Origin: Sphingobacteriales bacterium 44-15
Lineage (GTDB): Bacteria > Bacteroidota > Bacteroidia > Chitinophagales > Chitinophagaceae
Reading direction: 5' to 3'
NCBI GenBank assembly: GCA_001899685.1
Contig: MKWG01000013.1
Span: 75,638 to 139,637, forward strand
Length of the DNA stretch: 64,000 nucleotides
Under the pieces are notes generated by a model. The model was not told the DNA's origin and searched no databases. It saw only the letters and a list, made by a program, of their open reading frames with translations. The first letter of the stretch is position 1. Every line of letters starts with the position of its first letter. Positions 1 to 64,000 of this stretch are shown here, piece by piece. Made by a program: the position numbers and the translations under genes.

Positions 1-300
1 GCCGGAGAAAGCGGTAAGAAAACCGGTAGCTCCATACCGCTGTATATTGATCACTTTGTCATACCTGTTTTTCCTGATTTGCCGGAGAAGCTTCCACAAC
101 GATTTGTATTTGCCGTTTTTTTTATCCCATATCATTACTTCATGTATGAAAGGATGGGCTTTCAGCAGGTTTTCATTTCCTTTCCGCAACAGGAAATCTA
201 TTTGGGCTTCCGGGTAAAAGGCGTGCAATTTTTCTACCAGTGCTGTTGCCAGTACCACATCCCCGATAAAAGCTGTTTGTATGATAAGGAATTTTTGCAT
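1..300 (-). CDS. Glycosyltransferase family 9 / heptosyltransferase-like protein (N-terminal part, runs off window)
   Basis: Not in ORF track. Reverse complement reads MQKFLIIQTAFIGDVVLATALVEKLHAFYPEAQIDFLLRKGNENLLKAHPFIHEVMIWDKKNGKYKSLWKLLRQIRKNRYDKVINIQRYGATGFLTAFSG, a typical GT9 N-terminus. Confidence 0.85.
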   Translation of the reverse strand, partial: MQKFLIIQTAFIGDVVLATALVEKLHAFYPEAQIDFLLRKGNENLLKAHPFIHEVMIWDKKNGKYKSLWKLLRQIRKNRYDKVINIQRYGATGFLTAFSG

Positions 301-350
301 AATGATCCGGTAACAAGTTAAACTTTCTGTAATACAGTTCATTGAAGCGT

Positions 351-454
351 GGGCGCATTTCAAATTTTCGCTGCATATCTTTCCCTAACCCCTGCAATCC
401 CCTCGCCGCGCAGCGGCGAGGGGAGAAAATGATGCGAAAATTTGGAATACGCCC
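351..454. repeat. Nested inverted-repeat element (palindromic intergenic unit)
   Basis: Outer arms GGGCGCATTTCAAATTTTCGC (351-371) / GCGAAAATTTGGAATACGCCC (434-454), 19/21 matched; inner perfect 11-bp stem CCCCTCGCCGC-GCA-GCGGCGAGGGG (399-423). Confidence 0.85.
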
Positions 455-470
455 CTTGAACGCCACAGCA

Positions 471-1040
471 TTATCCGCGCAGCATTTTAACCGTTCCGTC
501 GTTATTCCACAGGACCACTGCAGACGGCTGATGTATAGTAGTATCCTCCCGGCGATAGCGCACTACGTAGTCTGCTTTGCTGATGATCTCTTCAGATATT
601 TCGGAAAATACTGCCGGTGCGGGTTGGCCAGATACATTAGCGGAGGTGGATACAAGAGGTTTGCGAAAACGTTTTATAAGATGTCTGCAAAATTCATCCT
701 GCACCAGCCTTATGCCAATGCTGCCGTCTGCTGCTATGAGGTTATCAGCCATGCCTATTGCGCCATGATAGATCACCGTAGTTGGCCGGGATGTTTGCTG
801 CAGGTAGTCAAAAACGCGCAGATCGGGTTGTGCCACATACCGGATGATATCTCTTTCTTCGGCCAGCAGAACGATCAACGCTTTTGATTCCAGTCTCTGC
901 TTGATAGCATATATTTTTTGTACCGCTTCAGCATTGGTAGCATCGCAACCTAGTCCCCATACTGTGTCGGTAGGGTACAATATCACCCCCCCCGCCCTGA
1001 GCACACGAAGGCATTCCTCCACATCTTCTGAAAAATTCAT
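471..1040 (-). CDS. L-threonylcarbamoyladenylate synthase (YrdC/Sua5/TsaC family)
   Basis: GGVILYPTDTVWGLGCDATN and KPLVSTSANVSGQPAP motifs. Confidence 0.93.
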   Translation of the reverse strand: MNFSEDVEECLRVLRAGGVILYPTDTVWGLGCDATNAEAVQKIYAIKQRLESKALIVLLAEERDIIRYVAQPDLRVFDYLQQTSRPTTVIYHGAIGMADNLIAADGSIGIRLVQDEFCRHLIKRFRKPLVSTSANVSGQPAPAVFSEISEEIISKADYVVRYRREDTTIHQPSAVVLWNNDGTVKMLRG

Positions 1041-1106
1041 GCTGCAAAAATAGTGATGCGTGGCATAAGCAAACTGATTATGTTTGCAGAAATAATTGTT
1101 TAAGCA

Positions 1107-1919
1107 ATGGACTTACAAAATTTGATTGCAGAAGCCTGGGCAAACAGGGAACTGCTAAAGGAAGAAGAATATAAAGAGGCTGTAAAATCAGTTATTGAAG
1201 ATATTGATAAGGGGCGCCTTCGTACCGCAGCCCCCACGGAAAACGGGTGGGTGGTGAATGAATGGGTAAAGCAGGCTATCCTGCTGTATTTTGGCATACA
1301 AACCATGCAAACCTGGAGCGTAGGCCCGATGGAGTTTAATGATAAAATGATTTTGAAAAGCGGGTACCGGGATCTTGGGGTAAGAGTGGTGCCGCACGCT
1401 ATTGCCCGCTATGGCGCGTATATATCTAAAAATGTGGTGCTGATGCCGAGCTATGTAAATATCGGCGCTTATGTAGATGAAGGTACAATGGTAGATACCT
1501 GGGCTACTGTAGGAAGCTGCGCCCAGATAGGGAAAAACGTGCACCTCAGCGGCGGAGTAGGTATCGGCGGCGTGCTGGAGCCTTTGCAGGCAAGCCCTGT
1601 GATCATTGAGGATGGCTGTTTTATCGGCAGCCGCTGTATAGTGGTAGAAGGGGTGATAGTGGAAAAAGAAGCTGTGCTGGGAGCAAATGTAGTGCTTACC
1701 AAAAGCACCAAGATCATTGATGTGAGCGGGCAGGAACCGGTGGAGTACAAAGGAAGAATACCCTCGCGCAGCGTGGTTATTCCCGGCACTTATAATAAAA
1801 AATTCCCTGCCGGGGAATATGGGGTGAGCTGCGCGCTGATCATAGGCCAGCGTAAAGCCAGTACCGACCTTAAGACAAGCCTCAATGATGCCCTGCGAGA
1901 TTTTGCGGTGAGCATATAA
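1107..1919 (+). CDS. dapD: 2,3,4,5-tetrahydropyridine-2,6-dicarboxylate N-succinyltransferase
   Basis: Left-handed beta-helix hexapeptide repeats, GGVGIGGVLEPLQASPVIIEDGCFIGSRC. Confidence 0.95.
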   Translation: MDLQNLIAEAWANRELLKEEEYKEAVKSVIEDIDKGRLRTAAPTENGWVVNEWVKQAILLYFGIQTMQTWSVGPMEFNDKMILKSGYRDLGVRVVPHAIARYGAYISKNVVLMPSYVNIGAYVDEGTMVDTWATVGSCAQIGKNVHLSGGVGIGGVLEPLQASPVIIEDGCFIGSRCIVVEGVIVEKEAVLGANVVLTKSTKIIDVSGQEPVEYKGRIPSRSVVIPGTYNKKFPAGEYGVSCALIIGQRKASTDLKTSLNDALRDFAVSI

Positions 1920-2006
1920 GGGATAATTTTTATCCGGGGAGAAATTTAGATCAGAAATAATTATTCCCCTTATATTTGCACCCCGCATTGAAAACCGGAT
2001 GCGCAT

Positions 2007-2088
2007 GCCCGGGTGGCGAAATTGGTAGACGCACCGTCTTCAGGTGGCGGCGCCGCGAGGTGTGCTGGTTCGAATCCAGTCCCGGGCA
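2007..2088 (+). tRNA. tRNA-Leu (anticodon CAG)
   Basis: GCCCGGG...CCCGGGC acceptor stem, long variable arm, GGTTCGAATCC T-loop; anticodon stem CCGTC/GGCGG around loop TTCAGGT. Confidence 0.93.
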
Positions 2089-2095
2089 CTTAGGA

Positions 2096-2125
2096 GGGCA
2101 ATGTTTTAAAGCATTGCCCTTTTTT
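2096..2125 (+). terminator. Rho-independent terminator after tRNA-Leu
   Basis: GGGCAATG-TTTTAAAG-CATTGCCC stem followed by TTTTTT. Confidence 0.9.
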
Positions 2126-2286
2126 ATTTATATCTCCTGAAATCTGCCCCCACTCTATATTTTATTGCAAAATAGCATTGAATTAGCCCACGGAAAGTCC
2201 GCTTCGTCATTCACTGTGAATACTTTAAATGTCGATTCTTAACCTGTTTTTCAGCATAACAAACTTTTGTTACATCCGATATAAGA

Positions 2287-3162
2287 TCAATTATTCAGGG
2301 ACTTATTTCTAGAAATAAGCGATTGCAGAATAACGGAAGCTGCTACAAAGAACAGTCCCACGTAAAAAGACAGGTTTACCTGTCTGCCTTCGTCGAAAAA
2401 AAGAAATGCAATGATAATTGCATAGATTGGTTCCAGGTTGAAGGTAAGGTTGACTGTAAAAGCTGGTATCCGCTTTAAGGATTCTGCAAACAAAATATAT
2501 AAGCCCACAGTACAGAATAAAGATAAGAGCAGCAGGTATATCGTATCGTTCAGTCCCGGAATAAGCTTTTCCACCGGAAAATAATAAAGATATAAAGGCA
2601 TCAAAAGTCCGAGACCTGCCGTTCCTCCGATCATTTGATAGTAGTTGATCAGCTTACTGTCATAAGTATTGACGAGGCGCTCATTATAAATGGTGTAAAG
2701 CGCTGCAAAGGCAGCCGAAATCACTCCCAGTGTTATGCCTGACTGGTAAGAGGCATCAAAATGGAAGATCAGCGCAATGCCGAGCAATGTAAGCGTGCTT
2801 AATAAGAGTTCCGATAGGGCAAACTTTTTTTTATTAATGACCGGTTCAAAAATCGCGGTAAAGAAACTGGTCAGGCTGTAGCAAACGACACCAATGGAAA
2901 TATTTGAATATTTGATGCTCCCATAAAAGAATACCCAGTGTGTTGTGATCAGCATTCCGGTTTTTGCAATACCGGCTTTTTCCGTCAGCGTTATGGCGGT
3001 GCTGATCTTAAAGAGCCTTACAATGAAAAACAGCCAGATAAACGAGAAAAATACCCTGTACCAGACTAAAAGCCCCTCATTGAGAGTGATGAGCTTGCCA
3101 AAAATGCCTGTGAAGCCGGCAAGGACGACTGCTATATGGAGCAATACGTATGATCTTTTCAT
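2287..3162 (-). CDS. EamA/DMT-family transporter
   Basis: Ten predicted hydrophobic segments, two EamA-like halves (NLTFNLEPIYAIIIAFLFFDE). Confidence 0.88.
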   Translation of the reverse strand: MKRSYVLLHIAVVLAGFTGIFGKLITLNEGLLVWYRVFFSFIWLFFIVRLFKISTAITLTEKAGIAKTGMLITTHWVFFYGSIKYSNISIGVVCYSLTSFFTAIFEPVINKKKFALSELLLSTLTLLGIALIFHFDASYQSGITLGVISAAFAALYTIYNERLVNTYDSKLINYYQMIGGTAGLGLLMPLYLYYFPVEKLIPGLNDTIYLLLLSLFCTVGLYILFAESLKRIPAFTVNLTFNLEPIYAIIIAFLFFDEGRQVNLSFYVGLFFVAASVILQSLISRNKSLNN

Positions 3163-3231
3163 AAAAGCGGGAAGTTATACAGGTTTTGCTATAACTTCCG
3201 CTCTTACCAATAAAATTATATAACCTCCTTA

Positions 3232-4581
3232 ATGAATATAATGAAAGTTGTTAAGCTTTTGCTGATTGCTATATTGTTTGTTTCTTCATCCGGGTATGCT
3301 CAGCATATTGAACAACGATCAGTTATCCCGCAGGAAGATTTTTTGTTCCTTGAAAATATAACTAAAGATGTACTGGAGGCTTCCCGTATATACCCCGGAC
3401 AGTTTGTTTCAAAAGAATCCGGTTCCAATAAAACAGGCGGAACTTTGATCAGACCCGGCGGAAGAAATGCTTATCCGGCCTTTTGGATAAGGGATTATGC
3501 TATGTCTCTTGAAACAGGATTGGTATCTGAAGAAGAGCAGAGGCACATGCTGCTGCTTACAGCGTCTACCCAGTGTGACCAGTCACGGATGACAAAGGGC
3601 GGGAGCCTGATCCCGTTTGGCGCTGTTGCCGATCATATCCGTATTGACGATGGTAAGCCAATCTACTTTCCAGGCACATACGATTATGAGCAACAGGGAA
3701 TACCTCAATGGGGATCATTGCCGCCATTTTGCGATCAGTTTTATTTTATTCACATGGCCTATTGCTATGTAAAACAAACACGTGATCCTAAAATACTATT
3801 GAAAGAAATAAATGGCATACGATTAATTGACAGACTGAAAACAGCCTTTCATGTTCCGCCTTCAAACGATAGCAATCATATTGTATATACTACTGAAGCT
3901 ATGCGAGGCGTTGATTTTGGCTTCAGAGATGCCCAAACTATCACCGGTGATCTTTGTTTTGTATCTGTTTTAAAATATAATGCTGCTCATGAACTGGCTG
4001 CCTTGCTGCAGATGCTTAAAAGCAACAATGCAAACCAATATCTCTGCATAGCGGAAAAGATCAAACAAAGCATATCCGGTATTTTCATGGATGAAAGAGG
4101 GATGTTACTTGCTTCTACAGGTAAAAGCAGGCAGCCGGATGTATGGGCAACTGCGTTTGCTGTTTACTCAGGGATACTTGAAGGCAATGAGCTTAAAAAA
4201 GCATGTAAGGTGCTCGCCGGCGCTTACAAGGCCGGCACATTAAGTTATGAGGGTAATATCAGGCACCTTCTTACAACAGATGATTTTAATGACAAAACCG
4301 CCTGGGAAATTTCTCTTTCTGCTAAAAATACCTATCAAAACGGAGCTTACTGGGGCACACCTCTCGGTTGGGTTTGTTATGCGATCAACCTGGAAGATAC
4401 TTATTCTGCATCCCAACTTGCAGAGGAATATATTAATGAGCTAAGAGAGAACGACTTTAGGAAAGGTGATGCATTTGGCGCACCGTATGAATGTTTTAAT
4501 AAATCTGGCTACAATCAAAATCCTGTATACCTGACTTCTGTTGCATGCCCGCTGATCGCTTTCAGAAAGCTGGTCAGGTAA
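3232..4581 (+). CDS. Secreted six-hairpin glycosidase-like protein
   Basis: Signal peptide; GRNAYPAFWIRDYAMSLETG and NGAYWGTPLGW motifs typical of alpha/alpha barrel glycosidases. Confidence 0.6.
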   Translation: MNIMKVVKLLLIAILFVSSSGYAQHIEQRSVIPQEDFLFLENITKDVLEASRIYPGQFVSKESGSNKTGGTLIRPGGRNAYPAFWIRDYAMSLETGLVSEEEQRHMLLLTASTQCDQSRMTKGGSLIPFGAVADHIRIDDGKPIYFPGTYDYEQQGIPQWGSLPPFCDQFYFIHMAYCYVKQTRDPKILLKEINGIRLIDRLKTAFHVPPSNDSNHIVYTTEAMRGVDFGFRDAQTITGDLCFVSVLKYNAAHELAALLQMLKSNNANQYLCIAEKIKQSISGIFMDERGMLLASTGKSRQPDVWATAFAVYSGILEGNELKKACKVLAGAYKAGTLSYEGNIRHLLTTDDFNDKTAWEISLSAKNTYQNGAYWGTPLGWVCYAINLEDTYSASQLAEEYINELRENDFRKGDAFGAPYECFNKSGYNQNPVYLTSVACPLIAFRKLVR

Positions 4582-4765
4582 GATTGCATGTTGTCTTTTC
4601 GCAGTTCAAATTTTCAGCCTGTTATGGGAAGTATGATTGAGATTAACTATTCTCCGTAATCAGATACCTTTCGATTCGGCAAAAATTGCAGGTGAGCCTT
4701 ATGTTTTTTCGGTAAAGTTTTGAGTATTTTTACCCTTTTGAACTCATTTTACTTAAACCGACTTG

Positions 4766-7216
4766 ATGAAATTTTTATCTTCCCATGTTGTTGTATGTAA
4801 AGAAAAACTATACTGTACTGCCGTCGCTTTTCTATTGCTCATCTCTGTTTTGCACACATTTGCCCAAAAAAATAATTTCTGTACTGTCACGGGAAAGCTG
4901 GTGGATGCCGAGCATAATACAGCGCTGGGATTTGCTACGGTAAGCTTATTTGCCACCGGGGACAGTGTTGCTGTCAGCACCATTAATACTGCGGAGGACG
5001 GAAGTTTTTCGATCAGTGCATCTCCCGGCAGCTACCGGGTTGAAATTGATTTCATCGGGTATGAATCCTACCGGTCGTCCCTCCTCCAGCTTTCGACAGG
5101 CCACCCGCTTCATAAGCTGGGAACGATCAAACTGAAAGCCTCTACCAAAACACTTGATGAAGTATTGGTGCGTGCTGAAAAAAGCAGCATGACATTATCT
5201 CTTGATAAAAGGATATTCAACGTTGGAAAAGATCTTGCTAATGCAGGAGGAAATGCAGCAGATATATTGAGCAATATTCCTTCGGTAGCTGTGGATGCTG
5301 ATGGCAATGTGAGCCTGCGGGGCAGCAGTGTCCGTATTTTGATTGATGGCAAGCCTTCCGGTCTGGTCAGCATTAAAGGCGGTGCAGGTCTTCAGCAGTT
5401 GCAGGGCAGCATGGTAGACCGGGTGGAGATCATCACCAACCCTTCTGCACGCTATGAAGCCGAAGGGATGGGCGGTATTATCAATATTGTTCTGAAAAAA
5501 GAAAAAAGAGAAGGCTTTAACGGGTCTTTTGATCTTATTGCAGGATATCCTGAAAATTTTGGCGTGGCTGCCAATGTTAATTACCGGAAGAAAAACCTGA
5601 ACTTCTTTATTAACTATACCACTTCTTATCGTAATGCGCCCGGAAAGAACAGCCAGTACCAGGAGTTTTACAGGAATGATACCACATTCATCAGCACCAA
5701 AGATATGGAGCATCATTTAAAGGGACTTTACAATACGGCGAGGGCAGGTCTGGATTATTATTTTGACGACAGGAATATTCTCACCGCAGCCTATACCTAC
5801 CGTATCAGCAAAGGAAAACGCTATTCGGATATCGTATATCATGATTATCTCAATTCCCTGAAAAACCCTGTTGATATCAGCTACCGCACCCAGGATGAGA
5901 CTGAAACAGAGCCTAATTCAGAATATGCGCTGACCTATAAGCGCAATTTCAAGAGGGAAGGGCAGGAACTGACAGCCGATGTAAGGTATCTCGACAACTG
6001 GGAGGATTCGGACCAGTTCTTTGGTGAGGATATCTATAACCCGGATGGCAGCCATTCCGGCATTCCTTACCTCCTGCAGCGGGCTGTAAATTATGAGACC
6101 GAAAAGCAATACCTGGTGCAGGTGGATTATGTGCATCCCTTTGGTGAAAAGGCAAAGTTTGAGACCGGTCTGAGAAGCAGCTTCAGGGATATGACCAATA
6201 ATTATACCGTCACCCAGCAAAACGAAGATGAGAGCTGGTTTGAAGTGCCCGGGCTTACCAATGATTTTGTATATAATGAAAAGATCAGTGCCCTGTATGC
6301 CATAATGAGCAATAAAGTGAAGAAGTTTTCCTACCAGGCGGGACTGCGTGCTGAGCTGACCGATGTTACCACCACGCTTAAGCAGACCAATGAAGTAAAT
6401 CCCAGGAAGTATACTAATCTTTTCCCCAGTGTGCATGTTACTTACGACCTGCCCAAAGGGCATGCTGTGCAGGTAAGCTATAGCAGGCGTATACGCAGAC
6501 CTGCCTATAACGATCTAAGTCCCTTTATGACCTATAGCGACAACCGCAATTACTGGAGCGGCAATCCCGATCTCAACCCGGAGTTCACCAATTCATTCGA
6601 AGCGGGGCATATCAAATACCTGAGTGGCGCTTCTATAAGCACTTCTTTTTATTACAGGTATACCAAAGGCAAGATAATGCAGGTGCGCAAAGTGGATGCA
6701 TCCGGTAATTCCGTAACGCTTCCTCAAAACCTGGCTACCGAAAATTCGTTTGGCGCAGAGCTTACAGGCTCTTATTCCCCCTGGCAGTGGTGGAAGATGG
6801 ACGGAAGCTTTAACTTCTTCCGCGCTATTACGGATGGCAGTAATCTTGATGAATCTTTTAAAAGCGATACTTATAGCTGGTTGTTCCGTTTTCTTTCGCG
6901 GATCACTGTATGGAAGAATACGGACATACAGTTGCGCGGCAACTATGAAGCGCCGCAAAAAACGCCGCAGGGCAGAAGAAAATCCCTTGCCACCATGGAC
7001 TTTGCGGTAAGCAAGGATATACTGAAAAACAATGCTACTATTACGCTCAATGTGGTGGACATTTTTAATTCAAGGAAATACCGCTCCGTTATAGAGGGAG
7101 ATGATTTCTATATTGTAACCAACTCGCAGGGAAGGATGCGCCAGGCAAATCTTACGTTCAATTACCGTTTGAGGCAGGCGAAGAAGAAGGAAAAAGTGTC
7201 GCTTGAAGGGGAGTAG
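4766..7216 (+). CDS. TonB-dependent receptor, carboxypeptidase-regulatory-like domain plus outer membrane beta-barrel
   Basis: CarboxypepD_reg-like N-terminus, NIPSVAVDADGNVSLRGSSVRILIDGKPSG plug, SYSRRIRRPAYNDLSPF barrel; ORF track 4763..7216. Confidence 0.9.
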   Translation: MKFLSSHVVVCKEKLYCTAVAFLLLISVLHTFAQKNNFCTVTGKLVDAEHNTALGFATVSLFATGDSVAVSTINTAEDGSFSISASPGSYRVEIDFIGYESYRSSLLQLSTGHPLHKLGTIKLKASTKTLDEVLVRAEKSSMTLSLDKRIFNVGKDLANAGGNAADILSNIPSVAVDADGNVSLRGSSVRILIDGKPSGLVSIKGGAGLQQLQGSMVDRVEIITNPSARYEAEGMGGIINIVLKKEKREGFNGSFDLIAGYPENFGVAANVNYRKKNLNFFINYTTSYRNAPGKNSQYQEFYRNDTTFISTKDMEHHLKGLYNTARAGLDYYFDDRNILTAAYTYRISKGKRYSDIVYHDYLNSLKNPVDISYRTQDETETEPNSEYALTYKRNFKREGQELTADVRYLDNWEDSDQFFGEDIYNPDGSHSGIPYLLQRAVNYETEKQYLVQVDYVHPFGEKAKFETGLRSSFRDMTNNYTVTQQNEDESWFEVPGLTNDFVYNEKISALYAIMSNKVKKFSYQAGLRAELTDVTTTLKQTNEVNPRKYTNLFPSVHVTYDLPKGHAVQVSYSRRIRRPAYNDLSPFMTYSDNRNYWSGNPDLNPEFTNSFEAGHIKYLSGASISTSFYYRYTKGKIMQVRKVDASGNSVTLPQNLATENSFGAELTGSYSPWQWWKMDGSFNFFRAITDGSNLDESFKSDTYSWLFRFLSRITVWKNTDIQLRGNYEAPQKTPQGRRKSLATMDFAVSKDILKNNATITLNVVDIFNSRKYRSVIEGDDFYIVTNSQGRMRQANLTFNYRLRQAKKKEKVSLEGE

Positions 7217-7220
7217 GGGA

Positions 7221-7430
7221 GCGGGTTACGGGTTTCAAGTTTCTGGTTACAGGTTTCAGGCTTCACAAGTTGTAACTTACTTCTTACCACTTACGCTCAA
7301 CAAGAGCTGTAAACCCAGTTGTATTTTGTTGAACGATTCTATGATAGATAAAAAGTGGTAAGTGGTAAGTCGTAAGTGGTGTAAAACGCTACCGGTGAGA
7401 GGCGCAACCTGAAACTTGAAACCTGCCACT
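7221..7430. repeat. Heptad-periodic nested inverted repeat between convergent genes
   Basis: ggtttcaagtttctggttacaggtttcagg...cttaccacttacg / cgtaagtgg, ggtaagtggtaag...cctgaaacttgaaacc. Confidence 0.75.
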
Positions 7431-7436
7431 TCCTCA

Positions 7437-7679
7437 CTATTTCCCACCGCCATTATCATAATAATAAGTCAGCGCTCCGCTGGGGCATTTTTTTACCTGT
7501 GCTTCTATTTCAGCAGAAGAGGCTTCCGTTGGTTTTATCCAGGGACGTTCTTTGGAGTTAAAGACGGCTGGCAGGCCGGTTGCCTGTTTCCAGCAGATAG
7601 TGGAATGAATGCATACTGATGGCTGCCATACTATAGTTATTTCTCTGTTTGTATATTTTGGGGTGATATTTTTCTCCAT
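7437..7679 (-). CDS. (4Fe-4S) mono-cluster domain protein (YjdI/Fer4_19-like)
   Basis: WQPSVCIHSTICWKQATGLPAVF...KKCPSGALTYYYDN. Confidence 0.85.
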   Translation of the reverse strand: MEKNITPKYTNREITIVWQPSVCIHSTICWKQATGLPAVFNSKERPWIKPTEASSAEIEAQVKKCPSGALTYYYDNGGGK

Positions 7680-7788
7680 CCTGCAATATTGTTGCTAAAA
7701 GGTACGAAAATTATCAGTATGATTTTCTTCAATTCTTCTTGGATATATATCAAATTTGCGGACAGTACTTAAAAAGAAAAATTATTTT

Positions 7789-8364
7789 ATGAAACAGTAT
7801 CTCTTCTCCCGTTTTTCCTTATTTATCCTCCTGTTAGCGGGGATTATGACCATAGCTTATTCCTGCAAAAAAGATAATGGCTCAACAGGCGATGGCTCCG
7901 GCTATTACATGCGTTTCAAGATCAATGGTACGCTTGTGGAATATAAAGGACAGGTGGAAGGTACTTTTAATAAGGTTACTTCCTTACAGCACAATACTTC
8001 ACTGGCAGGACTAAAAGAGGCGCTTGTGGCCAATAAAAACAATATGACGCTCCTGCTTGCTACAGAGGATGACACCCAGACAGGGCTTTCTTATACGAGC
8101 TATACTACCAGCGCATCCGGCATGCAAAAGGCCAAGCTGGCTAATATTGTATATAAGGATGAAAGCGGAACCGATTATCTATCCTGGATGGAGGAATTTG
8201 CGACAGGCCTGCCTTCCGGTACAGAAACGAATGCGGTAATAAAAGTTACGGAGGCGGCTTCGGGCTATATTAAAGGTAATTTTTCCGGGGTAATGTATAA
8301 TGCTGATTATTCAAAGAAGCTGAATGTTACGGAGGGCGAGTTTTATGCCCGGCGGTTCAACTGA
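7789..8364 (+). CDS. Hypothetical lipoprotein
   Basis: Lipobox-like SCKK after signal peptide; start chosen at MKQYLFSRF within ORF 7756..8364. Confidence 0.6.
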   Translation: MKQYLFSRFSLFILLLAGIMTIAYSCKKDNGSTGDGSGYYMRFKINGTLVEYKGQVEGTFNKVTSLQHNTSLAGLKEALVANKNNMTLLLATEDDTQTGLSYTSYTTSASGMQKAKLANIVYKDESGTDYLSWMEEFATGLPSGTETNAVIKVTEAASGYIKGNFSGVMYNADYSKKLNVTEGEFYARRFN

Positions 8365-8453
8365 GCCGGTTAATAATAAATTGTCCTTACCTATTGCATT
8401 ACCTATTTGTTGTAATATTTTTGTACAATATTTTTTGTCAAAAAAAATCATTT

Positions 8454-9005
8454 ATGAAAAAGTTACTAATTGTTCCGGCTGCTTTATTCGTTTTAAGTTT
8501 TTCTGCCACTTCATTGCAGGCCCAGGATGGCAGCAGCTATAAGAGTGGGATAGGGTTGCGTGCAGGGGGAGGTTATTATGACATCATTGCCGCATCCTAT
8601 AAAACATTTATTACTGCTCCCGGGGCGCTGGAGCTTAACCTTGGTTTCAGACCGTATGCAAGTGTATACTCGAGCTACAACCAATTTAATCTTTCATTCT
8701 CGGCATCTTATCAGCATCATTTTCCAATAGGGAGTATTGAAGGATTTAAGTGGTTTGTTGGTGGCGGAGTAACAGCATTCAATACTTTTTCGAGCAATAA
8801 AGACTTTGCCGGTTTTGGATTGGGACTGTTCCCTACAGGAGGTGTTGATTACAAGTTTAATAATATCCCATTAAATGTCAGCGCTGATTTTCGTCCGACA
8901 TTTGCAATCGTGCGACCTGACTATTACGGATACAGTTATTTCAATACATACTCCCGGTTCTATGCAGGTAATATAGGCGCATCTGTGCGCTATACTTTTA
9001 GATAA
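8454..9005 (+). CDS. Outer membrane beta-barrel-like hypothetical protein
   Basis: MKKLLIVPAALFVLSFS signal peptide, alternating aromatic beta-strand pattern, C-terminal RYTFR. Confidence 0.65.
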   Translation: MKKLLIVPAALFVLSFSATSLQAQDGSSYKSGIGLRAGGGYYDIIAASYKTFITAPGALELNLGFRPYASVYSSYNQFNLSFSASYQHHFPIGSIEGFKWFVGGGVTAFNTFSSNKDFAGFGLGLFPTGGVDYKFNNIPLNVSADFRPTFAIVRPDYYGYSYFNTYSRFYAGNIGASVRYTFR

Positions 9006-9029
9006 TAGCAATAAAATAATAGACTGATA

Positions 9030-9063
9030 AAGGAGGGTTCATATTGAAGCCCTCCTTTTTTTA
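9030..9063 (+). terminator. Rho-independent terminator
   Basis: AAGGAGGG-TTCATATTGAAG-CCCTCCTT plus T-run. Confidence 0.88.
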
Positions 9064-9203
9064 TATCATAATTTCTGCTATTTTTTTTGTAAGAATTAAC
9101 ATTGGCTGTTTTTTAAAATTGGGATAATCTTGAACCCTGAAATGAACGCCGTAATAATAACCGGGAAACCCAACTAAACTGCAACTTTAAACCGACGATA
9201 TTT

Positions 9204-9761
9204 ATGCCGGAATGTATGTTTCACAATGATGCTGCCTGCTGGAGAGAATTAAAAGAAGGTAATCCCGATGCCCTGGGTTACCTGTACGACACCTATATAG
9301 ACAGGTTATTCAGCACTGCCATCAAAATGACTGATAACAGGGAGCTTGCCAAAGATGCCCTCCAGGAAGTATTTATTGAGATCTGGCATTACCGCAACAG
9401 CATAGGTGATGTCAATTATTCTTACAGCTATCTTGCCAAGGTGCTGAAAAGTATTATACTGAAGAAAATAAAAGCAAAAATTGTCATCAGTGCGCTTGCG
9501 GATAGCGACCAGCGTGCCGATGAAGAGAAAAATATAGAGGAAGCCCTTGTTTTATCCGATATTGCCCGGGAGCAGACCAGCATGCTCAATAATGCACTGT
9601 CCAATCTCACTTCCCGGCAAAAGCAGGTAGTAAAGCTGCGTTTTTTTGAAGGACTTACCTACGAACAGATCGCTGCAAAGCTGAGCATGAACTACCAGTC
9701 GGTCAATAATCTTGCATTTCGCGCTATGCTCAACCTGCGCAAGCAGATGAATTTGAGCTAG
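9204..9761 (+). CDS. ECF-type RNA polymerase sigma factor
   Basis: Sigma-70 region 2 (DALQEVFIEIW) and region 4 (LTSRQKQVVKLRFFEGLTYEQIAAKLSMNYQSVNNLAFRA). Confidence 0.92.
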   Translation: MPECMFHNDAACWRELKEGNPDALGYLYDTYIDRLFSTAIKMTDNRELAKDALQEVFIEIWHYRNSIGDVNYSYSYLAKVLKSIILKKIKAKIVISALADSDQRADEEKNIEEALVLSDIAREQTSMLNNALSNLTSRQKQVVKLRFFEGLTYEQIAAKLSMNYQSVNNLAFRAMLNLRKQMNLS

Positions 9762-9840
9762 CGCCAGACCAGGTACCCCTGATCCTTACAGTATAATAAA
9801 ACCTCTGTGGCAGTTTAGCCCGGGGGTTTTTGTTGTATGG

Positions 9841-9891
9841 GGGAGGGGCGAGACGCGAAAGGTGAGACGTGAACCTGCAACCTAAAACCTC
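9841..9891. repeat. Heptad-periodic intergenic tract
   Basis: gggcgag acgcgaa aggtgag acgtgaa cctgcaa cct. Confidence 0.5.
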
Positions 9892-10218
9892 TCTTGATAG
9901 CAATCATTATTATTTAAGCCAAACTTATAATAATTTAAGCTATCCTTTTTATAATAATTAACATTTGTTAGTTTGCGCATTTTGAATAAAATTGGGTTTT
10001 ATTTCATTAAACGATTGCGGCATTGTAAAGGGATTAATAAAATGACGGAGGTCATTATTAAATGTACGGAGTGGATATTAGAGTAACAGCTATTCGTTTT
10101 ATCTTATTTGTGTTAACCTTGCATGAAATTCACTAACATGAATACTTTTATTTAATTGATCGTGCATTTTTGTAATTAGAAAATAAATACCTCAAACATT
10201 AAATTAAACCCAAACCGT

Positions 10219-10782
10219 GTGCTCATGAAAAGAAATTCCAAAGCGCATTTTGTAACACTGCTTATTGCGTCAATATTTTTTATTGCTTCCTGTAAAAAAG
10301 ATGAAGCTCCCAAAACAGATCTTGCTGCAGCCAAAAGAGAATGGGTAACCGGCAGTTGGAAACAGAAAGATATTCAACTCGGAGTATCTACTTCAGTAAA
10401 GGTTGGCGGTACCAAGATCCCGCTTCTTGCCGGTAGCAGCATGCTGGATGATCCTACGATCAATTACCTGCTGGTAGCTATGGCAGGAGCGAATCCGTTT
10501 GGATTTACCCGCAACAACGTATATACTTTCGCTGCTGACGGCACTTATACAGTAGATGGCGCTAACGATTATTCGATAGCTTTTTCCTTGCCCGTAGCGG
10601 GAAAATCGGGTACCTGGGATACGGAAGTGTACAGCTCCGTGCTGGCGTTATTTCCTTCAAAAGACGTGAGAGACCCGCACTGGATCAATGATATCACAGC
10701 TTCAACACTGAATCTTGCAATCACCATTACTATTCCTGGTTTAGGTGATGTCCCAATGAATCTTTTGCTTGAAAAAAAGTGA
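10219..10782 (+). CDS. Lipocalin-like/DUF5004-type hypothetical lipoprotein
   Basis: Lipobox IASCKKDE; W-x-GSWK motif. Confidence 0.55.
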   Translation: MLMKRNSKAHFVTLLIASIFFIASCKKDEAPKTDLAAAKREWVTGSWKQKDIQLGVSTSVKVGGTKIPLLAGSSMLDDPTINYLLVAMAGANPFGFTRNNVYTFAADGTYTVDGANDYSIAFSLPVAGKSGTWDTEVYSSVLALFPSKDVRDPHWINDITASTLNLAITITIPGLGDVPMNLLLEKK

Positions 10783-10840
10783 CCGGAGCATATAATCTTA
10801 ACTTGAAAACAAATTCTTTTTATTAAACCAATCAATTGTT

Positions 10841-13800
10841 ATGAGGAATTGCCGCTTTATGGCCAGGTTATTCTTTTTCAGCCTGGTATTCTTTTTAAAT
10901 ATGGCTGCTGTTGCAGCCGACTTTCCGGTGCGTGGATCGGTAAAGGATGAAAACGGCCCTGTTGCAGGGGTAACCGTTACAGAGAAAGGTACATCGAATG
11001 CAACCACTACCGACAATAACGGTCATTATGCTATTACCGTTAAAAACGCCAATAGTGTGCTGGTATTTACTTCTGTAGGGTATAAAACGGTGGAAGTAGC
11101 CATATCGGGCCGCTCTGTGGTGAATACTACTATTGAAAGCACGGCACAGGAACTTTCCGGCGTGGTGGTAACGGCGCTGGGTATTACCAGGGAAAAGAAA
11201 TCACTGGGTTATTCAGTGGAAGAAGTAGCCGGCAAAGAAATGAACCGGGTGGCCCAGGAAAATGTGCTGAATGCAATGTCGGGAAAAGTAGCCGGGGTTA
11301 CTATTAATCAAACCGGGGCTGCGGGATCATCCGTGAGCATGGTTATTCGCGGGGCTACCTCTCTCAGCAGCGATAACCAGCCTTTGTTCGTGATAGATGG
11401 CGTGCCCATTGCCAATACACTTAATAATATAAGCCAGGTAGGTAATGATAACCGGGTGGACTACGGTAATTCTATTGGCGGGATTAATCCTGATGATATT
11501 GAAAGTGTGTCCATTCTTAAAGGTCCGAGCGCTGCCGCATTATATGGCTCCCGCGCCGGCAATGGCGTGGTGCTGATCACTACCAAAAGCGGTAAGGGCG
11601 TTAATAAAACGACAGTTAATTTTATTTCCAATAACGTGTTCGAAAAGCCATATAAATTTTTAAAATGGCAGACAAAATACGCAAGCGGTATTTTCCCGGC
11701 TATTCCGGTAAGCATATCGGGTAATCTGTTTACAGATCCTCTCGGGATATCGGACCCGCGTTTTAACCCGGATTATGTAATTATAGATGAATCGGGTGGT
11801 GCAGGCGGTCCCGAATTGGACAGAGGATATAATGCCATACAATGGAACAGCCCGTTGGATGAAAACGGTAAGCAAATCGCTACTCCTCTGGTTTCTCATC
11901 CCAATAATGTCAAGAATTTTGTGCAAACAGGTATTACAAGCACCAATGGTGTATCCGTTGCCAATAATACGGAAAAGATGAATTACCGTATTTCCCTTTC
12001 GGATATGCGCAACAGGGGGATCGTACCTAATGCAGACCTTTTCCGTAATACACTGGATATTAATTCTTCATTCAAAGTAACCAAAAACTTCCGGCTGAGC
12101 ACCAACATTGATTTCAGCAGGAACAGATCGAATAACCGGCCTGCCGGCGAAAGAGGTGCCAATCCCTTACAATGGGCGTATGCCGTTTCTCCAAATAATG
12201 ATATCCGGGATTTGAAAAATTACTGGGTACCGGGACAGGAAGGGCTTGCAGTAGTATCTACACATCCTTCGGCTGATAACCCTTATTTTTTAGCCTATGA
12301 GGTAAATAATTCATTTGTGAGAGACAGGGTGTATGGCAATTTAAAGGCAGACTGGCAGATCACCCGTGATCTCAGCCTGATGCTCCGCTACGGCCTGGAT
12401 AATCTTAATGAAAAGAGAGAAACAAAGATGTCGAACGGCTATACCGAAGATCCTCTTGGCGCTTACGGTATAATCAACCTGAGGAATTTTGAAAGTAACG
12501 CGGATTTTCTTCTTACTTATAAGAAGAACCTTAATGCATTCCATGTTTCCGTTTCGGCCGGGGGAAATGCACGCTATCTGAATGGTTCTTCTGAAAATAT
12601 AGGTACTAAAAATGGTACAGGTCTGATCGTTCCGGGTGTATTCACCATCCAGAATATCCTCCCGGCCAATCTTAATTATGGCAACAGCCGTTTTGAAAAA
12701 GGTGTAAACAGCCTGTATGGAATGGCAACAGTTGGGTTTAAGGATATGATCTATCTTGATGTAAGCGGACGTAATGACTGGTCAAGTACCCTGCCGGGCG
12801 CCAAGCCTTATTTTTATCCGTCAGCTTCTTTGAGCGTGCTGGCAAATGAAATATTAGGTGTTACCTCGGAGAATATCAATCTTATCAAGCTGAGAGGTGG
12901 TTATGCCCAGGCGGGTAATGATGCCAGCCCTTATATGTTATATAGCGTTTTAGGCAATGCAGGTACCTGGGGAAGTGTGCCCAGGCTGTCTACATCAGGA
13001 ACCCTGCTCAATGAAAATCTTAAACCGGAGCAGGCTACTTCTTATGAAGCAGGTATTGATGTTAACCTGTTCAGGAACAGGTTCCGGCTGGCGGCTACCT
13101 ACTACTCGGTAGATAATAAGAACCAGATATTCAATACAGGTTTACCATCTTCTACCGGATATAGTTCAAAAAATATCAATGCCGGTCTGCTCCGTAGCTA
13201 TGGCTATGAGCTTACTGTAGGAGGTACACCTTTTCAGACCCGGAACTGGCGCTGGGATATCAGCGCTAATCTTACCCGCAACCGTACGAAGGTAATGGAG
13301 CTGGCTGATGAAATGCCTTATTTTACCTATTGGGAAGATGCCAAGGGAGGCGCTTATACATTTTTGGGAGAAGAGGTGGGAGATATCTACGGACCTAAAC
13401 TAAGGGTAGTGGAAGATAAATCATCACCTTATTACGGATGGCCTTTATTGGATGCAAAAAATGAGGATGGCGCCAAATGGGTAGCGTTGGATGGTCTTCA
13501 AACCAAAAATAAGATTGGCAATTTTAATCCCCGTTTCATATTAGGTGTACAAACTTCCATTAGCTGGAAAAGCTGGACCCTGAGCGCCACGCTTGACTGG
13601 AGGAATGGCGGACAGTTCGTTTCTCAAACCTATCGCTATGGCGTTGAGGATGGCAGGGCTTCACTGCAATTTGATAATTTCTGGGATCCGGGTACCATGA
13701 GCGGTAAAGAATTGAGAGATTACCTGGTTGCCCATGCAGATGAATTGATAATACCCCATGATCAAAGATTTATAAGAATAGGTTGGCCTTCACCCGAAAG

Positions 13801-14299
13801 AGCTAGCTACCCGGTATCTATAGCGGGATATAATCTGCCTTATGGTGGTTTGATTGCCCCGGGAGTATATGCGTCAGGGTATGATGCTAACGGCAATCCT
13901 ACAGGGTATATAGAAAACCTGGGAGAAAATATACTTAAAAAGGATGCTGATGGTAATTATATAGGAACTGTTCCGTTATTGTATGCGGTAAGTAATGGAT
14001 GGGATTTTATGGAGCCCACTTTATTCTCTGCTTCCTATATTAAGTTAAGAGAATTATCGCTTACCTATGGCTTGCCGCAGTCGTTGGTAAAATCATTGAG
14101 AATGCAGGATGTCAGTTTTGGCGTGTACACCAGGAATGTGATCTTATGGACCAAGGCCAAGATTGGTATTGACCCGGAGAATGCATTTCAGCCCACAACA
14201 GGTGTTCAGGGTGGAATACAATTTAAACAGGGTATCGAACGATACAATGTAACACCATGGACTATACCGGTAGGGGTGAAACTTAATATAACATTCTAA
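10841..14299 (+). CDS. SusC/RagA family TonB-linked outer membrane protein
   Basis: VVVTALGITREKKSLGYSV, NPDDIESVSILKGPSAAALYGSRAGNGVVLITTK. Confidence 0.96.
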   Translation: MRNCRFMARLFFFSLVFFLNMAAVAADFPVRGSVKDENGPVAGVTVTEKGTSNATTTDNNGHYAITVKNANSVLVFTSVGYKTVEVAISGRSVVNTTIESTAQELSGVVVTALGITREKKSLGYSVEEVAGKEMNRVAQENVLNAMSGKVAGVTINQTGAAGSSVSMVIRGATSLSSDNQPLFVIDGVPIANTLNNISQVGNDNRVDYGNSIGGINPDDIESVSILKGPSAAALYGSRAGNGVVLITTKSGKGVNKTTVNFISNNVFEKPYKFLKWQTKYASGIFPAIPVSISGNLFTDPLGISDPRFNPDYVIIDESGGAGGPELDRGYNAIQWNSPLDENGKQIATPLVSHPNNVKNFVQTGITSTNGVSVANNTEKMNYRISLSDMRNRGIVPNADLFRNTLDINSSFKVTKNFRLSTNIDFSRNRSNNRPAGERGANPLQWAYAVSPNNDIRDLKNYWVPGQEGLAVVSTHPSADNPYFLAYEVNNSFVRDRVYGNLKADWQITRDLSLMLRYGLDNLNEKRETKMSNGYTEDPLGAYGIINLRNFESNADFLLTYKKNLNAFHVSVSAGGNARYLNGSSENIGTKNGTGLIVPGVFTIQNILPANLNYGNSRFEKGVNSLYGMATVGFKDMIYLDVSGRNDWSSTLPGAKPYFYPSASLSVLANEILGVTSENINLIKLRGGYAQAGNDASPYMLYSVLGNAGTWGSVPRLSTSGTLLNENLKPEQATSYEAGIDVNLFRNRFRLAATYYSVDNKNQIFNTGLPSSTGYSSKNINAGLLRSYGYELTVGGTPFQTRNWRWDISANLTRNRTKVMELADEMPYFTYWEDAKGGAYTFLGEEVGDIYGPKLRVVEDKSSPYYGWPLLDAKNEDGAKWVALDGLQTKNKIGNFNPRFILGVQTSISWKSWTLSATLDWRNGGQFVSQTYRYGVEDGRASLQFDNFWDPGTMSGKELRDYLVAHADELIIPHDQRFIRIGWPSPERASYPVSIAGYNLPYGGLIAPGVYASGYDANGNPTGYIENLGENILKKDADGNYIGTVPLLYAVSNGWDFMEPTLFSASYIKLRELSLTYGLPQSLVKSLRMQDVSFGVYTRNVILWTKAKIGIDPENAFQPTTGVQGGIQFKQGIERYNVTPWTIPVGVKLNITF

Positions 14300-14319
14300 G
14301 ACATTTATACCTTTTTGAT

Positions 14320-16017
14320 ATGAAAAAGATTTATATAATATTATTGACGATAGTATCGGTGGTTGCAGGACTATCTTGTCAGAAACACCTTGTGGAACTT
14401 AACGAGAACCCTAATGGTGCGGATCCTTCCACCGTTAACCCGAATTTAGTGCTGTCTACCGTATTGACAGAATCGGGAAAGGCATTTGTTAATCTGGGCT
14501 ATCTTGATATAGCAGGTGTAATGCAACATACACAGAAAGACGGCTGGGCAGGCGGGCACAATAACTATGACTGGGGAAATTCTAATGATTGGGGTGGTTA
14601 TTACGATATCTTAAGAAATAATCAGTTTGTATACGACAAGGCCGTCGAGCTCAATTATCCCCTGCACCAGGGCATCGCACTGGTAATGAAAAGTCTTGTT
14701 TTTGGTTTGATAACTGATTTATGGGGTGATGTTCCCTACAGTGGTGCATTAAAGGGAAACCTGGGAGGCGCTGAGAACACCTTTCCAAAATTCGACGCCC
14801 AGCAAAGCATATACGACAGTATCCTGTCTAATCTCGAAAAAGCTAATACGCTTTTAGACGGATCCTCCTTTAACAGTTCAACCGGGCCGGCAGATATTTA
14901 TTTTCAAGGAAGTGAAGGAAGTGCACTTAAATGGAGAATGTTTGCCAATTCCCTTGCTTTGCGGTATTATATGCGACTTTCGGAAAAGCTTCCTTCGGTT
15001 GCACAGCAGGGAATTGAAAAAATAGTGGGAGATCCGTCAAAATATCCGATCATCACTGCTGTGGCAGATGAGCCGGCAATGAGTTTCCCGGGGAACAGCG
15101 ATATGGATTCATGGCCTGCTTTTGCCGTTCCGCAGTCAGACAGCACCAATTATATAAGGATCAAAATGTGCAACACCCTGGTAAAGGAACTGTTGAGTAA
15201 AAATGATCCAAGGATCAAGGCATGGGCTGAACCTGTTACGGAATCCATATATGTTGATCCGGATCTTTCCGGGAATGTAAGCAAAGTGGTATATGATACT
15301 ACTATTAATGGTGTACTCAGACCAAGAGTATTGATCATAACCAATGATTTTCTTGCTGCAAAAGGAATGACCACAAATGATATCAACCAGGATCCTTATT
15401 ATGTGGGGTTGCCGGTAGCATTAAGTGTACCGCAAACCTATAACCTGAGCCCTGATGCACAACAGGCATCTCACAATACGCATGTATCATGGGTGAACAA
15501 AAATTTTGCTAAAGGAAATGCAGGAGGTACTAAAGTGAGGCTGATAACCGCGGCAGAAGTTCATTTTATTCTGGCAGAAGCAGCGGCAAAGGGATGGAAC
15601 GCAGGCGATGCGGAAACACACTATAAAAAAGGAATTGAGGCTTCTTTCTTGGTATGGGGATTTAGTAGTGCTGAGGCGTCGGTTTATAGCGCCCAGCCTG
15701 CTGTTGCTTATGACGGGACTATTAAACAGATCATTACCCAGAAGTGGATAGCAAGCTGGAGCAGGGCAACAGAAGCCTGGTTCGACTGGCGCAGAACAGG
15801 TTATCCTGAATTACACGGAACCTTGCTTACCAAAGCGCCGGAGCTCCCTCTGCGTTTTTACTACCCGCTTGGAGAGAGAAACCTGAACGGAGCCAATGTA
15901 GAAGCTGCAAATAATAATCTTAAAACTACCCCGTATTCCAGCTTAGGCGGTAATGGAGCCAAGAACAGTCCCTGGTCCCAGCCCTGGATTGTGCAGGAAA
16001 CGGGGAAACCGTGGTAA
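14320..16017 (+). CDS. SusD/RagB-like lipoprotein
   Basis: Follows SusC directly; SusD-like organisation (LSCQKHLVELNENPNGADPSTVNPNLVLSTVLTESG...FILAEAAAKGW). Confidence 0.92.
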   Translation: MKKIYIILLTIVSVVAGLSCQKHLVELNENPNGADPSTVNPNLVLSTVLTESGKAFVNLGYLDIAGVMQHTQKDGWAGGHNNYDWGNSNDWGGYYDILRNNQFVYDKAVELNYPLHQGIALVMKSLVFGLITDLWGDVPYSGALKGNLGGAENTFPKFDAQQSIYDSILSNLEKANTLLDGSSFNSSTGPADIYFQGSEGSALKWRMFANSLALRYYMRLSEKLPSVAQQGIEKIVGDPSKYPIITAVADEPAMSFPGNSDMDSWPAFAVPQSDSTNYIRIKMCNTLVKELLSKNDPRIKAWAEPVTESIYVDPDLSGNVSKVVYDTTINGVLRPRVLIITNDFLAAKGMTTNDINQDPYYVGLPVALSVPQTYNLSPDAQQASHNTHVSWVNKNFAKGNAGGTKVRLITAAEVHFILAEAAAKGWNAGDAETHYKKGIEASFLVWGFSSAEASVYSAQPAVAYDGTIKQIITQKWIASWSRATEAWFDWRRTGYPELHGTLLTKAPELPLRFYYPLGERNLNGANVEAANNNLKTTPYSSLGGNGAKNSPWSQPWIVQETGKPW

Positions 16018-16112
16018 GGGAGAAGGCGTAAGGATATAAGGTATAGGGTGTAAGACCAAATCACTTCTGCCTTCTGCCTTACACCTTACCCCCTCTGCCT
16101 TACACCGATATT
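16015..16112. repeat. Heptad-periodic inverted tract
   Basis: gaaggcgtaaggatataaggtatagggtgtaag ... cttctgc cttctgc cttacac cttaccc cctctgc cttacac. Confidence 0.7.
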
Positions 16113-16140
16113 TTAAACCGGAGAGATAATCGTTTGGAAG

Positions 16141-17418
16141 ATGTATATAAGAATATTCATTTTTTTTCTTTGTTTAATTAGTTTCAATCCTGATACCTAC
16201 ACCCAGACCTTTAAAGCCGGGGCAGCAGTGAGGGTTATTACACCCGATCCGCTGCTGCCGGTATCTGGCGGGATAGGCACGCCAAAGCCCGCTTCTGTTA
16301 AGCAGGGAGAGCTGTATGCGCGGGCGCTTGTGCTGGAAAAAGGAGGCACCCGTATTGCTATTGTAAATGTAGATAACTTAGGGTGGCCGTCGGCGTTAGG
16401 CAACCGCTCAAGAGCCCTGATCAAAGGCATTCCCCCGGAAAATATTTTAATTGGCGCCACACATACGCACAGCGGACCCGATGCGTATGGTTTCCCCGAC
16501 GAGAAGGGAGTGTCGTATGCCGATCTGAAATACCTCGACTGGTGTGTGCACCAGATAGCTGATGCGGTAAACGAAGCTGTCAGCAAACTGGAACCCGCTT
16601 CATTGAAAATAGCTTTTGATGAAGTGAAAGGAAAGATCTCTTATAATTATTATGCCCCCCAGTTGTACGATCCTCGGTGTGGAGTGATACAGGCAATTGC
16701 TGCTTCTGGTAGCCGGAAAGGTAAGCCGATAGCTACGCTTGTCAACTATGCCGTGCATCCTGAGATCATCGGTTCCAAACAGGGTATATGTAGCCCCGAT
16801 CTGTGTGGACCGTTGTACAGCCGCATTGAGTCTAAAGGGGGAGGCATCGCCTTGTTTATGAATGGCGCCCAGGGCGGCATGGTTACTGCGGATAACAGGC
16901 TGCCTAATGGCGGCGAAGCCAACGACTGGCAGGAATGCATCCGTATTGGTGAGCTGCTGGCAGATGAAGCGCTTCGCATTGTAGCTGATGCGCCTGTGCA
17001 AACCAGTCCCGCACTGTATTGTACTGCCAGGAAGATCAGCTTCCCTATAGATGCTGATATTATGAAGTATATCCTGGCGCATTCCCCGGTAAATCTTTCT
17101 GCAGGCAACCCGGATACAGATCATGCTGTCACACAACTGAACCTCCTCAATATCGGAACGGCACAGGTGCTTTCCATACCCGGAGAAGCGCTGCCGAATA
17201 TCGGTTATTATGTAAAAAGAAAAATGCATACCAAACAACCTTTTTTGTTTGGCCTGACAAATGATGCTTTTGGTTATATGCTCACCAAAGTAGATTTTAA
17301 CAGCTTCCAGCGGTATCACTATGTAAGCCAGACCAGCCTCGGCGAGATGACAGGCGAAATATATATCGATCAAGCGTTGAAGCTGGTGAAAGACAGCCCT
17401 TCGCCGGATGGGCAGTAA
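16141..17418 (+). CDS. Neutral/alkaline ceramidase N-terminal domain-like secreted hydrolase
   Basis: FKAGAAVRVITPDPLLPVSGG, NVDNLGW, IGATHTHSGPD, FMNGAQGG motifs. Confidence 0.82.
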   Translation: MYIRIFIFFLCLISFNPDTYTQTFKAGAAVRVITPDPLLPVSGGIGTPKPASVKQGELYARALVLEKGGTRIAIVNVDNLGWPSALGNRSRALIKGIPPENILIGATHTHSGPDAYGFPDEKGVSYADLKYLDWCVHQIADAVNEAVSKLEPASLKIAFDEVKGKISYNYYAPQLYDPRCGVIQAIAASGSRKGKPIATLVNYAVHPEIIGSKQGICSPDLCGPLYSRIESKGGGIALFMNGAQGGMVTADNRLPNGGEANDWQECIRIGELLADEALRIVADAPVQTSPALYCTARKISFPIDADIMKYILAHSPVNLSAGNPDTDHAVTQLNLLNIGTAQVLSIPGEALPNIGYYVKRKMHTKQPFLFGLTNDAFGYMLTKVDFNSFQRYHYVSQTSLGEMTGEIYIDQALKLVKDSPSPDGQ

Positions 17419-17578
17419 GGCTGGGGGCGACGGGCTGTGAGCAATGAGCAGTGGGCTTTGGGCGATGGGCTTTCAGCAGTGAGCGATGGGCAGTGGGAGT
17501 TTCACGTTTGTCTTCTCACCTTTCATCATGTTGGTAGTGAGACGTGAAACGTCAGACGACAAACGTGCGAGGTCAAAC
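17419..17578. repeat. Heptad-periodic intergenic tract
   Basis: caatgag cagtggg ctttggg cgatggg ctttcag cagtgag cgatggg cagtggg, then gtgagac gtgaaac gtcagac gacaaac. Confidence 0.75.
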
Positions 17579-17668
17579 ATTGGTTATTCATTATTTACCT
17601 TAAAATAAATTCTAACAACTCAGGCTTAGAGCTGATAGCTCAATGCCGATAGCTTAAAACAAATACAG

Positions 17669-19009
17669 ATGAGGAAATTATTATTAGCAGGATTAATAGT
17701 TGTATACAGCCAGTTGGCGCTGGCACAGGCTACAGTAACACCCGCAACGGCATTGCAAAGTTATCTTCATAATGGAGATGCAACTTTTAGCTGGGAAGTA
17801 AAAGATACTTACGACATAGGCGATGTGAAGGCTTATGCATTGTTGCTGACTTCTCAAAAATGGAGAGAATTTGTGTGGACGCATCAGCTTACGGTGCTGG
17901 TACCTAAAGAAAACAAGCATGATGGTGCACTACTTTTTATCACGGGCGGTTCTGTAAAAAACGGGTTGCCCAACTGGAATGGCCGGGATGATAAGTTTAA
18001 TAAAGGAATGGCGGATATAGCTGCCACCAACAATGCTATTGTTGCGGTGCTGCGCCAGGTTCCCAACCAGCCGCTGTTTGATAACTTAACAGAAGATGCG
18101 CTGATATCATTTACCCTGCACAATTTTAAAAAAGATGGCGATTATAGCTGGCCGCTTTTGTTCCCGATGGTAAAAAGTGCCGTGCGTGCCATGGATGCCG
18201 TTCAGCAGTTTTCCAAACAACAGCTCCACCACGATGTAAACCGTTTTGTGATCTCCGGTGCCTCCAAGCGTGGATGGACCACCTGGCTTACCGGCGCCAG
18301 CGATAAGCGCGCCCAGGCTATCGGGCCGATGGTAATTGATGTGCTGAACATGCCGGTAAGTCTCGACTACCAGATAAAAGCACTGGGAGATTACAGTGTC
18401 CAGATCGAAGATTATGTAAAGCTTGGTATACCGCAGGGCTCCAGGACAGAAAGCGGTATGGCTGTGACTACAATGGTGGATCCCTATTCTTACCGTAAAT
18501 TGCTTACCATGCCCAAAATGATCTTCATGGGCACTAACGATGAATACTGGGTGGTAGATAATATTAAAAATTATCTCGACAGTATTCCCGGCAAAAACCT
18601 GCTGCATTATGTGCCTAATGCCGGCCATGGGCTGGGTGATGGTAAAAGTGCATTCGAAGCTTTGAGCGCGTTTTTCGGCACCACCATGACGAATTCTGCT
18701 TACCCCGACTGTGCATGGACTACCTCCGTTACGAAGAAAGGAGTGAAAGTGAATATCAAAGCTACCAAAGATGAGCTCACCGATGTAATTGTATGGCATG
18801 CTGATTCTCCCGATACTGACTTCAGGAATGACAACTGGACCAGCGATGATACCCGCATGGCTAAAAAAGGAAAGATAAAGATCGTAGAGCCGCTCCCCCA
18901 ATCGGGATACCGGGCCTTCTACGTGGATCTTAAATATAAAGATGTGCATGGTAATTCGTATACCGTGAGCACAAGGGTGTTTATGACGGATAGTAAGAAG
19001 GTATTGTAG
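17669..19009 (+). CDS. PhoPQ-activated pathogenicity-related family protein (alpha/beta hydrolase-like)
   Basis: HQLTVLVPKENKHDGALLFITGGS, FVISGASKRGWTTWLTG, MIFMGTNDEYWVVDNIKNYLDSIPGKN. Confidence 0.88.
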   Translation: MRKLLLAGLIVVYSQLALAQATVTPATALQSYLHNGDATFSWEVKDTYDIGDVKAYALLLTSQKWREFVWTHQLTVLVPKENKHDGALLFITGGSVKNGLPNWNGRDDKFNKGMADIAATNNAIVAVLRQVPNQPLFDNLTEDALISFTLHNFKKDGDYSWPLLFPMVKSAVRAMDAVQQFSKQQLHHDVNRFVISGASKRGWTTWLTGASDKRAQAIGPMVIDVLNMPVSLDYQIKALGDYSVQIEDYVKLGIPQGSRTESGMAVTTMVDPYSYRKLLTMPKMIFMGTNDEYWVVDNIKNYLDSIPGKNLLHYVPNAGHGLGDGKSAFEALSAFFGTTMTNSAYPDCAWTTSVTKKGVKVNIKATKDELTDVIVWHADSPDTDFRNDNWTSDDTRMAKKGKIKIVEPLPQSGYRAFYVDLKYKDVHGNSYTVSTRVFMTDSKKVL

Positions 19010-19092
19010 GTATGAGCTGTGAGCTATGGGCTATCAGTGTCACTGATGGCTCATAGCCCATAGCCCATAGCCCATAGCTTATAGCTAATATT
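19010..19092. repeat. Heptad-periodic inverted tract
   Basis: gagctgt gagctat gggctat cagtgtcactgatg gctcata gcccata gcccata gcccata gcttata gctaata. Confidence 0.8.
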
Positions 19093-19120
19093 CACTATCT
19101 TCCCCTCCTAAATATCCGCT

Positions 19121-19894
19121 ATGCTTTTACCTATAGGAGACGACAATTCCGATCGTTCGGTTACGCCGTATATCAATTATCTGTTGATCGCGGTCAATGT
19201 GCTTGTATTTGTTTTCCTGCAGGGCGCCGGGCATAATCTTTTTTTCACCTATGCTTTTTCAACCATTCCGGCGGAGATCATCACCGGCAACGATATTATT
19301 ACCCAATCCCAGGTTATTGTAGATCCGTATACCGGTCAGCAGTTTGAAATGCCGGGACTGCAGCCTACGCCCGTATCTGTATATTTTACATTGTTCACTT
19401 CTATGTTTATGCATGGCGGCTGGCTGCATCTTGCGGGCAATATGCTCTATCTGTGGATATTTGGCGATAATATTGAAAACAGGATCGGTCATTTCCGCTA
19501 TCTTGTTTTCTACCTGCTTTGCGGCGTGATCGCTTCATTGAGCCATGTTTTTTCTACCATACTGCTGAACCAGAATTCGCTTACGCCAAGTCTTGGCGCC
19601 TCCGGGGCAATATCCGGTGTGCTGGGCGCTTATTTATTATTGTTTCCCACCCGCAGGGTACATGCATTCTTTTTTATTTTCAGGGTGTCCATTCCTGCAG
19701 TGCTGGCGCTGGGTTTGTGGATCGCTTTCCAGGTGAGCAGCGGGTTAGGTATGCTGGGCGGCAATGATAGCGGAGGGGTCGCTTATGCAGCGCATATTGG
19801 CGGCTTTCTTGCCGGCTTTTTGCTCATTAAGTTCTTTGATCCTGTGCGGAACTCCGATCCAGGAGAGCGTTATATTACCCGTGTCAGGCGGTGA
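19121..19894 (+). CDS. Rhomboid family intramembrane serine protease
   Basis: MFMHGGWLHLAGNMLYLWIFGDNIE, LGASGAISGVLGAY, AHIGGFLAGF. Confidence 0.95.
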   Translation: MLLPIGDDNSDRSVTPYINYLLIAVNVLVFVFLQGAGHNLFFTYAFSTIPAEIITGNDIITQSQVIVDPYTGQQFEMPGLQPTPVSVYFTLFTSMFMHGGWLHLAGNMLYLWIFGDNIENRIGHFRYLVFYLLCGVIASLSHVFSTILLNQNSLTPSLGASGAISGVLGAYLLLFPTRRVHAFFFIFRVSIPAVLALGLWIAFQVSSGLGMLGGNDSGGVAYAAHIGGFLAGFLLIKFFDPVRNSDPGERYITRVRR

Positions 19895-20013
19895 TGGCGG
19901 GGGACATTAATGGTAATGTTGCGGCGTCATCGTGAGACGTGAGAAGTGAAATGACAGTGCATCTTGTCTTGTACCGTACGACGGATTGAAATCCGTTGGA
20001 ACAAAATGCGACC

Positions 20014-20123
20014 GGGGCTGACCAAAAAGGTCGCCAAATGATTAATTTATTCTGGCAGGTGATGGAGACTAATAGTTGTTTATGCGATTCTCAAAGCCTT
20101 CATTTACTTTTTTGGTCAGCCCC
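20014..20123. repeat. Short inverted-repeat element (MITE-like)
   Basis: Perfect 15-bp terminal IR GGGGCTGACCAAAAA (20014-20028) / TTTTTGGTCAGCCCC (20109-20123). Confidence 0.75.
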
Positions 20124-20202
20124 TTGTTGATATAAGAGGAAGACCTTACCACTTACTACTTATCACTTACCACTTACTACTATCCCGGTTTTTTTTCCGA
20201 AC

Positions 20203-21360
20203 TTGTCGCAAAATCTACTCGTGAAGAAATCCGGATTGTTTTTTGTTTTTAGCATACTGTTTTTCAACCTCTACAGCCAGACTGATTCTTCTCATTTGCG
20301 TATTTCGCTGATCACCTGCAGCCCCGGGGCTGAATTGTATTCTACGTTCGGGCATAGCGCTGTCCGCGTTACGGATAGCGCTGTATTTACGGATAAAGTA
20401 TATAACTATGGCACCTTTGAGTTTGATGATGATTTTTACATGAACTTCGTAAAAGGCAGGCTGCTGTATTATCTTTCTGTAGAAAACTACCGCGATTTCG
20501 TTGCGTTCTACCAGGAGGAAGGAAGGAGCATATCAGAGCAGGTATTGGATTTAACAGACGCTGAAAAATTGAGGCTGCAAAAAGCGCTCATTACAAACGC
20601 CGCTTATCAGAACCGTTACTATAAGTACCAGTTCCTCTTTGATAATTGTGCCACACGTATACGTGATATCGTAAAATCAAATACGGATGAGCAGGTAACA
20701 TTCAAAAAAATATTACCCGCCGATGATATCACCTTCCGCAAAATGATACATAGCTATCTTCATAAAACCGGTAATGACTGGAGCGGTGTGGGTATTGATA
20801 TTTTGCTCGGGATGAGCCTCGACAGGAAAGTAAAGAACGAAGAGGCAATGTTCCTTCCTGATTTTTTAGCAAAAGGATTTGACAGCGCTTATAATGGTTC
20901 CCGGAAGCTGGTATCGTCTGTGCATACTGTTTATACTGCGCCCGAACCTGCGGGACAGGGAAGTGCCCTGTTTTCTCCATTCGGAGTGTTTACCATTGTA
21001 TTTGTTGTGTATATGCTTATCAGCTTTTGGAGCAGAAAGGCAGGTGTTATTCTTGATAGTATCCTTTTTTTTGTGACGGGTTTGCTGGGCGTATTGCTGG
21101 TGTTTATGTGGACCGGGACAGATCATGCGGATTGTAAAAATAACTTCAATCTTTTATGGGCTTTTCCCCCTCATCTTATTGCCGCATTTTTTGTAGCAGG
21201 CAAAAAAAAACGGATAAGCAAATACTGGTGGTATACCGCCCTGCTGCAGATAATATTGCTCTTACTTTGGTTTTTTCTTCCCCAGCAACTCAACAACGGA
21301 CTTATACCTGTTGTAGCCTTGCTTGCCTGCCGTAGTTGGGTATTGAGCCGGCGGACCTGA
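20203..21360 (+). CDS. DUF4105/Lnb-like membrane protein
   Basis: LITCSPGAELYSTFGHSAVRVTD, YNYGTFEFDD, FLFDNCATRIRDI; C-terminal TM helices; start codon TTG or GTG at 20221. Confidence 0.8.
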   Translation: MSQNLLVKKSGLFFVFSILFFNLYSQTDSSHLRISLITCSPGAELYSTFGHSAVRVTDSAVFTDKVYNYGTFEFDDDFYMNFVKGRLLYYLSVENYRDFVAFYQEEGRSISEQVLDLTDAEKLRLQKALITNAAYQNRYYKYQFLFDNCATRIRDIVKSNTDEQVTFKKILPADDITFRKMIHSYLHKTGNDWSGVGIDILLGMSLDRKVKNEEAMFLPDFLAKGFDSAYNGSRKLVSSVHTVYTAPEPAGQGSALFSPFGVFTIVFVVYMLISFWSRKAGVILDSILFFVTGLLGVLLVFMWTGTDHADCKNNFNLLWAFPPHLIAAFFVAGKKKRISKYWWYTALLQIILLLLWFFLPQQLNNGLIPVVALLACRSWVLSRRT

Positions 21361-21456
21361 AATTTTTAGCTTTTTTACTAAAAATATTAGTGTTGATAAA
21401 GTTTATCCCTATCTTTACAACCAACAGTTAATTTTACTCTATAAACTCTTTAATTT

Positions 21457-22467
21457 ATGTCAGCAACTACAAGCAATGAAAAATTAAAAGCGCTTAAGCT
21501 AACCATGGACAAGATCGAAAAGGATTTTGGTAAAGGAAGTGTGATGATGATGAACGAGCGAACCGACCAGGATCTGGAAGTAATTTCTACCGGCTCTATC
21601 GGCCTGGATACTGCCCTGGGGGTGGGCGGTGTGCCCAAAGGAAGGATAGTGGAGATATACGGGCCGGAATCTACCGGTAAGACAACGATTGCCATTCATA
21701 TTATTGCTGAAGCACAGAAAAAAGGCGGTGTATGCGCCATAATAGATGCGGAACACGCTTTTGACAGCGCGTATGCGCGGAAGCTGGGTGTGGATATTGA
21801 CAACCTGCTCATTTCACAGCCCGATTATGGGGAGCAGGGGCTGGAGATAGCCGACCGGCTTATTTTATCCGGTGCGCTGGATGTGGTGGTGATTGATTCT
21901 GTAGCAGCGCTGGTGCCCAAAGGCGAGCTGGAGGGAGAAATGGGAGACAGCAAAATGGGATTGCAGGCGCGTCTGATGTCGCAGGCGTTGCGCAAGCTTA
22001 CTGCCACCATCAGCAAAACGCATACCGTATGTATTTTTATCAACCAGCTTCGGGAAAAGATAGGGGTAATGTTTGGAAACCCCGAAACCACTACCGGCGG
22101 CAATGCGCTTAAGTTCTATGCCTCCGTTCGCCTTGATATCCGTCGTATGGCGCAGATCAAAGATGGCGATGAGGCAGTGGGCAACCGGGTGAAAGTGAAA
22201 GTTGTGAAGAACAAGGTAGCTCCTCCGTTCCGTGCGGCTGAGTTCGATATCATATTCGGTGAAGGCATTTCAAAAGTGGGAGAGATCATAGATATGGGTG
22301 TGGAGATGAATATTATCCAGAAAAGCGGAAGCTGGTACAGTTATAATAATGACAGGCTTGGCCAGGGGCGCGATGCCGTAAAGCAACTGCTGCTGGATAA
22401 TCCCGGACTTTCTAATGAAATTGAGGCTAAGATCAGGGAGAAGATCAAAGAATTACAGGAAGCTTAG
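21457..22467 (+). CDS. recA: Recombinase RecA
   Basis: [69 protein letters not shown]. Confidence 0.99.
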
Positions 22468-22500
22468 GTTGGTTGAATTGTTTAAAATGTTGTATTTCCG

Positions 22501-22577
22501 GGTGAACAGTGAATGGGCAATGGTGAATCCGTCATTCACTATTCACCTTTCACTATTGCCTATTCACCATTCACTAC
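22501..22577. repeat. Heptad-periodic inverted tract immediately 5' of mgsA
   Basis: gtgaatg ggcaatg gtgaatc / cattcac tattcac ctttcac tattgcc tattcac cattcac. Confidence 0.8.
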
Positions 22578-22578
22578 T

Positions 22579-23031
22579 ATGGTATCATCCCGCGTTTTAA
22601 AAATCAGGAAGCGTATTGCATTGGTAGCCCATGACCATAAAAAGAAAGATCTTATGGAATGGGCGGAATTTAATAAAGCCGCGCTGGCGAGGCATGAGCT
22701 GATAGCTACCGGCACTACCGGAAGGCTGCTTGAAGAAAGCCTGGACAGACCGGTGCGGCAGGTGCTTAGCGGTCCTCTTGGCGGCGATCAGCAGATTGGC
22801 GCAATGATCGCACAGGGCGAAATAGATGTGCTCATTTTCTTCTGGGATCCCATGGAAGCCCAGCCGCATGACCCGGATGTGAAAGCGCTGCTTCGCCTTG
22901 CAACAGTATGGAATATTCCTGTGGCCATGGACAGATCCAGCTCCGATTTCCTGATGACCTCACCCCTGATGCATACCGAGTATGAAGCTACTATACCTGA
23001 TTACAGCGATTATGTAAAGAGGAAAGTATAG
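22579..23031 (+). CDS. mgsA: Methylglyoxal synthase
   Basis: ALVAHDHKKKDLMEWA, TGTTGRLLEE, SGPLGGDQQIGAMIAQGEIDVLIFFWDPMEAQPHDPDVKALLRLA; start ATG at 22579. Confidence 0.95.
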   Translation: MVSSRVLKIRKRIALVAHDHKKKDLMEWAEFNKAALARHELIATGTTGRLLEESLDRPVRQVLSGPLGGDQQIGAMIAQGEIDVLIFFWDPMEAQPHDPDVKALLRLATVWNIPVAMDRSSSDFLMTSPLMHTEYEATIPDYSDYVKRKV

Positions 23032-23096
23032 GTTTACTTTGGGAATTGACCGGCAAAAAGATACTATTGCTATATCAACAATAATTTTTCGTATTT

Positions 23097-23199
23097 CTTT
23101 GTGAGAAGTGAGACGATAAAAGTGAGAATCCCACATTTATCGTCTGCCTGCCATGCCTACGGCAGGTAAACCGGTAGGCAAGTCTCCCGTTTCACGTTT
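23097..23199. repeat. Heptad-like intergenic inverted tract
   Basis: gagacgataaaagtgagaatcccacatttatcgtct; gcctgccatgcctacggcaggt. Confidence 0.55.
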
Positions 23200-23210
23200 A
23201 ACACAACAGT

Positions 23211-23711
23211 ATGAGGATCAGCTTGAAACCATGGCAAAAGCCGGACAGGTATATACTTGTCGAATTGGCAAATAATATCCGGATATGGAATAACGTAAGA
23301 GATCGTTTACCTCATCCGTATACATTGCAGCATGCCGATACCTTTATTGCCTATTGCGCCGCCCAAAAGCCGCCGCATGTGCTGGCGGTAACGATGGATG
23401 ATCATATTGCAGGATGTATTGGTCTGGAGATGCAAACAGATATTTCCCGGTTGAGCGCCGAGCTTGGCTACTGGATAGGCGAGCCTTTCTGGAATAAAGG
23501 TATTGCTACAGAAGCTGTAAAGCAGATGCTCGAATATACTTCTCAACATTTTCCTTCACTGGTAAGGATCTATGCAGGCGTATTTGAAAAAAATACAGCT
23601 TCTATGCGGGTGCTGGAGAAAGTGGGGTTTTATCTTGAAGGTATCCAACGGCAGGCAGTGATTAAAAACGGGGCTGTAATGGATTACTATATGTGGGTAA
23701 AGCTGGGGTAG
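23211..23711 (+). CDS. GNAT family N-acetyltransferase (RimJ/RimL-like)
   Basis: ELGYWIGEPFWNKGIATEAVKQMLEY, VFEKNTASMRVLEKVGF. Confidence 0.9.
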   Translation: MRISLKPWQKPDRYILVELANNIRIWNNVRDRLPHPYTLQHADTFIAYCAAQKPPHVLAVTMDDHIAGCIGLEMQTDISRLSAELGYWIGEPFWNKGIATEAVKQMLEYTSQHFPSLVRIYAGVFEKNTASMRVLEKVGFYLEGIQRQAVIKNGAVMDYYMWVKLG

Positions 23712-23737
23712 GATAGTGGACTATAATGCCAACAGGC

Positions 23738-24354
23738 TTATTTCTTCGGAAAGGCGGCCTTCCTGATCACATTGTTCTGGTAATCCTTACGTAGAGTATA
23801 TTGTTATCACCGGAAGTGGTGAAACTGATCCCCCTTGGGCTCCCAAATTCTGCTTTATCACCGGGCCCATCTACATATCCTTCTTCCCCGTTGCCTGCAA
23901 TGGTAGTAACCAACCCGTTCAACTCACCGGTCGTGTTGGCGATTTTTGCTTTTCCGCACCCATCATCGCCTATATAGATTTGCATGTCTTTGCCAATCCA
24001 CAGGTTTTCAGGAAAAGTAAGAGAAGGTGTACCTGATCCAAATGGATCATCAACGCACCCCGGATCGTTGAAGTCTCCGGCGAAATGATCTACCGTCTGT
24101 AACAGCGGATCAACTTTTATAACCACCTTATGCCCCGTCTCGGCAATGTACCCGTTTTCATCGAGGCAGAGTGAGCCGGGCCCGTTAATGGAATTGACGA
24201 TGGTTTTACCTGCATAAGTTTTCACGGTAACTTTTGATGGGGGAGGACCTATTCCGGTATTATTATCATTATTGGAAAGGTCATTGTTTTTGCTGCATAC
24301 AGCAAAAAACAGTACGGCGATGGCCAACAAGGCGTGAAGAATGCGATGAGTCAT
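23738..24354 (-). pseudogene. NHL-repeat-like secreted protein, apparent -1 nt frameshift near C-terminus
   Basis: Track ORF ends ...NNILYVRITRTM*; moving one frame gives DYQNNVIRKAAFPKK* ending at 23738, the expected NHL continuation. Confidence 0.75.
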
Positions 24355-24978
24355 AATAACAGGATTAATATGATCAGATAATTAAAGCACGTTGCTAAAA
24401 TAACATGACCTTTTCCCTGTATCGCCGTAAATCGACAGGAATATGATTAAAATCGACAAAAGAAAAATGAATATCCGCCATGACGAATGCTTCCTGCATT
24501 TCTCGCAGCTGGTACAGATCTGTAACGCAGGCGTAGCGTGATAGCAGAGCTGCTGCCCGGGTGTTACTTGTTTTGCAATAGCAGAGGAGTGTAAATTCGT
24601 GGCTGTATCATTTGTGCCCTGTTCGTTAAGAAATTCAGATAAATAAAAGAGAGGTGGTAAGCCTGGGCGAAGCTACCAAGTCTGTGCCAGGGCGGAAATT
24701 TTAAAATATTAGTGTACGAAACTTATAGAAACTAGTTAAAAGATCCGGTTTCATCGGTTTTGAAAAGATATATTTGATCATACTCAGAAGCACTGTTATA
24801 TACTCCTGCTTTTTGGCAATTGACCTGAAAACAGGAATACAGCTAAGAAGGAATAGGCGATCAGCCGCTTATACATAAAGGGAAACATTGTACGCATAAT
24901 TTAAGAGAGGTAGTTATTAAATTATTTTGAGATAGTCGTCATATAGTTATACGTTGGCGATATTTTACAGCCTTTTAG

Positions 24979-25015
24979 TAACTAATTTAATTTTTTAAAT
25001 TAGTTAGGATAACTA
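24979..25015. promoter_or_regulatory. Putative MarR operator region
   Basis: Perfect 12-bp IR TAACTAATTTAA-tttt-TTAAATTAGTTA (24979-25006) overlapping GTTAGGATAACTA (25003-25015). Confidence 0.6.
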
Positions 25016-25017
25016 AC

Positions 25018-25025
25018 TATATTTG
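25018..25025 (+). promoter_or_regulatory. Bacteroidota-type -7 element TATATTTG
   Basis: Matches TAnnTTTG, about 40 bp upstream of ATG 25066. Confidence 0.5.
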
Positions 25026-25065
25026 TCTTAGCAATATTGCTGCAGGACGAATTAATCACTACAAA

Positions 25066-25299
25066 ATGGAAAAATCAGTTTTTTATCATGCAGGTTGCCC
25101 TGTATGTATCAGCGCAGAGCACGACATTGTTGACCTTATAGGCGCCGGCAATGTGGAAGTGGTGCATATCGGAGAAGATCGTAACCGCATCGCAGAAGCA
25201 GAAAACGCAGGTGTAAGATCTGTTCCTGCCCTGGTAACACCCAACGGGAATGTGCTCCATATCAACTTTGGCGCTTCTATTGCTGATGTAAAAGGCTAA
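25066..25299 (+). CDS. Thioredoxin-like small protein (CPVC active site)
   Basis: FYHAGCPVCISAEHDIVDL...AGVRSVPALVTPNGNVLHINFG. Confidence 0.8.
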   Translation: MEKSVFYHAGCPVCISAEHDIVDLIGAGNVEVVHIGEDRNRIAEAENAGVRSVPALVTPNGNVLHINFGASIADVKG

Positions 25300-25305
25300 A
25301 AATTT

Positions 25306-25340
25306 GCCCCACATTGTTAGGATAACTACCTTTGTGGGGC
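25306..25340. promoter_or_regulatory. Hairpin whose loop carries second copy of the GTTAGGATAACTA motif
   Basis: GCCCCACA (25306-25313) / TGTGGGGC (25333-25340); loop contains GTTAGGATAACTA (25316-25328). Confidence 0.6.
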
Positions 25341-25372
25341 ATTTCACACAGTGGTGTAAAGCAATGCAAAGG

Positions 25373-25990
25373 AATATGGATAAATCTGATTTCGACCTGA
25401 CAGCACAAAACCAACAGACCGGGAGCAAGATCGTGGCATCCCTGGAAAGAATAGCGCAGGCGTTCCGCGTTTTGCTATGGGAAGAAAGCAAAATGTTCTC
25501 ATTAAGCCCTATCCAGGTACAGGTGCTTATTTTTTTGCTGCATCATAGTGAAGAAAAAAGGAAAGTTAGCTATCTGGCAGAAGAATTTAATATGACCAAA
25601 GCCACTATCAGCGACACCGTTAAAACGCTTGAGCAGAAAAAGCTTATTACCAAAGCATATGAACAACACGACACAAGAAGCTATATTATACACCTGACGA
25701 AAAAGGGTGAAGACATAGCCGCTAAAACATCCTTTTTCACTAAGGAAATAAGAACACCTGTTGATAAATTACATCCTGACGATAAAGAAAACCTGCTGTT
25801 AAGCCTGATAAGCATCATACGACATTTAAACCGCTCAGGAGTAATTACCATTCAACGGATGTGCATGACCTGTTCCTATTACCAATCATCAGGAAAAGGG
25901 CAAAAACATTTTTGCAAATTGCTTAATCAAAATTTGCATGCTGCAGACCTTCGGGTAGATTGTCCCGAACACCAAATGAAATATGAGTGA
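25373..25990 (+). CDS. MarR family transcriptional regulator with C-terminal Cys cluster
   Basis: MarR wHTH (VSYLAEEFNMTKATISDTVKTLEQKKLI); tail MCMTCSYYQSSGKGQKHFCKLLNQNLHAADLRVDCPEH. Confidence 0.85.
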   Translation, partial: NMDKSDFDLTAQNQQTGSKIVASLERIAQAFRVLLWEESKMFSLSPIQVQVLIFLLHHSEEKRKVSYLAEEFNMTKATISDTVKTLEQKKLITKAYEQHDTRSYIIHLTKKGEDIAAKTSFFTKEIRTPVDKLHPDDKENLLLSLISIIRHLNRSGVITIQRMCMTCSYYQSSGKGQKHFCKLLNQNLHAADLRVDCPEHQMKYE

Positions 25991-26717
25991 ACAAATTCTA
26001 CAAAACATTACCGCTATCAGGGAACGGATAAATAATGCCTGCAAAAAGGCTGGTAGGAACGAAAGCGAAGTAAAATTGCTGCTGGCTACCAAGACCGTTC
26101 CGGCCGAACGTATCAAAATGGCATTGCAGGCGGGACAAACACTGATAGCCGAAAACAAAGTACAGGAACTTAAAGAAAAGTACGAAGCCTTACGGGAAAT
26201 TCCCCATACCAATCATTTTATCGGGCATTTGCAAACCAATAAGATAAAAGATCTGCTGAGGTGCAATGTGTCCTGTATTCAGTCGCTCAACCGTTTGGAA
26301 CTGGCTGAAAAACTACATCATCGGTTACAGCCTGACAACAAAACTATGGAAGTGCTGATACAGGTAAATACTTCTTTTGAGGAAAGCAAATTTGGCGTTA
26401 GCCCCAGTGATACCATTGAGCTGATAAAACGGGTTGCACAACTGGAAACTCTGAAAATAAAAGGGCTGATGACTATAGGTCTATTAAGTGCGGAAGCTGA
26501 AAGAGTGCGTAAATGTTTCCGGCTGCTCAAAGACATTCAGCAACAGGTCATCGCTTTGAAAATCCCCGGAGTGGAAATGCAGGAGCTGTCAATGGGCATG
26601 AGCGGCGACCTGGAAACGGCTGTTGAGGAGGGCGCAACAATGGTAAGGGTAGGCACTGCCATTTTTGGACAAAGGTCAACTCCGGACAGCTATTACTGGA
26701 ATGAAAACAAAGGGTAA
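25983..26717 (+). CDS. YggS/PLPBP family pyridoxal phosphate-binding protein
   Basis: LLLATKTVPAERIKMALQAGQTLIAENKVQE, HFIGHLQTNKIKDLL, LSMGMSGDLETAVEEGATMVRVGTAIFGQR. Confidence 0.94.
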   Translation: MSEQILQNITAIRERINNACKKAGRNESEVKLLLATKTVPAERIKMALQAGQTLIAENKVQELKEKYEALREIPHTNHFIGHLQTNKIKDLLRCNVSCIQSLNRLELAEKLHHRLQPDNKTMEVLIQVNTSFEESKFGVSPSDTIELIKRVAQLETLKIKGLMTIGLLSAEAERVRKCFRLLKDIQQQVIALKIPGVEMQELSMGMSGDLETAVEEGATMVRVGTAIFGQRSTPDSYYWNENKG

Positions 26718-26861
26718 ACTTTTTGCTCAAAGAAAGAACACCGTTATGGCAGTCGCACATGCATCATTGATTTGAAACCGGGTAATTTTTACGTTAGCTG
26801 GGACAGGCGCATTAGTCATTACATCTTTTACGACCGGAGAGTAGTGCATGGAGTGAAAATA

Positions 26862-26907
26862 TAATAATAAAAAGCCCATGACAGCAAATATATTTGCCGC
26901 CATGGGC
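26862..26907 (-). terminator. Rho-independent terminator of RND efflux operon
   Basis: On minus strand GCCCATG...GCAAATATATTTGC...CATGGGC followed by TTTTTATTATTATA. Confidence 0.85.
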
Positions 26908-26935
26908 GCTCTGAACCTTCTCTTATGTGTTGTTA

Positions 26936-29900
26936 TTAATTATTGGAAAAATCAATTACTTCAGCTAACTCTCCTTTATGATTATGATGCTCTAGTGGTA
27001 TGTATTCAGCCTGCATCTCCTTTGCATAGTCAACCTTCTTCTTTTTACCGAATCTCCTCTGGATACTATCAAAAATAGAGTACACTACAGGCACCACCAC
27101 CAATGTAAGGAAGAGTGAAGACAATAAGCCGCCGATAATAACAATCGCTAACCCCCTGTTCATATCTGCACCGTCACCCTGCGCAAGTGCAATAGGTACC
27201 ATGCCGATCACCATTGCAATGGTAGTCATAAGAATGGGGCGCAAACGGGCATGGTTGGCCGAGACGAGGGCGTCAAATGTGCTATCCCCTTCCTGCTTCC
27301 TGTGATTGGCAAAGTCAACAAGCAATATCGCGTTCTTGGTTACCAGCCCGATCAGCATGATGATCCCCAGGATGGTAAATATATTCAATGACTGATTGGT
27401 TAAAGCCAGGAACAATAAGGCCCCGATGAATGATAACGGCACTGAGAATATTACAATAAACGGTGTAGAGAAACTGTCATACAAAGCTACCATCACAAGG
27501 TATACCAGAAGGACTGACGCGATCAATGCAACGCCTAATGTGCCAAACCCTTCTTTCTGATTTTCCATATTGCCGCCCCATATATACGACACCCCGGGCT
27601 TACGCTGTAATTTCGAAAATTCACTTTCCCATTCCTGCGCCACTGATCCCAGCGGTCTTCCTATTACCTGGCCCTGGATGGATACCGACGGTGACTTATC
27701 CCTGCGCTCCAGCAAAGTGGGGCCTGAACTGTATTCAACATCCGCAAACTGGCTCAACAAAATCGGCGTTCCATTGTTACTCATGAATTTCAGGTTCCTG
27801 ATATCATCAATACCGGCGCGCCCTGCTTCGTTGAACTTAATGTTGATGTCATACTCGTTTTCACCTGCACGGTATTTATTGTCGGTATTGCCGGAGAAAG
27901 CAGTCTGCATCATAGCGCCTACAGCAGCGATGTTCAGCCCTAATGAGGTCATCTTATCACGATCGACTTTTACGCTGATCTCAGGATTACCTGCTTCAGA
28001 AGTCAGCTTAACCCCTGTAGCTCCCGGGATCTTTCTCAACTCTGCAGCCGCCTCTTCCGCAAAAGCCTGCGCCTCTTCCACATTTGCTCCGATCACCGTT
28101 AATTGCAATGGTGATTGTTCAGCGCCCATCATACCCATATTCACTGTTTTGATCTTGGCGTCTACCAGTATATTCTCCAGTTCTCTTTTTAAAACCGCGG
28201 AATAAATCTTAGAGCTTTTTTTATAATCTTTTTTCAGCTTAACCAGTATCTCGGCTTTGTATCTTGATCCGCCGACAGATATCAAACCATCCGATGCCTG
28301 TCCCACGGTGGTGATCATGTCTTTCACTTCAGGCTTGGCGGCAATATAGGTTTCGGCTCTCTGGGTTACTTCATTGGTTCTTTCGAGGGAAGCATCTTTA
28401 GGCAATTCAAGCTGCACATAAAATTCACCCCTGTCTATACCCGGGAAAAAGTCTGACCCGATATATCCTTTTCCTATCAGGGAAAACGAAGCAAACAACA
28501 TCACTATCGCAACAAGCAGGGTAAGCACTTTATTGAGCCTTGAACGCAATGACCATTTCAGTAAATTAGATATCCAGTTGGTAAACCGCGTTAACCCTTT
28601 CTCAAATCCATAGATCAGCCTGCCGAAAACAGATTCCGGGCTGATCAGCTGCAGCTTCCCAAATCGTGAATACAACCAGGGCACTACGGTAAAGGATACC
28701 AGCAATGATAATAATGTAGATATGATAACGGTTACGCAAAACTGTGCAAGGATATTCGCCACCAGCCCTGTTGACATGGCGATAGGCAGAAACACCACCA
28801 CAATTACAAGCGTAATAGCCGAAACGGTAAAGCCGATTTCCTTTGCACCGTCAAAAGCCGCCCGTACTTTGTTTTTACCCATCTCCATGTGCCTGTGAAT
28901 GTTTTCTATTACCACAATGGCATCATCCACCAATATACCTACCACCAGCGACAATCCCAGCAGCGACATCAGGTTGAGGGTATACCCCATCAGCAACAAA
29001 CCTGTAAATGTTGCGATCAGCGAAAGCGGGATAGCTATCATGGTAATAGCAGCATTGCGCAGGCTGTGCAGGAAGAACAACATGATCAATCCCACCAGCA
29101 CAATAGCGATCATCAGGTCGTGGATCACATTATCGGCTGCATTCAATGTAAACAAAGAGGAGTCATTGGCAACAGCCAGTTGCACATTATTACTTTTGTA
29201 ATCTGTTTGCACCTGCTCTATGGTTGCCCTTACCTGCTTGGATACTTCAACCGCGTTGGCATCAGACTGTTTAAATACCTGCAGCAGGATGGTATTTTGC
29301 TGATCCACCCTCGCTATCTTCTCTATCTCCTTAATGCCATCCTGCACATCTGCAACATCTTTCAGAAACACGGTTGCTCCTGATGGCGTGGTAAGCGGCA
29401 GGTTTCTTAACTGGTCAATAGAGGTTACTTTACCTGCCAGGCGAATGGTAGTACGGTTATCCCTCGTGCTGATATTACCTGTAGGAAAATCAAGATTTGA
29501 AGCAGCCACCACCTGCTGCACCTGCGTAATGGACAAGCCATATCCCTGCAGCTTCAGAGGATCCACGCTGATCTGGATCTCTTTTTCTTCACCGCCGATC
29601 ATATCCACTTTTGCCACACCATTGATACGGGCAAAAACGGGCTGTATTTTTTTATCCAGCAGATCGTACAGCTCTTTTTCAGTAAGGTTAGAGGTAACGG
29701 CCAAGCTCATGATCGCCACGTCATCCAGCGAAAACTTCGACAGGCTGGGTGTTTTCACATCTTCAGGAAGATCGTTCAACACCGCGTTTATTTTACGCTG
29801 GGCGTCTGTTAAAAGAAAATTTACATCGGCTCCAGTATTCAATGTGATCATGATCAATGAAACATTCTCCATTGATTTGGATTCCATTTTCTTAATGCTT

Positions 29901-30124
29901 TCCAGTGACGACACCGCATCTTCTAATTTCTTAGTAACGGAGTTTTCCACTTCCGAGGGAGACGCCCCGGGATATATGGTTTGAATGGTAAGCACATTTA
30001 CCTCAAACCGCGGTACCAGCTCGTACCCCAGCCGGGTGTAGGAAAAGATACCGCCCAGCGTAAGTATAATGAACAATACGATTATTATACTGGGTCGCTT
30101 AATTGATATTTCAGTTATTTTCAT
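26936..30124 (-). CDS. Efflux RND transporter permease (AcrB/HAE1-like)
   Basis: About 1060 aa; PGASPSEVENSVTKKLEDAV, GILVDDAIVVIENIHRHMEMG, RLRPILMTTIAMVIGMVPIALAQG. Confidence 0.97.
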   Translation of the reverse strand: MKITEISIKRPSIIIVLFIILTLGGIFSYTRLGYELVPRFEVNVLTIQTIYPGASPSEVENSVTKKLEDAVSSLESIKKMESKSMENVSLIMITLNTGADVNFLLTDAQRKINAVLNDLPEDVKTPSLSKFSLDDVAIMSLAVTSNLTEKELYDLLDKKIQPVFARINGVAKVDMIGGEEKEIQISVDPLKLQGYGLSITQVQQVVAASNLDFPTGNISTRDNRTTIRLAGKVTSIDQLRNLPLTTPSGATVFLKDVADVQDGIKEIEKIARVDQQNTILLQVFKQSDANAVEVSKQVRATIEQVQTDYKSNNVQLAVANDSSLFTLNAADNVIHDLMIAIVLVGLIMLFFLHSLRNAAITMIAIPLSLIATFTGLLLMGYTLNLMSLLGLSLVVGILVDDAIVVIENIHRHMEMGKNKVRAAFDGAKEIGFTVSAITLVIVVVFLPIAMSTGLVANILAQFCVTVIISTLLSLLVSFTVVPWLYSRFGKLQLISPESVFGRLIYGFEKGLTRFTNWISNLLKWSLRSRLNKVLTLLVAIVMLFASFSLIGKGYIGSDFFPGIDRGEFYVQLELPKDASLERTNEVTQRAETYIAAKPEVKDMITTVGQASDGLISVGGSRYKAEILVKLKKDYKKSSKIYSAVLKRELENILVDAKIKTVNMGMMGAEQSPLQLTVIGANVEEAQAFAEEAAAELRKIPGATGVKLTSEAGNPEISVKVDRDKMTSLGLNIAAVGAMMQTAFSGNTDNKYRAGENEYDINIKFNEAGRAGIDDIRNLKFMSNNGTPILLSQFADVEYSSGPTLLERRDKSPSVSIQGQVIGRPLGSVAQEWESEFSKLQRKPGVSYIWGGNMENQKEGFGTLGVALIASVLLVYLVMVALYDSFSTPFIVIFSVPLSFIGALLFLALTNQSLNIFTILGIIMLIGLVTKNAILLVDFANHRKQEGDSTFDALVSANHARLRPILMTTIAMVIGMVPIALAQGDGADMNRGLAIVIIGGLLSSLFLTLVVVPVVYSIFDSIQRRFGKKKKVDYAKEMQAEYIPLEHHNHKGELAEVIDFSNN

Positions 30125-30130
30125 TACTGT

Positions 30131-31207
30131 TTATTTAATCACCTGTACGGGTGTTTGATCAAATAAGTTTATTTGCCCGGAAGTGATCACTTCATCGCCG
30201 GCATTCAAACCGGATAATACTTCTATATTATCGCCAAAGCTTCTGCCACTCTGTACTTTCTTCTCAACAGCTTTGCCATCTTTTACCACAAATATTTTAT
30301 TATCACTCACGCTGCCTACAAAGGCCGGGCGCGGTACCACCAGGGCCTTTACCGCAGATCCTTCTCCGAATTTGGCCGTACCGTACATACCGGCACGCAA
30401 TTCATTTTGCGGGTTTGGAATTTCTACTTCTACAGAAAAATTCAAATTAGCATCCGCCTTAGGTGCAATGAATGTAATTTTCCCGCTGAACTTTTTGTCG
30501 GGCATTACACTTACCAGTACATCCACGGTTTGCCCCACTTTAAGCACTCCCACATTTTTCTCGTCCACGTTTACTTTCAATTTCAGCGTGCTGATGTTCA
30601 CCACATCAAATGCTGCCGTACCTGCGCTTACATAACTGCCCGGCTCTATTTTTTTGGCATTTACAATACCTGCCACTGACGTTTTGATAGACACATCACC
30701 TGCGGCGATCTGCGCAGTTCTTAAATTATTTTTAGCAGTTTCATATTGCAGGCGGGCGCCGTCTAATTGTTGCCTGGTAACGCCCCCTGTGGTAAATGCA
30801 TTCTCAAATCTTTCAAGATCCATTTTTGCATTATTCAAATTAGCTTCCGCATTTGATACAGATACATTTTGCTTATCACCTACCACAACGGCCAAAGTTT
30901 GCCCTGGACGAACAAAATCACCTTCCTTTACCAGTACCGAAGCTACCCTGCCGGCAACTTCAGCGCCTACCACCACTTCCTGCCGGGGAATAAATGTACC
31001 GTTGGCTGCATAACTTAGGTCAAGATCTTTTACCCTGGCAGTGTCAATACGCACAGCCACTGCGGTATTTTTCTTTGCCACTTCGTCGGTGGCCGCTTTG
31101 TTGGCAGCGGCGTTTTTGTTCAGCTGAAACCGGATACTTGCCAGCACTGCTACAATTATTGCCACTGTAACAATGATGCGCACAAGAGAAGTTTTCTTAT
31201 TTTTCAT
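30131..31207 (-). CDS. Efflux RND transporter periplasmic adaptor subunit
   Basis: Lipoyl-like hairpin and barrel domains; operon position. Confidence 0.94.
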   Translation of the reverse strand: MKNKKTSLVRIIVTVAIIVAVLASIRFQLNKNAAANKAATDEVAKKNTAVAVRIDTARVKDLDLSYAANGTFIPRQEVVVGAEVAGRVASVLVKEGDFVRPGQTLAVVVGDKQNVSVSNAEANLNNAKMDLERFENAFTTGGVTRQQLDGARLQYETAKNNLRTAQIAAGDVSIKTSVAGIVNAKKIEPGSYVSAGTAAFDVVNISTLKLKVNVDEKNVGVLKVGQTVDVLVSVMPDKKFSGKITFIAPKADANLNFSVEVEIPNPQNELRAGMYGTAKFGEGSAVKALVVPRPAFVGSVSDNKIFVVKDGKAVEKKVQSGRSFGDNIEVLSGLNAGDEVITSGQINLFDQTPVQVIK

Positions 31208-31213
31208 TTTAAT

Positions 31214-32557
31214 TTATTTTGTGAGTAATGATTTCAAATTCCCGTTTGCTTTTATCAATTGAATTTCGGCCACTTTATAATTAAGCAATGAGATCGTTAA
31301 ATTGTTTTGAGCTTCTGCATAAGCTTTTTCGGCATCTAACAGATCGGTTAATGTAGCCAGCCCGTTTTTGTAATTATTCTGGGTATTATCCAGCACATCT
31401 TTTGCGAGGGAGATATTACGCTTATTGGTATCAACGGTAAGCAGGCTGTTTTTAATTTGCGCCCTTGCGTTATCGCTTGCCAGCGCTAACCCTAAGCGGG
31501 TGTCCTCAATTTCTGATTTCAGCTTTTTAATATCAATTTCCGCCTGGTTGATCTTTGCGCGGGTGGTGCCGCCATTGAAAATAGGTATGCTCAGGTTCAG
31601 ACCCAATGCGGAAAAGCCTGACCAGTTTACCTTGCTGCTGCTGTTAAAAACAGGCATATAAGGCCCCATTCCCAAATAGCCCAGGTTCCCGGAAAAAGAC
31701 AATGTGGGATAATAAGCCGCAGTTATGGCCTTTTTGTTTAAGCTGAGCAGGTCCGACTGAACATTCAGTAATTTTAATTCAGTCCTGTTTGAAAGGTCAG
31801 GCTGGTCATCCAGTATCGCTGCATCTACTTCAAATGATTCTGCGGGCAATACCAACTGCCTGCCTATTTCCATACCGATAGCAAACTTCAGTGCGTTTTC
31901 AGAAAGCTGTAATGAATTTACCATTTGCTGCCTTGCTGCTTCGAGGTTGTTTACGGCAACCACGATCCTGTCAAGGTCAATTTTTTTTGCGAGGCCAGCG
32001 TCTACCAGACCGGCGATAACCTTTTGCGTTTTAACTGTGTTATCCAAATTGGTCTGAATGGTTTGCAGCTGTTGCTGCAATTGAAAAACCTGGTAGTATG
32101 CATTGGCAACCTTTTCTATCAGTTGCTCATCCGTAAGAGTATTGTTGACCTGGTAAAACTCACGGGTTGTCCGGGCCGCCTTTAAACCGGTGAATATGGC
32201 CTGGTTAAAGATCTGCTGATTTACATTTAAAGTGGCGGTAGACTGCCAGGGCTGGCTCATGGAAACCATCAGGGTTTTTCCCGGGGAGCCGAGCAACTCG
32301 CCGGGCAATGCTACTTTTTGAAGCATAGCATTGTAGGTAAGGTTACCTGAACCGCTTACCTGTGGCAGGGCGCTGCCCCTCACTTCATCAATAAGGTATT
32401 GTGCATTCTCCTGTTCCAGTCTCGCTTTCTGCGCTTCAGCCTTATGCTCAATAGCAAATTCGAGGGCATGTTGCAGGGTTAATGTTTCCTGCGCGGCAGC
32501 CATATCCATCGTTAATATTCCGGCACAGGCAGCTACCAGCAATTTTAGTTTTTTCAT
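31214..32557 (-). CDS. TolC family outer membrane protein
   Basis: TLQHALEFAIEHKAE...SLLNYKVAEIQLIKANGNL; operon position. Confidence 0.94.
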   Translation of the reverse strand: MKKLKLLVAACAGILTMDMAAAQETLTLQHALEFAIEHKAEAQKARLEQENAQYLIDEVRGSALPQVSGSGNLTYNAMLQKVALPGELLGSPGKTLMVSMSQPWQSTATLNVNQQIFNQAIFTGLKAARTTREFYQVNNTLTDEQLIEKVANAYYQVFQLQQQLQTIQTNLDNTVKTQKVIAGLVDAGLAKKIDLDRIVVAVNNLEAARQQMVNSLQLSENALKFAIGMEIGRQLVLPAESFEVDAAILDDQPDLSNRTELKLLNVQSDLLSLNKKAITAAYYPTLSFSGNLGYLGMGPYMPVFNSSSKVNWSGFSALGLNLSIPIFNGGTTRAKINQAEIDIKKLKSEIEDTRLGLALASDNARAQIKNSLLTVDTNKRNISLAKDVLDNTQNNYKNGLATLTDLLDAEKAYAEAQNNLTISLLNYKVAEIQLIKANGNLKSLLTK

Positions 32558-32617
32558 TCACATTATTATTTAAAATAAAAGTTTAACAAATTTGTCAATA
32601 CACGGTCAAAAAAAATC

Positions 32618-33220
32618 CTATTTTAAAAGTGTTTTTAAAATAATTTCTTTGCGTTCTTTAAGCAAATGCTGGTACTGGCGATCGGTTACCTGCAATACTT
32701 TTTTAAATAACGGCTGGATGATCACGGGGTAAATAAGCAATGACATAAGGCTCAGTAAAAATTGTACAGGTTCCATTTTTTCTATGTTTCCCTTGTTCAT
32801 TTCCCCTTCTATCATTTTTAAAAACATTTTCAGATCTTCATTCTTCTTAATATTTGCTATAATATCACTCTCATGGTTAAAATCATCATTCATCCGCGAT
32901 ACTATATAGATGTCCATGTAAGGGTAAGTTAAAGAGTGTTCCATCACTACATCAATAAAGCTTTCTATGCGTACCCGGAATGGGATATCTTCCTGCCCTA
33001 CAGAAGTTTTCAGGCGGTTGGTCATTGCTTCCCTTGCATCTTTCAATACCTCGTCAAACAATACATCTCTCGAGCGGAAATAATAATTCACCAGGGTCCT
33101 GTTCACTCCCGCGGCATCTGCAATTTCCTGTGTGGTGGCTTTAAACCTCCCTTCTTTGAAAAAAAGACGTTTGGCCGCTTCTTTGATTTGTTGTTCTGTA
33201 TGACTGTCCTTTATTGCCAT
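32618..33220 (-). CDS. TetR/AcrR family regulator
   Basis: TTQEIADAAGVNRTLVNYYFRSRDVLFDEV. Confidence 0.94.
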   Translation of the reverse strand: MAIKDSHTEQQIKEAAKRLFFKEGRFKATTQEIADAAGVNRTLVNYYFRSRDVLFDEVLKDAREAMTNRLKTSVGQEDIPFRVRIESFIDVVMEHSLTYPYMDIYIVSRMNDDFNHESDIIANIKKNEDLKMFLKMIEGEMNKGNIEKMEPVQFLLSLMSLLIYPVIIQPLFKKVLQVTDRQYQHLLKERKEIILKTLLK

Positions 33221-33383
33221 TTAACTATTGTGTTTAACAAAATTGTTAAACAAAGATACACTGCAGTAGTATATCTGCAAATATTTTTCTTTATTTTTTG
33301 GGAGATTGACCTCTCTTACTTTTAAATCGGGCCGTAATGGATTGATTTACAAGGAATATAATTACAGGTAGCAGTTACTTTGC

Positions 33384-33827
33384 TCACCGGTTTGAAACCG
33401 GGTAATGCTTATCAATCCAGTCTGTCTTAAGATTATGCGGCAGGTCGAGCAGGAAATAATTGGTGAATTTCATTTCTTTCAGCACATTGATAGCCGGACG
33501 CACATTGGGGCAGTGCTCAAAAGGACAGCAGCCGCAATAGATCACAAGCTTCGTGTCTTTTTGCAGCTTACTCAATTCAGCTTTCAGTTTATCTATTCCT
33601 TCTTTCTTGCCGGTCATGCCCACCTCGATGGAATTGGGGATAGCGGCGCCGGGCCCTACGCTGATGATAACAGGAACATTATCTTTGAATGTGATGGAGT
33701 TTGAGAGTTCTTTAGGCGCCATAAGCTGTTTTGCCGTCCAGTTGTTAGCCTGTTGGGCGGAGACATGCATACAGAGAAACAGTGTTGCGGTTAAGGTAAG
33801 CAACTTCATGGTTACATGTTTTTTCAT
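33384..33827 (-). CDS. Secreted rhodanese-like domain protein
   Basis: Signal peptide; KLVIYCGCCPFEHCPNVRPAINVLKEMKFTNYFLLDLP. Confidence 0.75.
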   Translation of the reverse strand: MKKHVTMKLLTLTATLFLCMHVSAQQANNWTAKQLMAPKELSNSITFKDNVPVIISVGPGAAIPNSIEVGMTGKKEGIDKLKAELSKLQKDTKLVIYCGCCPFEHCPNVRPAINVLKEMKFTNYFLLDLPHNLKTDWIDKHYPVSNR

Positions 33828-33944
33828 GCTTCAAAGATAAAATATTTTCACGCAGCCTCACAAAGGGGCAACGACGCAAAGAAGAGTATTGCTGCGTACG
33901 CTGCCCCACTGTGCCCGCTGCGAGAAACTCGCTCTATCGTAAAC

Positions 33945-34817
33945 TTAATCTTCAAGATAGCCGAATTTGCCCTGGTTAAATTCGTCAAATGCTTCTACGA
34001 GCTCCTGCCTGGTATTCATTACAAAAGGACCGTGGGCGGCAATAGGCTCTTGCAATGGCTCCCCGCTCAATACCAATACTACAGCATCCTCAACAGCTTC
34101 TATGGTGAACGTTTCTCCATCGCGGTTGAACATGGCAAAATGATCCTGCGGCACAATATCTGTACCATTCACTTTTGCACTGCCTTCTACCAGCAGTATG
34201 GCTGTGGTATAATGAGCCGGGAAATTAAATGTTGCTTCTGCTCCTTTCTTTAATTTAGCATTGAATACATTTATTGGCGAAAAGGTGGAGGCGCTGCCTT
34301 TATGCCCGTTATATTCTCCCGCAATGATCTCTATTTCGCCACCGTTTCCGGGCAATGCAACCTTCTGCATATCTGTATTACGGAGGTTTTGATATTTCGG
34401 GTCACTTTTTTTGTACCGGGCAGGAAGGTTTACCCAAAGCTGCACCATCTGGAAATCGCCACCTTTTTTGCTCCATTCTTTTTCATGGAATTCCTTGTGC
34501 AGTATGCCTTTTGCCGCCGTCATCCATTGCACATCCCCTTCATTGATCACGCCACCGCTGCCGGTGCTGTCTGCATGCTCTACCTTTCCCCTATAGGCAA
34601 TGGTTACTGTTTCAAAACCCTTATGCGGATGAACACCCACACCACGGGGGATCTCGCTTGGAGCAAAGCTGTACCGGCTGTTGTAATCCAGCATGATAAA
34701 AGGGTCCATCTCCTGCATGGTGGAAGTGCCGGGGATAAAATTATGTACCCTGAAGCCGTCGCCTACAAAATGAGGTGTGCCCGGCCTGCTTATTCCGGCA
34801 ATTGTTTTTGTGCTCAT
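33945..34817 (-). CDS. Pirin family protein
   Basis: FIMLDYNSRYSFAPSEIPRGVGVHPHKGFETVTIAYRGKVEHADSTGSGGVI. Confidence 0.95.
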   Translation of the reverse strand: MSTKTIAGISRPGTPHFVGDGFRVHNFIPGTSTMQEMDPFIMLDYNSRYSFAPSEIPRGVGVHPHKGFETVTIAYRGKVEHADSTGSGGVINEGDVQWMTAAKGILHKEFHEKEWSKKGGDFQMVQLWVNLPARYKKSDPKYQNLRNTDMQKVALPGNGGEIEIIAGEYNGHKGSASTFSPINVFNAKLKKGAEATFNFPAHYTTAILLVEGSAKVNGTDIVPQDHFAMFNRDGETFTIEAVEDAVVLVLSGEPLQEPIAAHGPFVMNTRQELVEAFDEFNQGKFGYLED

Positions 34818-34899
34818 AATATTGGTCTCCTTGTTTTAAAATTGTTATACACAAAATTATTACCCGGAGGAGGCCCTTCCATTGACCTATGATAAGAAG

Positions 34900-35493
34900 T
34901 CAGGATTTGAAATGCCTTTGCGCGAGGTCTTTTCTCACCCTGCTCAGGCTTTCGGGAGTGATCCCCAGGTAAGAAGCTACCATTGCCTGCGGCACGCGAA
35001 GCAGGATGTCCGGGTATATTTTTATGAAATCCAGGTATCGCTCTTCAGCAGTGGCGCTTAATAATTGGGTGATCCTTTTTTGCAGATGGCGTATGTGGTT
35101 GTGGAGCAGCCTGTTGTTGAAGGTTAAAAATGAGGGATTGTGCTCAGCAAGATTATTGATAAAGCTTTGGTCAGCTATGGTTACTTTACTGTCTTCCAGC
35201 GCCTGGATGAAATAGCTGCCGGGCTCATTAAAAAATATGCTTTCCCGGTCTGCAACCAGCCAGTTTTCGGGAGCAAAGTACAGTATGTGTTCTTTTCCTT
35301 TTTCGTCAATGGAATATTGCCGTAATAATCCCTGCTCTACAAAAAATACCTGCCTGCATATATCGCCCTGTCGTAGCAGGAACTCATTTTTTTTATACCA
35401 GACAGATCTGCAGTTTTCTGTAATGCTTCGGATGAGATCATCATCTAACTCAGTATTGGCATAGAGGTATGTGGAGAAACCCGCCTGCTTCAT
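34900..35493 (-). CDS. Crp/Fnr family transcriptional regulator
   Basis: cNMP-binding-like domain (EQGLLRQYSIDEKGKEHIL) and HTH (QAMVASYLGITPESLSRVRKDL). Confidence 0.9.
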   Translation of the reverse strand: MKQAGFSTYLYANTELDDDLIRSITENCRSVWYKKNEFLLRQGDICRQVFFVEQGLLRQYSIDEKGKEHILYFAPENWLVADRESIFFNEPGSYFIQALEDSKVTIADQSFINNLAEHNPSFLTFNNRLLHNHIRHLQKRITQLLSATAEERYLDFIKIYPDILLRVPQAMVASYLGITPESLSRVRKDLAQRHFKS

Positions 35494-35579
35494 TATTCAA
35501 AGATATAGCACAGGATAGCATTTAGAAAAAGATATCCACGAATTCCAGCAGTCCGCAAGTGGATTGATTTATGAATACA

Positions 35580-35701
35580 ACAAAGCCACGAATGCACGAA
35601 TAAATTATAATAAAATACATTAGTGTATTCGTAGCTTTGTTCCCTTTTGTTGTACAGAATGCACGAATAAAATTATCAAGATACATTCGTGCATCCGTGG
35701 C
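35580..35701. repeat. Multiple inverted units of GCCACGAATGCACGAAT
   Basis: ACAAAGCCACGAATGCACGAAT (35580-35601), inverse ATTAGTGTATTCGTAGCTTTGT (35619-35640), AATGCACGAAT (35658-35668), inverse ATTCGTGCATCCGTGGC (35685-35701). Confidence 0.8.
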
Positions 35702-35725
35702 TATATCTTCTTCACTTGCCCACGG

Positions 35726-35805
35726 CATGACACTGATAGCTCATAGCCGATACCTGACTGCTGATAGCTCCCTCCTTTCACTTCTCACGTTTGACATCTG
35801 ACGTA
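35726..35805. repeat. Heptad-like tract (gatagctcatagc... and cacttctcacgtttgac words)
   Basis: ctgatagctcatagccgatacctgactgctgatagctccc; ttcacttctcacgtttgacatctgacgt. Confidence 0.55.
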
Positions 35806-36716
35806 GTATTAACCGGCTTAAGTGTTTGCAGGTAATTAAAAATTGCGGTCAGCTCGTCGTCTGTCATCCGCCCGTATGAATTCCAGGGCATAGGGCTGGC
35901 AGGGATCAGCCTGCCCATACGGAAACGGTCAATGAACATCTGTTTTGACCAGTGGAATATTCTTCCGCCGGGGTCGGGAGTAAGGTTGGGCGTAATGAAT
36001 CCGTCTACTTCACCGCCTCCCGCAAAAGGCTCTCCTGTGAATTTTCCTGAGATATTGCGTTTGGTGTGGCATCCGTTGCATTCTGCTATGCTCAGGGCAA
36101 GATAGCGGCCATATGCTGCCGTAGTATCCTGCTTTACTTTTCCTGGCACTTCTTCCGAAGGACCTACCGGTTGCACCAGCAATGCTTTTACTATTTTTCC
36201 CATAATATTTAATTCGTGTTGGGGCACGGCATTCCTCACAGGCTTTTGGGTTCTCAGGTAAGAAATAATGGCAGTAAGGTCCTCATCACTGGCATTGTGA
36301 AAAGGCATGAAGTCGTATACTACCGTTCCGTCGGGGTGAACACCGTATCTTAATGCCCGGGCAATAGCTGCATCGGTGTATTTCCCGATGCCTGTAGCTG
36401 TATCGCCGGTGAGATTTTTTGAATAGATATTGCCCAGGGGAAGCTTAAAGACCACTCCTCCCGACAAAGGCACTTCCTGCCCAAGACCGATCAGTGAATC
36501 TGCATTTGTACGACTATGGCAGTCTATGCAATGCGCTCCTCCGTATACCAGGTGCCTTCCCCTTGCGACTACAGCGCTGTCTGCAGATGCCTGTATAGCG
36601 GGAAATGGAGCATCGTATTTTATATTTTGCCTTGAAAGGACAATAACTGCCAGCCCGCCCGCTAATACGAGCAGGACTATTGCTGTCCACTTTATTATTT
36701 TTTTGATCCTGCGCAT
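35778..36716 (-). CDS. Di-haem-type cytochrome c family protein
   Basis: Two CxxCH motifs: CIDCH and CNGCH. Confidence 0.9.
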   Translation of the reverse strand: MRRIKKIIKWTAIVLLVLAGGLAVIVLSRQNIKYDAPFPAIQASADSAVVARGRHLVYGGAHCIDCHSRTNADSLIGLGQEVPLSGGVVFKLPLGNIYSKNLTGDTATGIGKYTDAAIARALRYGVHPDGTVVYDFMPFHNASDEDLTAIISYLRTQKPVRNAVPQHELNIMGKIVKALLVQPVGPSEEVPGKVKQDTTAAYGRYLALSIAECNGCHTKRNISGKFTGEPFAGGGEVDGFITPNLTPDPGGRIFHWSKQMFIDRFRMGRLIPASPMPWNSYGRMTDDELTAIFNYLQTLKPVNTTSDVKREK

Positions 36717-36774
36717 ATAATTTTTTTTGCGACTGCAAATTATCTGCGCGGTAATGAGAGCGCAAGGCGGTGTG

Positions 36775-36893
36775 GTGTGAACTGCTAATAGTGTGTGGTG
36801 AATTGGTGAATAGAGACGTGAGCGGTGAAATGTGAGAGGTGAAACGTGAGAAGGTTTTAGCTTACACCTTATGCCCTACACCCTATCCTGCTA
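36775..36893. repeat. Heptad-periodic intergenic tract
   Basis: gacgtgagcggtgaaatgtgagaggtgaaacgtgagaagg; cttacaccttatgccctacaccctatcc. Confidence 0.65.
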
Positions 36894-36927
36894 TGGCCCG
36901 TGCCTCAAGAAACATTCCGGGGTTTGG

Positions 36928-36968
36928 TTTTGAACCACGAAGGCACAGAGACACAAAGATGCACAAAG
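36928..36968. repeat. gaaccacgaaggcacagagacacaaag repeat, copy 1
   Basis: Near-identical direct copy at 38211-38254. Confidence 0.85.
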
Positions 36969-37058
36969 GGCCCATGAAAAAGGTAATGATCCGGAAAAAA
37001 TCCTTACCTTAATAAGAGCTTGTATTGATCAATATTTCATTATTTAAACCTGTCTGCC

Positions 37059-38210
37059 ATGCTGCTGTATATTTTAGTCAAGCTGTTTTTGCAAATATTT
37101 TGTACCGGAACAGCTTCATTTCAAGAACAGGTCATTGATAATAATATTTCCATCGGCTACGGTATCGCGCTGGGTGATGTAGACGGTGATGGTAAGCCTG
37201 ATATCCTGCTCGCTGATAAAAAACAGTTCGTATGGTATCGCAATGGCGACTGGAAAAGATTTGTGATGGTGGATAATCTTACAGGGCATGATAACGTATG
37301 TATTGCCGCTGCCGATATTACAGGCGATGGTATGGTGGAAGTAGCAGTTGGCGCTCAATGGAATCCCGGGGAAACAAGCGACGCTGCACAATCCGGGTCG
37401 GTGCATTACCTGGTACGTCCCAACGACCCTACTCAATTGTGGCAGCCGGTGGAGCTGCATCATGAAACAACCATCCACCGTATGAAATGGGTAAAATTTT
37501 CTGATGGCAAATATTATCTCGTTGTTGTTCCTTTACATGGTAAAGACAATAAAGATGGTGCGGGACAGGGCGTAAAGATACTTGCATACCAGTTCCCGGG
37601 AGATGTAAGGGGCTCGTGGAAGATCACAGCGCTCGACACCACGCTTCATCTCACACATAATTTTGAGAATGTTATTGCCGGCGATACCAGGCAAAACGGG
37701 TTATATGTCGCTTCGAAAGAAGGTATAAAATTTATACATAGAGATATATCCCGTGCCACCGTGGCGGCGAAGGATATACCGGGAACAGGCAACAGCGCCG
37801 GGGAAGTGAGGGCAGGATATTTTGCTTCCGGCAAACAACTGATCGCCACCATTGAGCCTATGCACGGAACGGCTGTAGTAGCCTATTTACGGGATGATAA
37901 AGCGACCCAAAGGGTAGTACTTGACGATAAGGTAAAGGAAGGGCATGCACTGGCAGTGGCAGATTTTTCGGGGGACGGGCAACCGGAGATAGTAGCGGGC
38001 TGGCGGTCGCCGGACGTTAACGGAGAAGTGGGAATAAAGCTGTACACCTGCAGGGATGGGGAGGGAAAAGCATGGTACCCGGAATGGATAGACCGCAATG
38101 GCATGGCATGCGAAGATCTGCAGGTAATGGATATGAACGGCGACGGTAAACCTGATATAGTTGCCTCGGGAAGAGCTACAAAAAACCTGAAGATTTACTG
38201 GAAGTTATAA
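37059..38210 (+). CDS. FG-GAP/VCBS repeat secreted protein
   Basis: Repeated DVDGDGKPDILLAD, DITGDGMVEVAVG, DFSGDGQPEIVAG, DMNGDGKPDIVASG. Confidence 0.88.
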   Translation: MLLYILVKLFLQIFCTGTASFQEQVIDNNISIGYGIALGDVDGDGKPDILLADKKQFVWYRNGDWKRFVMVDNLTGHDNVCIAAADITGDGMVEVAVGAQWNPGETSDAAQSGSVHYLVRPNDPTQLWQPVELHHETTIHRMKWVKFSDGKYYLVVVPLHGKDNKDGAGQGVKILAYQFPGDVRGSWKITALDTTLHLTHNFENVIAGDTRQNGLYVASKEGIKFIHRDISRATVAAKDIPGTGNSAGEVRAGYFASGKQLIATIEPMHGTAVVAYLRDDKATQRVVLDDKVKEGHALAVADFSGDGQPEIVAGWRSPDVNGEVGIKLYTCRDGEGKAWYPEWIDRNGMACEDLQVMDMNGDGKPDIVASGRATKNLKIYWKL

Positions 38211-38254
38211 TTTGAACCACGAAGGCACTGAGACACAAAGTTTCACAAAGAAAG
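38211..38254. repeat. gaaccacgaaggcactgagacacaaag repeat, copy 2
   Basis: Direct copy of 36928-36968. Confidence 0.85.
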
Positions 38255-38370
38255 TGTTGTATGCTTTGTACCTCCTTCCGGGACTTTGGTTATAGTGTGA
38301 CTGGCATGAATTGGCAACCTTTCTGCTAAGCCTTATCTTTGTGCTCCTGATTAACAGATAAAGCGCAGTT

Positions 38371-39552
38371 ATGCCAGAGAGAGCATTGATAGCCGAAGCA
38401 TTACTTTCCCAGCCGTCCTTATTACCTGAGTTACGCATTGCAGGAGAAAAAGTGTTGAACAAAGAGCGCCTTACCGAAGAAGACGGCGTCGTGCTTTTTG
38501 AGAAGGCCAGCCTTCCTTTTGTGGGCATCCTGGCCAATCTTGTGCGGGAGCGGTTGCATGGCGATACAACTTATTTCAACCGCAATTTTCATATAGAGCC
38601 TACTAATGTCTGTGTGTTTTCCTGCAAGTTTTGCTCTTATTCACGGCTATATGCCAAAAGAGAAGAGGGGTGGGAGCTAAGCACTGAGCAGATGATGCAT
38701 ATTGTGCGCAGCTATGATGGCAAACCGGTAACGGAGGTGCACATAGTAGGAGGAGTACATCCCCGGATGACCATGCAGTTTTTTATGGACCTGATGCGAC
38801 AGATCAAGGCGCACCGCCCGGAGCTGCATATTAAGGGCTATACACCGGTAGAGCTGGACTATATGTTCCGTAAGGCAAAGGTTAGTCCGGAAGAAGGCAT
38901 GAAGCTGATGCATGAGGCGGGGCTCGATTCATTGCCCGGGGGCGGTGCAGAAATATTTCATCCTGAGATCCGCCAGCAGATTTGTGCCGATAAGGTAGAC
39001 GCCGAAGGCTGGCTGCGCATACACGAAGCTGCGCACAATCTTGGAATGCACACTAATGCTACCATGCTGTACGGGCATATTGAAAAATACTGGCACAGGA
39101 TAGATCACATGAAACGGCTCCGCGACCTGCAGGATAAAACAGGCGGCTTTAATACTTTTATACCATTGAAGTTCCGCAATCATGATAATGAAATGAGCAA
39201 TGTGCCCGAATCGTCGGTAATAGAAGATATGAAGATGTACGCGGTGGCGCGTTTGTTCATGGATAATTTCCCTCACCTTAAGGCGTACTGGCCAATGCTT
39301 GGAAGGCAGAACGCGCAGCTTACCCTGTCTTTTGGCGTAAACGATATTGACGGTACTATTGATGATACCACCAAAATTTATTCGATGGCTGGCAGCGAGG
39401 AACAGAATCCTGCGATGAGCACCACCGAGCTGGTTGCCTTGATAAAGCAGGTGAACAGGAAACCCGTGGAAAGAGATACTCTGTATAATGTGATAAAGGA
39501 TTACACAGATACGGCTCCGGGATCAGAAGTTTTGACTGAAGTATTACATTAG
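38371..39552 (+). CDS. mqnE: Aminofutalosine synthase (radical SAM, menaquinone futalosine pathway)
   Basis: HIEPTNVCVFSCKFCSYSRL CxxxCxxC motif; EVHIVGGVHPRM; LPGGGAEIF. Confidence 0.88.
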   Translation: MPERALIAEALLSQPSLLPELRIAGEKVLNKERLTEEDGVVLFEKASLPFVGILANLVRERLHGDTTYFNRNFHIEPTNVCVFSCKFCSYSRLYAKREEGWELSTEQMMHIVRSYDGKPVTEVHIVGGVHPRMTMQFFMDLMRQIKAHRPELHIKGYTPVELDYMFRKAKVSPEEGMKLMHEAGLDSLPGGGAEIFHPEIRQQICADKVDAEGWLRIHEAAHNLGMHTNATMLYGHIEKYWHRIDHMKRLRDLQDKTGGFNTFIPLKFRNHDNEMSNVPESSVIEDMKMYAVARLFMDNFPHLKAYWPMLGRQNAQLTLSFGVNDIDGTIDDTTKIYSMAGSEEQNPAMSTTELVALIKQVNRKPVERDTLYNVIKDYTDTAPGSEVLTEVLH

Positions 39553-40268
39553 TCGGCAGCGCTGATACTGCCACTCCCGTGGGTAACCGAAGAAACGGAA
39601 CCGCCTCCGCTATACCTGATATTTCCGCTGCCATTAATGGTGGCATCTATTTTTATACTTGCAAATACTTTAATATCTCCGCTGCCCAAAGTGGTTGCTT
39701 TTGCATTTTCAGATTTGAGCTCCCCGGCGTCAATGTTCCCGCTGCCCATAGTGTTGCAGGAAATGTTTTTAGTATTCCCCGAAAGGTAAATGCTGCCTGA
39801 GCCTGTTGTCTTGGCTTTTATTTTAGGCGCATCCACTTCCAGCCTGATATTACCCGACCCCATTACGCCGATCTCCATTTCGTCGTTATTTACAAACCTG
39901 CCTTCACCTGTAATGTCGCCGGAGCCGAGAATTTCCACATCTTCGAGCGAGGCGGTGGTGATATATACATTAAGATCCTCGTGGGTATTGATATTGACAT
40001 TGTTTTTGTATTTGACTACCAGGTTGCCATCGTCAATATAGGTCTCTACATACGGAAGAATGTTTTCTTCTCCTTTTATTTCCACTGATTGCTTATCTCC
40101 GGCTTTTACATCAATATTCATACCCCCCATGAGCTTAATTCCCCTGAACGATCCTGTGTTTCTTGATTCGGAAACCACATTGCCGTTTCCGTTCACGGTT
40201 TCGTGATTACAGGAAAATATACATACAGCTAATGTGCATAACAGAAGTAAACGCTTCATGACATACAT
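39549..40268 (-). CDS. Head GIN domain (DUF2807) putative auto-transporter adhesin-like protein
   Basis: Repeated GSGxI units (MGSGNIRL, TTGSGSIYL, TLGSGDIKV, GSGNIRYSGGG). Confidence 0.88.
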   Translation of the reverse strand: MYVMKRLLLLCTLAVCIFSCNHETVNGNGNVVSESRNTGSFRGIKLMGGMNIDVKAGDKQSVEIKGEENILPYVETYIDDGNLVVKYKNNVNINTHEDLNVYITTASLEDVEILGSGDITGEGRFVNNDEMEIGVMGSGNIRLEVDAPKIKAKTTGSGSIYLSGNTKNISCNTMGSGNIDAGELKSENAKATTLGSGDIKVFASIKIDATINGSGNIRYSGGGSVSSVTHGSGSISAAD

Positions 40269-40454
40269 TTTAGGATATCAAACCTACATAAAAATCCGGT
40301 GGGGGAGGAGAAAAAGGGATAAAAGGCAGTATTCGGGGTTCAGTGTTAAGGTATCAAAAAGCAGGCCGCAAAAAAGTGAAATTTTTATGGTTCCGTCCAC
40401 AGTATCGCTATCAGGCTGCTGTTGCCACGCCCGCCTGTACCATTCGGGCAGACC

Positions 40455-40488
40455 CGCTTGTACTGCAGGTACAATATTGAGCAGCGAT
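40455..40488. repeat. 34-nt exact repeat, copy 1
   Basis: cgcttgtactgcaggtacaatattgagcagcgat; identical at 57934-57967. Confidence 0.9.
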
Positions 40489-40505
40489 GCTGCGGCGCAG
40501 TATTG

Positions 40506-40721
40506 TCATAGAATAGTACCAATAAAAGCATTGTTTTTTTGTCCAGCCGGAAATAAGAGCTTTACATGGCTTTCAACTCCCCAAAGCGGATATCCTTCAT
40601 TTAATGCAAAATCTATAGAACCGGTTACTTCCAACTGAGATTTTTTTGCCTGCTGTGCATTTAAAGAATAACTATAAACAAGTAAGCAAAACAGAATAAA
40701 GGCTGAAGGTTTAAGTAACAT
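40506..40721 (-). pseudogene. Possible truncated secreted protein, 3' end abuts repeat 40455-40505
   Basis: Signal peptide MLLKPSAFILFCLLVYSYSLNAQ then only about 45 aa; ORF ends at repeat boundary. Confidence 0.4.
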
Positions 40722-40763
40722 GGATAAAAAAAATACAGCTGACGTTAAGCTGTCTGCCGGTTT

Positions 40764-41852
40764 TTATCTCTCATTCAGCAGCCGCTCAAGTATTATACAA
40801 AATATGTCTGCGTTTTGCGCCATTTGTAATGTTGGACTTTTGCCTGTTTCCCTGCCAATTGCTACACCATCTGTATGAGGTGTAAAGTCTAAAATTTTGT
40901 CAATACGGATGTTAGCGTTCTTCTTCATTCCCGTAAAGATTATTCTTTTGTTTGTCAGGTATAGCGTTCCCGTGTCAATGAGCTTCATGGTGTCTACACT
41001 ATAACTTTGAGGCTGGTAGCTTCCTGAGCGTAAATAAAACCCTTTCGCTAATTTAAAGCTTGTTGAATAACCACTATAGCTTACCCGTTGCCTTACGCTG
41101 CGAAGCTCATGCCAATTCACGTTTGATATTTTAACATGACAAACCTCGGACTTTTGAATAGCTATATCCGGCTGAATGACCGGCAAATCCAAATTTTCTA
41201 ATGCCCAGTATAGCTTTAGCTTTCCAAGCTGCTCTTTTGTTTGGTCATTAAGCTGAATGTTTACGTTCAGGCTGCAGGCAATAGCCTGCAGCTCTTGTTC
41301 TTCGGCTGGCGAAAGGCGCTGGTCTGCCACCATCTGAGCCACGTAATTTTCAACAAATGCTGTTCTTGTTTCTGATGAAATTTTGTCGGCAAGCTGTTTT
41401 GGAAGCCGTAGCGTGGTTTCCAGTTTTGCTAAAAAATCTTCCTCCGCTTTTGTCAGCCTTCCGTCTGCTACTGCTTCCCGGAATGATTTTTTGTAAATGA
41501 TCTCCCCAAGTTTTGTGTGTAGTTTATCAATAGTCTTATCATCCAAATAAAGTACCTGCTTTAAATGATTGAGCTCTTTTAGTTCATCGTCATTGATCAC
41601 CTTGTCTGCAAGGCAATGATTCAGGTAAACAGCATAAAACTCTTCAAGGTTCAGTTTAAATTCTTTGCGAAGATTAAGCCGGTATTTACCCTCAATTGCT
41701 TCAATATCCCTTTGCGAAATGTTCAATACAGGTTTTGCAGCTAAAAGATTATTGAGCTCAATTACTGCATTTTCCTGCGGGACTTGTTTGAAGAGCTTTT
41801 GAAAAAAACTCGTATCCGATAAAGGTCGCTGCTGGTATAAATTTCCGTTCAT
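40764..41852 (-). CDS. TerB-like repeat protein with C-terminal GRAM/PH-like domain
   Basis: Two acidic helical segments (LADKVINDDELKELNHLKQVL; VADQRLSPAEEQELQAIACSL) then GTLYLTNKRIIFTGMKKNANIRIDKILDF. Confidence 0.65.
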   Translation of the reverse strand: MNGNLYQQRPLSDTSFFQKLFKQVPQENAVIELNNLLAAKPVLNISQRDIEAIEGKYRLNLRKEFKLNLEEFYAVYLNHCLADKVINDDELKELNHLKQVLYLDDKTIDKLHTKLGEIIYKKSFREAVADGRLTKAEEDFLAKLETTLRLPKQLADKISSETRTAFVENYVAQMVADQRLSPAEEQELQAIACSLNVNIQLNDQTKEQLGKLKLYWALENLDLPVIQPDIAIQKSEVCHVKISNVNWHELRSVRQRVSYSGYSTSFKLAKGFYLRSGSYQPQSYSVDTMKLIDTGTLYLTNKRIIFTGMKKNANIRIDKILDFTPHTDGVAIGRETGKSPTLQMAQNADIFCIILERLLNER

Positions 41853-41855
41853 TGC

Positions 41856-42791
41856 TTATTCATATTTTCTGTATTCTTCATAAACAGGTTCATTCCAGTT
41901 ACATACACCGCCGTGATTAGAACAGGCGCCTCTGCCGGTAGCATCTGAAGTAGTTCCATCGCAGCATCGTGTTACATGGTATGCCACCCGTTTTCGTATT
42001 GGATTTATTTTGTCGTGAAGCTTTTCTGCTTCAGTATTTCCTGATTGCACTAATAATTTCAGGTCGGTTACAGCCTCCTGTATCCTGCCTGTTTTGCTGT
42101 AGCAAATTGCGCGGTTGTATAAGAGTTCCGGGTTTGAAGGGTCTGAAGGTAAGAGCGTATTGATCTCGGACAAGGCGGACTCGTATTTTCCCGTTTCTAC
42201 TAAATCAAATGTTTTGATAGCTGCAATGCTTATTTTCTCTTTCTCAATTTGTTCTTTATCAGCCGGCAGAGCAGCAAAAGCTGTTGCATATTGAAGCTGC
42301 TTATTTGCTTCGTCAATTTTATGTTCTTTGGCTAAACGATTGCCCTGGTGTATATAAAAAGCTAAACTGTCTTTCCGTTGTTGTTCCTTTTCGTCAGCAA
42401 TTGCTTTCTCTTTTGCAGCTTTCTCAACGGTAAGTTTTTGTTGACGGGAAATTTGCTGGTCAACATCGTTGTAGTGGCTTGTCAACGGCATAGAACCAAT
42501 AAACAAAGCCGACGCTGTAATAGCTTTGATTGTAGGGGTAAGCCTGAATTTTAGTTTTCGTTCAATAAATTGATGTCCCGGTGGAATAAGGATCAAGCCT
42601 GTAAGTCCAAATATTAAAGTCATTAAAGGATGCCTGACGGCAGCTAATGCACCGGCAAGGAAAAATACTCCTGTTATCCAAAGAATGCTATCACGCAAGA
42701 AGTTTTTCTTTGCCGACCTGTAAAGGTTACCTTTAAAATAGCCAGGTAAAACCTTTGAGCTTTCAGGGATCAGGTTTGGAATATATCTCAT
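41856..42791 (-). CDS. Membrane TPR protein with C-terminal DUF3761-like domain
   Basis: Two TM segments, TPR (NPELLYNRAICYSKTGRIQEAVTDL), tail CCDGTTSDATGRGACSNHGGVCNW. Confidence 0.7.
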   Translation of the reverse strand: MRYIPNLIPESSKVLPGYFKGNLYRSAKKNFLRDSILWITGVFFLAGALAAVRHPLMTLIFGLTGLILIPPGHQFIERKLKFRLTPTIKAITASALFIGSMPLTSHYNDVDQQISRQQKLTVEKAAKEKAIADEKEQQRKDSLAFYIHQGNRLAKEHKIDEANKQLQYATAFAALPADKEQIEKEKISIAAIKTFDLVETGKYESALSEINTLLPSDPSNPELLYNRAICYSKTGRIQEAVTDLKLLVQSGNTEAEKLHDKINPIRKRVAYHVTRCCDGTTSDATGRGACSNHGGVCNWNEPVYEEYRKYE

Positions 42792-43310
42792 ATTTGGGTT
42801 GTACTGTTTGTCTTTTCAGGGGGTGTCGTTAGATAGGCATAACGCTTAAATACAAGCGTAAAAGCGGATAACCAGGATATAGCTTTGCCACCTTTAGCTC
42901 CACACTGTATTCCTGTGATTACCTGCAAAATCAAGCATTACAACAACATAACGCCGGTAAAACCTGTATATTGAAAAAGCCATTAAAATTTTTTTAAATA
43001 CGGGTTTGGCTAGTGGCAGGCCCGCCTAAACGGACGGACAGGCAGTCAAAAGATTGAAAGACTTAAAGTGTATTCCAGTAGGTTCCAGGATAAGATGTTT
43101 TTTGATAATATCAAATATTAGGTCTTTATTTTGGTGATTTAATTAATCCCAAATAATGACCGTATCTGTATAGTAGTGCAGTATGATATTGCAGTTCCGT
43201 CTATCCTTGACTTTCGTGTTGTTATGGTTATAAGTAGCAGAAGTTTAGAGTACAAATATTGACCAAATGTAATTTGATGAATGATCACTTCAGTAGGAAA
43301 ATACAGATGA

Positions 43311-44624
43311 TCATTTCCCTCTTTTTATAAAAGCCGTTTGCGCCGGTGGCGAACTGTTTTTCTTTGCTGGGTCGCAAAAGCTGATGCCACCTCCCTTTTC
43401 ATATACCATGATGCCCGCTCTGCGGATCTCCGAATATACCTGTTGCCTGGAAGCCCGGTAACAGATAGTAGTATTGATGCGCAACTGCTCAGGGATGCAG
43501 TTAAGGCTCTCCACCTCAAACCCGCACCACCGGCTCATATCCACTACAAACTGCCGCAACGAAACGTTTTGGTAGTTCCGGGTCGCTTTTGTCCAGATCA
43601 GCGCTTCCCCAACATCATTATTGTGTTTAAAAAATATGGAATCCACTGTAGTGTCGTTGGTTTTATCGTAACTTTTAACAATGGTTTGATCTCCGGGGCA
43701 GTCCAGCTCTTTGCTGTGAATGCCCTGCCTGCTTAATATTGCAGCCCCACCGCTGATGAGTGTGGCCTTGGTATAACCGGGGAGTGCAAGTATGGCAAAA
43801 TTGCCACCGACGGTTTGCAACTGGCTGTTGGAGGTTTCCACTATCAGCTTTTCATGACTTCCTTTCCCCTGCGCTTCGATATAGGCTTCCCCGCTGATCT
43901 GCACATAACAGGTGTCCCGCCCCGGGCTGATAAAGAGGAGCTTCAGGGAAGAGCCTGCATCCAGGTGGATGCTAACGTTGCCCGGCAACTTAATGATATA
44001 TTGCCGGCGTGCCGGTGTAATCATTTCCACGAACCGGTCTCGTGCTGTATCCACGGGCATTATTCCCGGTAAAATGGTCACTGCCAGTACGCCCGTCACT
44101 TCCTGGCGGATGTCAAAGTTGTTGATCCGTGTAACCAGCCCGGTAGTACTGCTGTCAACGGCTAAAACGGCAGTATCGCCCCACCGGACGGTGCAGGCAA
44201 ACTCAGATCTCGGTATTTCTCCCGGGGAGGATATATCTCCGCAACTGCCTGTTGCATTGCTGCCTGGCCATTTTTCTAATATAAAATGATTGACTGTTAT
44301 CACCAGCAGCAGTAATAGGCAGACAGTTCCCGCCACCTTACCATATAACAATATTTTTTTGTTACGCCGTATGCGCTGTGCGTCGCTGATGATCTTTGCA
44401 AAATCAGGCTCCCAGCCTTTTAAAGCACTGACCGGCTCCTGCTTTCCCATAGCATACAATACTTCTGCGGTCATGTCAAGCAGTTCATCTTCTTCATATA
44501 TTTTCCAGCAGGCTTTCAGCCGCTCAAGCTCACCCCCCGTTATAGCGCCTTCTATATATTTTTTGATCAGTTCTTTAACGTAACCAGATTGGTGGATCAT
44601 TGTAATTGCTTTTGACATCCTCAA
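43311..44624 (-). CDS. FecR family anti-sigma factor
   Basis: Single TM after cytoplasmic helix region, FecR core, C-terminal DUF4974-like LRQFVVDMSRWCGFEVE. Confidence 0.88.
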   Translation of the reverse strand: MRMSKAITMIHQSGYVKELIKKYIEGAITGGELERLKACWKIYEEDELLDMTAEVLYAMGKQEPVSALKGWEPDFAKIISDAQRIRRNKKILLYGKVAGTVCLLLLLVITVNHFILEKWPGSNATGSCGDISSPGEIPRSEFACTVRWGDTAVLAVDSSTTGLVTRINNFDIRQEVTGVLAVTILPGIMPVDTARDRFVEMITPARRQYIIKLPGNVSIHLDAGSSLKLLFISPGRDTCYVQISGEAYIEAQGKGSHEKLIVETSNSQLQTVGGNFAILALPGYTKATLISGGAAILSRQGIHSKELDCPGDQTIVKSYDKTNDTTVDSIFFKHNNDVGEALIWTKATRNYQNVSLRQFVVDMSRWCGFEVESLNCIPEQLRINTTICYRASRQQVYSEIRRAGIMVYEKGGGISFCDPAKKNSSPPAQTAFIKRGK

Positions 44625-45199
44625 ATAAAAAAGCTGCTTAAGGTATTTCTCATATAGCGCTTGATTTTTTTCAAAGCCCGGCTCAACTGGTTTTTTACGG
44701 TTTGTACGGATACCCTGAATTGTAAAGCGATCTGTTTATGCGGCACTTCTTCTATTTTGCTCAGCAGCAATATATTTTTCTCCTGCGGAGGCAGCTTTTC
44801 CGCAGCTTCCCTGAAAAGAGCCTCCAGGTCTTTACGCTCTGTTTCTCTTGCTGTATAGTCGTTCCCGGGCAGGGAAGAATGGTCTTCCAATGGTTCTGTA
44901 TAATATTTCTTTTTTGCTCTTATTTTATCTATAGCGATATGATGGGCGATGGTCAGCAGCCAGGATAAAGGTTTTTCTTTCCGGGCTGCTTCCTCCCGTT
45001 GTATCCACAGTGCCAGCATGGTCTCTGCAATAATATCTTTGATAAGTTCATCGTCATCACGGATGTATTTTTTAATATACAGCACAAGCACGGATTTGAA
45101 AGCTTTGTAAATAGCTGCCAGCGCCGCTTCAGCCGATCCGGAATTTGTTCCTAACTGCCTGAAAAGATCGAATCCGTCATATGTAAACATTTCCTCCAT
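44621..45199 (-). CDS. ECF-type RNA polymerase sigma factor
   Basis: Region 2 and region 4 motifs (LPPQEKNILLLSKIEEVPHKQIALQFRVSVQTVKNQLSRALKKIKRYM); 4-nt overlap with FecR gene. Confidence 0.92.
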   Translation of the reverse strand: MEEMFTYDGFDLFRQLGTNSGSAEAALAAIYKAFKSVLVLYIKKYIRDDDELIKDIIAETMLALWIQREEAARKEKPLSWLLTIAHHIAIDKIRAKKKYYTEPLEDHSSLPGNDYTARETERKDLEALFREAAEKLPPQEKNILLLSKIEEVPHKQIALQFRVSVQTVKNQLSRALKKIKRYMRNTLSSFFI

Positions 45200-45589
45200 A
45201 ACATACTGTTAGCCGGTGATAGCCTGCGAGAAAAAACTCAATTGAAATTCAATTGAGGATACGTTACCCCGAAAAGTCCAAAAAAAGTTGCACTCCGGAT
45301 GGTACGAAACCTGTTTTTTTTCGAGTCTATATACAGGAGGATGATAGAAGAGCAGTAAACCGTAGCAGGTGCTGCCAAAATAGAAAGAATGTTTTAAAAA
45401 ACAAAGTAATTCACTGAAAATGCCAAAATAAAAAATGACGTGGCATTACGGAGGTCTATTGGCTAATAATTGTTTGTCACTACTATCAGTAGCAAATACC
45501 ATTTTATGACTGTTCCTTAAGCAACTGAAAATTTCATAAGGATAAAATTAGAAGGGAATCCAGTCCGGAATCTTTTTATTCATTGATTT

Positions 45590-46024
45590 ATGAAGAAAAC
45601 TTTGATCATAGAAATTATTTCAGCAATATTGATTTTACTGTTTACCTATACGTCGCTGGGAAAACTTTTAAATCACAAAGGTTTTGCAGTTGCGCTGGAA
45701 TCAATTCCTGCTCTAAAGAATCATACGGAAACCATTGCATGGCTACTACCTGTTTGCGAACTATTAATTGCATTCCTGCTTTTTATCCCGGCGACTCGTA
45801 TATTGGGTTTGTATGCTTCGCTTCTCGCATTGGTAATGCTCACCGGTTACCTGATCTGCATGGTCTCTTTTATGCGTGAACTTCCCTGCAATTGCGGTGG
45901 TGTGATAAACAGGCTTAGCTGGAAACAGCATATAATGTTCAATATGTTTTTTCTGATTATTAATATTTTTGTTTTAAGAGTCAATAAAAGAGTGGTAACC
46001 GAACTTAAAAGAACCCCGCCATAG
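45590..46024 (+). CDS. MauE/DoxX-like membrane protein
   Basis: Four TM helices, PCNCGGVINRLSWKQHIMFN motif. Confidence 0.8.
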   Translation: MKKTLIIEIISAILILLFTYTSLGKLLNHKGFAVALESIPALKNHTETIAWLLPVCELLIAFLLFIPATRILGLYASLLALVMLTGYLICMVSFMRELPCNCGGVINRLSWKQHIMFNMFFLIINIFVLRVNKRVVTELKRTPP

Positions 46025-46093
46025 TTCCCTGCGGGGAACACAATCTTATCCGGTAACAGTGTATCTATTGAGTAAAACTCTTTAAAAATAAAA

Positions 46094-46456
46094 ATGAATC
46101 ATATGAAACATTATCTTCTTGGTATAATAGCAGTCATCGCTGCCATAGGGGCTGTGGCTTTTAAGGCACACAAGGATCAATCGATGGTATATTTTACATT
46201 TAATGGCAGCACAACGAATGCCACGGCAGTTGCTAACGGGGCTAACTGGAAAGAAGCTCCGGAGGATGAAAATTGCAGCTCAAACAATAAGGCATGTCAG
46301 ATAGCAGTAGCAGCATCCAATGTCAGTGCCGGTTCCGGGCGGACGCTGGCAGGTAATACTAATGTGCAAATCAGTGCGATCCCGGGTTCTCCCTCAGGGC
46401 ATTATAAGCCAGCATATGTTAGTGGCAGTGCCATCACTATATTAAATAAGCCATGA
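46094..46456 (+). CDS. DUF6520-like small secreted protein
   Basis: N-terminal TM/signal, cysteine pair NCSSNNKACQ. Confidence 0.6.
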   Translation: MNHMKHYLLGIIAVIAAIGAVAFKAHKDQSMVYFTFNGSTTNATAVANGANWKEAPEDENCSSNNKACQIAVAASNVSAGSGRTLAGNTNVQISAIPGSPSGHYKPAYVSGSAITILNKP

Positions 46457-46479
46457 CAGCTTATTCAATCGTGTTAATT

Positions 46480-46512
46480 GCATTTAGGTTAGGTGTATAC
46501 TAACCTAAATGC
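46480..46512. terminator. Hairpin between convergent genes, probable bidirectional terminator
   Basis: Perfect 13-bp stem GCATTTAGGTTAG / CTAACCTAAATGC, loop gtgtata. Confidence 0.75.
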
Positions 46513-46517
46513 ATATT

Positions 46518-47858
46518 TTAATTCTGCGGCATCCCGGTAATCTTTATAATATCGTCAGGCAGTTGCAAAGCATACCTGTCATCATTAGGGGGCAGGTTAT
46601 AGGAATTGCCTGCCACTTCCCTGTAAAGATGAATATCCCGGCCTTCCTTATTCAGTCGTTTTATATCACTCCACCTGATACCCCGCATCAATAATTCCTT
46701 TCTTCGTTCTAAAAGAATTTTGTTAACCGCGTCCTCTGCATCAGCAGCCGTCACAGGAGAAAACGATCCCGTTTCATACCTGTTTATCAAAAGTGTATTC
46801 AAACTATTCATTGCTTCATTTGCTTTGCCGTTTCGTGCCTCACATTCTGATTTTATCAGTAACATTTCATCTGTAGCCAGTCCTGTGAACAGTGAAGTGG
46901 TGTGTGCTGCATAGCTCCCTTTAAATCTTTGATAACCGTTATTGGGTCTGAAGAAAATTTCTTTTCTTTTATCTGCATCACTGTATTCTTTATAAAGTAT
47001 AGTATCTATCAATGCCCTGTTAGGAGCTTTAAAAGAAAAGCTATTGCTCATAACTGAATAAAAAATAACCTCCTGATTATAAGGGTATGATGCAAAAGGA
47101 ATATTCCCCGAATTTATTTCGCCACTGTTATAATCCAGTATGTCGTTATGCAGTTCCAGGCAGAGCGATACATATTTATATGCGCTGTCGTACTCCCGCA
47201 TTGATAAGAAAGCCCTGGCAAGCATACCATACGCTGCCGTTTTTGAAGGCCTTGTCGGTAATGCCGGCTGATCCGGCAAATAAGCTGCAGATTGCCTCAG
47301 ATCTTCCACCGCTGCCTGGTATCCTTCAAAGGCGCTGGACCTTATGGAGGGAATATTAAGGTCTGTTTGTTCCCGTATGGCTATTCCTAAATCCGCTTTT
47401 GATTGTTCGGGATCATAAGCTTTTGCAAATGTCCAGCACAGGTTAAGGAATGAATATCCCCTGAAGAACAAAGCACTCCCGACAACATTGTTCAATTTAT
47501 CAGTGTTATAATTATCTTTTCGGATCGCTGCCGACCTTTCCAGGCATAAATTGGCATTATATATTACATTATAGGTCCGCGACCAATCATTCTCATAATT
47601 ATACACTATTCTGTTCCACGTGTATACATCCTGTTCGTTTGGTATTGATGCAAACATTTCATCAGTTATAAAATAGTCGTCGGCTGATACTTCTGTCATA
47701 GAGGGTGTTTGAAGGTTCATTACGGAATTATCATCCAGAATGGACTGAAGGTCTTCCAGGGCAGCCGGGGTAAACATTGATTCATCACTTCTTACATCTA
47801 AAAATTTTTTGCACGACAGCATTGAGAGCATACAGAAACATAATAATATTTTTTTCAT
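46518..47858 (-). CDS. SusD/RagB-like lipoprotein
   Basis: Lipobox LSCKKFLDV; ILLERRKELLMRGIRWSDIKRLN. Confidence 0.92.
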   Translation of the reverse strand: MKKILLCFCMLSMLSCKKFLDVRSDESMFTPAALEDLQSILDDNSVMNLQTPSMTEVSADDYFITDEMFASIPNEQDVYTWNRIVYNYENDWSRTYNVIYNANLCLERSAAIRKDNYNTDKLNNVVGSALFFRGYSFLNLCWTFAKAYDPEQSKADLGIAIREQTDLNIPSIRSSAFEGYQAAVEDLRQSAAYLPDQPALPTRPSKTAAYGMLARAFLSMREYDSAYKYVSLCLELHNDILDYNSGEINSGNIPFASYPYNQEVIFYSVMSNSFSFKAPNRALIDTILYKEYSDADKRKEIFFRPNNGYQRFKGSYAAHTTSLFTGLATDEMLLIKSECEARNGKANEAMNSLNTLLINRYETGSFSPVTAADAEDAVNKILLERRKELLMRGIRWSDIKRLNKEGRDIHLYREVAGNSYNLPPNDDRYALQLPDDIIKITGMPQN

Positions 47859-47877
47859 AAACTAATATAGTTGGTGG

Positions 47878-50800
47878 TCAAAAATTATATTTAATGCCAA
47901 GCGTATACACTTTCTGTGGTGGAATTGAACCGGGATAGTCAGGGTCGATCCGCGCCTTGTTAGCCATCCAGATTATACCAAGATTTGCCAGGTTGAGGTA
48001 CACACTACACTGGTGGCGCAATTGTTTTTGGGAGGGCTGAAAGTGATAATCCAGGTTGATGTACCTGAGCCTGATATGACTTGCACTCATAATATTTATT
48101 TCCGCGTTTGAGTAGAAGGCATCCCGCTCGGGTAATTCGGGGTAGTCATAGATAAACGAAGGCACATTGGTCTTAACCTCATCTCCCGGCGATTGCCATC
48201 TCCTGGCAAATTCTGCATCACCTGTACCGTAGTTGATGAGTTGGTAATAATTGAGAGTGGGTTTTCTGAAAAAGTAGCCAAGTTTATAGGAAATATTAAA
48301 AGAAAGCTGGAAGTTTTTAAACCCCATAGTATTGATCAGCGAACCAAAAAAAACAGGCGTTGCAGGTCCAATATATTTTATATTTCCTTCCACACCTTTT
48401 GACGATGCTTCATCTATAATGGCATAATAATCTGTGCTCTTTTGTCCATCAACATAGCCCTGTGGATTACCATCACCATCCAGCCCTCCCCAGTGGTAAG
48501 CAGCAATCGCATATAACGGTTTTCCTACTACGGGGGTGATACCACTGCCACCGCCGAAAAATGAGCTTACCATTTGCGCACCATCGCCATAGTATTTGGT
48601 GGTTTTATTGGTATTGTAATTAAAAATAAAATCAGTGTACCACCTGAAGGACCTGTCGATATTTTTAGTTCTTAATTGCAGGTCAATACCCCGCCCTTTC
48701 ATAGCAGCAACATTTTTCACGATCATCGGGTTGCCCATTCCTCCCCATGTTGTATAATCGTATGGCGTAGGACCGTACAAGTCCGTTCCATTTTTGAAAT
48801 AAAGATCAAGCGAGCCGCTCACAATATTGTTTTTAAAGTTAAAATCCGTACCTATGTTCATCTGAGATACCTGTTCCCAACGTAAAGACGGGTTGTTGAT
48901 GGCTGTAATAACTCCATAAGGCACATTGGTAAGCGGGTTGTTGTCGATTTGTGCCACGGGCAATGCTGTTTTACGCGGATCAAGGTTGCCGCTTTTGCCT
49001 ATTGTCATTCTTAGCCTCAACATTGGGAGCAGTTCGCTATTGTAAAAGCCCTCTTTGGAAATATGCCAGGAAATGCCTGTTGTCCACAATGGTTTCCATT
49101 TGTTATTAGTAGTTGCACCAAAAATATTGGCGCCATCCTGCCGGAAGCTCCCGGTAAGTGTATATTTCCCTTTATAGGTATACGCCAGATTACCATAAAA
49201 CGAGAGATACCGTTGTGTACGCTTAAAAAAGGATGGTGCACCATAAATATTGGAATAGCCACCTGTGACATAAGTGGGATAAAAGTTGCGGAAGTCTACA
49301 CTGGATGAAGTCAGCGGATTGTCCCTGTATCCGTATGTTGTAAACGAATAGCCTTCCATATATATGTCTCTTGCTTCCGTTCCCACTATAGCGCTGATAT
49401 TGTGCCGGCCGTATTCCCTGTTAATATTGAATTGTCCTCTTATGTTTTGCGAGCCGGTTACAGATGTATTGTTGTATATAATGCTCCCGGGAGGAATAAT
49501 GTAATTGATAGCATCATTATCCCGATCAATCTGGGTAAATAAATTAATGAGGTTGCGTGCATTAAAACTTTCCGGAGCCGATTCCCTGCGGGAATCCGTA
49601 TTTTGTTTTTGATATTGATATTTCAGGTCAAAATCAATGCCTTTTGCAAGTGTAGCCGTAACGCCAATATTACCGATAAGCTCTTCTGTGTTTATTTTAG
49701 TAGCATCATACAAATAATCGTTCATAGGATAGTATTTCCAGTCATACAATTTACCGGCGCCTGCAGTATCTGTATAGAAATTACTGTATTGGACCGGTAC
49801 CGACGCATATTCTCCACTTTGATTTACCAGTTCCAGGTATGGCACGTCCCTGCCTGATACTATAATAGAATTGTAGGCAGGCTTGCCTGATACAGATCTG
49901 CTGTTCGTATAATAAAAGCCTGCATCTATTTTAATATTCTTTACCGGCTGGTAGGTTGTGCTGCTTTTCAGGTTCAGCTTGTTGAATGTAGCGCTCAAAT
50001 TATCCATAGTATTATCCAGGCTTGCTGAAACATACCAGGCCATGTTGTTGGTACCCCCTCTCAGATTCAGGGCGTATTGCCTGGTAATACCTTTTTTATA
50101 CATGTACTTTCTGTACTGATCCCTGGTGTCTATCCCTTTCAGGTAATCAATTTGTTGTCTTGCTTCTTCTTCTGACAACAAACCATTATCTTTTTTTACC
50201 ATTACTTCAACAAGCGGTGTAAGTGCAGGATGCTGAAAGTCATTAATGGCATTATCATAATATCCTTTCGTATACAGGAATTGTTCAACATCTATATAAT
50301 CTGCTGAAGAAATTTTAGGAAACGCCTTCAGGTCAGGTTTTTCTGTAACCAATACATCTGCGTTGAACTCTACCTGCATTGGTTGATTATTTTTCCCTTT
50401 TTTAGAAGTGAGCACAATTACACCGTTGCCTCCTTTTACTCCATAGATGGCAGTAGCGGCGGCATCCTTCAGCACTGTTACATTTTCAATATCATTAGGA
50501 TTAATATTGTCGATAGAACCTTCATAAATAAAATTATCGAGAACAATTACGGGATCAAGAGGGCCATTAATAGTGCTAAGCCCGCGTATGGATAACCCCA
50601 GTTTGCGGTTGTTGTCTGTTTTATTGGTGACAAAATCCACGCCGGCGATCACACCATCCAGCCTTTTCAGGATATTGGTCCCTGTTTGCTGATTAAGTGT
50701 TGCATTATTTATTATACCGAATGCACCGGTAAGGCTTACCTGCTTCTGACTGTTATATCCTGTTTGTATAATTACGTCCGGCAATTGGTCGGCGCTGCGT

Positions 50801-51093
50801 TCAAGGGCTATGGACAGGTCGCTTACTGCTGCGTGCAGCGGAATTTTCTGGCTGCTATAGCCGATATGTGAGATCAATAATGTATCAGGCAACAGAATAT
50901 TACTGACAATAAATCTTCCCATATTGTCAATAATAGCAACTTTCCCCGAAGCAGTGGTAATCGTAGCCTGGGGCAATGGTATTTTGTTTTCTTTTGAGGT
51001 GATGGTGCCGGTTATTGTTACCCGGTCTGCCTGGGCATAGCTTCGACAGGTAAGCAGAAGACTAAAAACTAATACAGTTGTTTTGATATTCAT
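47878..51093 (-). CDS. SusC/RagA family TonB-linked outer membrane protein
   Basis: NPNDIENVTVLKDAAATAIYGVKGGNGVIVLTSKKGK. Confidence 0.96.
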   Translation of the reverse strand: MNIKTTVLVFSLLLTCRSYAQADRVTITGTITSKENKIPLPQATITTASGKVAIIDNMGRFIVSNILLPDTLLISHIGYSSQKIPLHAAVSDLSIALERSADQLPDVIIQTGYNSQKQVSLTGAFGIINNATLNQQTGTNILKRLDGVIAGVDFVTNKTDNNRKLGLSIRGLSTINGPLDPVIVLDNFIYEGSIDNINPNDIENVTVLKDAAATAIYGVKGGNGVIVLTSKKGKNNQPMQVEFNADVLVTEKPDLKAFPKISSADYIDVEQFLYTKGYYDNAINDFQHPALTPLVEVMVKKDNGLLSEEEARQQIDYLKGIDTRDQYRKYMYKKGITRQYALNLRGGTNNMAWYVSASLDNTMDNLSATFNKLNLKSSTTYQPVKNIKIDAGFYYTNSRSVSGKPAYNSIIVSGRDVPYLELVNQSGEYASVPVQYSNFYTDTAGAGKLYDWKYYPMNDYLYDATKINTEELIGNIGVTATLAKGIDFDLKYQYQKQNTDSRRESAPESFNARNLINLFTQIDRDNDAINYIIPPGSIIYNNTSVTGSQNIRGQFNINREYGRHNISAIVGTEARDIYMEGYSFTTYGYRDNPLTSSSVDFRNFYPTYVTGGYSNIYGAPSFFKRTQRYLSFYGNLAYTYKGKYTLTGSFRQDGANIFGATTNNKWKPLWTTGISWHISKEGFYNSELLPMLRLRMTIGKSGNLDPRKTALPVAQIDNNPLTNVPYGVITAINNPSLRWEQVSQMNIGTDFNFKNNIVSGSLDLYFKNGTDLYGPTPYDYTTWGGMGNPMIVKNVAAMKGRGIDLQLRTKNIDRSFRWYTDFIFNYNTNKTTKYYGDGAQMVSSFFGGGSGITPVVGKPLYAIAAYHWGGLDGDGNPQGYVDGQKSTDYYAIIDEASSKGVEGNIKYIGPATPVFFGSLINTMGFKNFQLSFNISYKLGYFFRKPTLNYYQLINYGTGDAEFARRWQSPGDEVKTNVPSFIYDYPELPERDAFYSNAEINIMSASHIRLRYINLDYHFQPSQKQLRHQCSVYLNLANLGIIWMANKARIDPDYPGSIPPQKVYTLGIKYNF

Positions 51094-51095
51094 TT

Positions 51096-52343
51096 TTACG
51101 GTTTGTAGTTATGAACAATATTTTCTCCCCTGCTGAAAACGAAAACATCCAGTGTTTCCCTGCGCTCAACAACCTGTAATCCTTTCCCAAAAAGAAAGCG
51201 TTCAATTTCCTGCAGACTCATATCGTAAAAATCTGCAGGTAGCCTGATGAAGATCCCTTCAAGCGTTTTGTCCATGGTGAAAGGCAATTCCGAAAGATCG
51301 TTGAGCCGGCGAAGGACGACATTGAAAGATGTTCCATCAGGCGGGGACTGATATTCTTTGTTTCCTGCAGCCATGATGTGCTTTACCGGTATAAGACGGC
51401 TTTGCTGCTGTACGGTAATACCGAAATAATCTTCCAGGTCAATGCGCATCCGCCGTTTTGCGGATGGCAGGCCATTTACACCCATTACCTCGTAGCAATA
51501 CGCTTTATTGTACTTATCTGTTTCTGCATCAGTTATAGTGAAAAGATCCTGGACATTACTATCAAATACCAGACGGTTCACCGGAACCTCTGCAAGATCA
51601 AAAGCTTCTGTGAAAAGCGTTAATGCAGGATAATTTATGATGCAATAGCGGAGCTTTCCGGGTGCATAGTCCTGCAGTACCATCCAATATCCGGCTCCTT
51701 CTATGTAAGGAGTGATAGTTGATCTTCTGCCAATCAAGCTATCAGGGTTCAGCGTTCCGGCTGTAAACAGCGGCTTCCAGGGATTAAAATCCAGGTTGTC
51801 ATTTTTGAGATGAAAGGATATATCGCCCTTTAAGGCTTTGCGGATGTTGGCTGCCGTTACTTCATCTTTTGAGGTGGTAGCGATGATCCTGCCTTCCTGG
51901 TTTATCCATACATAATGCGGTACAAAGCGAAATGGAAAATATTTCTGGAAAACAGCCTGCTGAATAGCTACCGGAACGTTTTGGGGCATGCTGATACGGG
52001 GATGCAATTTTTCAAAAGCTTTTTTTACCCGGACAGTATCATCTCTTACAAAAGGATTGATCAATAACGTTTGCAAGCTGCCGGCAAACTCTTTTTGCAA
52101 AGTCTCTATTTTGGGAAATACTTCCAGGCATGCACTGCACCATGTAGCCCAGAAGTCCAGTATCACCAGCTTGCCTTTCAGATCGGATAACCGGATCTCA
52201 GAAACGGGGGAGTTAAGCACATTGGTAAGCACCAGGCCGGCGGGAAGGGTATCCCCGATGCTGAGAGGCTTTATATTATTATTGGTTTGGGCATGGGCTA
52301 TGGAAAGGCATAGCAAAGCCAATAAGCAAAAGATCCATTTCAT
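51096..52343 (-). CDS. TlpA family thioredoxin-fold protein
   Basis: LVILDFWATWCSACLEVFPKIETLQKEFAG. Confidence 0.88.
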   Translation of the reverse strand: MKWIFCLLALLCLSIAHAQTNNNIKPLSIGDTLPAGLVLTNVLNSPVSEIRLSDLKGKLVILDFWATWCSACLEVFPKIETLQKEFAGSLQTLLINPFVRDDTVRVKKAFEKLHPRISMPQNVPVAIQQAVFQKYFPFRFVPHYVWINQEGRIIATTSKDEVTAANIRKALKGDISFHLKNDNLDFNPWKPLFTAGTLNPDSLIGRRSTITPYIEGAGYWMVLQDYAPGKLRYCIINYPALTLFTEAFDLAEVPVNRLVFDSNVQDLFTITDAETDKYNKAYCYEVMGVNGLPSAKRRMRIDLEDYFGITVQQQSRLIPVKHIMAAGNKEYQSPPDGTSFNVVLRRLNDLSELPFTMDKTLEGIFIRLPADFYDMSLQEIERFLFGKGLQVVERRETLDVFVFSRGENIVHNYKP

Positions 52344-52797
52344 TTTGCAGTGGATTGAGCGTACATAAAACAGCCGCTGTTAATCCGCAGGCGGGATATA
52401 CAGCAGACCAACTATTATATGGAGAAGAGTGGCAAAGGGCAGGAGCCGGTGGAAAGTATAATAAAACATGAGAAAAACTGCATAAAAACCAAGCCACCGC
52501 TCCCTATCCCCTTGCCTGGTGATTACACCGGGTTTTTCGGCTTGCAGGCGAAGAGAATACGAGAGGAGTGGAAAAAAGGTAATAAATGAGCATACCCGTG
52601 CTGAATGCCATGGCGGGCATTAAAGACACGTGCAGTTTTGGTAACACAGTTTTCCATCCTTGTGAGTGTTGGATGAGCCAGGCTGGTTCCCTGAATTCTT
52701 AATAAGCCGGAAATGGGATATTCCACCAAATTAAGAAGCGTGGGACTCAACTTACCGCTTTGAGGCCCTCGGAGAGCCAACCACAAATAAGCAAGTA

Positions 52798-52816
52798 CCC
52801 ACGCCTAGGACGTGGG
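52798..52816. repeat. Hairpin CCCACG-CCTAGGA-CGTGGG
   Basis: Perfect 6-bp stem, 7-nt loop; resembles IS200/IS605-type end hairpins but no transposase seen. Confidence 0.45.
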
Positions 52817-53003
52817 CATTACACTTATCATCCCGTGGTTGTTTGAAATTTCCGAGGTTTCAAAGCGAGACTCAAAGCGAATGCTTCAGTAATATTTTAT
52901 GAAGACTTCGCAAAAACAATTTTCATTAAGCAATGATAATAAAAATAATTCATATTACGGTATACCGTAATGAAAAAATATTTTTTTTCTTGTTGCTTAC
53001 AAC

Positions 53004-53357
53004 ATGGGAAAAAATGACGGGAATGATTTTGCCAAATTTAAAGTAGCATACGCGCTGAATAAACTTCTGCAAAAAAATAAGAAGATTTATGAGCGTAACA
53101 GGAAGCAGGGAATTGAAGACCTGCTTTTAGATCACAGCTTTGACAGGATAGCTTCGAGGACCGGACTGCGAATAGCAACCATTTCTGAAGTTTTTAATGG
53201 AAAAGCGGACCCGAAATTTTCTACGATCAGTTTAATACTCCAATCTCTCAGGGTTAATTATTCCGGATTTGGCAGGCTATTGGATAATGTGACTGATGCC
53301 GAAGCCAAAGCATATATGGATGCTAAATTACCTTCAAAGAAAATAAGGACCAGGTAA
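53004..53357 (+). CDS. HTH (XRE-like) DNA-binding protein
   Basis: FDRIASRTGLRIATISEVFNGKADPKFSTISLILQSL. Confidence 0.75.
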   Translation: MGKNDGNDFAKFKVAYALNKLLQKNKKIYERNRKQGIEDLLLDHSFDRIASRTGLRIATISEVFNGKADPKFSTISLILQSLRVNYSGFGRLLDNVTDAEAKAYMDAKLPSKKIRTR

Positions 53358-53506
53358 GCTATTCCCGCCGCGTTCAGCTATACTACCCTGTTTTCAATAT
53401 TATAATTTAAAAAAGCAACCAAAAGCTTGTTCCGGGCGACTGTAAGATTCTATGGGATATTAGCTCTTTTCAATGGGGAGACACCGTCTCCTGAGAACAT
53501 AGCTGA

Positions 53507-53528
53507 CACGAAGTCCGGAGACTTCGTG
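53507..53528. repeat. 9-bp perfect hairpin
   Basis: CACGAAGTC-CGGA-GACTTCGTG; neighbour hairpin GGAGAC-ACC-GTCTCC at 53477-53491. Confidence 0.75.
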
Positions 53529-53718
53529 CAGCAGGTTATAAAGAGCCGGGGCACTTTGATCAGCCAAATCTTATCCTGTCCGTAAGGCAAAACCGTATTT
53601 AATTTTATTGTTCAGCTATAGTTTTCACAGCTATTTATTTCCCGGGAATTTTATAGCCCATCCTGATAGCGAATGTGTGGAAATGATTCCCGTTTGAAAA
53701 ATAATTTCTTGTAATTTT

Positions 53719-53790
53719 CTACTGGTATGTGTCTTCACATATCAGCATAAAAGAGTGAGTATTTCGGTATGTGAAGACACATACCGATAG
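53719..53790. repeat. CTACTGG MITE-like element, copy 1 (72 bp)
   Basis: CTACTGGTATGTGTCTTCACATATCAGC...CGGTATGTGAAGACACATACCGATAG. Confidence 0.75.
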
Positions 53791-53841
53791 GAAATAGTGA
53801 AAAGTATCTGTGACTCCAAGTGCCTGTAAAACAAAAATACA

Positions 53842-55410
53842 CTATTCATTCAGTCTCGTGATCCTTATAACGAGATCGCCGCGGAATCCGGGCACACCAT
53901 ACTGCAGGTTTTTAGCGCCGCTGATTGTAATGGCGGGTGAGTACAACCCCGTTTCGGGGGCGTAACAACGAAGCTGATACAGGCCCGCAGGCAGATCGAA
54001 GCCGATATTGCCATGAATGGGCTGGCCGGCATTGTTGTCTGTGAGCTCCCGTTCGTCTGCAAGGTAGATATTGTAATCTTTGCCGGCTACTGCAAAAACA
54101 GCTTCGAGTGTATGGGCGGGCTTTTCCCTGAGCCAGCCGGCGAGGGGTCTGGCTTTCACAATATCTACCGTATGCATATAAGCCGACAAATGCTTAAACC
54201 AGGTACGCAGGTATTTTTGTGAGCTGTCGGTACCCGTTTCGGCATAGTTGGTAATGCTAAAATCTATGATGTCGTAATGCGCGCCGGACAACAGGGTTAC
54301 CCATGCCCGCTTCCGGTCGATGGTCCATGCTTCGTAATCCTTATAGGCGCTGGCTACATTGTCTTCATCAAAATTCAATGGTTTGGCTTCATGGTAGGTG
54401 TCGAGGCAATAGTCGCGGATGGCCCTTAACCTTAATTGCTTAGACATAAAGTCGCCCATGTGGTAGGTCCTGCCACGGTAAGCAGCATTTGGCAACGGAT
54501 GTATGTTGACAATATCGAATGGCATTCCTGCAAAAGAGCTGTCGCAAGGCTGCTGAGCGGGAGCATCGTTATAGGCTTCCTGGCCGGCTATGAGGTGCTT
54601 ATAGGGCATGTCTTTTTCAGCATCGCGGATAATAGCGGCGAGTTGCATCTGCCACTGGTTCACTTCGGGCGGCTGCGCATTACTGCTATTGTTCTGGAGA
54701 TTGCCGCCAGGCTCATTACAAATTTCATAGAACACATTATCGTACCGTTTGGTGAACTCCACAATTTTGCGCACATATCTTTTCTGTATGTCAAATAGTT
54801 TGGGATGGCGTGCAGTGATAAAATCAGGCCATTCTATTTTTTCTGTTCCGCTGATATTATTGGCTGCATGCAGGGGATTGAGCTCCCACACCAGCGGCTC
54901 ATACATGTTGCTGAGCAGGGTCAGTTCAACCACAATGCCATAGTGCGCAGCGAGGTCGAGAAATTGTTGCAGCCTGGAAAAGAACTCGGGGTTCCATTGA
55001 TTGAGGTCGTACTTTAATTCGCCATCAAGCGCTTTGCCGGGGCCGGTGCGCAGAAAGGGGGAGATATAATCGGGCGATTCGGGCTTGCAGGTGGAGTAGG
55101 GGTTCTGGGCGCTTTGTAATTCTCGGAAAAGGAGGAACAACCGGGTGTAGGCGATGCCTTTGCCGGCTGCATCGGCGAGGTAGCGTTCAAAGCGGAATGG
55201 CCTGTTCATTACGGAGCCGTAGTGTTCGGTTGCGGTTAAAAATACCATGGGTTTACCACGGAAGAGAAAACATTTCGGGTTGTCGGGATGCACACTCACG
55301 GGGATGACTATACTGTCTTTATGGATTGATGGCTGCGCCGGCACCAATGCGGGTGCAAAAAGCAGGATGATATAGAGAAAGCAGCTTTTAGCTGATGGGG
55401 CTATTGGCAT
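53842..55410 (-). CDS. Secreted cellulase-like (beta/alpha)8 glycoside hydrolase
   Basis: Signal peptide; FLTATEHYGSVMNRPFRFERYL, YDNVFYEICNEPGGN (catalytic NEP motif), LNFDEDNVASAY. Confidence 0.75.
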   Translation of the reverse strand: MPIAPSAKSCFLYIILLFAPALVPAQPSIHKDSIVIPVSVHPDNPKCFLFRGKPMVFLTATEHYGSVMNRPFRFERYLADAAGKGIAYTRLFLLFRELQSAQNPYSTCKPESPDYISPFLRTGPGKALDGELKYDLNQWNPEFFSRLQQFLDLAAHYGIVVELTLLSNMYEPLVWELNPLHAANNISGTEKIEWPDFITARHPKLFDIQKRYVRKIVEFTKRYDNVFYEICNEPGGNLQNNSSNAQPPEVNQWQMQLAAIIRDAEKDMPYKHLIAGQEAYNDAPAQQPCDSSFAGMPFDIVNIHPLPNAAYRGRTYHMGDFMSKQLRLRAIRDYCLDTYHEAKPLNFDEDNVASAYKDYEAWTIDRKRAWVTLLSGAHYDIIDFSITNYAETGTDSSQKYLRTWFKHLSAYMHTVDIVKARPLAGWLREKPAHTLEAVFAVAGKDYNIYLADERELTDNNAGQPIHGNIGFDLPAGLYQLRCYAPETGLYSPAITISGAKNLQYGVPGFRGDLVIRITRLNE

Positions 55411-55620
55411 GGAAGCTTTTATGGGTTTGGTTGAGAGTATTGTTGAGCTAAAGATACATTGCTTGGCTGTGCAGGTATTCGTCTTTTGTCACTTTTTTAC
55501 AGGAAAAAAGTAATTACCTGCCTGCCGGCAGGAAAAGACCCCACCCGATTTGAACGTCGTTCAGGCAGGCGCCGGGAAGGTATTACCCTCCCCATGTTTT
55601 ACCCAGTAAGGAATAATGCT

Positions 55621-56322
55621 TTATCTATTTTGATACATTATTAACCTTGCTAATTCTTCATCTTCTATTTCAGTTATTGAAATGCCGCCAATGCCAATTG
55701 CAATTCCTCCACCGATTGAATTTCCGCTGGTTTGTTTTGATACCTGATAATATCTTGATCTTCCATTAAGCTTAATTTCATGATTTTTCCCGTTAAGTGA
55801 GATGGTAACCGTCTCATTGCAATCATGGAATTTTTTTTCGATAACATCTTTTTTGGATAGGTTATTGTAAGTCGTTTCATTAATTTTTACATTAATTGTA
55901 AAAGCTGATCCCATAGGACTTTCTAAACTATTCCGGGCTATAAATACGCTGCAATTATTGTTGCTTTCCGAAACCTGGTTAAATTGCTCAACATAATACA
56001 GGCTTCCGTCAGCATAAAATCCATTTCCTTTCTTTCCCCAACCAATTGTTTTAATTGTAATGAGATTCGCCCCTTTTTTCCTGGCAAATTCTATCATTTT
56101 CTTCTTCATGCTTTCCCAATCATTTTTCCAATCTTCCCTTAGCACAAAATCTCCGATTACCTGCCCATTATGAGAAATGCTTTCGTTTACACCAATGATC
56201 TTTACGTTTTCTATCGCTGTATCCGGTTTAAAGTTAGTTACCCCATTTTTTAGTTTAATTGAACTGCAGGAAAACAGGAAAATCGTTATGATATACAAAA
56301 AAGGAAAGGGCTGCTTTGTCAT
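55621..56322 (-). CDS. Hypothetical lipoprotein
   Basis: Lipobox FLFSCSSIK; GANLITIKTIGWGKKGNGFYADGSLYYVE. Confidence 0.65.
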   Translation of the reverse strand: MTKQPFPFLYIITIFLFSCSSIKLKNGVTNFKPDTAIENVKIIGVNESISHNGQVIGDFVLREDWKNDWESMKKKMIEFARKKGANLITIKTIGWGKKGNGFYADGSLYYVEQFNQVSESNNNCSVFIARNSLESPMGSAFTINVKINETTYNNLSKKDVIEKKFHDCNETVTISLNGKNHEIKLNGRSRYYQVSKQTSGNSIGGGIAIGIGGISITEIEDEELARLIMYQNR

Positions 56323-56453
56323 GGAATGTATCGTTCGTTTATATTGAGTGAAGTTCGTATTTATGCTATAATGTGATGCGGATAAATTAAAGATTGAAGG
56401 ATTAAAAAAGCACCTTTAAGATAAGGTGTTTTTTGATAAGCTAAATATTTTTT

Positions 56454-56483
56454 CTACTGGTATGTGAAGACACATACCGATAG
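56454..56483. repeat. CTACTGG element, 30-bp internally deleted copy
   Basis: CTACTGGTATGTGAAGACACATACCGATAG; equals copy 1 minus 42 nt between its two GGTATGTG boxes. Confidence 0.75.
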
Positions 56484-56646
56484 GAAAGATTATAACAATC
56501 TATTTCCCTGCCAACATTTCTGCCTTCGTTTTGAACTGTTCGGGTTTCCCGGGCAGTTGATCCTCTTTCTAATGCTTTATTTTCGAATAAGCGAAGTCAT
56601 ACAGCATTTATTTGAAGGATAATTTCCTGTATTCGATATAGCAGGG

Positions 56647-57663
56647 TTATTCATTAAGCGTTTCTTCTATCGCTGCCCGTAGTTCCTCTTTGTTGGGCAG
56701 GTACAGTTGATATTTGCTTACAAATAATTGCGAAGAAACATTGTGCATAGCATATTGTATCAGCAGGTCATCTTTCTCTCTTGCCAGCACAATACCGATA
56801 GGCGGGTTATCTCCCTCCGTTTTTTCTTCGTTCTCAAAATACCCGAGATACATATTCATTTGTCCCACATCTTCGTATCCGGCTTCACTTTTCTTGAGGT
56901 CTATTAAAATAAAGCACTTGAGGATCCTGTGGTAAAAAACCAGGTCAACATAATGATGCCTGTTGCCCAGCGTAACCCGGTATTGTCTGCCAATAAAAGC
57001 AAAACCCTTGCCCAGCTCAAGCAAAAAATGCTGAAGATGCTCAATGATCCGGCCCTCCAGCTCGGTTTCGCTATAATGGTACAGCTCCGGTATTTTCAGG
57101 AAATCCAGTATATAAGGGTCGCGGATAACATCTTCGGGCCTGGAAACAGACTGCCCCTGCTTTGCCAGGTGTAAAATGCCTTCTTTATCTTTAGAAGCAG
57201 CCAGGCGGAGGAATAGAGATGCTTTTTTCTGTCGTTTTAGTTCCGGGATAGACCATTTTTCAAGAATGGACTGCTTTTCATAAAAGCTACGTTCAAGCTT
57301 ATCTTCAATTTTTAATAATTCCACGTAATGCGACCAGCTCAATAAGTGAGAAGCCTTCTCACTTATTGGATACTCCAGGTAAAAAAGCCTCATATAGATG
57401 AGGTTGCTCCTGCTAAATCCTTTACCGTGAAGCCGGCTTAGGTCTGTAGCAAGATTATTAATCAAAGACTTACCATATACTGCACGTTCCAGACCACCCT
57501 GTTCAAATTCAACAATATAGCGGCCTATCTCCCAGTAAGTAGTTACCAACTGTATGTTTACGGTCTGGATGGCTTGTTGCCTTCCCTGGTTGTAAGTGGC
57601 AGAGATCTGGCTGACAAGCTCGTTATAATCCTTTTGGTTGGTCAGGTTGTTCATAAGCAGCAA
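56647..57663 (-). CDS. YhcG/DUF1016 family PD-(D/E)XK nuclease domain protein
   Basis: N-terminal TTYWEIGRYIVEFEQGG...; C-terminal HHYVDLVFYHRILKCFILIDLK nuclease core. Confidence 0.92.
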   Translation of the reverse strand: MLLMNNLTNQKDYNELVSQISATYNQGRQQAIQTVNIQLVTTYWEIGRYIVEFEQGGLERAVYGKSLINNLATDLSRLHGKGFSRSNLIYMRLFYLEYPISEKASHLLSWSHYVELLKIEDKLERSFYEKQSILEKWSIPELKRQKKASLFLRLAASKDKEGILHLAKQGQSVSRPEDVIRDPYILDFLKIPELYHYSETELEGRIIEHLQHFLLELGKGFAFIGRQYRVTLGNRHHYVDLVFYHRILKCFILIDLKKSEAGYEDVGQMNMYLGYFENEEKTEGDNPPIGIVLAREKDDLLIQYAMHNVSSQLFVSKYQLYLPNKEELRAAIEETLNE

Positions 57664-57798
57664 AATTTTTTATAAGCGAAATGTTGATCAAACGTACATG
57701 AAATTTTTCATTCATAAAACCTGTCCGTTCCGGCAGGCGGGGATACAAAGGATGAATGAATCCCGAATGATTTCGGGATATGGGAGTTCCTCTTTTTT

Positions 57799-57872
57799 CT
57801 ACTGGTATGTGTCTTCACATACCAGCATAAATATCAAAGTTTATTTGACGTATCAAAACGTAATGCCAGTAG
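57799..57872. repeat. CTACTGG MITE-like element, copy A (74 bp)
   Basis: TIR CTACTGG / CCAGTAG; 2 differences from copy B. Confidence 0.88.
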
Positions 57873-57933
57873 TGAATAAGGCAGGAGTATGAAGAACACA
57901 CCAGTAGGGATAGTGTAAGGGAATAGTCATTCT

Positions 57934-57967
57934 CGCTTGTACTGCAGGTACAATATTGAGCAGCGAT
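57934..57967. repeat. 34-nt exact repeat, copy 2
   Basis: Identical to 40455-40488. Confidence 0.9.
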
Positions 57968-58044
57968 CAAACATTTACACCTTATTTAAGGGATCCCTGT
58001 AACATATTTTATAAATAAACAAAAAAAAGTAATTTTGTAACGTT

Positions 58045-58404
58045 ATGAATTTGGAGTTTCTTATAACGGAATCATTTGATAACGACATAAAAAGACTTCC
58101 TGAAGCACAGCAAAACAGGATTAAGGATGAAATTAATCATGTTTCAGGTTCATTGCTAAACGGAAGGAGCTTTTTTATGGAAAAAGCTTCTATGCCATAT
58201 ATCTTTAACCTGAAAGGCGGACTTGACAGTTCCCTGTATGTTGTGAAGGTAGATGAAGATAAAAAAATGGTGGTGGCTGTAGATGATGATCCTGTTTTTG
58301 ACAAGGTGTCTTTAACCATGTACAGACTGGTAGATGGAAACGATGCAGATCAGGTTTACAAAGAAGTGGGCGAACAACTGTACAAAAGCGTCGGTGTATT
58401 GTAA
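58045..58404 (+). CDS. Hypothetical protein, possible RelE/ParE-like toxin
   Basis: Short basic/acidic ORF MNLEFLITESFDNDIKRLPEAQQNRIKDEI... followed 8 nt later by another small gene. Confidence 0.5.
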   Translation: MNLEFLITESFDNDIKRLPEAQQNRIKDEINHVSGSLLNGRSFFMEKASMPYIFNLKGGLDSSLYVVKVDEDKKMVVAVDDDPVFDKVSLTMYRLVDGNDADQVYKEVGEQLYKSVGVL

Positions 58405-58412
58405 ATTAACCT

Positions 58413-58748
58413 ATGGCTGAAATAAAAACACTGCTTGATGAATATGGTATTATTCATGAAGCCAACAAAACTCTTCCAGGTGATGATCTAAAACTAAAAT
58501 TCCTGGAGTCGCTTGCGGAGCTGGAAGATAATATTGCCCACAGAACCGGCAGTTTCCCCAAAACACGATTACATAAAGTATCAGGCATTAAACAAAAAAT
58601 TTATCGTGCAGATATTGATAAAATATCCGGTTGGCGCATTCATATATAATACACAGATGGCCAACTGCATTTGAAAGATATTATTGACGGGCAACATCAT
58701 GATGATGTAATAAAAGTGATCCGGGCAAAAAAGGATCGTTACAATTAG
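58413..58748 (+). pseudogene. Small conserved-looking protein with in-frame TAA at 58647-58649
   Basis: Reading through gives ...KISGWRIHI*YTDGQLHLKDIIDGQHHDDVIKVIRAKKDRYN* with no other stop. Confidence 0.6.
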
Positions 58749-58767
58749 CCATTTTGCTATTGATGAG

Positions 58768-58950
58768 CCGGCTTCCCTGTTTCAGGCGCTCATCGTTCAG
58801 CGCAAAGCCTTTTACCAGGTATTCTCTTAAAACAGATGTCGCCCATTTTCTGAATTGTGTGGCTTGGAGGGAATTAACGCGGTAGCCTACAGATATGATC
58901 GCGTCCAGATTATAATATTCAATTTCCCGGTTTACTTTCCTCCCACCTTT
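58768..58950 (-). pseudogene. RhuM-family protein internal fragment
   Basis: NREIEYYNLDAIISVGYRVNSLQATQFRKWATSVLREYLVKGFALNDERLKQGS; lacks both ends; 5' side abuts repeat copy B. Confidence 0.75.
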
Positions 58951-58954
58951 TTTT

Positions 58955-59029
58955 CTACTGGTATGTGTCTTCACATACCAGCATAAAATATCAAAGTTTA
59001 TTTGACGTATCAAAGCGTAATGCCAGTAG
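58955..59029. repeat. CTACTGG MITE-like element, copy B (75 bp)
   Basis: TIR CTACTGG / CCAGTAG; near-identical to copy A. Confidence 0.88.
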
Positions 59030-59030
59030 T

Positions 59031-59138
59031 GATTTGCAGGTTTTGGTTGAAAATGGCATAATTGAAAAAACCGGCACTACCGGAAAAGGAACATCCTATT
59101 TCTTAAGCGGCAATATAGGGGCGAAAGGGGCAATATAA
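59031..59138 (+). pseudogene. C-terminal fragment, AlbA/Schlafen AAA_4-type ATP-binding protein
   Basis: DLQVLVENGIIEKTGTTGKGTSYFLSGNIGAKGAI*; starts 1 nt after repeat copy B. Confidence 0.55.
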
Positions 59139-59340
59139 GGGCGAGCATTGCTAATCCCGGTATGTGCAATTTTTGCACTAACTGATTTTTTATCTAACTC
59201 ATTAGTTTCAAATATATTAGATAAGTGCCGGGTTACGCGTAAAACAGCCGCAAACAAGGTGTAAAATACACCCTTAATTGTGTAAATTTATTATAGCCTG
59301 GATGCTAAATAATAGCAGTAACTGAAATAAATGAATTACT

Positions 59341-59553
59341 ATGGAGCTTATAATTGATTTTGATAACATCAAAGATCCTTCAAAAAGAGAATGGTTAATC
59401 CGTACGCTCAAGCTGATGGGTATTGGCTTCCATACCAAAGAAGTGCCCCTAACATTGGAGGAATATAACGAGGATCTTGAAAGAGGGAATGCTGAAATTG
59501 AGAAAGGTAATTTTATAACTGCCGAAGATTTAAAAAAGGAAGCTCAGAAATAA
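59341..59553 (+). CDS. Orphan antitoxin-like protein
   Basis: PLTLEEYNEDLERGNAEIEKGNFITAEDLKKEAQK; partner remnant downstream. Confidence 0.6.
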   Translation: MELIIDFDNIKDPSKREWLIRTLKLMGIGFHTKEVPLTLEEYNEDLERGNAEIEKGNFITAEDLKKEAQK

Positions 59554-59555
59554 TG

Positions 59556-59633
59556 GAAGCTGGAGAGCATTTGAGCTTCACCGGTACAGGATATCCTATC
59601 GCGTTATGAAGAATGAAATACGCATTGTTCGCT
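59556..59633 (+). pseudogene. RelE-type toxin C-terminal fragment
   Basis: Frame reads GSWRAFELHRYRISYRVMKNEIRIVR, then fuses to duplicated segment at 59634. Confidence 0.6.
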
Positions 59634-59785
59634 TTCACCCACATGCGTTACCTCCCTTACATCCACCAGGTGCGCAGCTTTATCAAATAGATTGCATTAC
59701 ACAGCATTTTGTAAATTAAGTGAGTTATGAATCACCAGGAAAAACACCGGGAGCTGTATATCCGCATTGGTGAAATATATTTTTG
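59634..59785. repeat. Duplicated segment carrying 3' end of the 62873-type gene, copy 1
   Basis: ttcacccacatgcgttacctcccttacatccaccaggtgcgc...ggtgaaatatattttt; has 10-nt deletion relative to copy 2. Confidence 0.88.
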
Positions 59786-59795
59786 GGCGGTAGTT

Positions 59796-60095
59796 TTATT
59801 CGTCAATTCTGTTTTTTAAGTCCATTCGTTCGTGTAGAATTCTGATGATTTCAATTTCATCTTCCGCAATTTGTTGATAGAATATTATGTGTTTCCCGGT
59901 TCTTAGCCCGAGTAAGTTACTGTTTATTCCATCGTATTGTTTTCCAAGTTCTGGGTTTTCTCCAATTTGCATGCAGGCAAACTTCAATGTCAAATAATAT
60001 CTGTCAGCCTGCTTTTCAGACCATTTTTCAAAAGTATAATCCCAAATATCATTTAAGTCGTCAATGGCTTCCTGTCTTAAAATAACTTTAGCCAT
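59796..60095 (-). CDS. ParE/RelE family toxin
   Basis: MAKVILRQEAIDDLNDIWDYTFEKWSEKQADRYY...HIIFYQ...EIIRILHERMDL. Confidence 0.92.
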   Translation of the reverse strand: MAKVILRQEAIDDLNDIWDYTFEKWSEKQADRYYLTLKFACMQIGENPELGKQYDGINSNLLGLRTGKHIIFYQQIAEDEIEIIRILHERMDLKNRIDE

Positions 60096-60336
60096 TTTTA
60101 CTTTTTTCAGATTTTAATCTTTTCAAATTTTCGTCAAAGTCAAAATTTTCAACTCGTGGGCTGTTCAAGCCTTTCTGAATTGCAGCTCTCAATGCAGTAA
60201 TTTTGCTTTCTTCATCTTCTAAAAGCCGAAGCCCGGCACGAATAACTTCACTCACGTTCTTATACCGTCCTGCTGATACCTGGCTACTTACAAACTGGTC
60301 AAAATAGTTTCCGAGTGATATTGATGTATTTTTCAT
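60088..60336 (-). CDS. ParD family antitoxin
   Basis: SISLGNYFDQFVSSQVSAGRYKNVSEVIRAGLRLLEDEESK; overlaps parE-like gene. Confidence 0.92.
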   Translation of the reverse strand: MKNTSISLGNYFDQFVSSQVSAGRYKNVSEVIRAGLRLLEDEESKITALRAAIQKGLNSPRVENFDFDENLKRLKSEKSKNG

Positions 60337-60540
60337 TTTATCAAACTTTCCCCAAAGTTACCAAAAATTGGTAACTGTGCAAGTGTTTTAGTCACACCTT
60401 TTAGGTTTTTCTTTTTCAGTTCACCAAATTTGAAATTTGTTTCCATAAAAAACTTCATCAATTCTCCCCATTTTTAAGTCTCGTGAGACACGAGCCCTGG
60501 CGACAGATCCTACCTCGCCGTGTTACTATCTCCCGTCTCC

Positions 60541-60563
60541 CCGGCACGTGTCTCACGTGCCGG
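60541..60563. repeat. Perfect 10-bp palindrome CCGGCACGTG-TCT-CACGTGCCGG
   Basis: Direct reading; degenerate copy at 62769-62791. Confidence 0.9.
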
Positions 60564-60672
60564 AAAGAAGAAAAGGTGAAGACATACACCAGTACGGAAA
60601 ATAGTGTAAAGCAGAACCATCCCCCTTGCAGCAGTGCCATTATAATGATACCGGCCTGCCGTTCTTCAAGTA

Positions 60673-60833
60673 TTCACCCACATGCGTTACCTCTCTTACA
60701 TCCACCAGGTGCGCGGCTTCTACCAGCTTTATCAAATAGATTGCATTACACAGCATTTTGTAAATTAAGTGAGTTATGGATCACCAGGAAGAATACCGGG
60801 AGCTGTATATCCGCATTGGTGAAACATATTTTT
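60673..60833. repeat. Duplicated segment carrying 3' end of the 62873-type gene, copy 2
   Basis: Minus frame CNAIYLIKLVEAAHLVDVREVTHVGEYLKNGRPVSL* matches C-terminus of ORF 62873..63481. Confidence 0.88.
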
Positions 60834-60878
60834 GAACGGCGAGATGACGGTTACGGTTTCCGTATAGCGACAAATAAT

Positions 60879-61040
60879 TTATAATTTAGGTAGACCTACT
60901 GTTTTCAGAATACGGTTTGCCCTTTCAGCCTTATCTTTAAAAAATGGCTGCTCATCATATTTCCCATTCAGGGTATTATCAATACTAAAGCCTTTGGGAA
61001 GCTTTAGCTTTGCTGATTTTATTTGTTTTTTGGGTTTCAT
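60879..61040 (-). CDS. Small hypothetical protein (53 aa)
   Basis: Below ORF-track cut-off: MKPKKQIKSAKLKLPKGFSIDNTLNGKYDEQPFFKDKAERANRILKTVGLPKL. Confidence 0.5.
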   Translation of the reverse strand: MKPKKQIKSAKLKLPKGFSIDNTLNGKYDEQPFFKDKAERANRILKTVGLPKL

Positions 61041-61124
61041 GGCAAATCAAATTTATGATTTTCTACGTACTAAAAGCTTTCCTCAACGATGTAGGGATTC
61101 AACAAAGCAATGTAAATTTGAACT

Positions 61125-61343
61125 ATGAAAATTGCACTTCAATATGTTAACGACATGAATGGCAGAACAAATGCTGTTCAGCTACCCCTGACAGAATGGG
61201 AAAAAGTACTGAATAAGCTAAAAAAGTATGAACGAGCTTTAAAGCTGAAATCAGACCTTAAAGAGGCATTTGAACAAGTCGCTAGTCTTAAAAAAGCAAA
61301 AGAGCATAAGCAGACACTAAACGAATTTTTAAATGAGCTTTAG
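61125..61343 (+). CDS. RelB-like antitoxin
   Basis: NAVQLPLTEWEKVLNKLKKYERALKLKSDLKEAFEQVASLKKAKEHKQTLNEFLNEL; overlaps start of toxin fragment. Confidence 0.75.
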   Translation: MKIALQYVNDMNGRTNAVQLPLTEWEKVLNKLKKYERALKLKSDLKEAFEQVASLKKAKEHKQTLNEFLNEL

Positions 61344-61455
61344 TATTATTCCCAGCGACAAGTTTAAGCGGGAAGCGAAACGGCTTATCAGGAAATTTCC
61401 ATCTCTCAAATCTGAATCACCTGACGATCATTTGTTTTACCCAATAGTTATCTAA
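61333..61455 (+). pseudogene. RelE-like toxin, truncated after about 28 codons
   Basis: MSFSIIPSDKFKREAKRLIRKFPSLKSE then unrelated SPDDHLFYPIVI*. Confidence 0.7.
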
Positions 61456-61538
61456 TAAAGCATGAACATCCCCCCAAATCTTCTTTTTTCTCGCAGCGTT
61501 TCATGAGCTTCTCCGGAGAGCCTAAAGGCAGGCGATTT

Positions 61539-61886
61539 TTACTCTTGCTTTGATTCCAATAATTGAGTAATGTCTGTGAGCAAATGAGGAATGTTATGCT
61601 GGATAATATCCCAAACAATATTACTGTCTATTCCAAAATAATCGTGAACTATTATGTTGCGAAAGTCCTTTATCTGCCGCCAGTTTATATGCGGGTGCTG
61701 TGCTTTATAACTATCGGGTATTCTTGCCACAGCTTCGCCGATTATCATAAAATTATGCTGTACAGCATGTACTGTTTTTATGTCTGTACTGTATTGTTCA
61801 AATGTAAGCCCTTCGGTAAAGGATATTATATTGTCTATTGATTCCTTTATATCTCCTAATAAAAAAAAGACACTTCTTTCAGACAT
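61539..61886 (-). CDS. hepT: HepT-like (DUF86) toxin
   Basis: R-x4-HxY motif in FRNIIVHDYFGID; overlaps nucleotidyltransferase gene. Confidence 0.93.
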   Translation of the reverse strand: MSERSVFFLLGDIKESIDNIISFTEGLTFEQYSTDIKTVHAVQHNFMIIGEAVARIPDSYKAQHPHINWRQIKDFRNIIVHDYFGIDSNIVWDIIQHNIPHLLTDITQLLESKQE

Positions 61887-62169
61887 GGATCAGGTGTTTT
61901 TCCACAAACGGCAGGTATTTTTCCTTAATTCCTTTACGGGATACAAGGTCAATCTTTGTATGAAAAATATCTTCCAGTTCATGTGCCAGAGAAATAAATT
62001 CAATTCCTACCCTGCCATTAAAATCAACAAGGATATCTATGTCACTGTTTTCATTAAAATCGCCCCGTGCATAAGAACCAAACAAACCTAATTCAGAAAT
62101 GGGATAGCGTGTTTGGAGTTCAGGCTTTTTGTCCTTTAATATTTTGATTATCTGGATAGTGCTGTACAT
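61879..62169 (-). CDS. mntA: MntA-like nucleotidyltransferase antitoxin
   Basis: GSYARGDFNENSDIDILVDF (GSx10DxD). Confidence 0.93.
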   Translation of the reverse strand: MYSTIQIIKILKDKKPELQTRYPISELGLFGSYARGDFNENSDIDILVDFNGRVGIEFISLAHELEDIFHTKIDLVSRKGIKEKYLPFVEKHLIHV

Positions 62170-62241
62170 GTATCAAAAGTAATAAAAAACAGTAAGAAAA
62201 AGAGTGAGTTCGGGACACCTTACCCTTTTCCTCGCAGCGTT

Positions 62242-62457
62242 TCATAAGCTTCTCACAGCATCTGCCTCTCTCCCACTACAACATGCATTTAATTCAATAC
62301 AACCTGCTGGCGGTATTATAAACTCACTACGCTTTTCCATAAAAAGTTTATCCCCATCAAAAACCGGGTGCTGTTGTATATGTTCCGGGAGATAATCAGG
62401 ACCTACTGTAGATTTTCCTGCTCCGTTGGAGCCTGTTATAATATAAAGTTCAGGCAT
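62242..62457 (-). pseudogene. Zeta-toxin-like protein, truncated
   Basis: MPELYIITGSNGAGKSTVGPDYLPEHIQQHPVFDGDKLFMEKRSE then non-homologous tail. Confidence 0.75.
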
Positions 62458-62460
62458 TCC

Positions 62461-62715
62461 CTATCCTGACAATTTATACTTTTGTCGCAGCATATCAGCT
62501 TCCACAGGAGAAAGTTGCCTGATAACGCTGAAATCCCTTGCGGAAGGAGTAACAGACACAAGTTTAATGATGCCATCAGGATATTCAAGGTAGCATTGAT
62601 TGCGCTTTAGATCGCTCGAATTGATCATAAAAGGATGGCCACTTTTAAGCTTTTGCAGCCGTAATCGTTTTACGGCCCGGGTTCCTTTTCTTTCCATTAA
62701 ATTCAACTGCGTCAT
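62461..62715 (-). CDS. Small protein preceding zeta toxin, putative antitoxin
   Basis: MTQLNLMERKGTRAVKRLRLQKLKSGHPFMINSSDLKRNQCYLEYPDGIIKLVSVTPSARDF...; end 4 nt from the zeta-toxin start; track ORF 62461..62853 has an N-terminus lying in repeat sequence. Confidence 0.6.
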   Translation of the reverse strand: MTQLNLMERKGTRAVKRLRLQKLKSGHPFMINSSDLKRNQCYLEYPDGIIKLVSVTPSARDFSVIRQLSPVEADMLRQKYKLSG

Positions 62716-62872
62716 AACATCAAAATTTACAAAAAGAAATTCGTATTTTATAAGGTCTTCCTCCTGTCCAGGCACGCGTCTCACATGCCGGAAAGATGAA
62801 CCAGGGTGGGGTAAGGACACACCAGTACGGAAAATAGTGTAAAGCAGAGCCATTCCCCTTGCAGCAGTGCCA

Positions 62873-63481
62873 TTATAATGATAACTGCCTGCCCTTCTTT
62901 ACACATTCACCCACATGCGTTACCTCCCTTACATCCACCAGGTGCGCGGCTTCTACCAGCTTTATTAAATGGATGCATACGGTTAGCGGGTCTGCTATAG
63001 AAGTGCTGTCACTGCAAAAAGCATTTTCCACTACCTGCTCCCAGCACTGCATCCAGTTGCTGAGCGACTGGTAGCTGAAAAACTGTTGAAATGCCCGGTA
63101 GGGATCGCTATATTCTTTTTCTGACAGGCAGCGCGGAAGCTCCTTCCACACATCGGCGCTAACATAATGGCTGCAATAGTATTTTTTATGGAAGAGGTCT
63201 TCTTTTTTAATGGTAACCGCGCTGTGCTTTTTATGCCTCAAAGCATAGGCGGCTTTTATAAGCGAGCGGATGAGCTTGCTGTATAAAAGTATATCGGCAG
63301 GTGAATCTCCTTTGTACACACCTGCCCCGCTGGCATGGCACACCAGTTTTTTGATGAGCCTGCGAAAGTGGTGCACGTGCGCTTCGGCAAAGAAGTGGGC
63401 AATTACCTGGTAAGGGTCTGTAATGCATTCGTACAGCCAGCATTGGGTGTTGAACGGGTCTTTGTGGTGTTTGGTTTTCAT
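62873..63481 (-). CDS. Unknown helical protein, candidate partner of the adjacent nuclease-like gene
   Basis: MKTKHHKDPFNTQCWLYECITDPYQVIAHFFAEAHVHHFRRLIKKL...; no recognised family; paralogous 3' fragments upstream. Confidence 0.65.
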   Translation of the reverse strand: MKTKHHKDPFNTQCWLYECITDPYQVIAHFFAEAHVHHFRRLIKKLVCHASGAGVYKGDSPADILLYSKLIRSLIKAAYALRHKKHSAVTIKKEDLFHKKYYCSHYVSADVWKELPRCLSEKEYSDPYRAFQQFFSYQSLSNWMQCWEQVVENAFCSDSTSIADPLTVCIHLIKLVEAAHLVDVREVTHVGECVKKGRQLSL

Positions 63482-63531
63482 CTTTTTATTTTTAGGTGAG
63501 GCTTAGATAGACCTGTAAGGTTTTGAAAACA

Positions 63532-64000
63532 TTATAGGTCTTGCTGTTGCGGTGGCAGTATGCCGGGGAAGGCGGTGATGATCTCCCCGCCGGTGCTGGT
63601 AATGACCGTAATGGTGGTTACGGTATTGCCCGAAGGATCGTGACCGAGCGGCGTGCCGGTATCCAGTACCCGCTGCAGGTGAGGGCTGTGCGGAACAGTC
63701 TCTGGCGGTTGCTGGCAGGCATCTCTTATACAGGCCACAATTTGGGGTATGGGTATGGTAAACTTGCCGGTAAGCGGGTGGCGCGGCACTTTGTAGTAAT
63801 GGCGCTCTAAAATATGCGCCAGCGCTTTGCTGCTTAGGTACGAACCTTTGCGCAGCAGCTTTTTACGGTGCTTTATGGGCAGTTGCCATATAAGCCCCTC
63901 CTGCAATTGCTGCAGCCAGCTTTGAGTATCTGCCAGCAGGAACAGGGCCTGCAGCCATTGGGTTTCGTTGAAATGGATGTTGGTGCTTTGTGCAGGTGTG
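63532..64000 (-). CDS. Unknown protein with BECR-nuclease-like C-terminus (partial, runs off window)
   Basis: Open to window edge: ...TPAQSTNIHFNETQWLQALFLLADTQSWLQQLQEGLIWQLPIKHRKKLLRKGSYLSSKALAHILERHYYKVPRHPLTGKFTIPIPQIVACIRDA...RVLDTGTPLGHDPSGNTVTTITVITSTGGEIITAFPG. Confidence 0.65.
   Translation of the reverse strand, partial: TPAQSTNIHFNETQWLQALFLLADTQSWLQQLQEGLIWQLPIKHRKKLLRKGSYLSSKALAHILERHYYKVPRHPLTGKFTIPIPQIVACIRDACQQPPETVPHSPHLQRVLDTGTPLGHDPSGNTVTTITVITSTGGEIITAFPGILPPQQQDL

Follow-up and report, generated by a model that had tools for sequence, protein, structure and literature searches.

A candidate RNase/partner operon of Chitinophagaceae behind an uncatalogued leader RNA with the anatomy of an attenuator

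Introduction

The window analysed here, a 64,000-nt stretch of DNA from Sphingobacteriales bacterium 44-15, ends in two small neighbouring open reading frames, A and B, which raise the question of whether they form a new toxin and antitoxin, as the initial annotation proposed, or belong to another kind of arrangement. Taken alone, the protein pair would be a modest finding, and the surprising part is the RNA leader that precedes it in other copies. Our best explanation as a whole, to which we assign a probability of about 0.5, is that positions 62873-64000 belong to the 3′ end of an operon of Terrimonas/Niabella-type Chitinophagaceae that is repeated and prone to recombination and in which a leader switch and a divergent XRE-type regulator would govern a candidate RNase (A) and its helical partner (B).

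Results

The gene pair and its copies

Gene A (63532-64000, minus strand) was open in frame to the window edge with 155 aa visible, and the motifs quoted in the initial annotation were exactly present. The frame has no start codon in the window: the window edge is also the end of contig C13, so the 5′ end of A is cut off. Gene B (62873-63481, minus strand) encodes 202 aa, as reported before, and the gap between the two genes is 50 nt (63482-63531) rather than 51 nt. The His-rich segment, previously placed at the C-terminus, lies in the middle of the protein at residues 66-86 of 162 (residue numbers of A follow the complete copy on contig C30).

The A-B block measures approximately 1.1 kb and is present in about three copies in this genome. 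Complete A genes were found on contigs C30 and C14 (162 and 160 aa, respectively, both starting with MNNAVATP), where the block shows 90-92% DNA identity. Contig C35 begins inside a further A-B copy, and a leader with the first 20 codons of A stands at the end of contig C24. Contig C13 probably broke at this point because A-B is repeated in the genome. A scan of the genome collection yielded 42 A loci, all in Chitinophagaceae as far as named, including Terrimonas, Niabella, Puia, Flavihumibacter, Deminuibacter, Pseudoflavitalea, and metagenome-assembled genomes; in a sample of 396 Bacteroidota genomes, A was detected only in this genome and as one weak match. It was absent from the plasmid records and from the viral contigs searched. 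Values of dN/dS ranged from 0.09 to 0.25 for A and from 0.14 to 0.29 for B, by which measure both genes are under purifying selection. Given the nearly identical genomic copies, the homologues at 42 loci, and these dN/dS values, the two reading frames are not chance; as judged by sequence comparison both are real, and A-B is a real gene pair that recurs in bacteria of soil and water. The possibility that the block is a transposon with sharp ends was considered and rejected, as copies that share a leader type remain alike across the leader and the block contains no recombinase gene.

Several other features were recorded near the pair. A cluster of toxin–antitoxin-type genes, assigned by eye, lies directly downstream of A-B and includes an MNT/HEPN-like pair as well as a toxin of the ParE/RelE type next to its antitoxin (61539-62169 and 59796-60336). 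A solo repeat of the B tail (60586-60741, minus strand), comprising the last ~34 codons of B and its 3′ flank and 92% identical to 62819-62974, adjoins these genes, and a second, shorter repeat of the B tail lies at 59634-59680 (minus strand). The B-tail repeats (59634-59790, 60540-60839, and 62768-62974) are preceded by a common, non-B sequence of ~100 nt and are interspersed with ParDE-, MNT/HEPN-, and zeta-like genes; B tails also recur 1-4 kb downstream of B at four loci in other genomes. Dispersed inverted repeats (TACTGGTATGTG...CACATACCAG) were located at 56447-56487, 57793-57875, and 58949-59032, surrounding a DUF1016/YhcG-like gene (56647-57663, family by eye).

Protein A as a candidate RNase

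Sequence searches of Pfam, NCBIfam, PADLOC, PHROGs, and PDB gave no convincing match for A, and the earlier statement that neither protein resembles a named toxin–antitoxin pair held across these databases. Among 38 A homologues, E18, H68, R72, H73, P81, F86, R118, and P153 were invariant, and K85, G146, and T150 were nearly so. In the AlphaFold2 model of A (pLDDT 79), helices at residues 18-43, 63-73, and 90-100 precede a C-terminal sheet. A Foldseek search with this model returned zero matches significant by E-value, the E-values of the colicin D-like matches being 0.075-1.7. The matches of best probability were a phage protein named "Colicin D" (probability 0.92, TM 0.55 to target, E 0.075), chain 7m5f of a Serratia CDI system (probability 0.54, not significant by E-value), and colicin D itself, 1tfo (probability 0.18, TM 0.45 to target, E 1.7).

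The His/Arg/Thr-type catalytic pattern of BECR nucleases is present in A as H68-x3-R72...T150, in the manner of the toxin CdiA-CT EC3006, whose active site is formed by H256, R260, and T330; toxins of the BECR fold share very low mutual sequence identity, and their immunity proteins can be all-helical (PMC9086364). From the conserved residues, the colicin D-type fold matches, and the published BECR active sites, the best guess is that A is a BECR/colicin D-type RNase. The assignment made in the initial annotation is thus weakly to moderately supported, the conserved H-x3-R...T and the best-probability colicin D-type folds being for it and the lack of a significant E-value against it. Like colicin D and the CdiA-CT toxins EC3006 and Kp342, A has helices before a C-terminal sheet, and an H-x3-R motif with a late Thr, and it is a small domain standing alone beside a helical protein; unlike them, it has no detectable sequence homology, a fold match below significance, no secretion or delivery domain, and a partner that is not obligatory.

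Protein B and the toxin–antitoxin reading

The model of B is confidently all-helical (pLDDT 89), and the protein is internally duplicated (hhalign probability 97, E 9e-11); a search of PDB gave no significant match and no known fold. B adjoins A at 35 of the 42 A loci, and A stands without B at the other seven, where another small gene mostly lies immediately upstream. B homologues without A are also frequent: they adjoin HEPN/nucleotidyltransferase genes in three genomes and occur at five loci in operons led by the RNA described below. Across genera, B diverges far faster than A, with 23-43% identity between Niabella and Terrimonas compared to about 60-77% for A.

These data bear on a classical type II system, in which A would be a toxic RNase, B its dedicated antitoxin or immunity protein, and the leader would merely set expression. 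The conserved, BECR-like A, the position of B directly downstream at most loci, the small operon with many copies, and the published all-helical immunity proteins would all fit such a system, and as in RelE/ParE and HEPN-MNT systems two small genes form one operon with an HTH-type regulator nearby; the HEPN/nucleotidyltransferase neighbours of B relatives are a further likeness to HEPN-MNT. However, a toxin and its cognate antitoxin would always be found together, whereas the two genes also occur apart, with B homologues in RNA-led operons of other lineages. The gene order is toxin-first, the A-B gap reaches ~500-650 nt in Niabella, and B has diverged much more than A; in addition, unlike in RelE/ParE or HEPN-MNT pairs, B lacks specificity for A, an attenuator-type RNA precedes the operon, and a DNA-binding domain was recognised in neither protein. 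We consider a type II system unlikely. Because A lacks B at seven loci and B homologues exist elsewhere without A, B does not appear to be a dedicated antitoxin; it is a helical protein that probably binds or regulates A. The strong folds in the long Niabella gap were considered as a second leader copy, which was rejected since they resemble dispersed inverted repeats.

Two mutually exclusive folds in the leader RNA

In the Terrimonas and Niabella copies of A-B, a promoter-like TATTTTTG/TATTTTCG is followed by a structured leader of ~190 nt and then by the start codon of A. The leader of the window's own A-B copy would lie beyond the contig end, and the leader is known from the other copies. 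Two folds were identified. Fold I is a long nested hairpin, with 96.0% of cells paired over 66 loci and changes on both sides in 32 of 40 pairs; its covariation was 0.512 compared to 0.190 in shuffled alignments (0 of 500 shuffles reached the score), and slid controls were at most 44% paired. In Fold II, the terminator fold, S2, the apical hairpin's 3′ strand, pairs with S3, a segment past the base of the long hairpin, with 96.7% of cells paired, changes on both sides in 18 of 26 pairs, and a covariation of 0.342 compared to 0.197 (0 of 500 shuffles). The two folds use common strands and are mutually exclusive. These pair counts rest on alignments A5 and A9, which had been fitted to the very folds under test; two further tests are independent of that fit. 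First, helix P2 was fully paired at 63 of 66 loci in more than a dozen different sequences, and swapping its halves between loci lowered full pairing to 13%. Second, a T-tract directly follows S3, six or more of the first 8 nt being T at 52 of 66 loci, compared to 6 of 66 for the eight bases 25 nt further on. The S2:S3 duplex had a predicted energy of −25.6 kcal/mol compared to −14.8 kcal/mol after shuffling.

The leader thus contains two exclusive, covarying folds 5′ of the coding region, one of them an intrinsic terminator with a T-tract, and on this comparative evidence it is built like a terminator/antiterminator switch. Since the nested fold is more stable than the terminator fold, termination would need a trigger.

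The same region was also weighed as a site at which single-stranded DNA folds and the cassette is transposed or recombined. The multiple copies, the variable flanks, and the solo B-tail repeats would suit such a site, but both folds contain many G-U pairs, which become A-C mismatches on the other strand, and the T-tract and the promoter-like TATTTG are oriented to fit transcription. The distance to the first codon is similar in many operons, the RNA occurs once per operon and before unrelated genes, and the lack of a recombinase gene in the block argues against this reading as well. We consider it very unlikely.

Distribution of the leader RNA and the operons behind it

A covariance model built from 19 leaders unexpectedly detected the RNA in 41 of 151 related genomes, for the most part at places other than upstream of A. 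The RNA is present in 57 of 299 genomes order-wide and in 48 of 396 genomes of the phylum sample, the three samples overlapping. Against Rfam 15, the leader gave no match above the gathering threshold and nothing relevant at E up to 10. Literature searches, with supplements and subscription papers outside their scope, did not find the RNA or the pair described; unpublished or supplementary motif lists may contain the RNA. The leader is a previously uncatalogued RNA.

The window contains a copy of this RNA at 52737-52870 (minus strand; 93.5 bits with R1, 111 bits with R3). It adjoins a divergent XRE-type (HTH_3) regulator gene (53004-53357, plus strand), and a TlpA/thioredoxin-like gene (51096-52343, minus strand) and a SusC-type TonB receptor gene (47878-51093, minus strand) follow downstream. 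Elsewhere the RNA precedes operons for an ECF sigma factor with FecR, for TlpA-like proteins with SusC receptors, and for a ~75-aa protein with a response regulator, as well as B or half-B genes. In the sigma-factor and small-protein operons, the first gene usually starts ~50 nt past the T-tract. A small divergent HTH gene lies upstream at most loci of the sigma, SusC, and A-B classes and more rarely in the response-regulator class.

Further RNA copies were noted in passing. The ~75-aa protein family was seen behind the RNA at ten loci, often with a lone response-regulator receiver protein. A weaker copy in the genome of the window (locus L197, 3134-3283; contig C21, 44633-44782) is accompanied by a divergent XRE-type gene and followed by a 121-aa protein that looks like half of B by eye and has no significant profile match. 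The C24 leader is a third type before the A start codon, unrelated in sequence and similar in architecture (nested hairpin, GGTAAG, T-tract), and was missed by the covariance models. The RNA architecture was also observed at four loci of Bacteroidota families that are further removed, where the proteins encoded behind it are secreted or unknown and no XRE gene is obvious by the RNA.

The A-B loci of Puia, Deminuibacter, and Flavihumibacter do not have this leader directly before A, which indicates that A-B can work without it. In Pseudoflavitalea, A lies inside an operon led by the RNA ~1.1 kb upstream, together with a response-regulator-like gene. This gene arrangement, the regulatory company that the leader keeps, and the lack of a significant fold match would suit a regulatory or adaptor protein A with no nuclease function, one that belongs to the signalling network of those sigma-factor and response-regulator operons that are also led by this RNA. 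Against such a role stand the invariant His and Arg and near-invariant Thr, typical of BECR RNases, and the colicin D-type proteins as best-probability structural neighbours, and we regard it as doubtful.

The distribution also bears on a type III-like system, in which the leader RNA itself would be the antitoxin and bind A in the way that ToxI binds ToxN. In toxIN loci, a structured RNA and a terminator-like element lie upstream of a small RNase gene. The A-B operon shares this layout: its structured RNA stands immediately before the gene of a small candidate RNase, with a terminator-like helix and T-tract between them. Unlike the tandem-repeat RNA antitoxin specific to its toxin gene, however, the leader is single, has no repeat array, and is common to many unrelated operons that lack A. 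It is also variable, very different leader types standing before nearly identical A proteins, and A loci without the RNA exist. Because the RNA is common to unrelated operons, a type III antitoxin is very unlikely.

Discussion

We favour an operon controlled by attenuation over these alternatives. Transcription would start upstream of the leader, and the nested hairpin would form as an antiterminator and permit readthrough. A signal, which may be a metabolite, a protein, or a translation event, would free S2, so that the S2:S3 terminator forms with its T-tract; attenuation would then decide whether A-B is made. Expression would yield A, the presumed RNase, and B, its presumed modulator, and the small divergent XRE-type regulator may act with the leader in governing the operon. 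The leader is common to sigma-factor, TonB-receptor, response-regulator, and other B-type operons, which suggests that A-B was recruited into a general Bacteroidota regulatory layer.

The leader resembles attenuation leaders and riboswitches in its exclusive antiterminator and terminator, its T-tract, its 5′ position, and its conserved unpaired bases, and it differs from them in having no Rfam match and in its regular linkage to a divergent XRE gene. Structured RNA motifs such as Flavo-1 (RF01705) and Pedo-repair (RF01715) have been described in Bacteroidetes (PMC2864571); Rfam scans of the leader RNAs matched neither. It is rather probable that the leader represents a new, Bacteroidota-wide class of bistable attenuator, possibly a riboswitch, which together with the divergent XRE regulator would control a scattered regulon comprising sigma factors, TonB receptors, and response regulators as well as the RNase/partner cassette. 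If so, a new class of regulatory RNA would be present in a major phylum, from Chitinophagaceae to other Bacteroidota orders, before regulatory and nutrient-uptake operons, and its association with a divergent XRE gene, as well as with an RNase-like pair in one lineage, would make its signal and its role directly testable.
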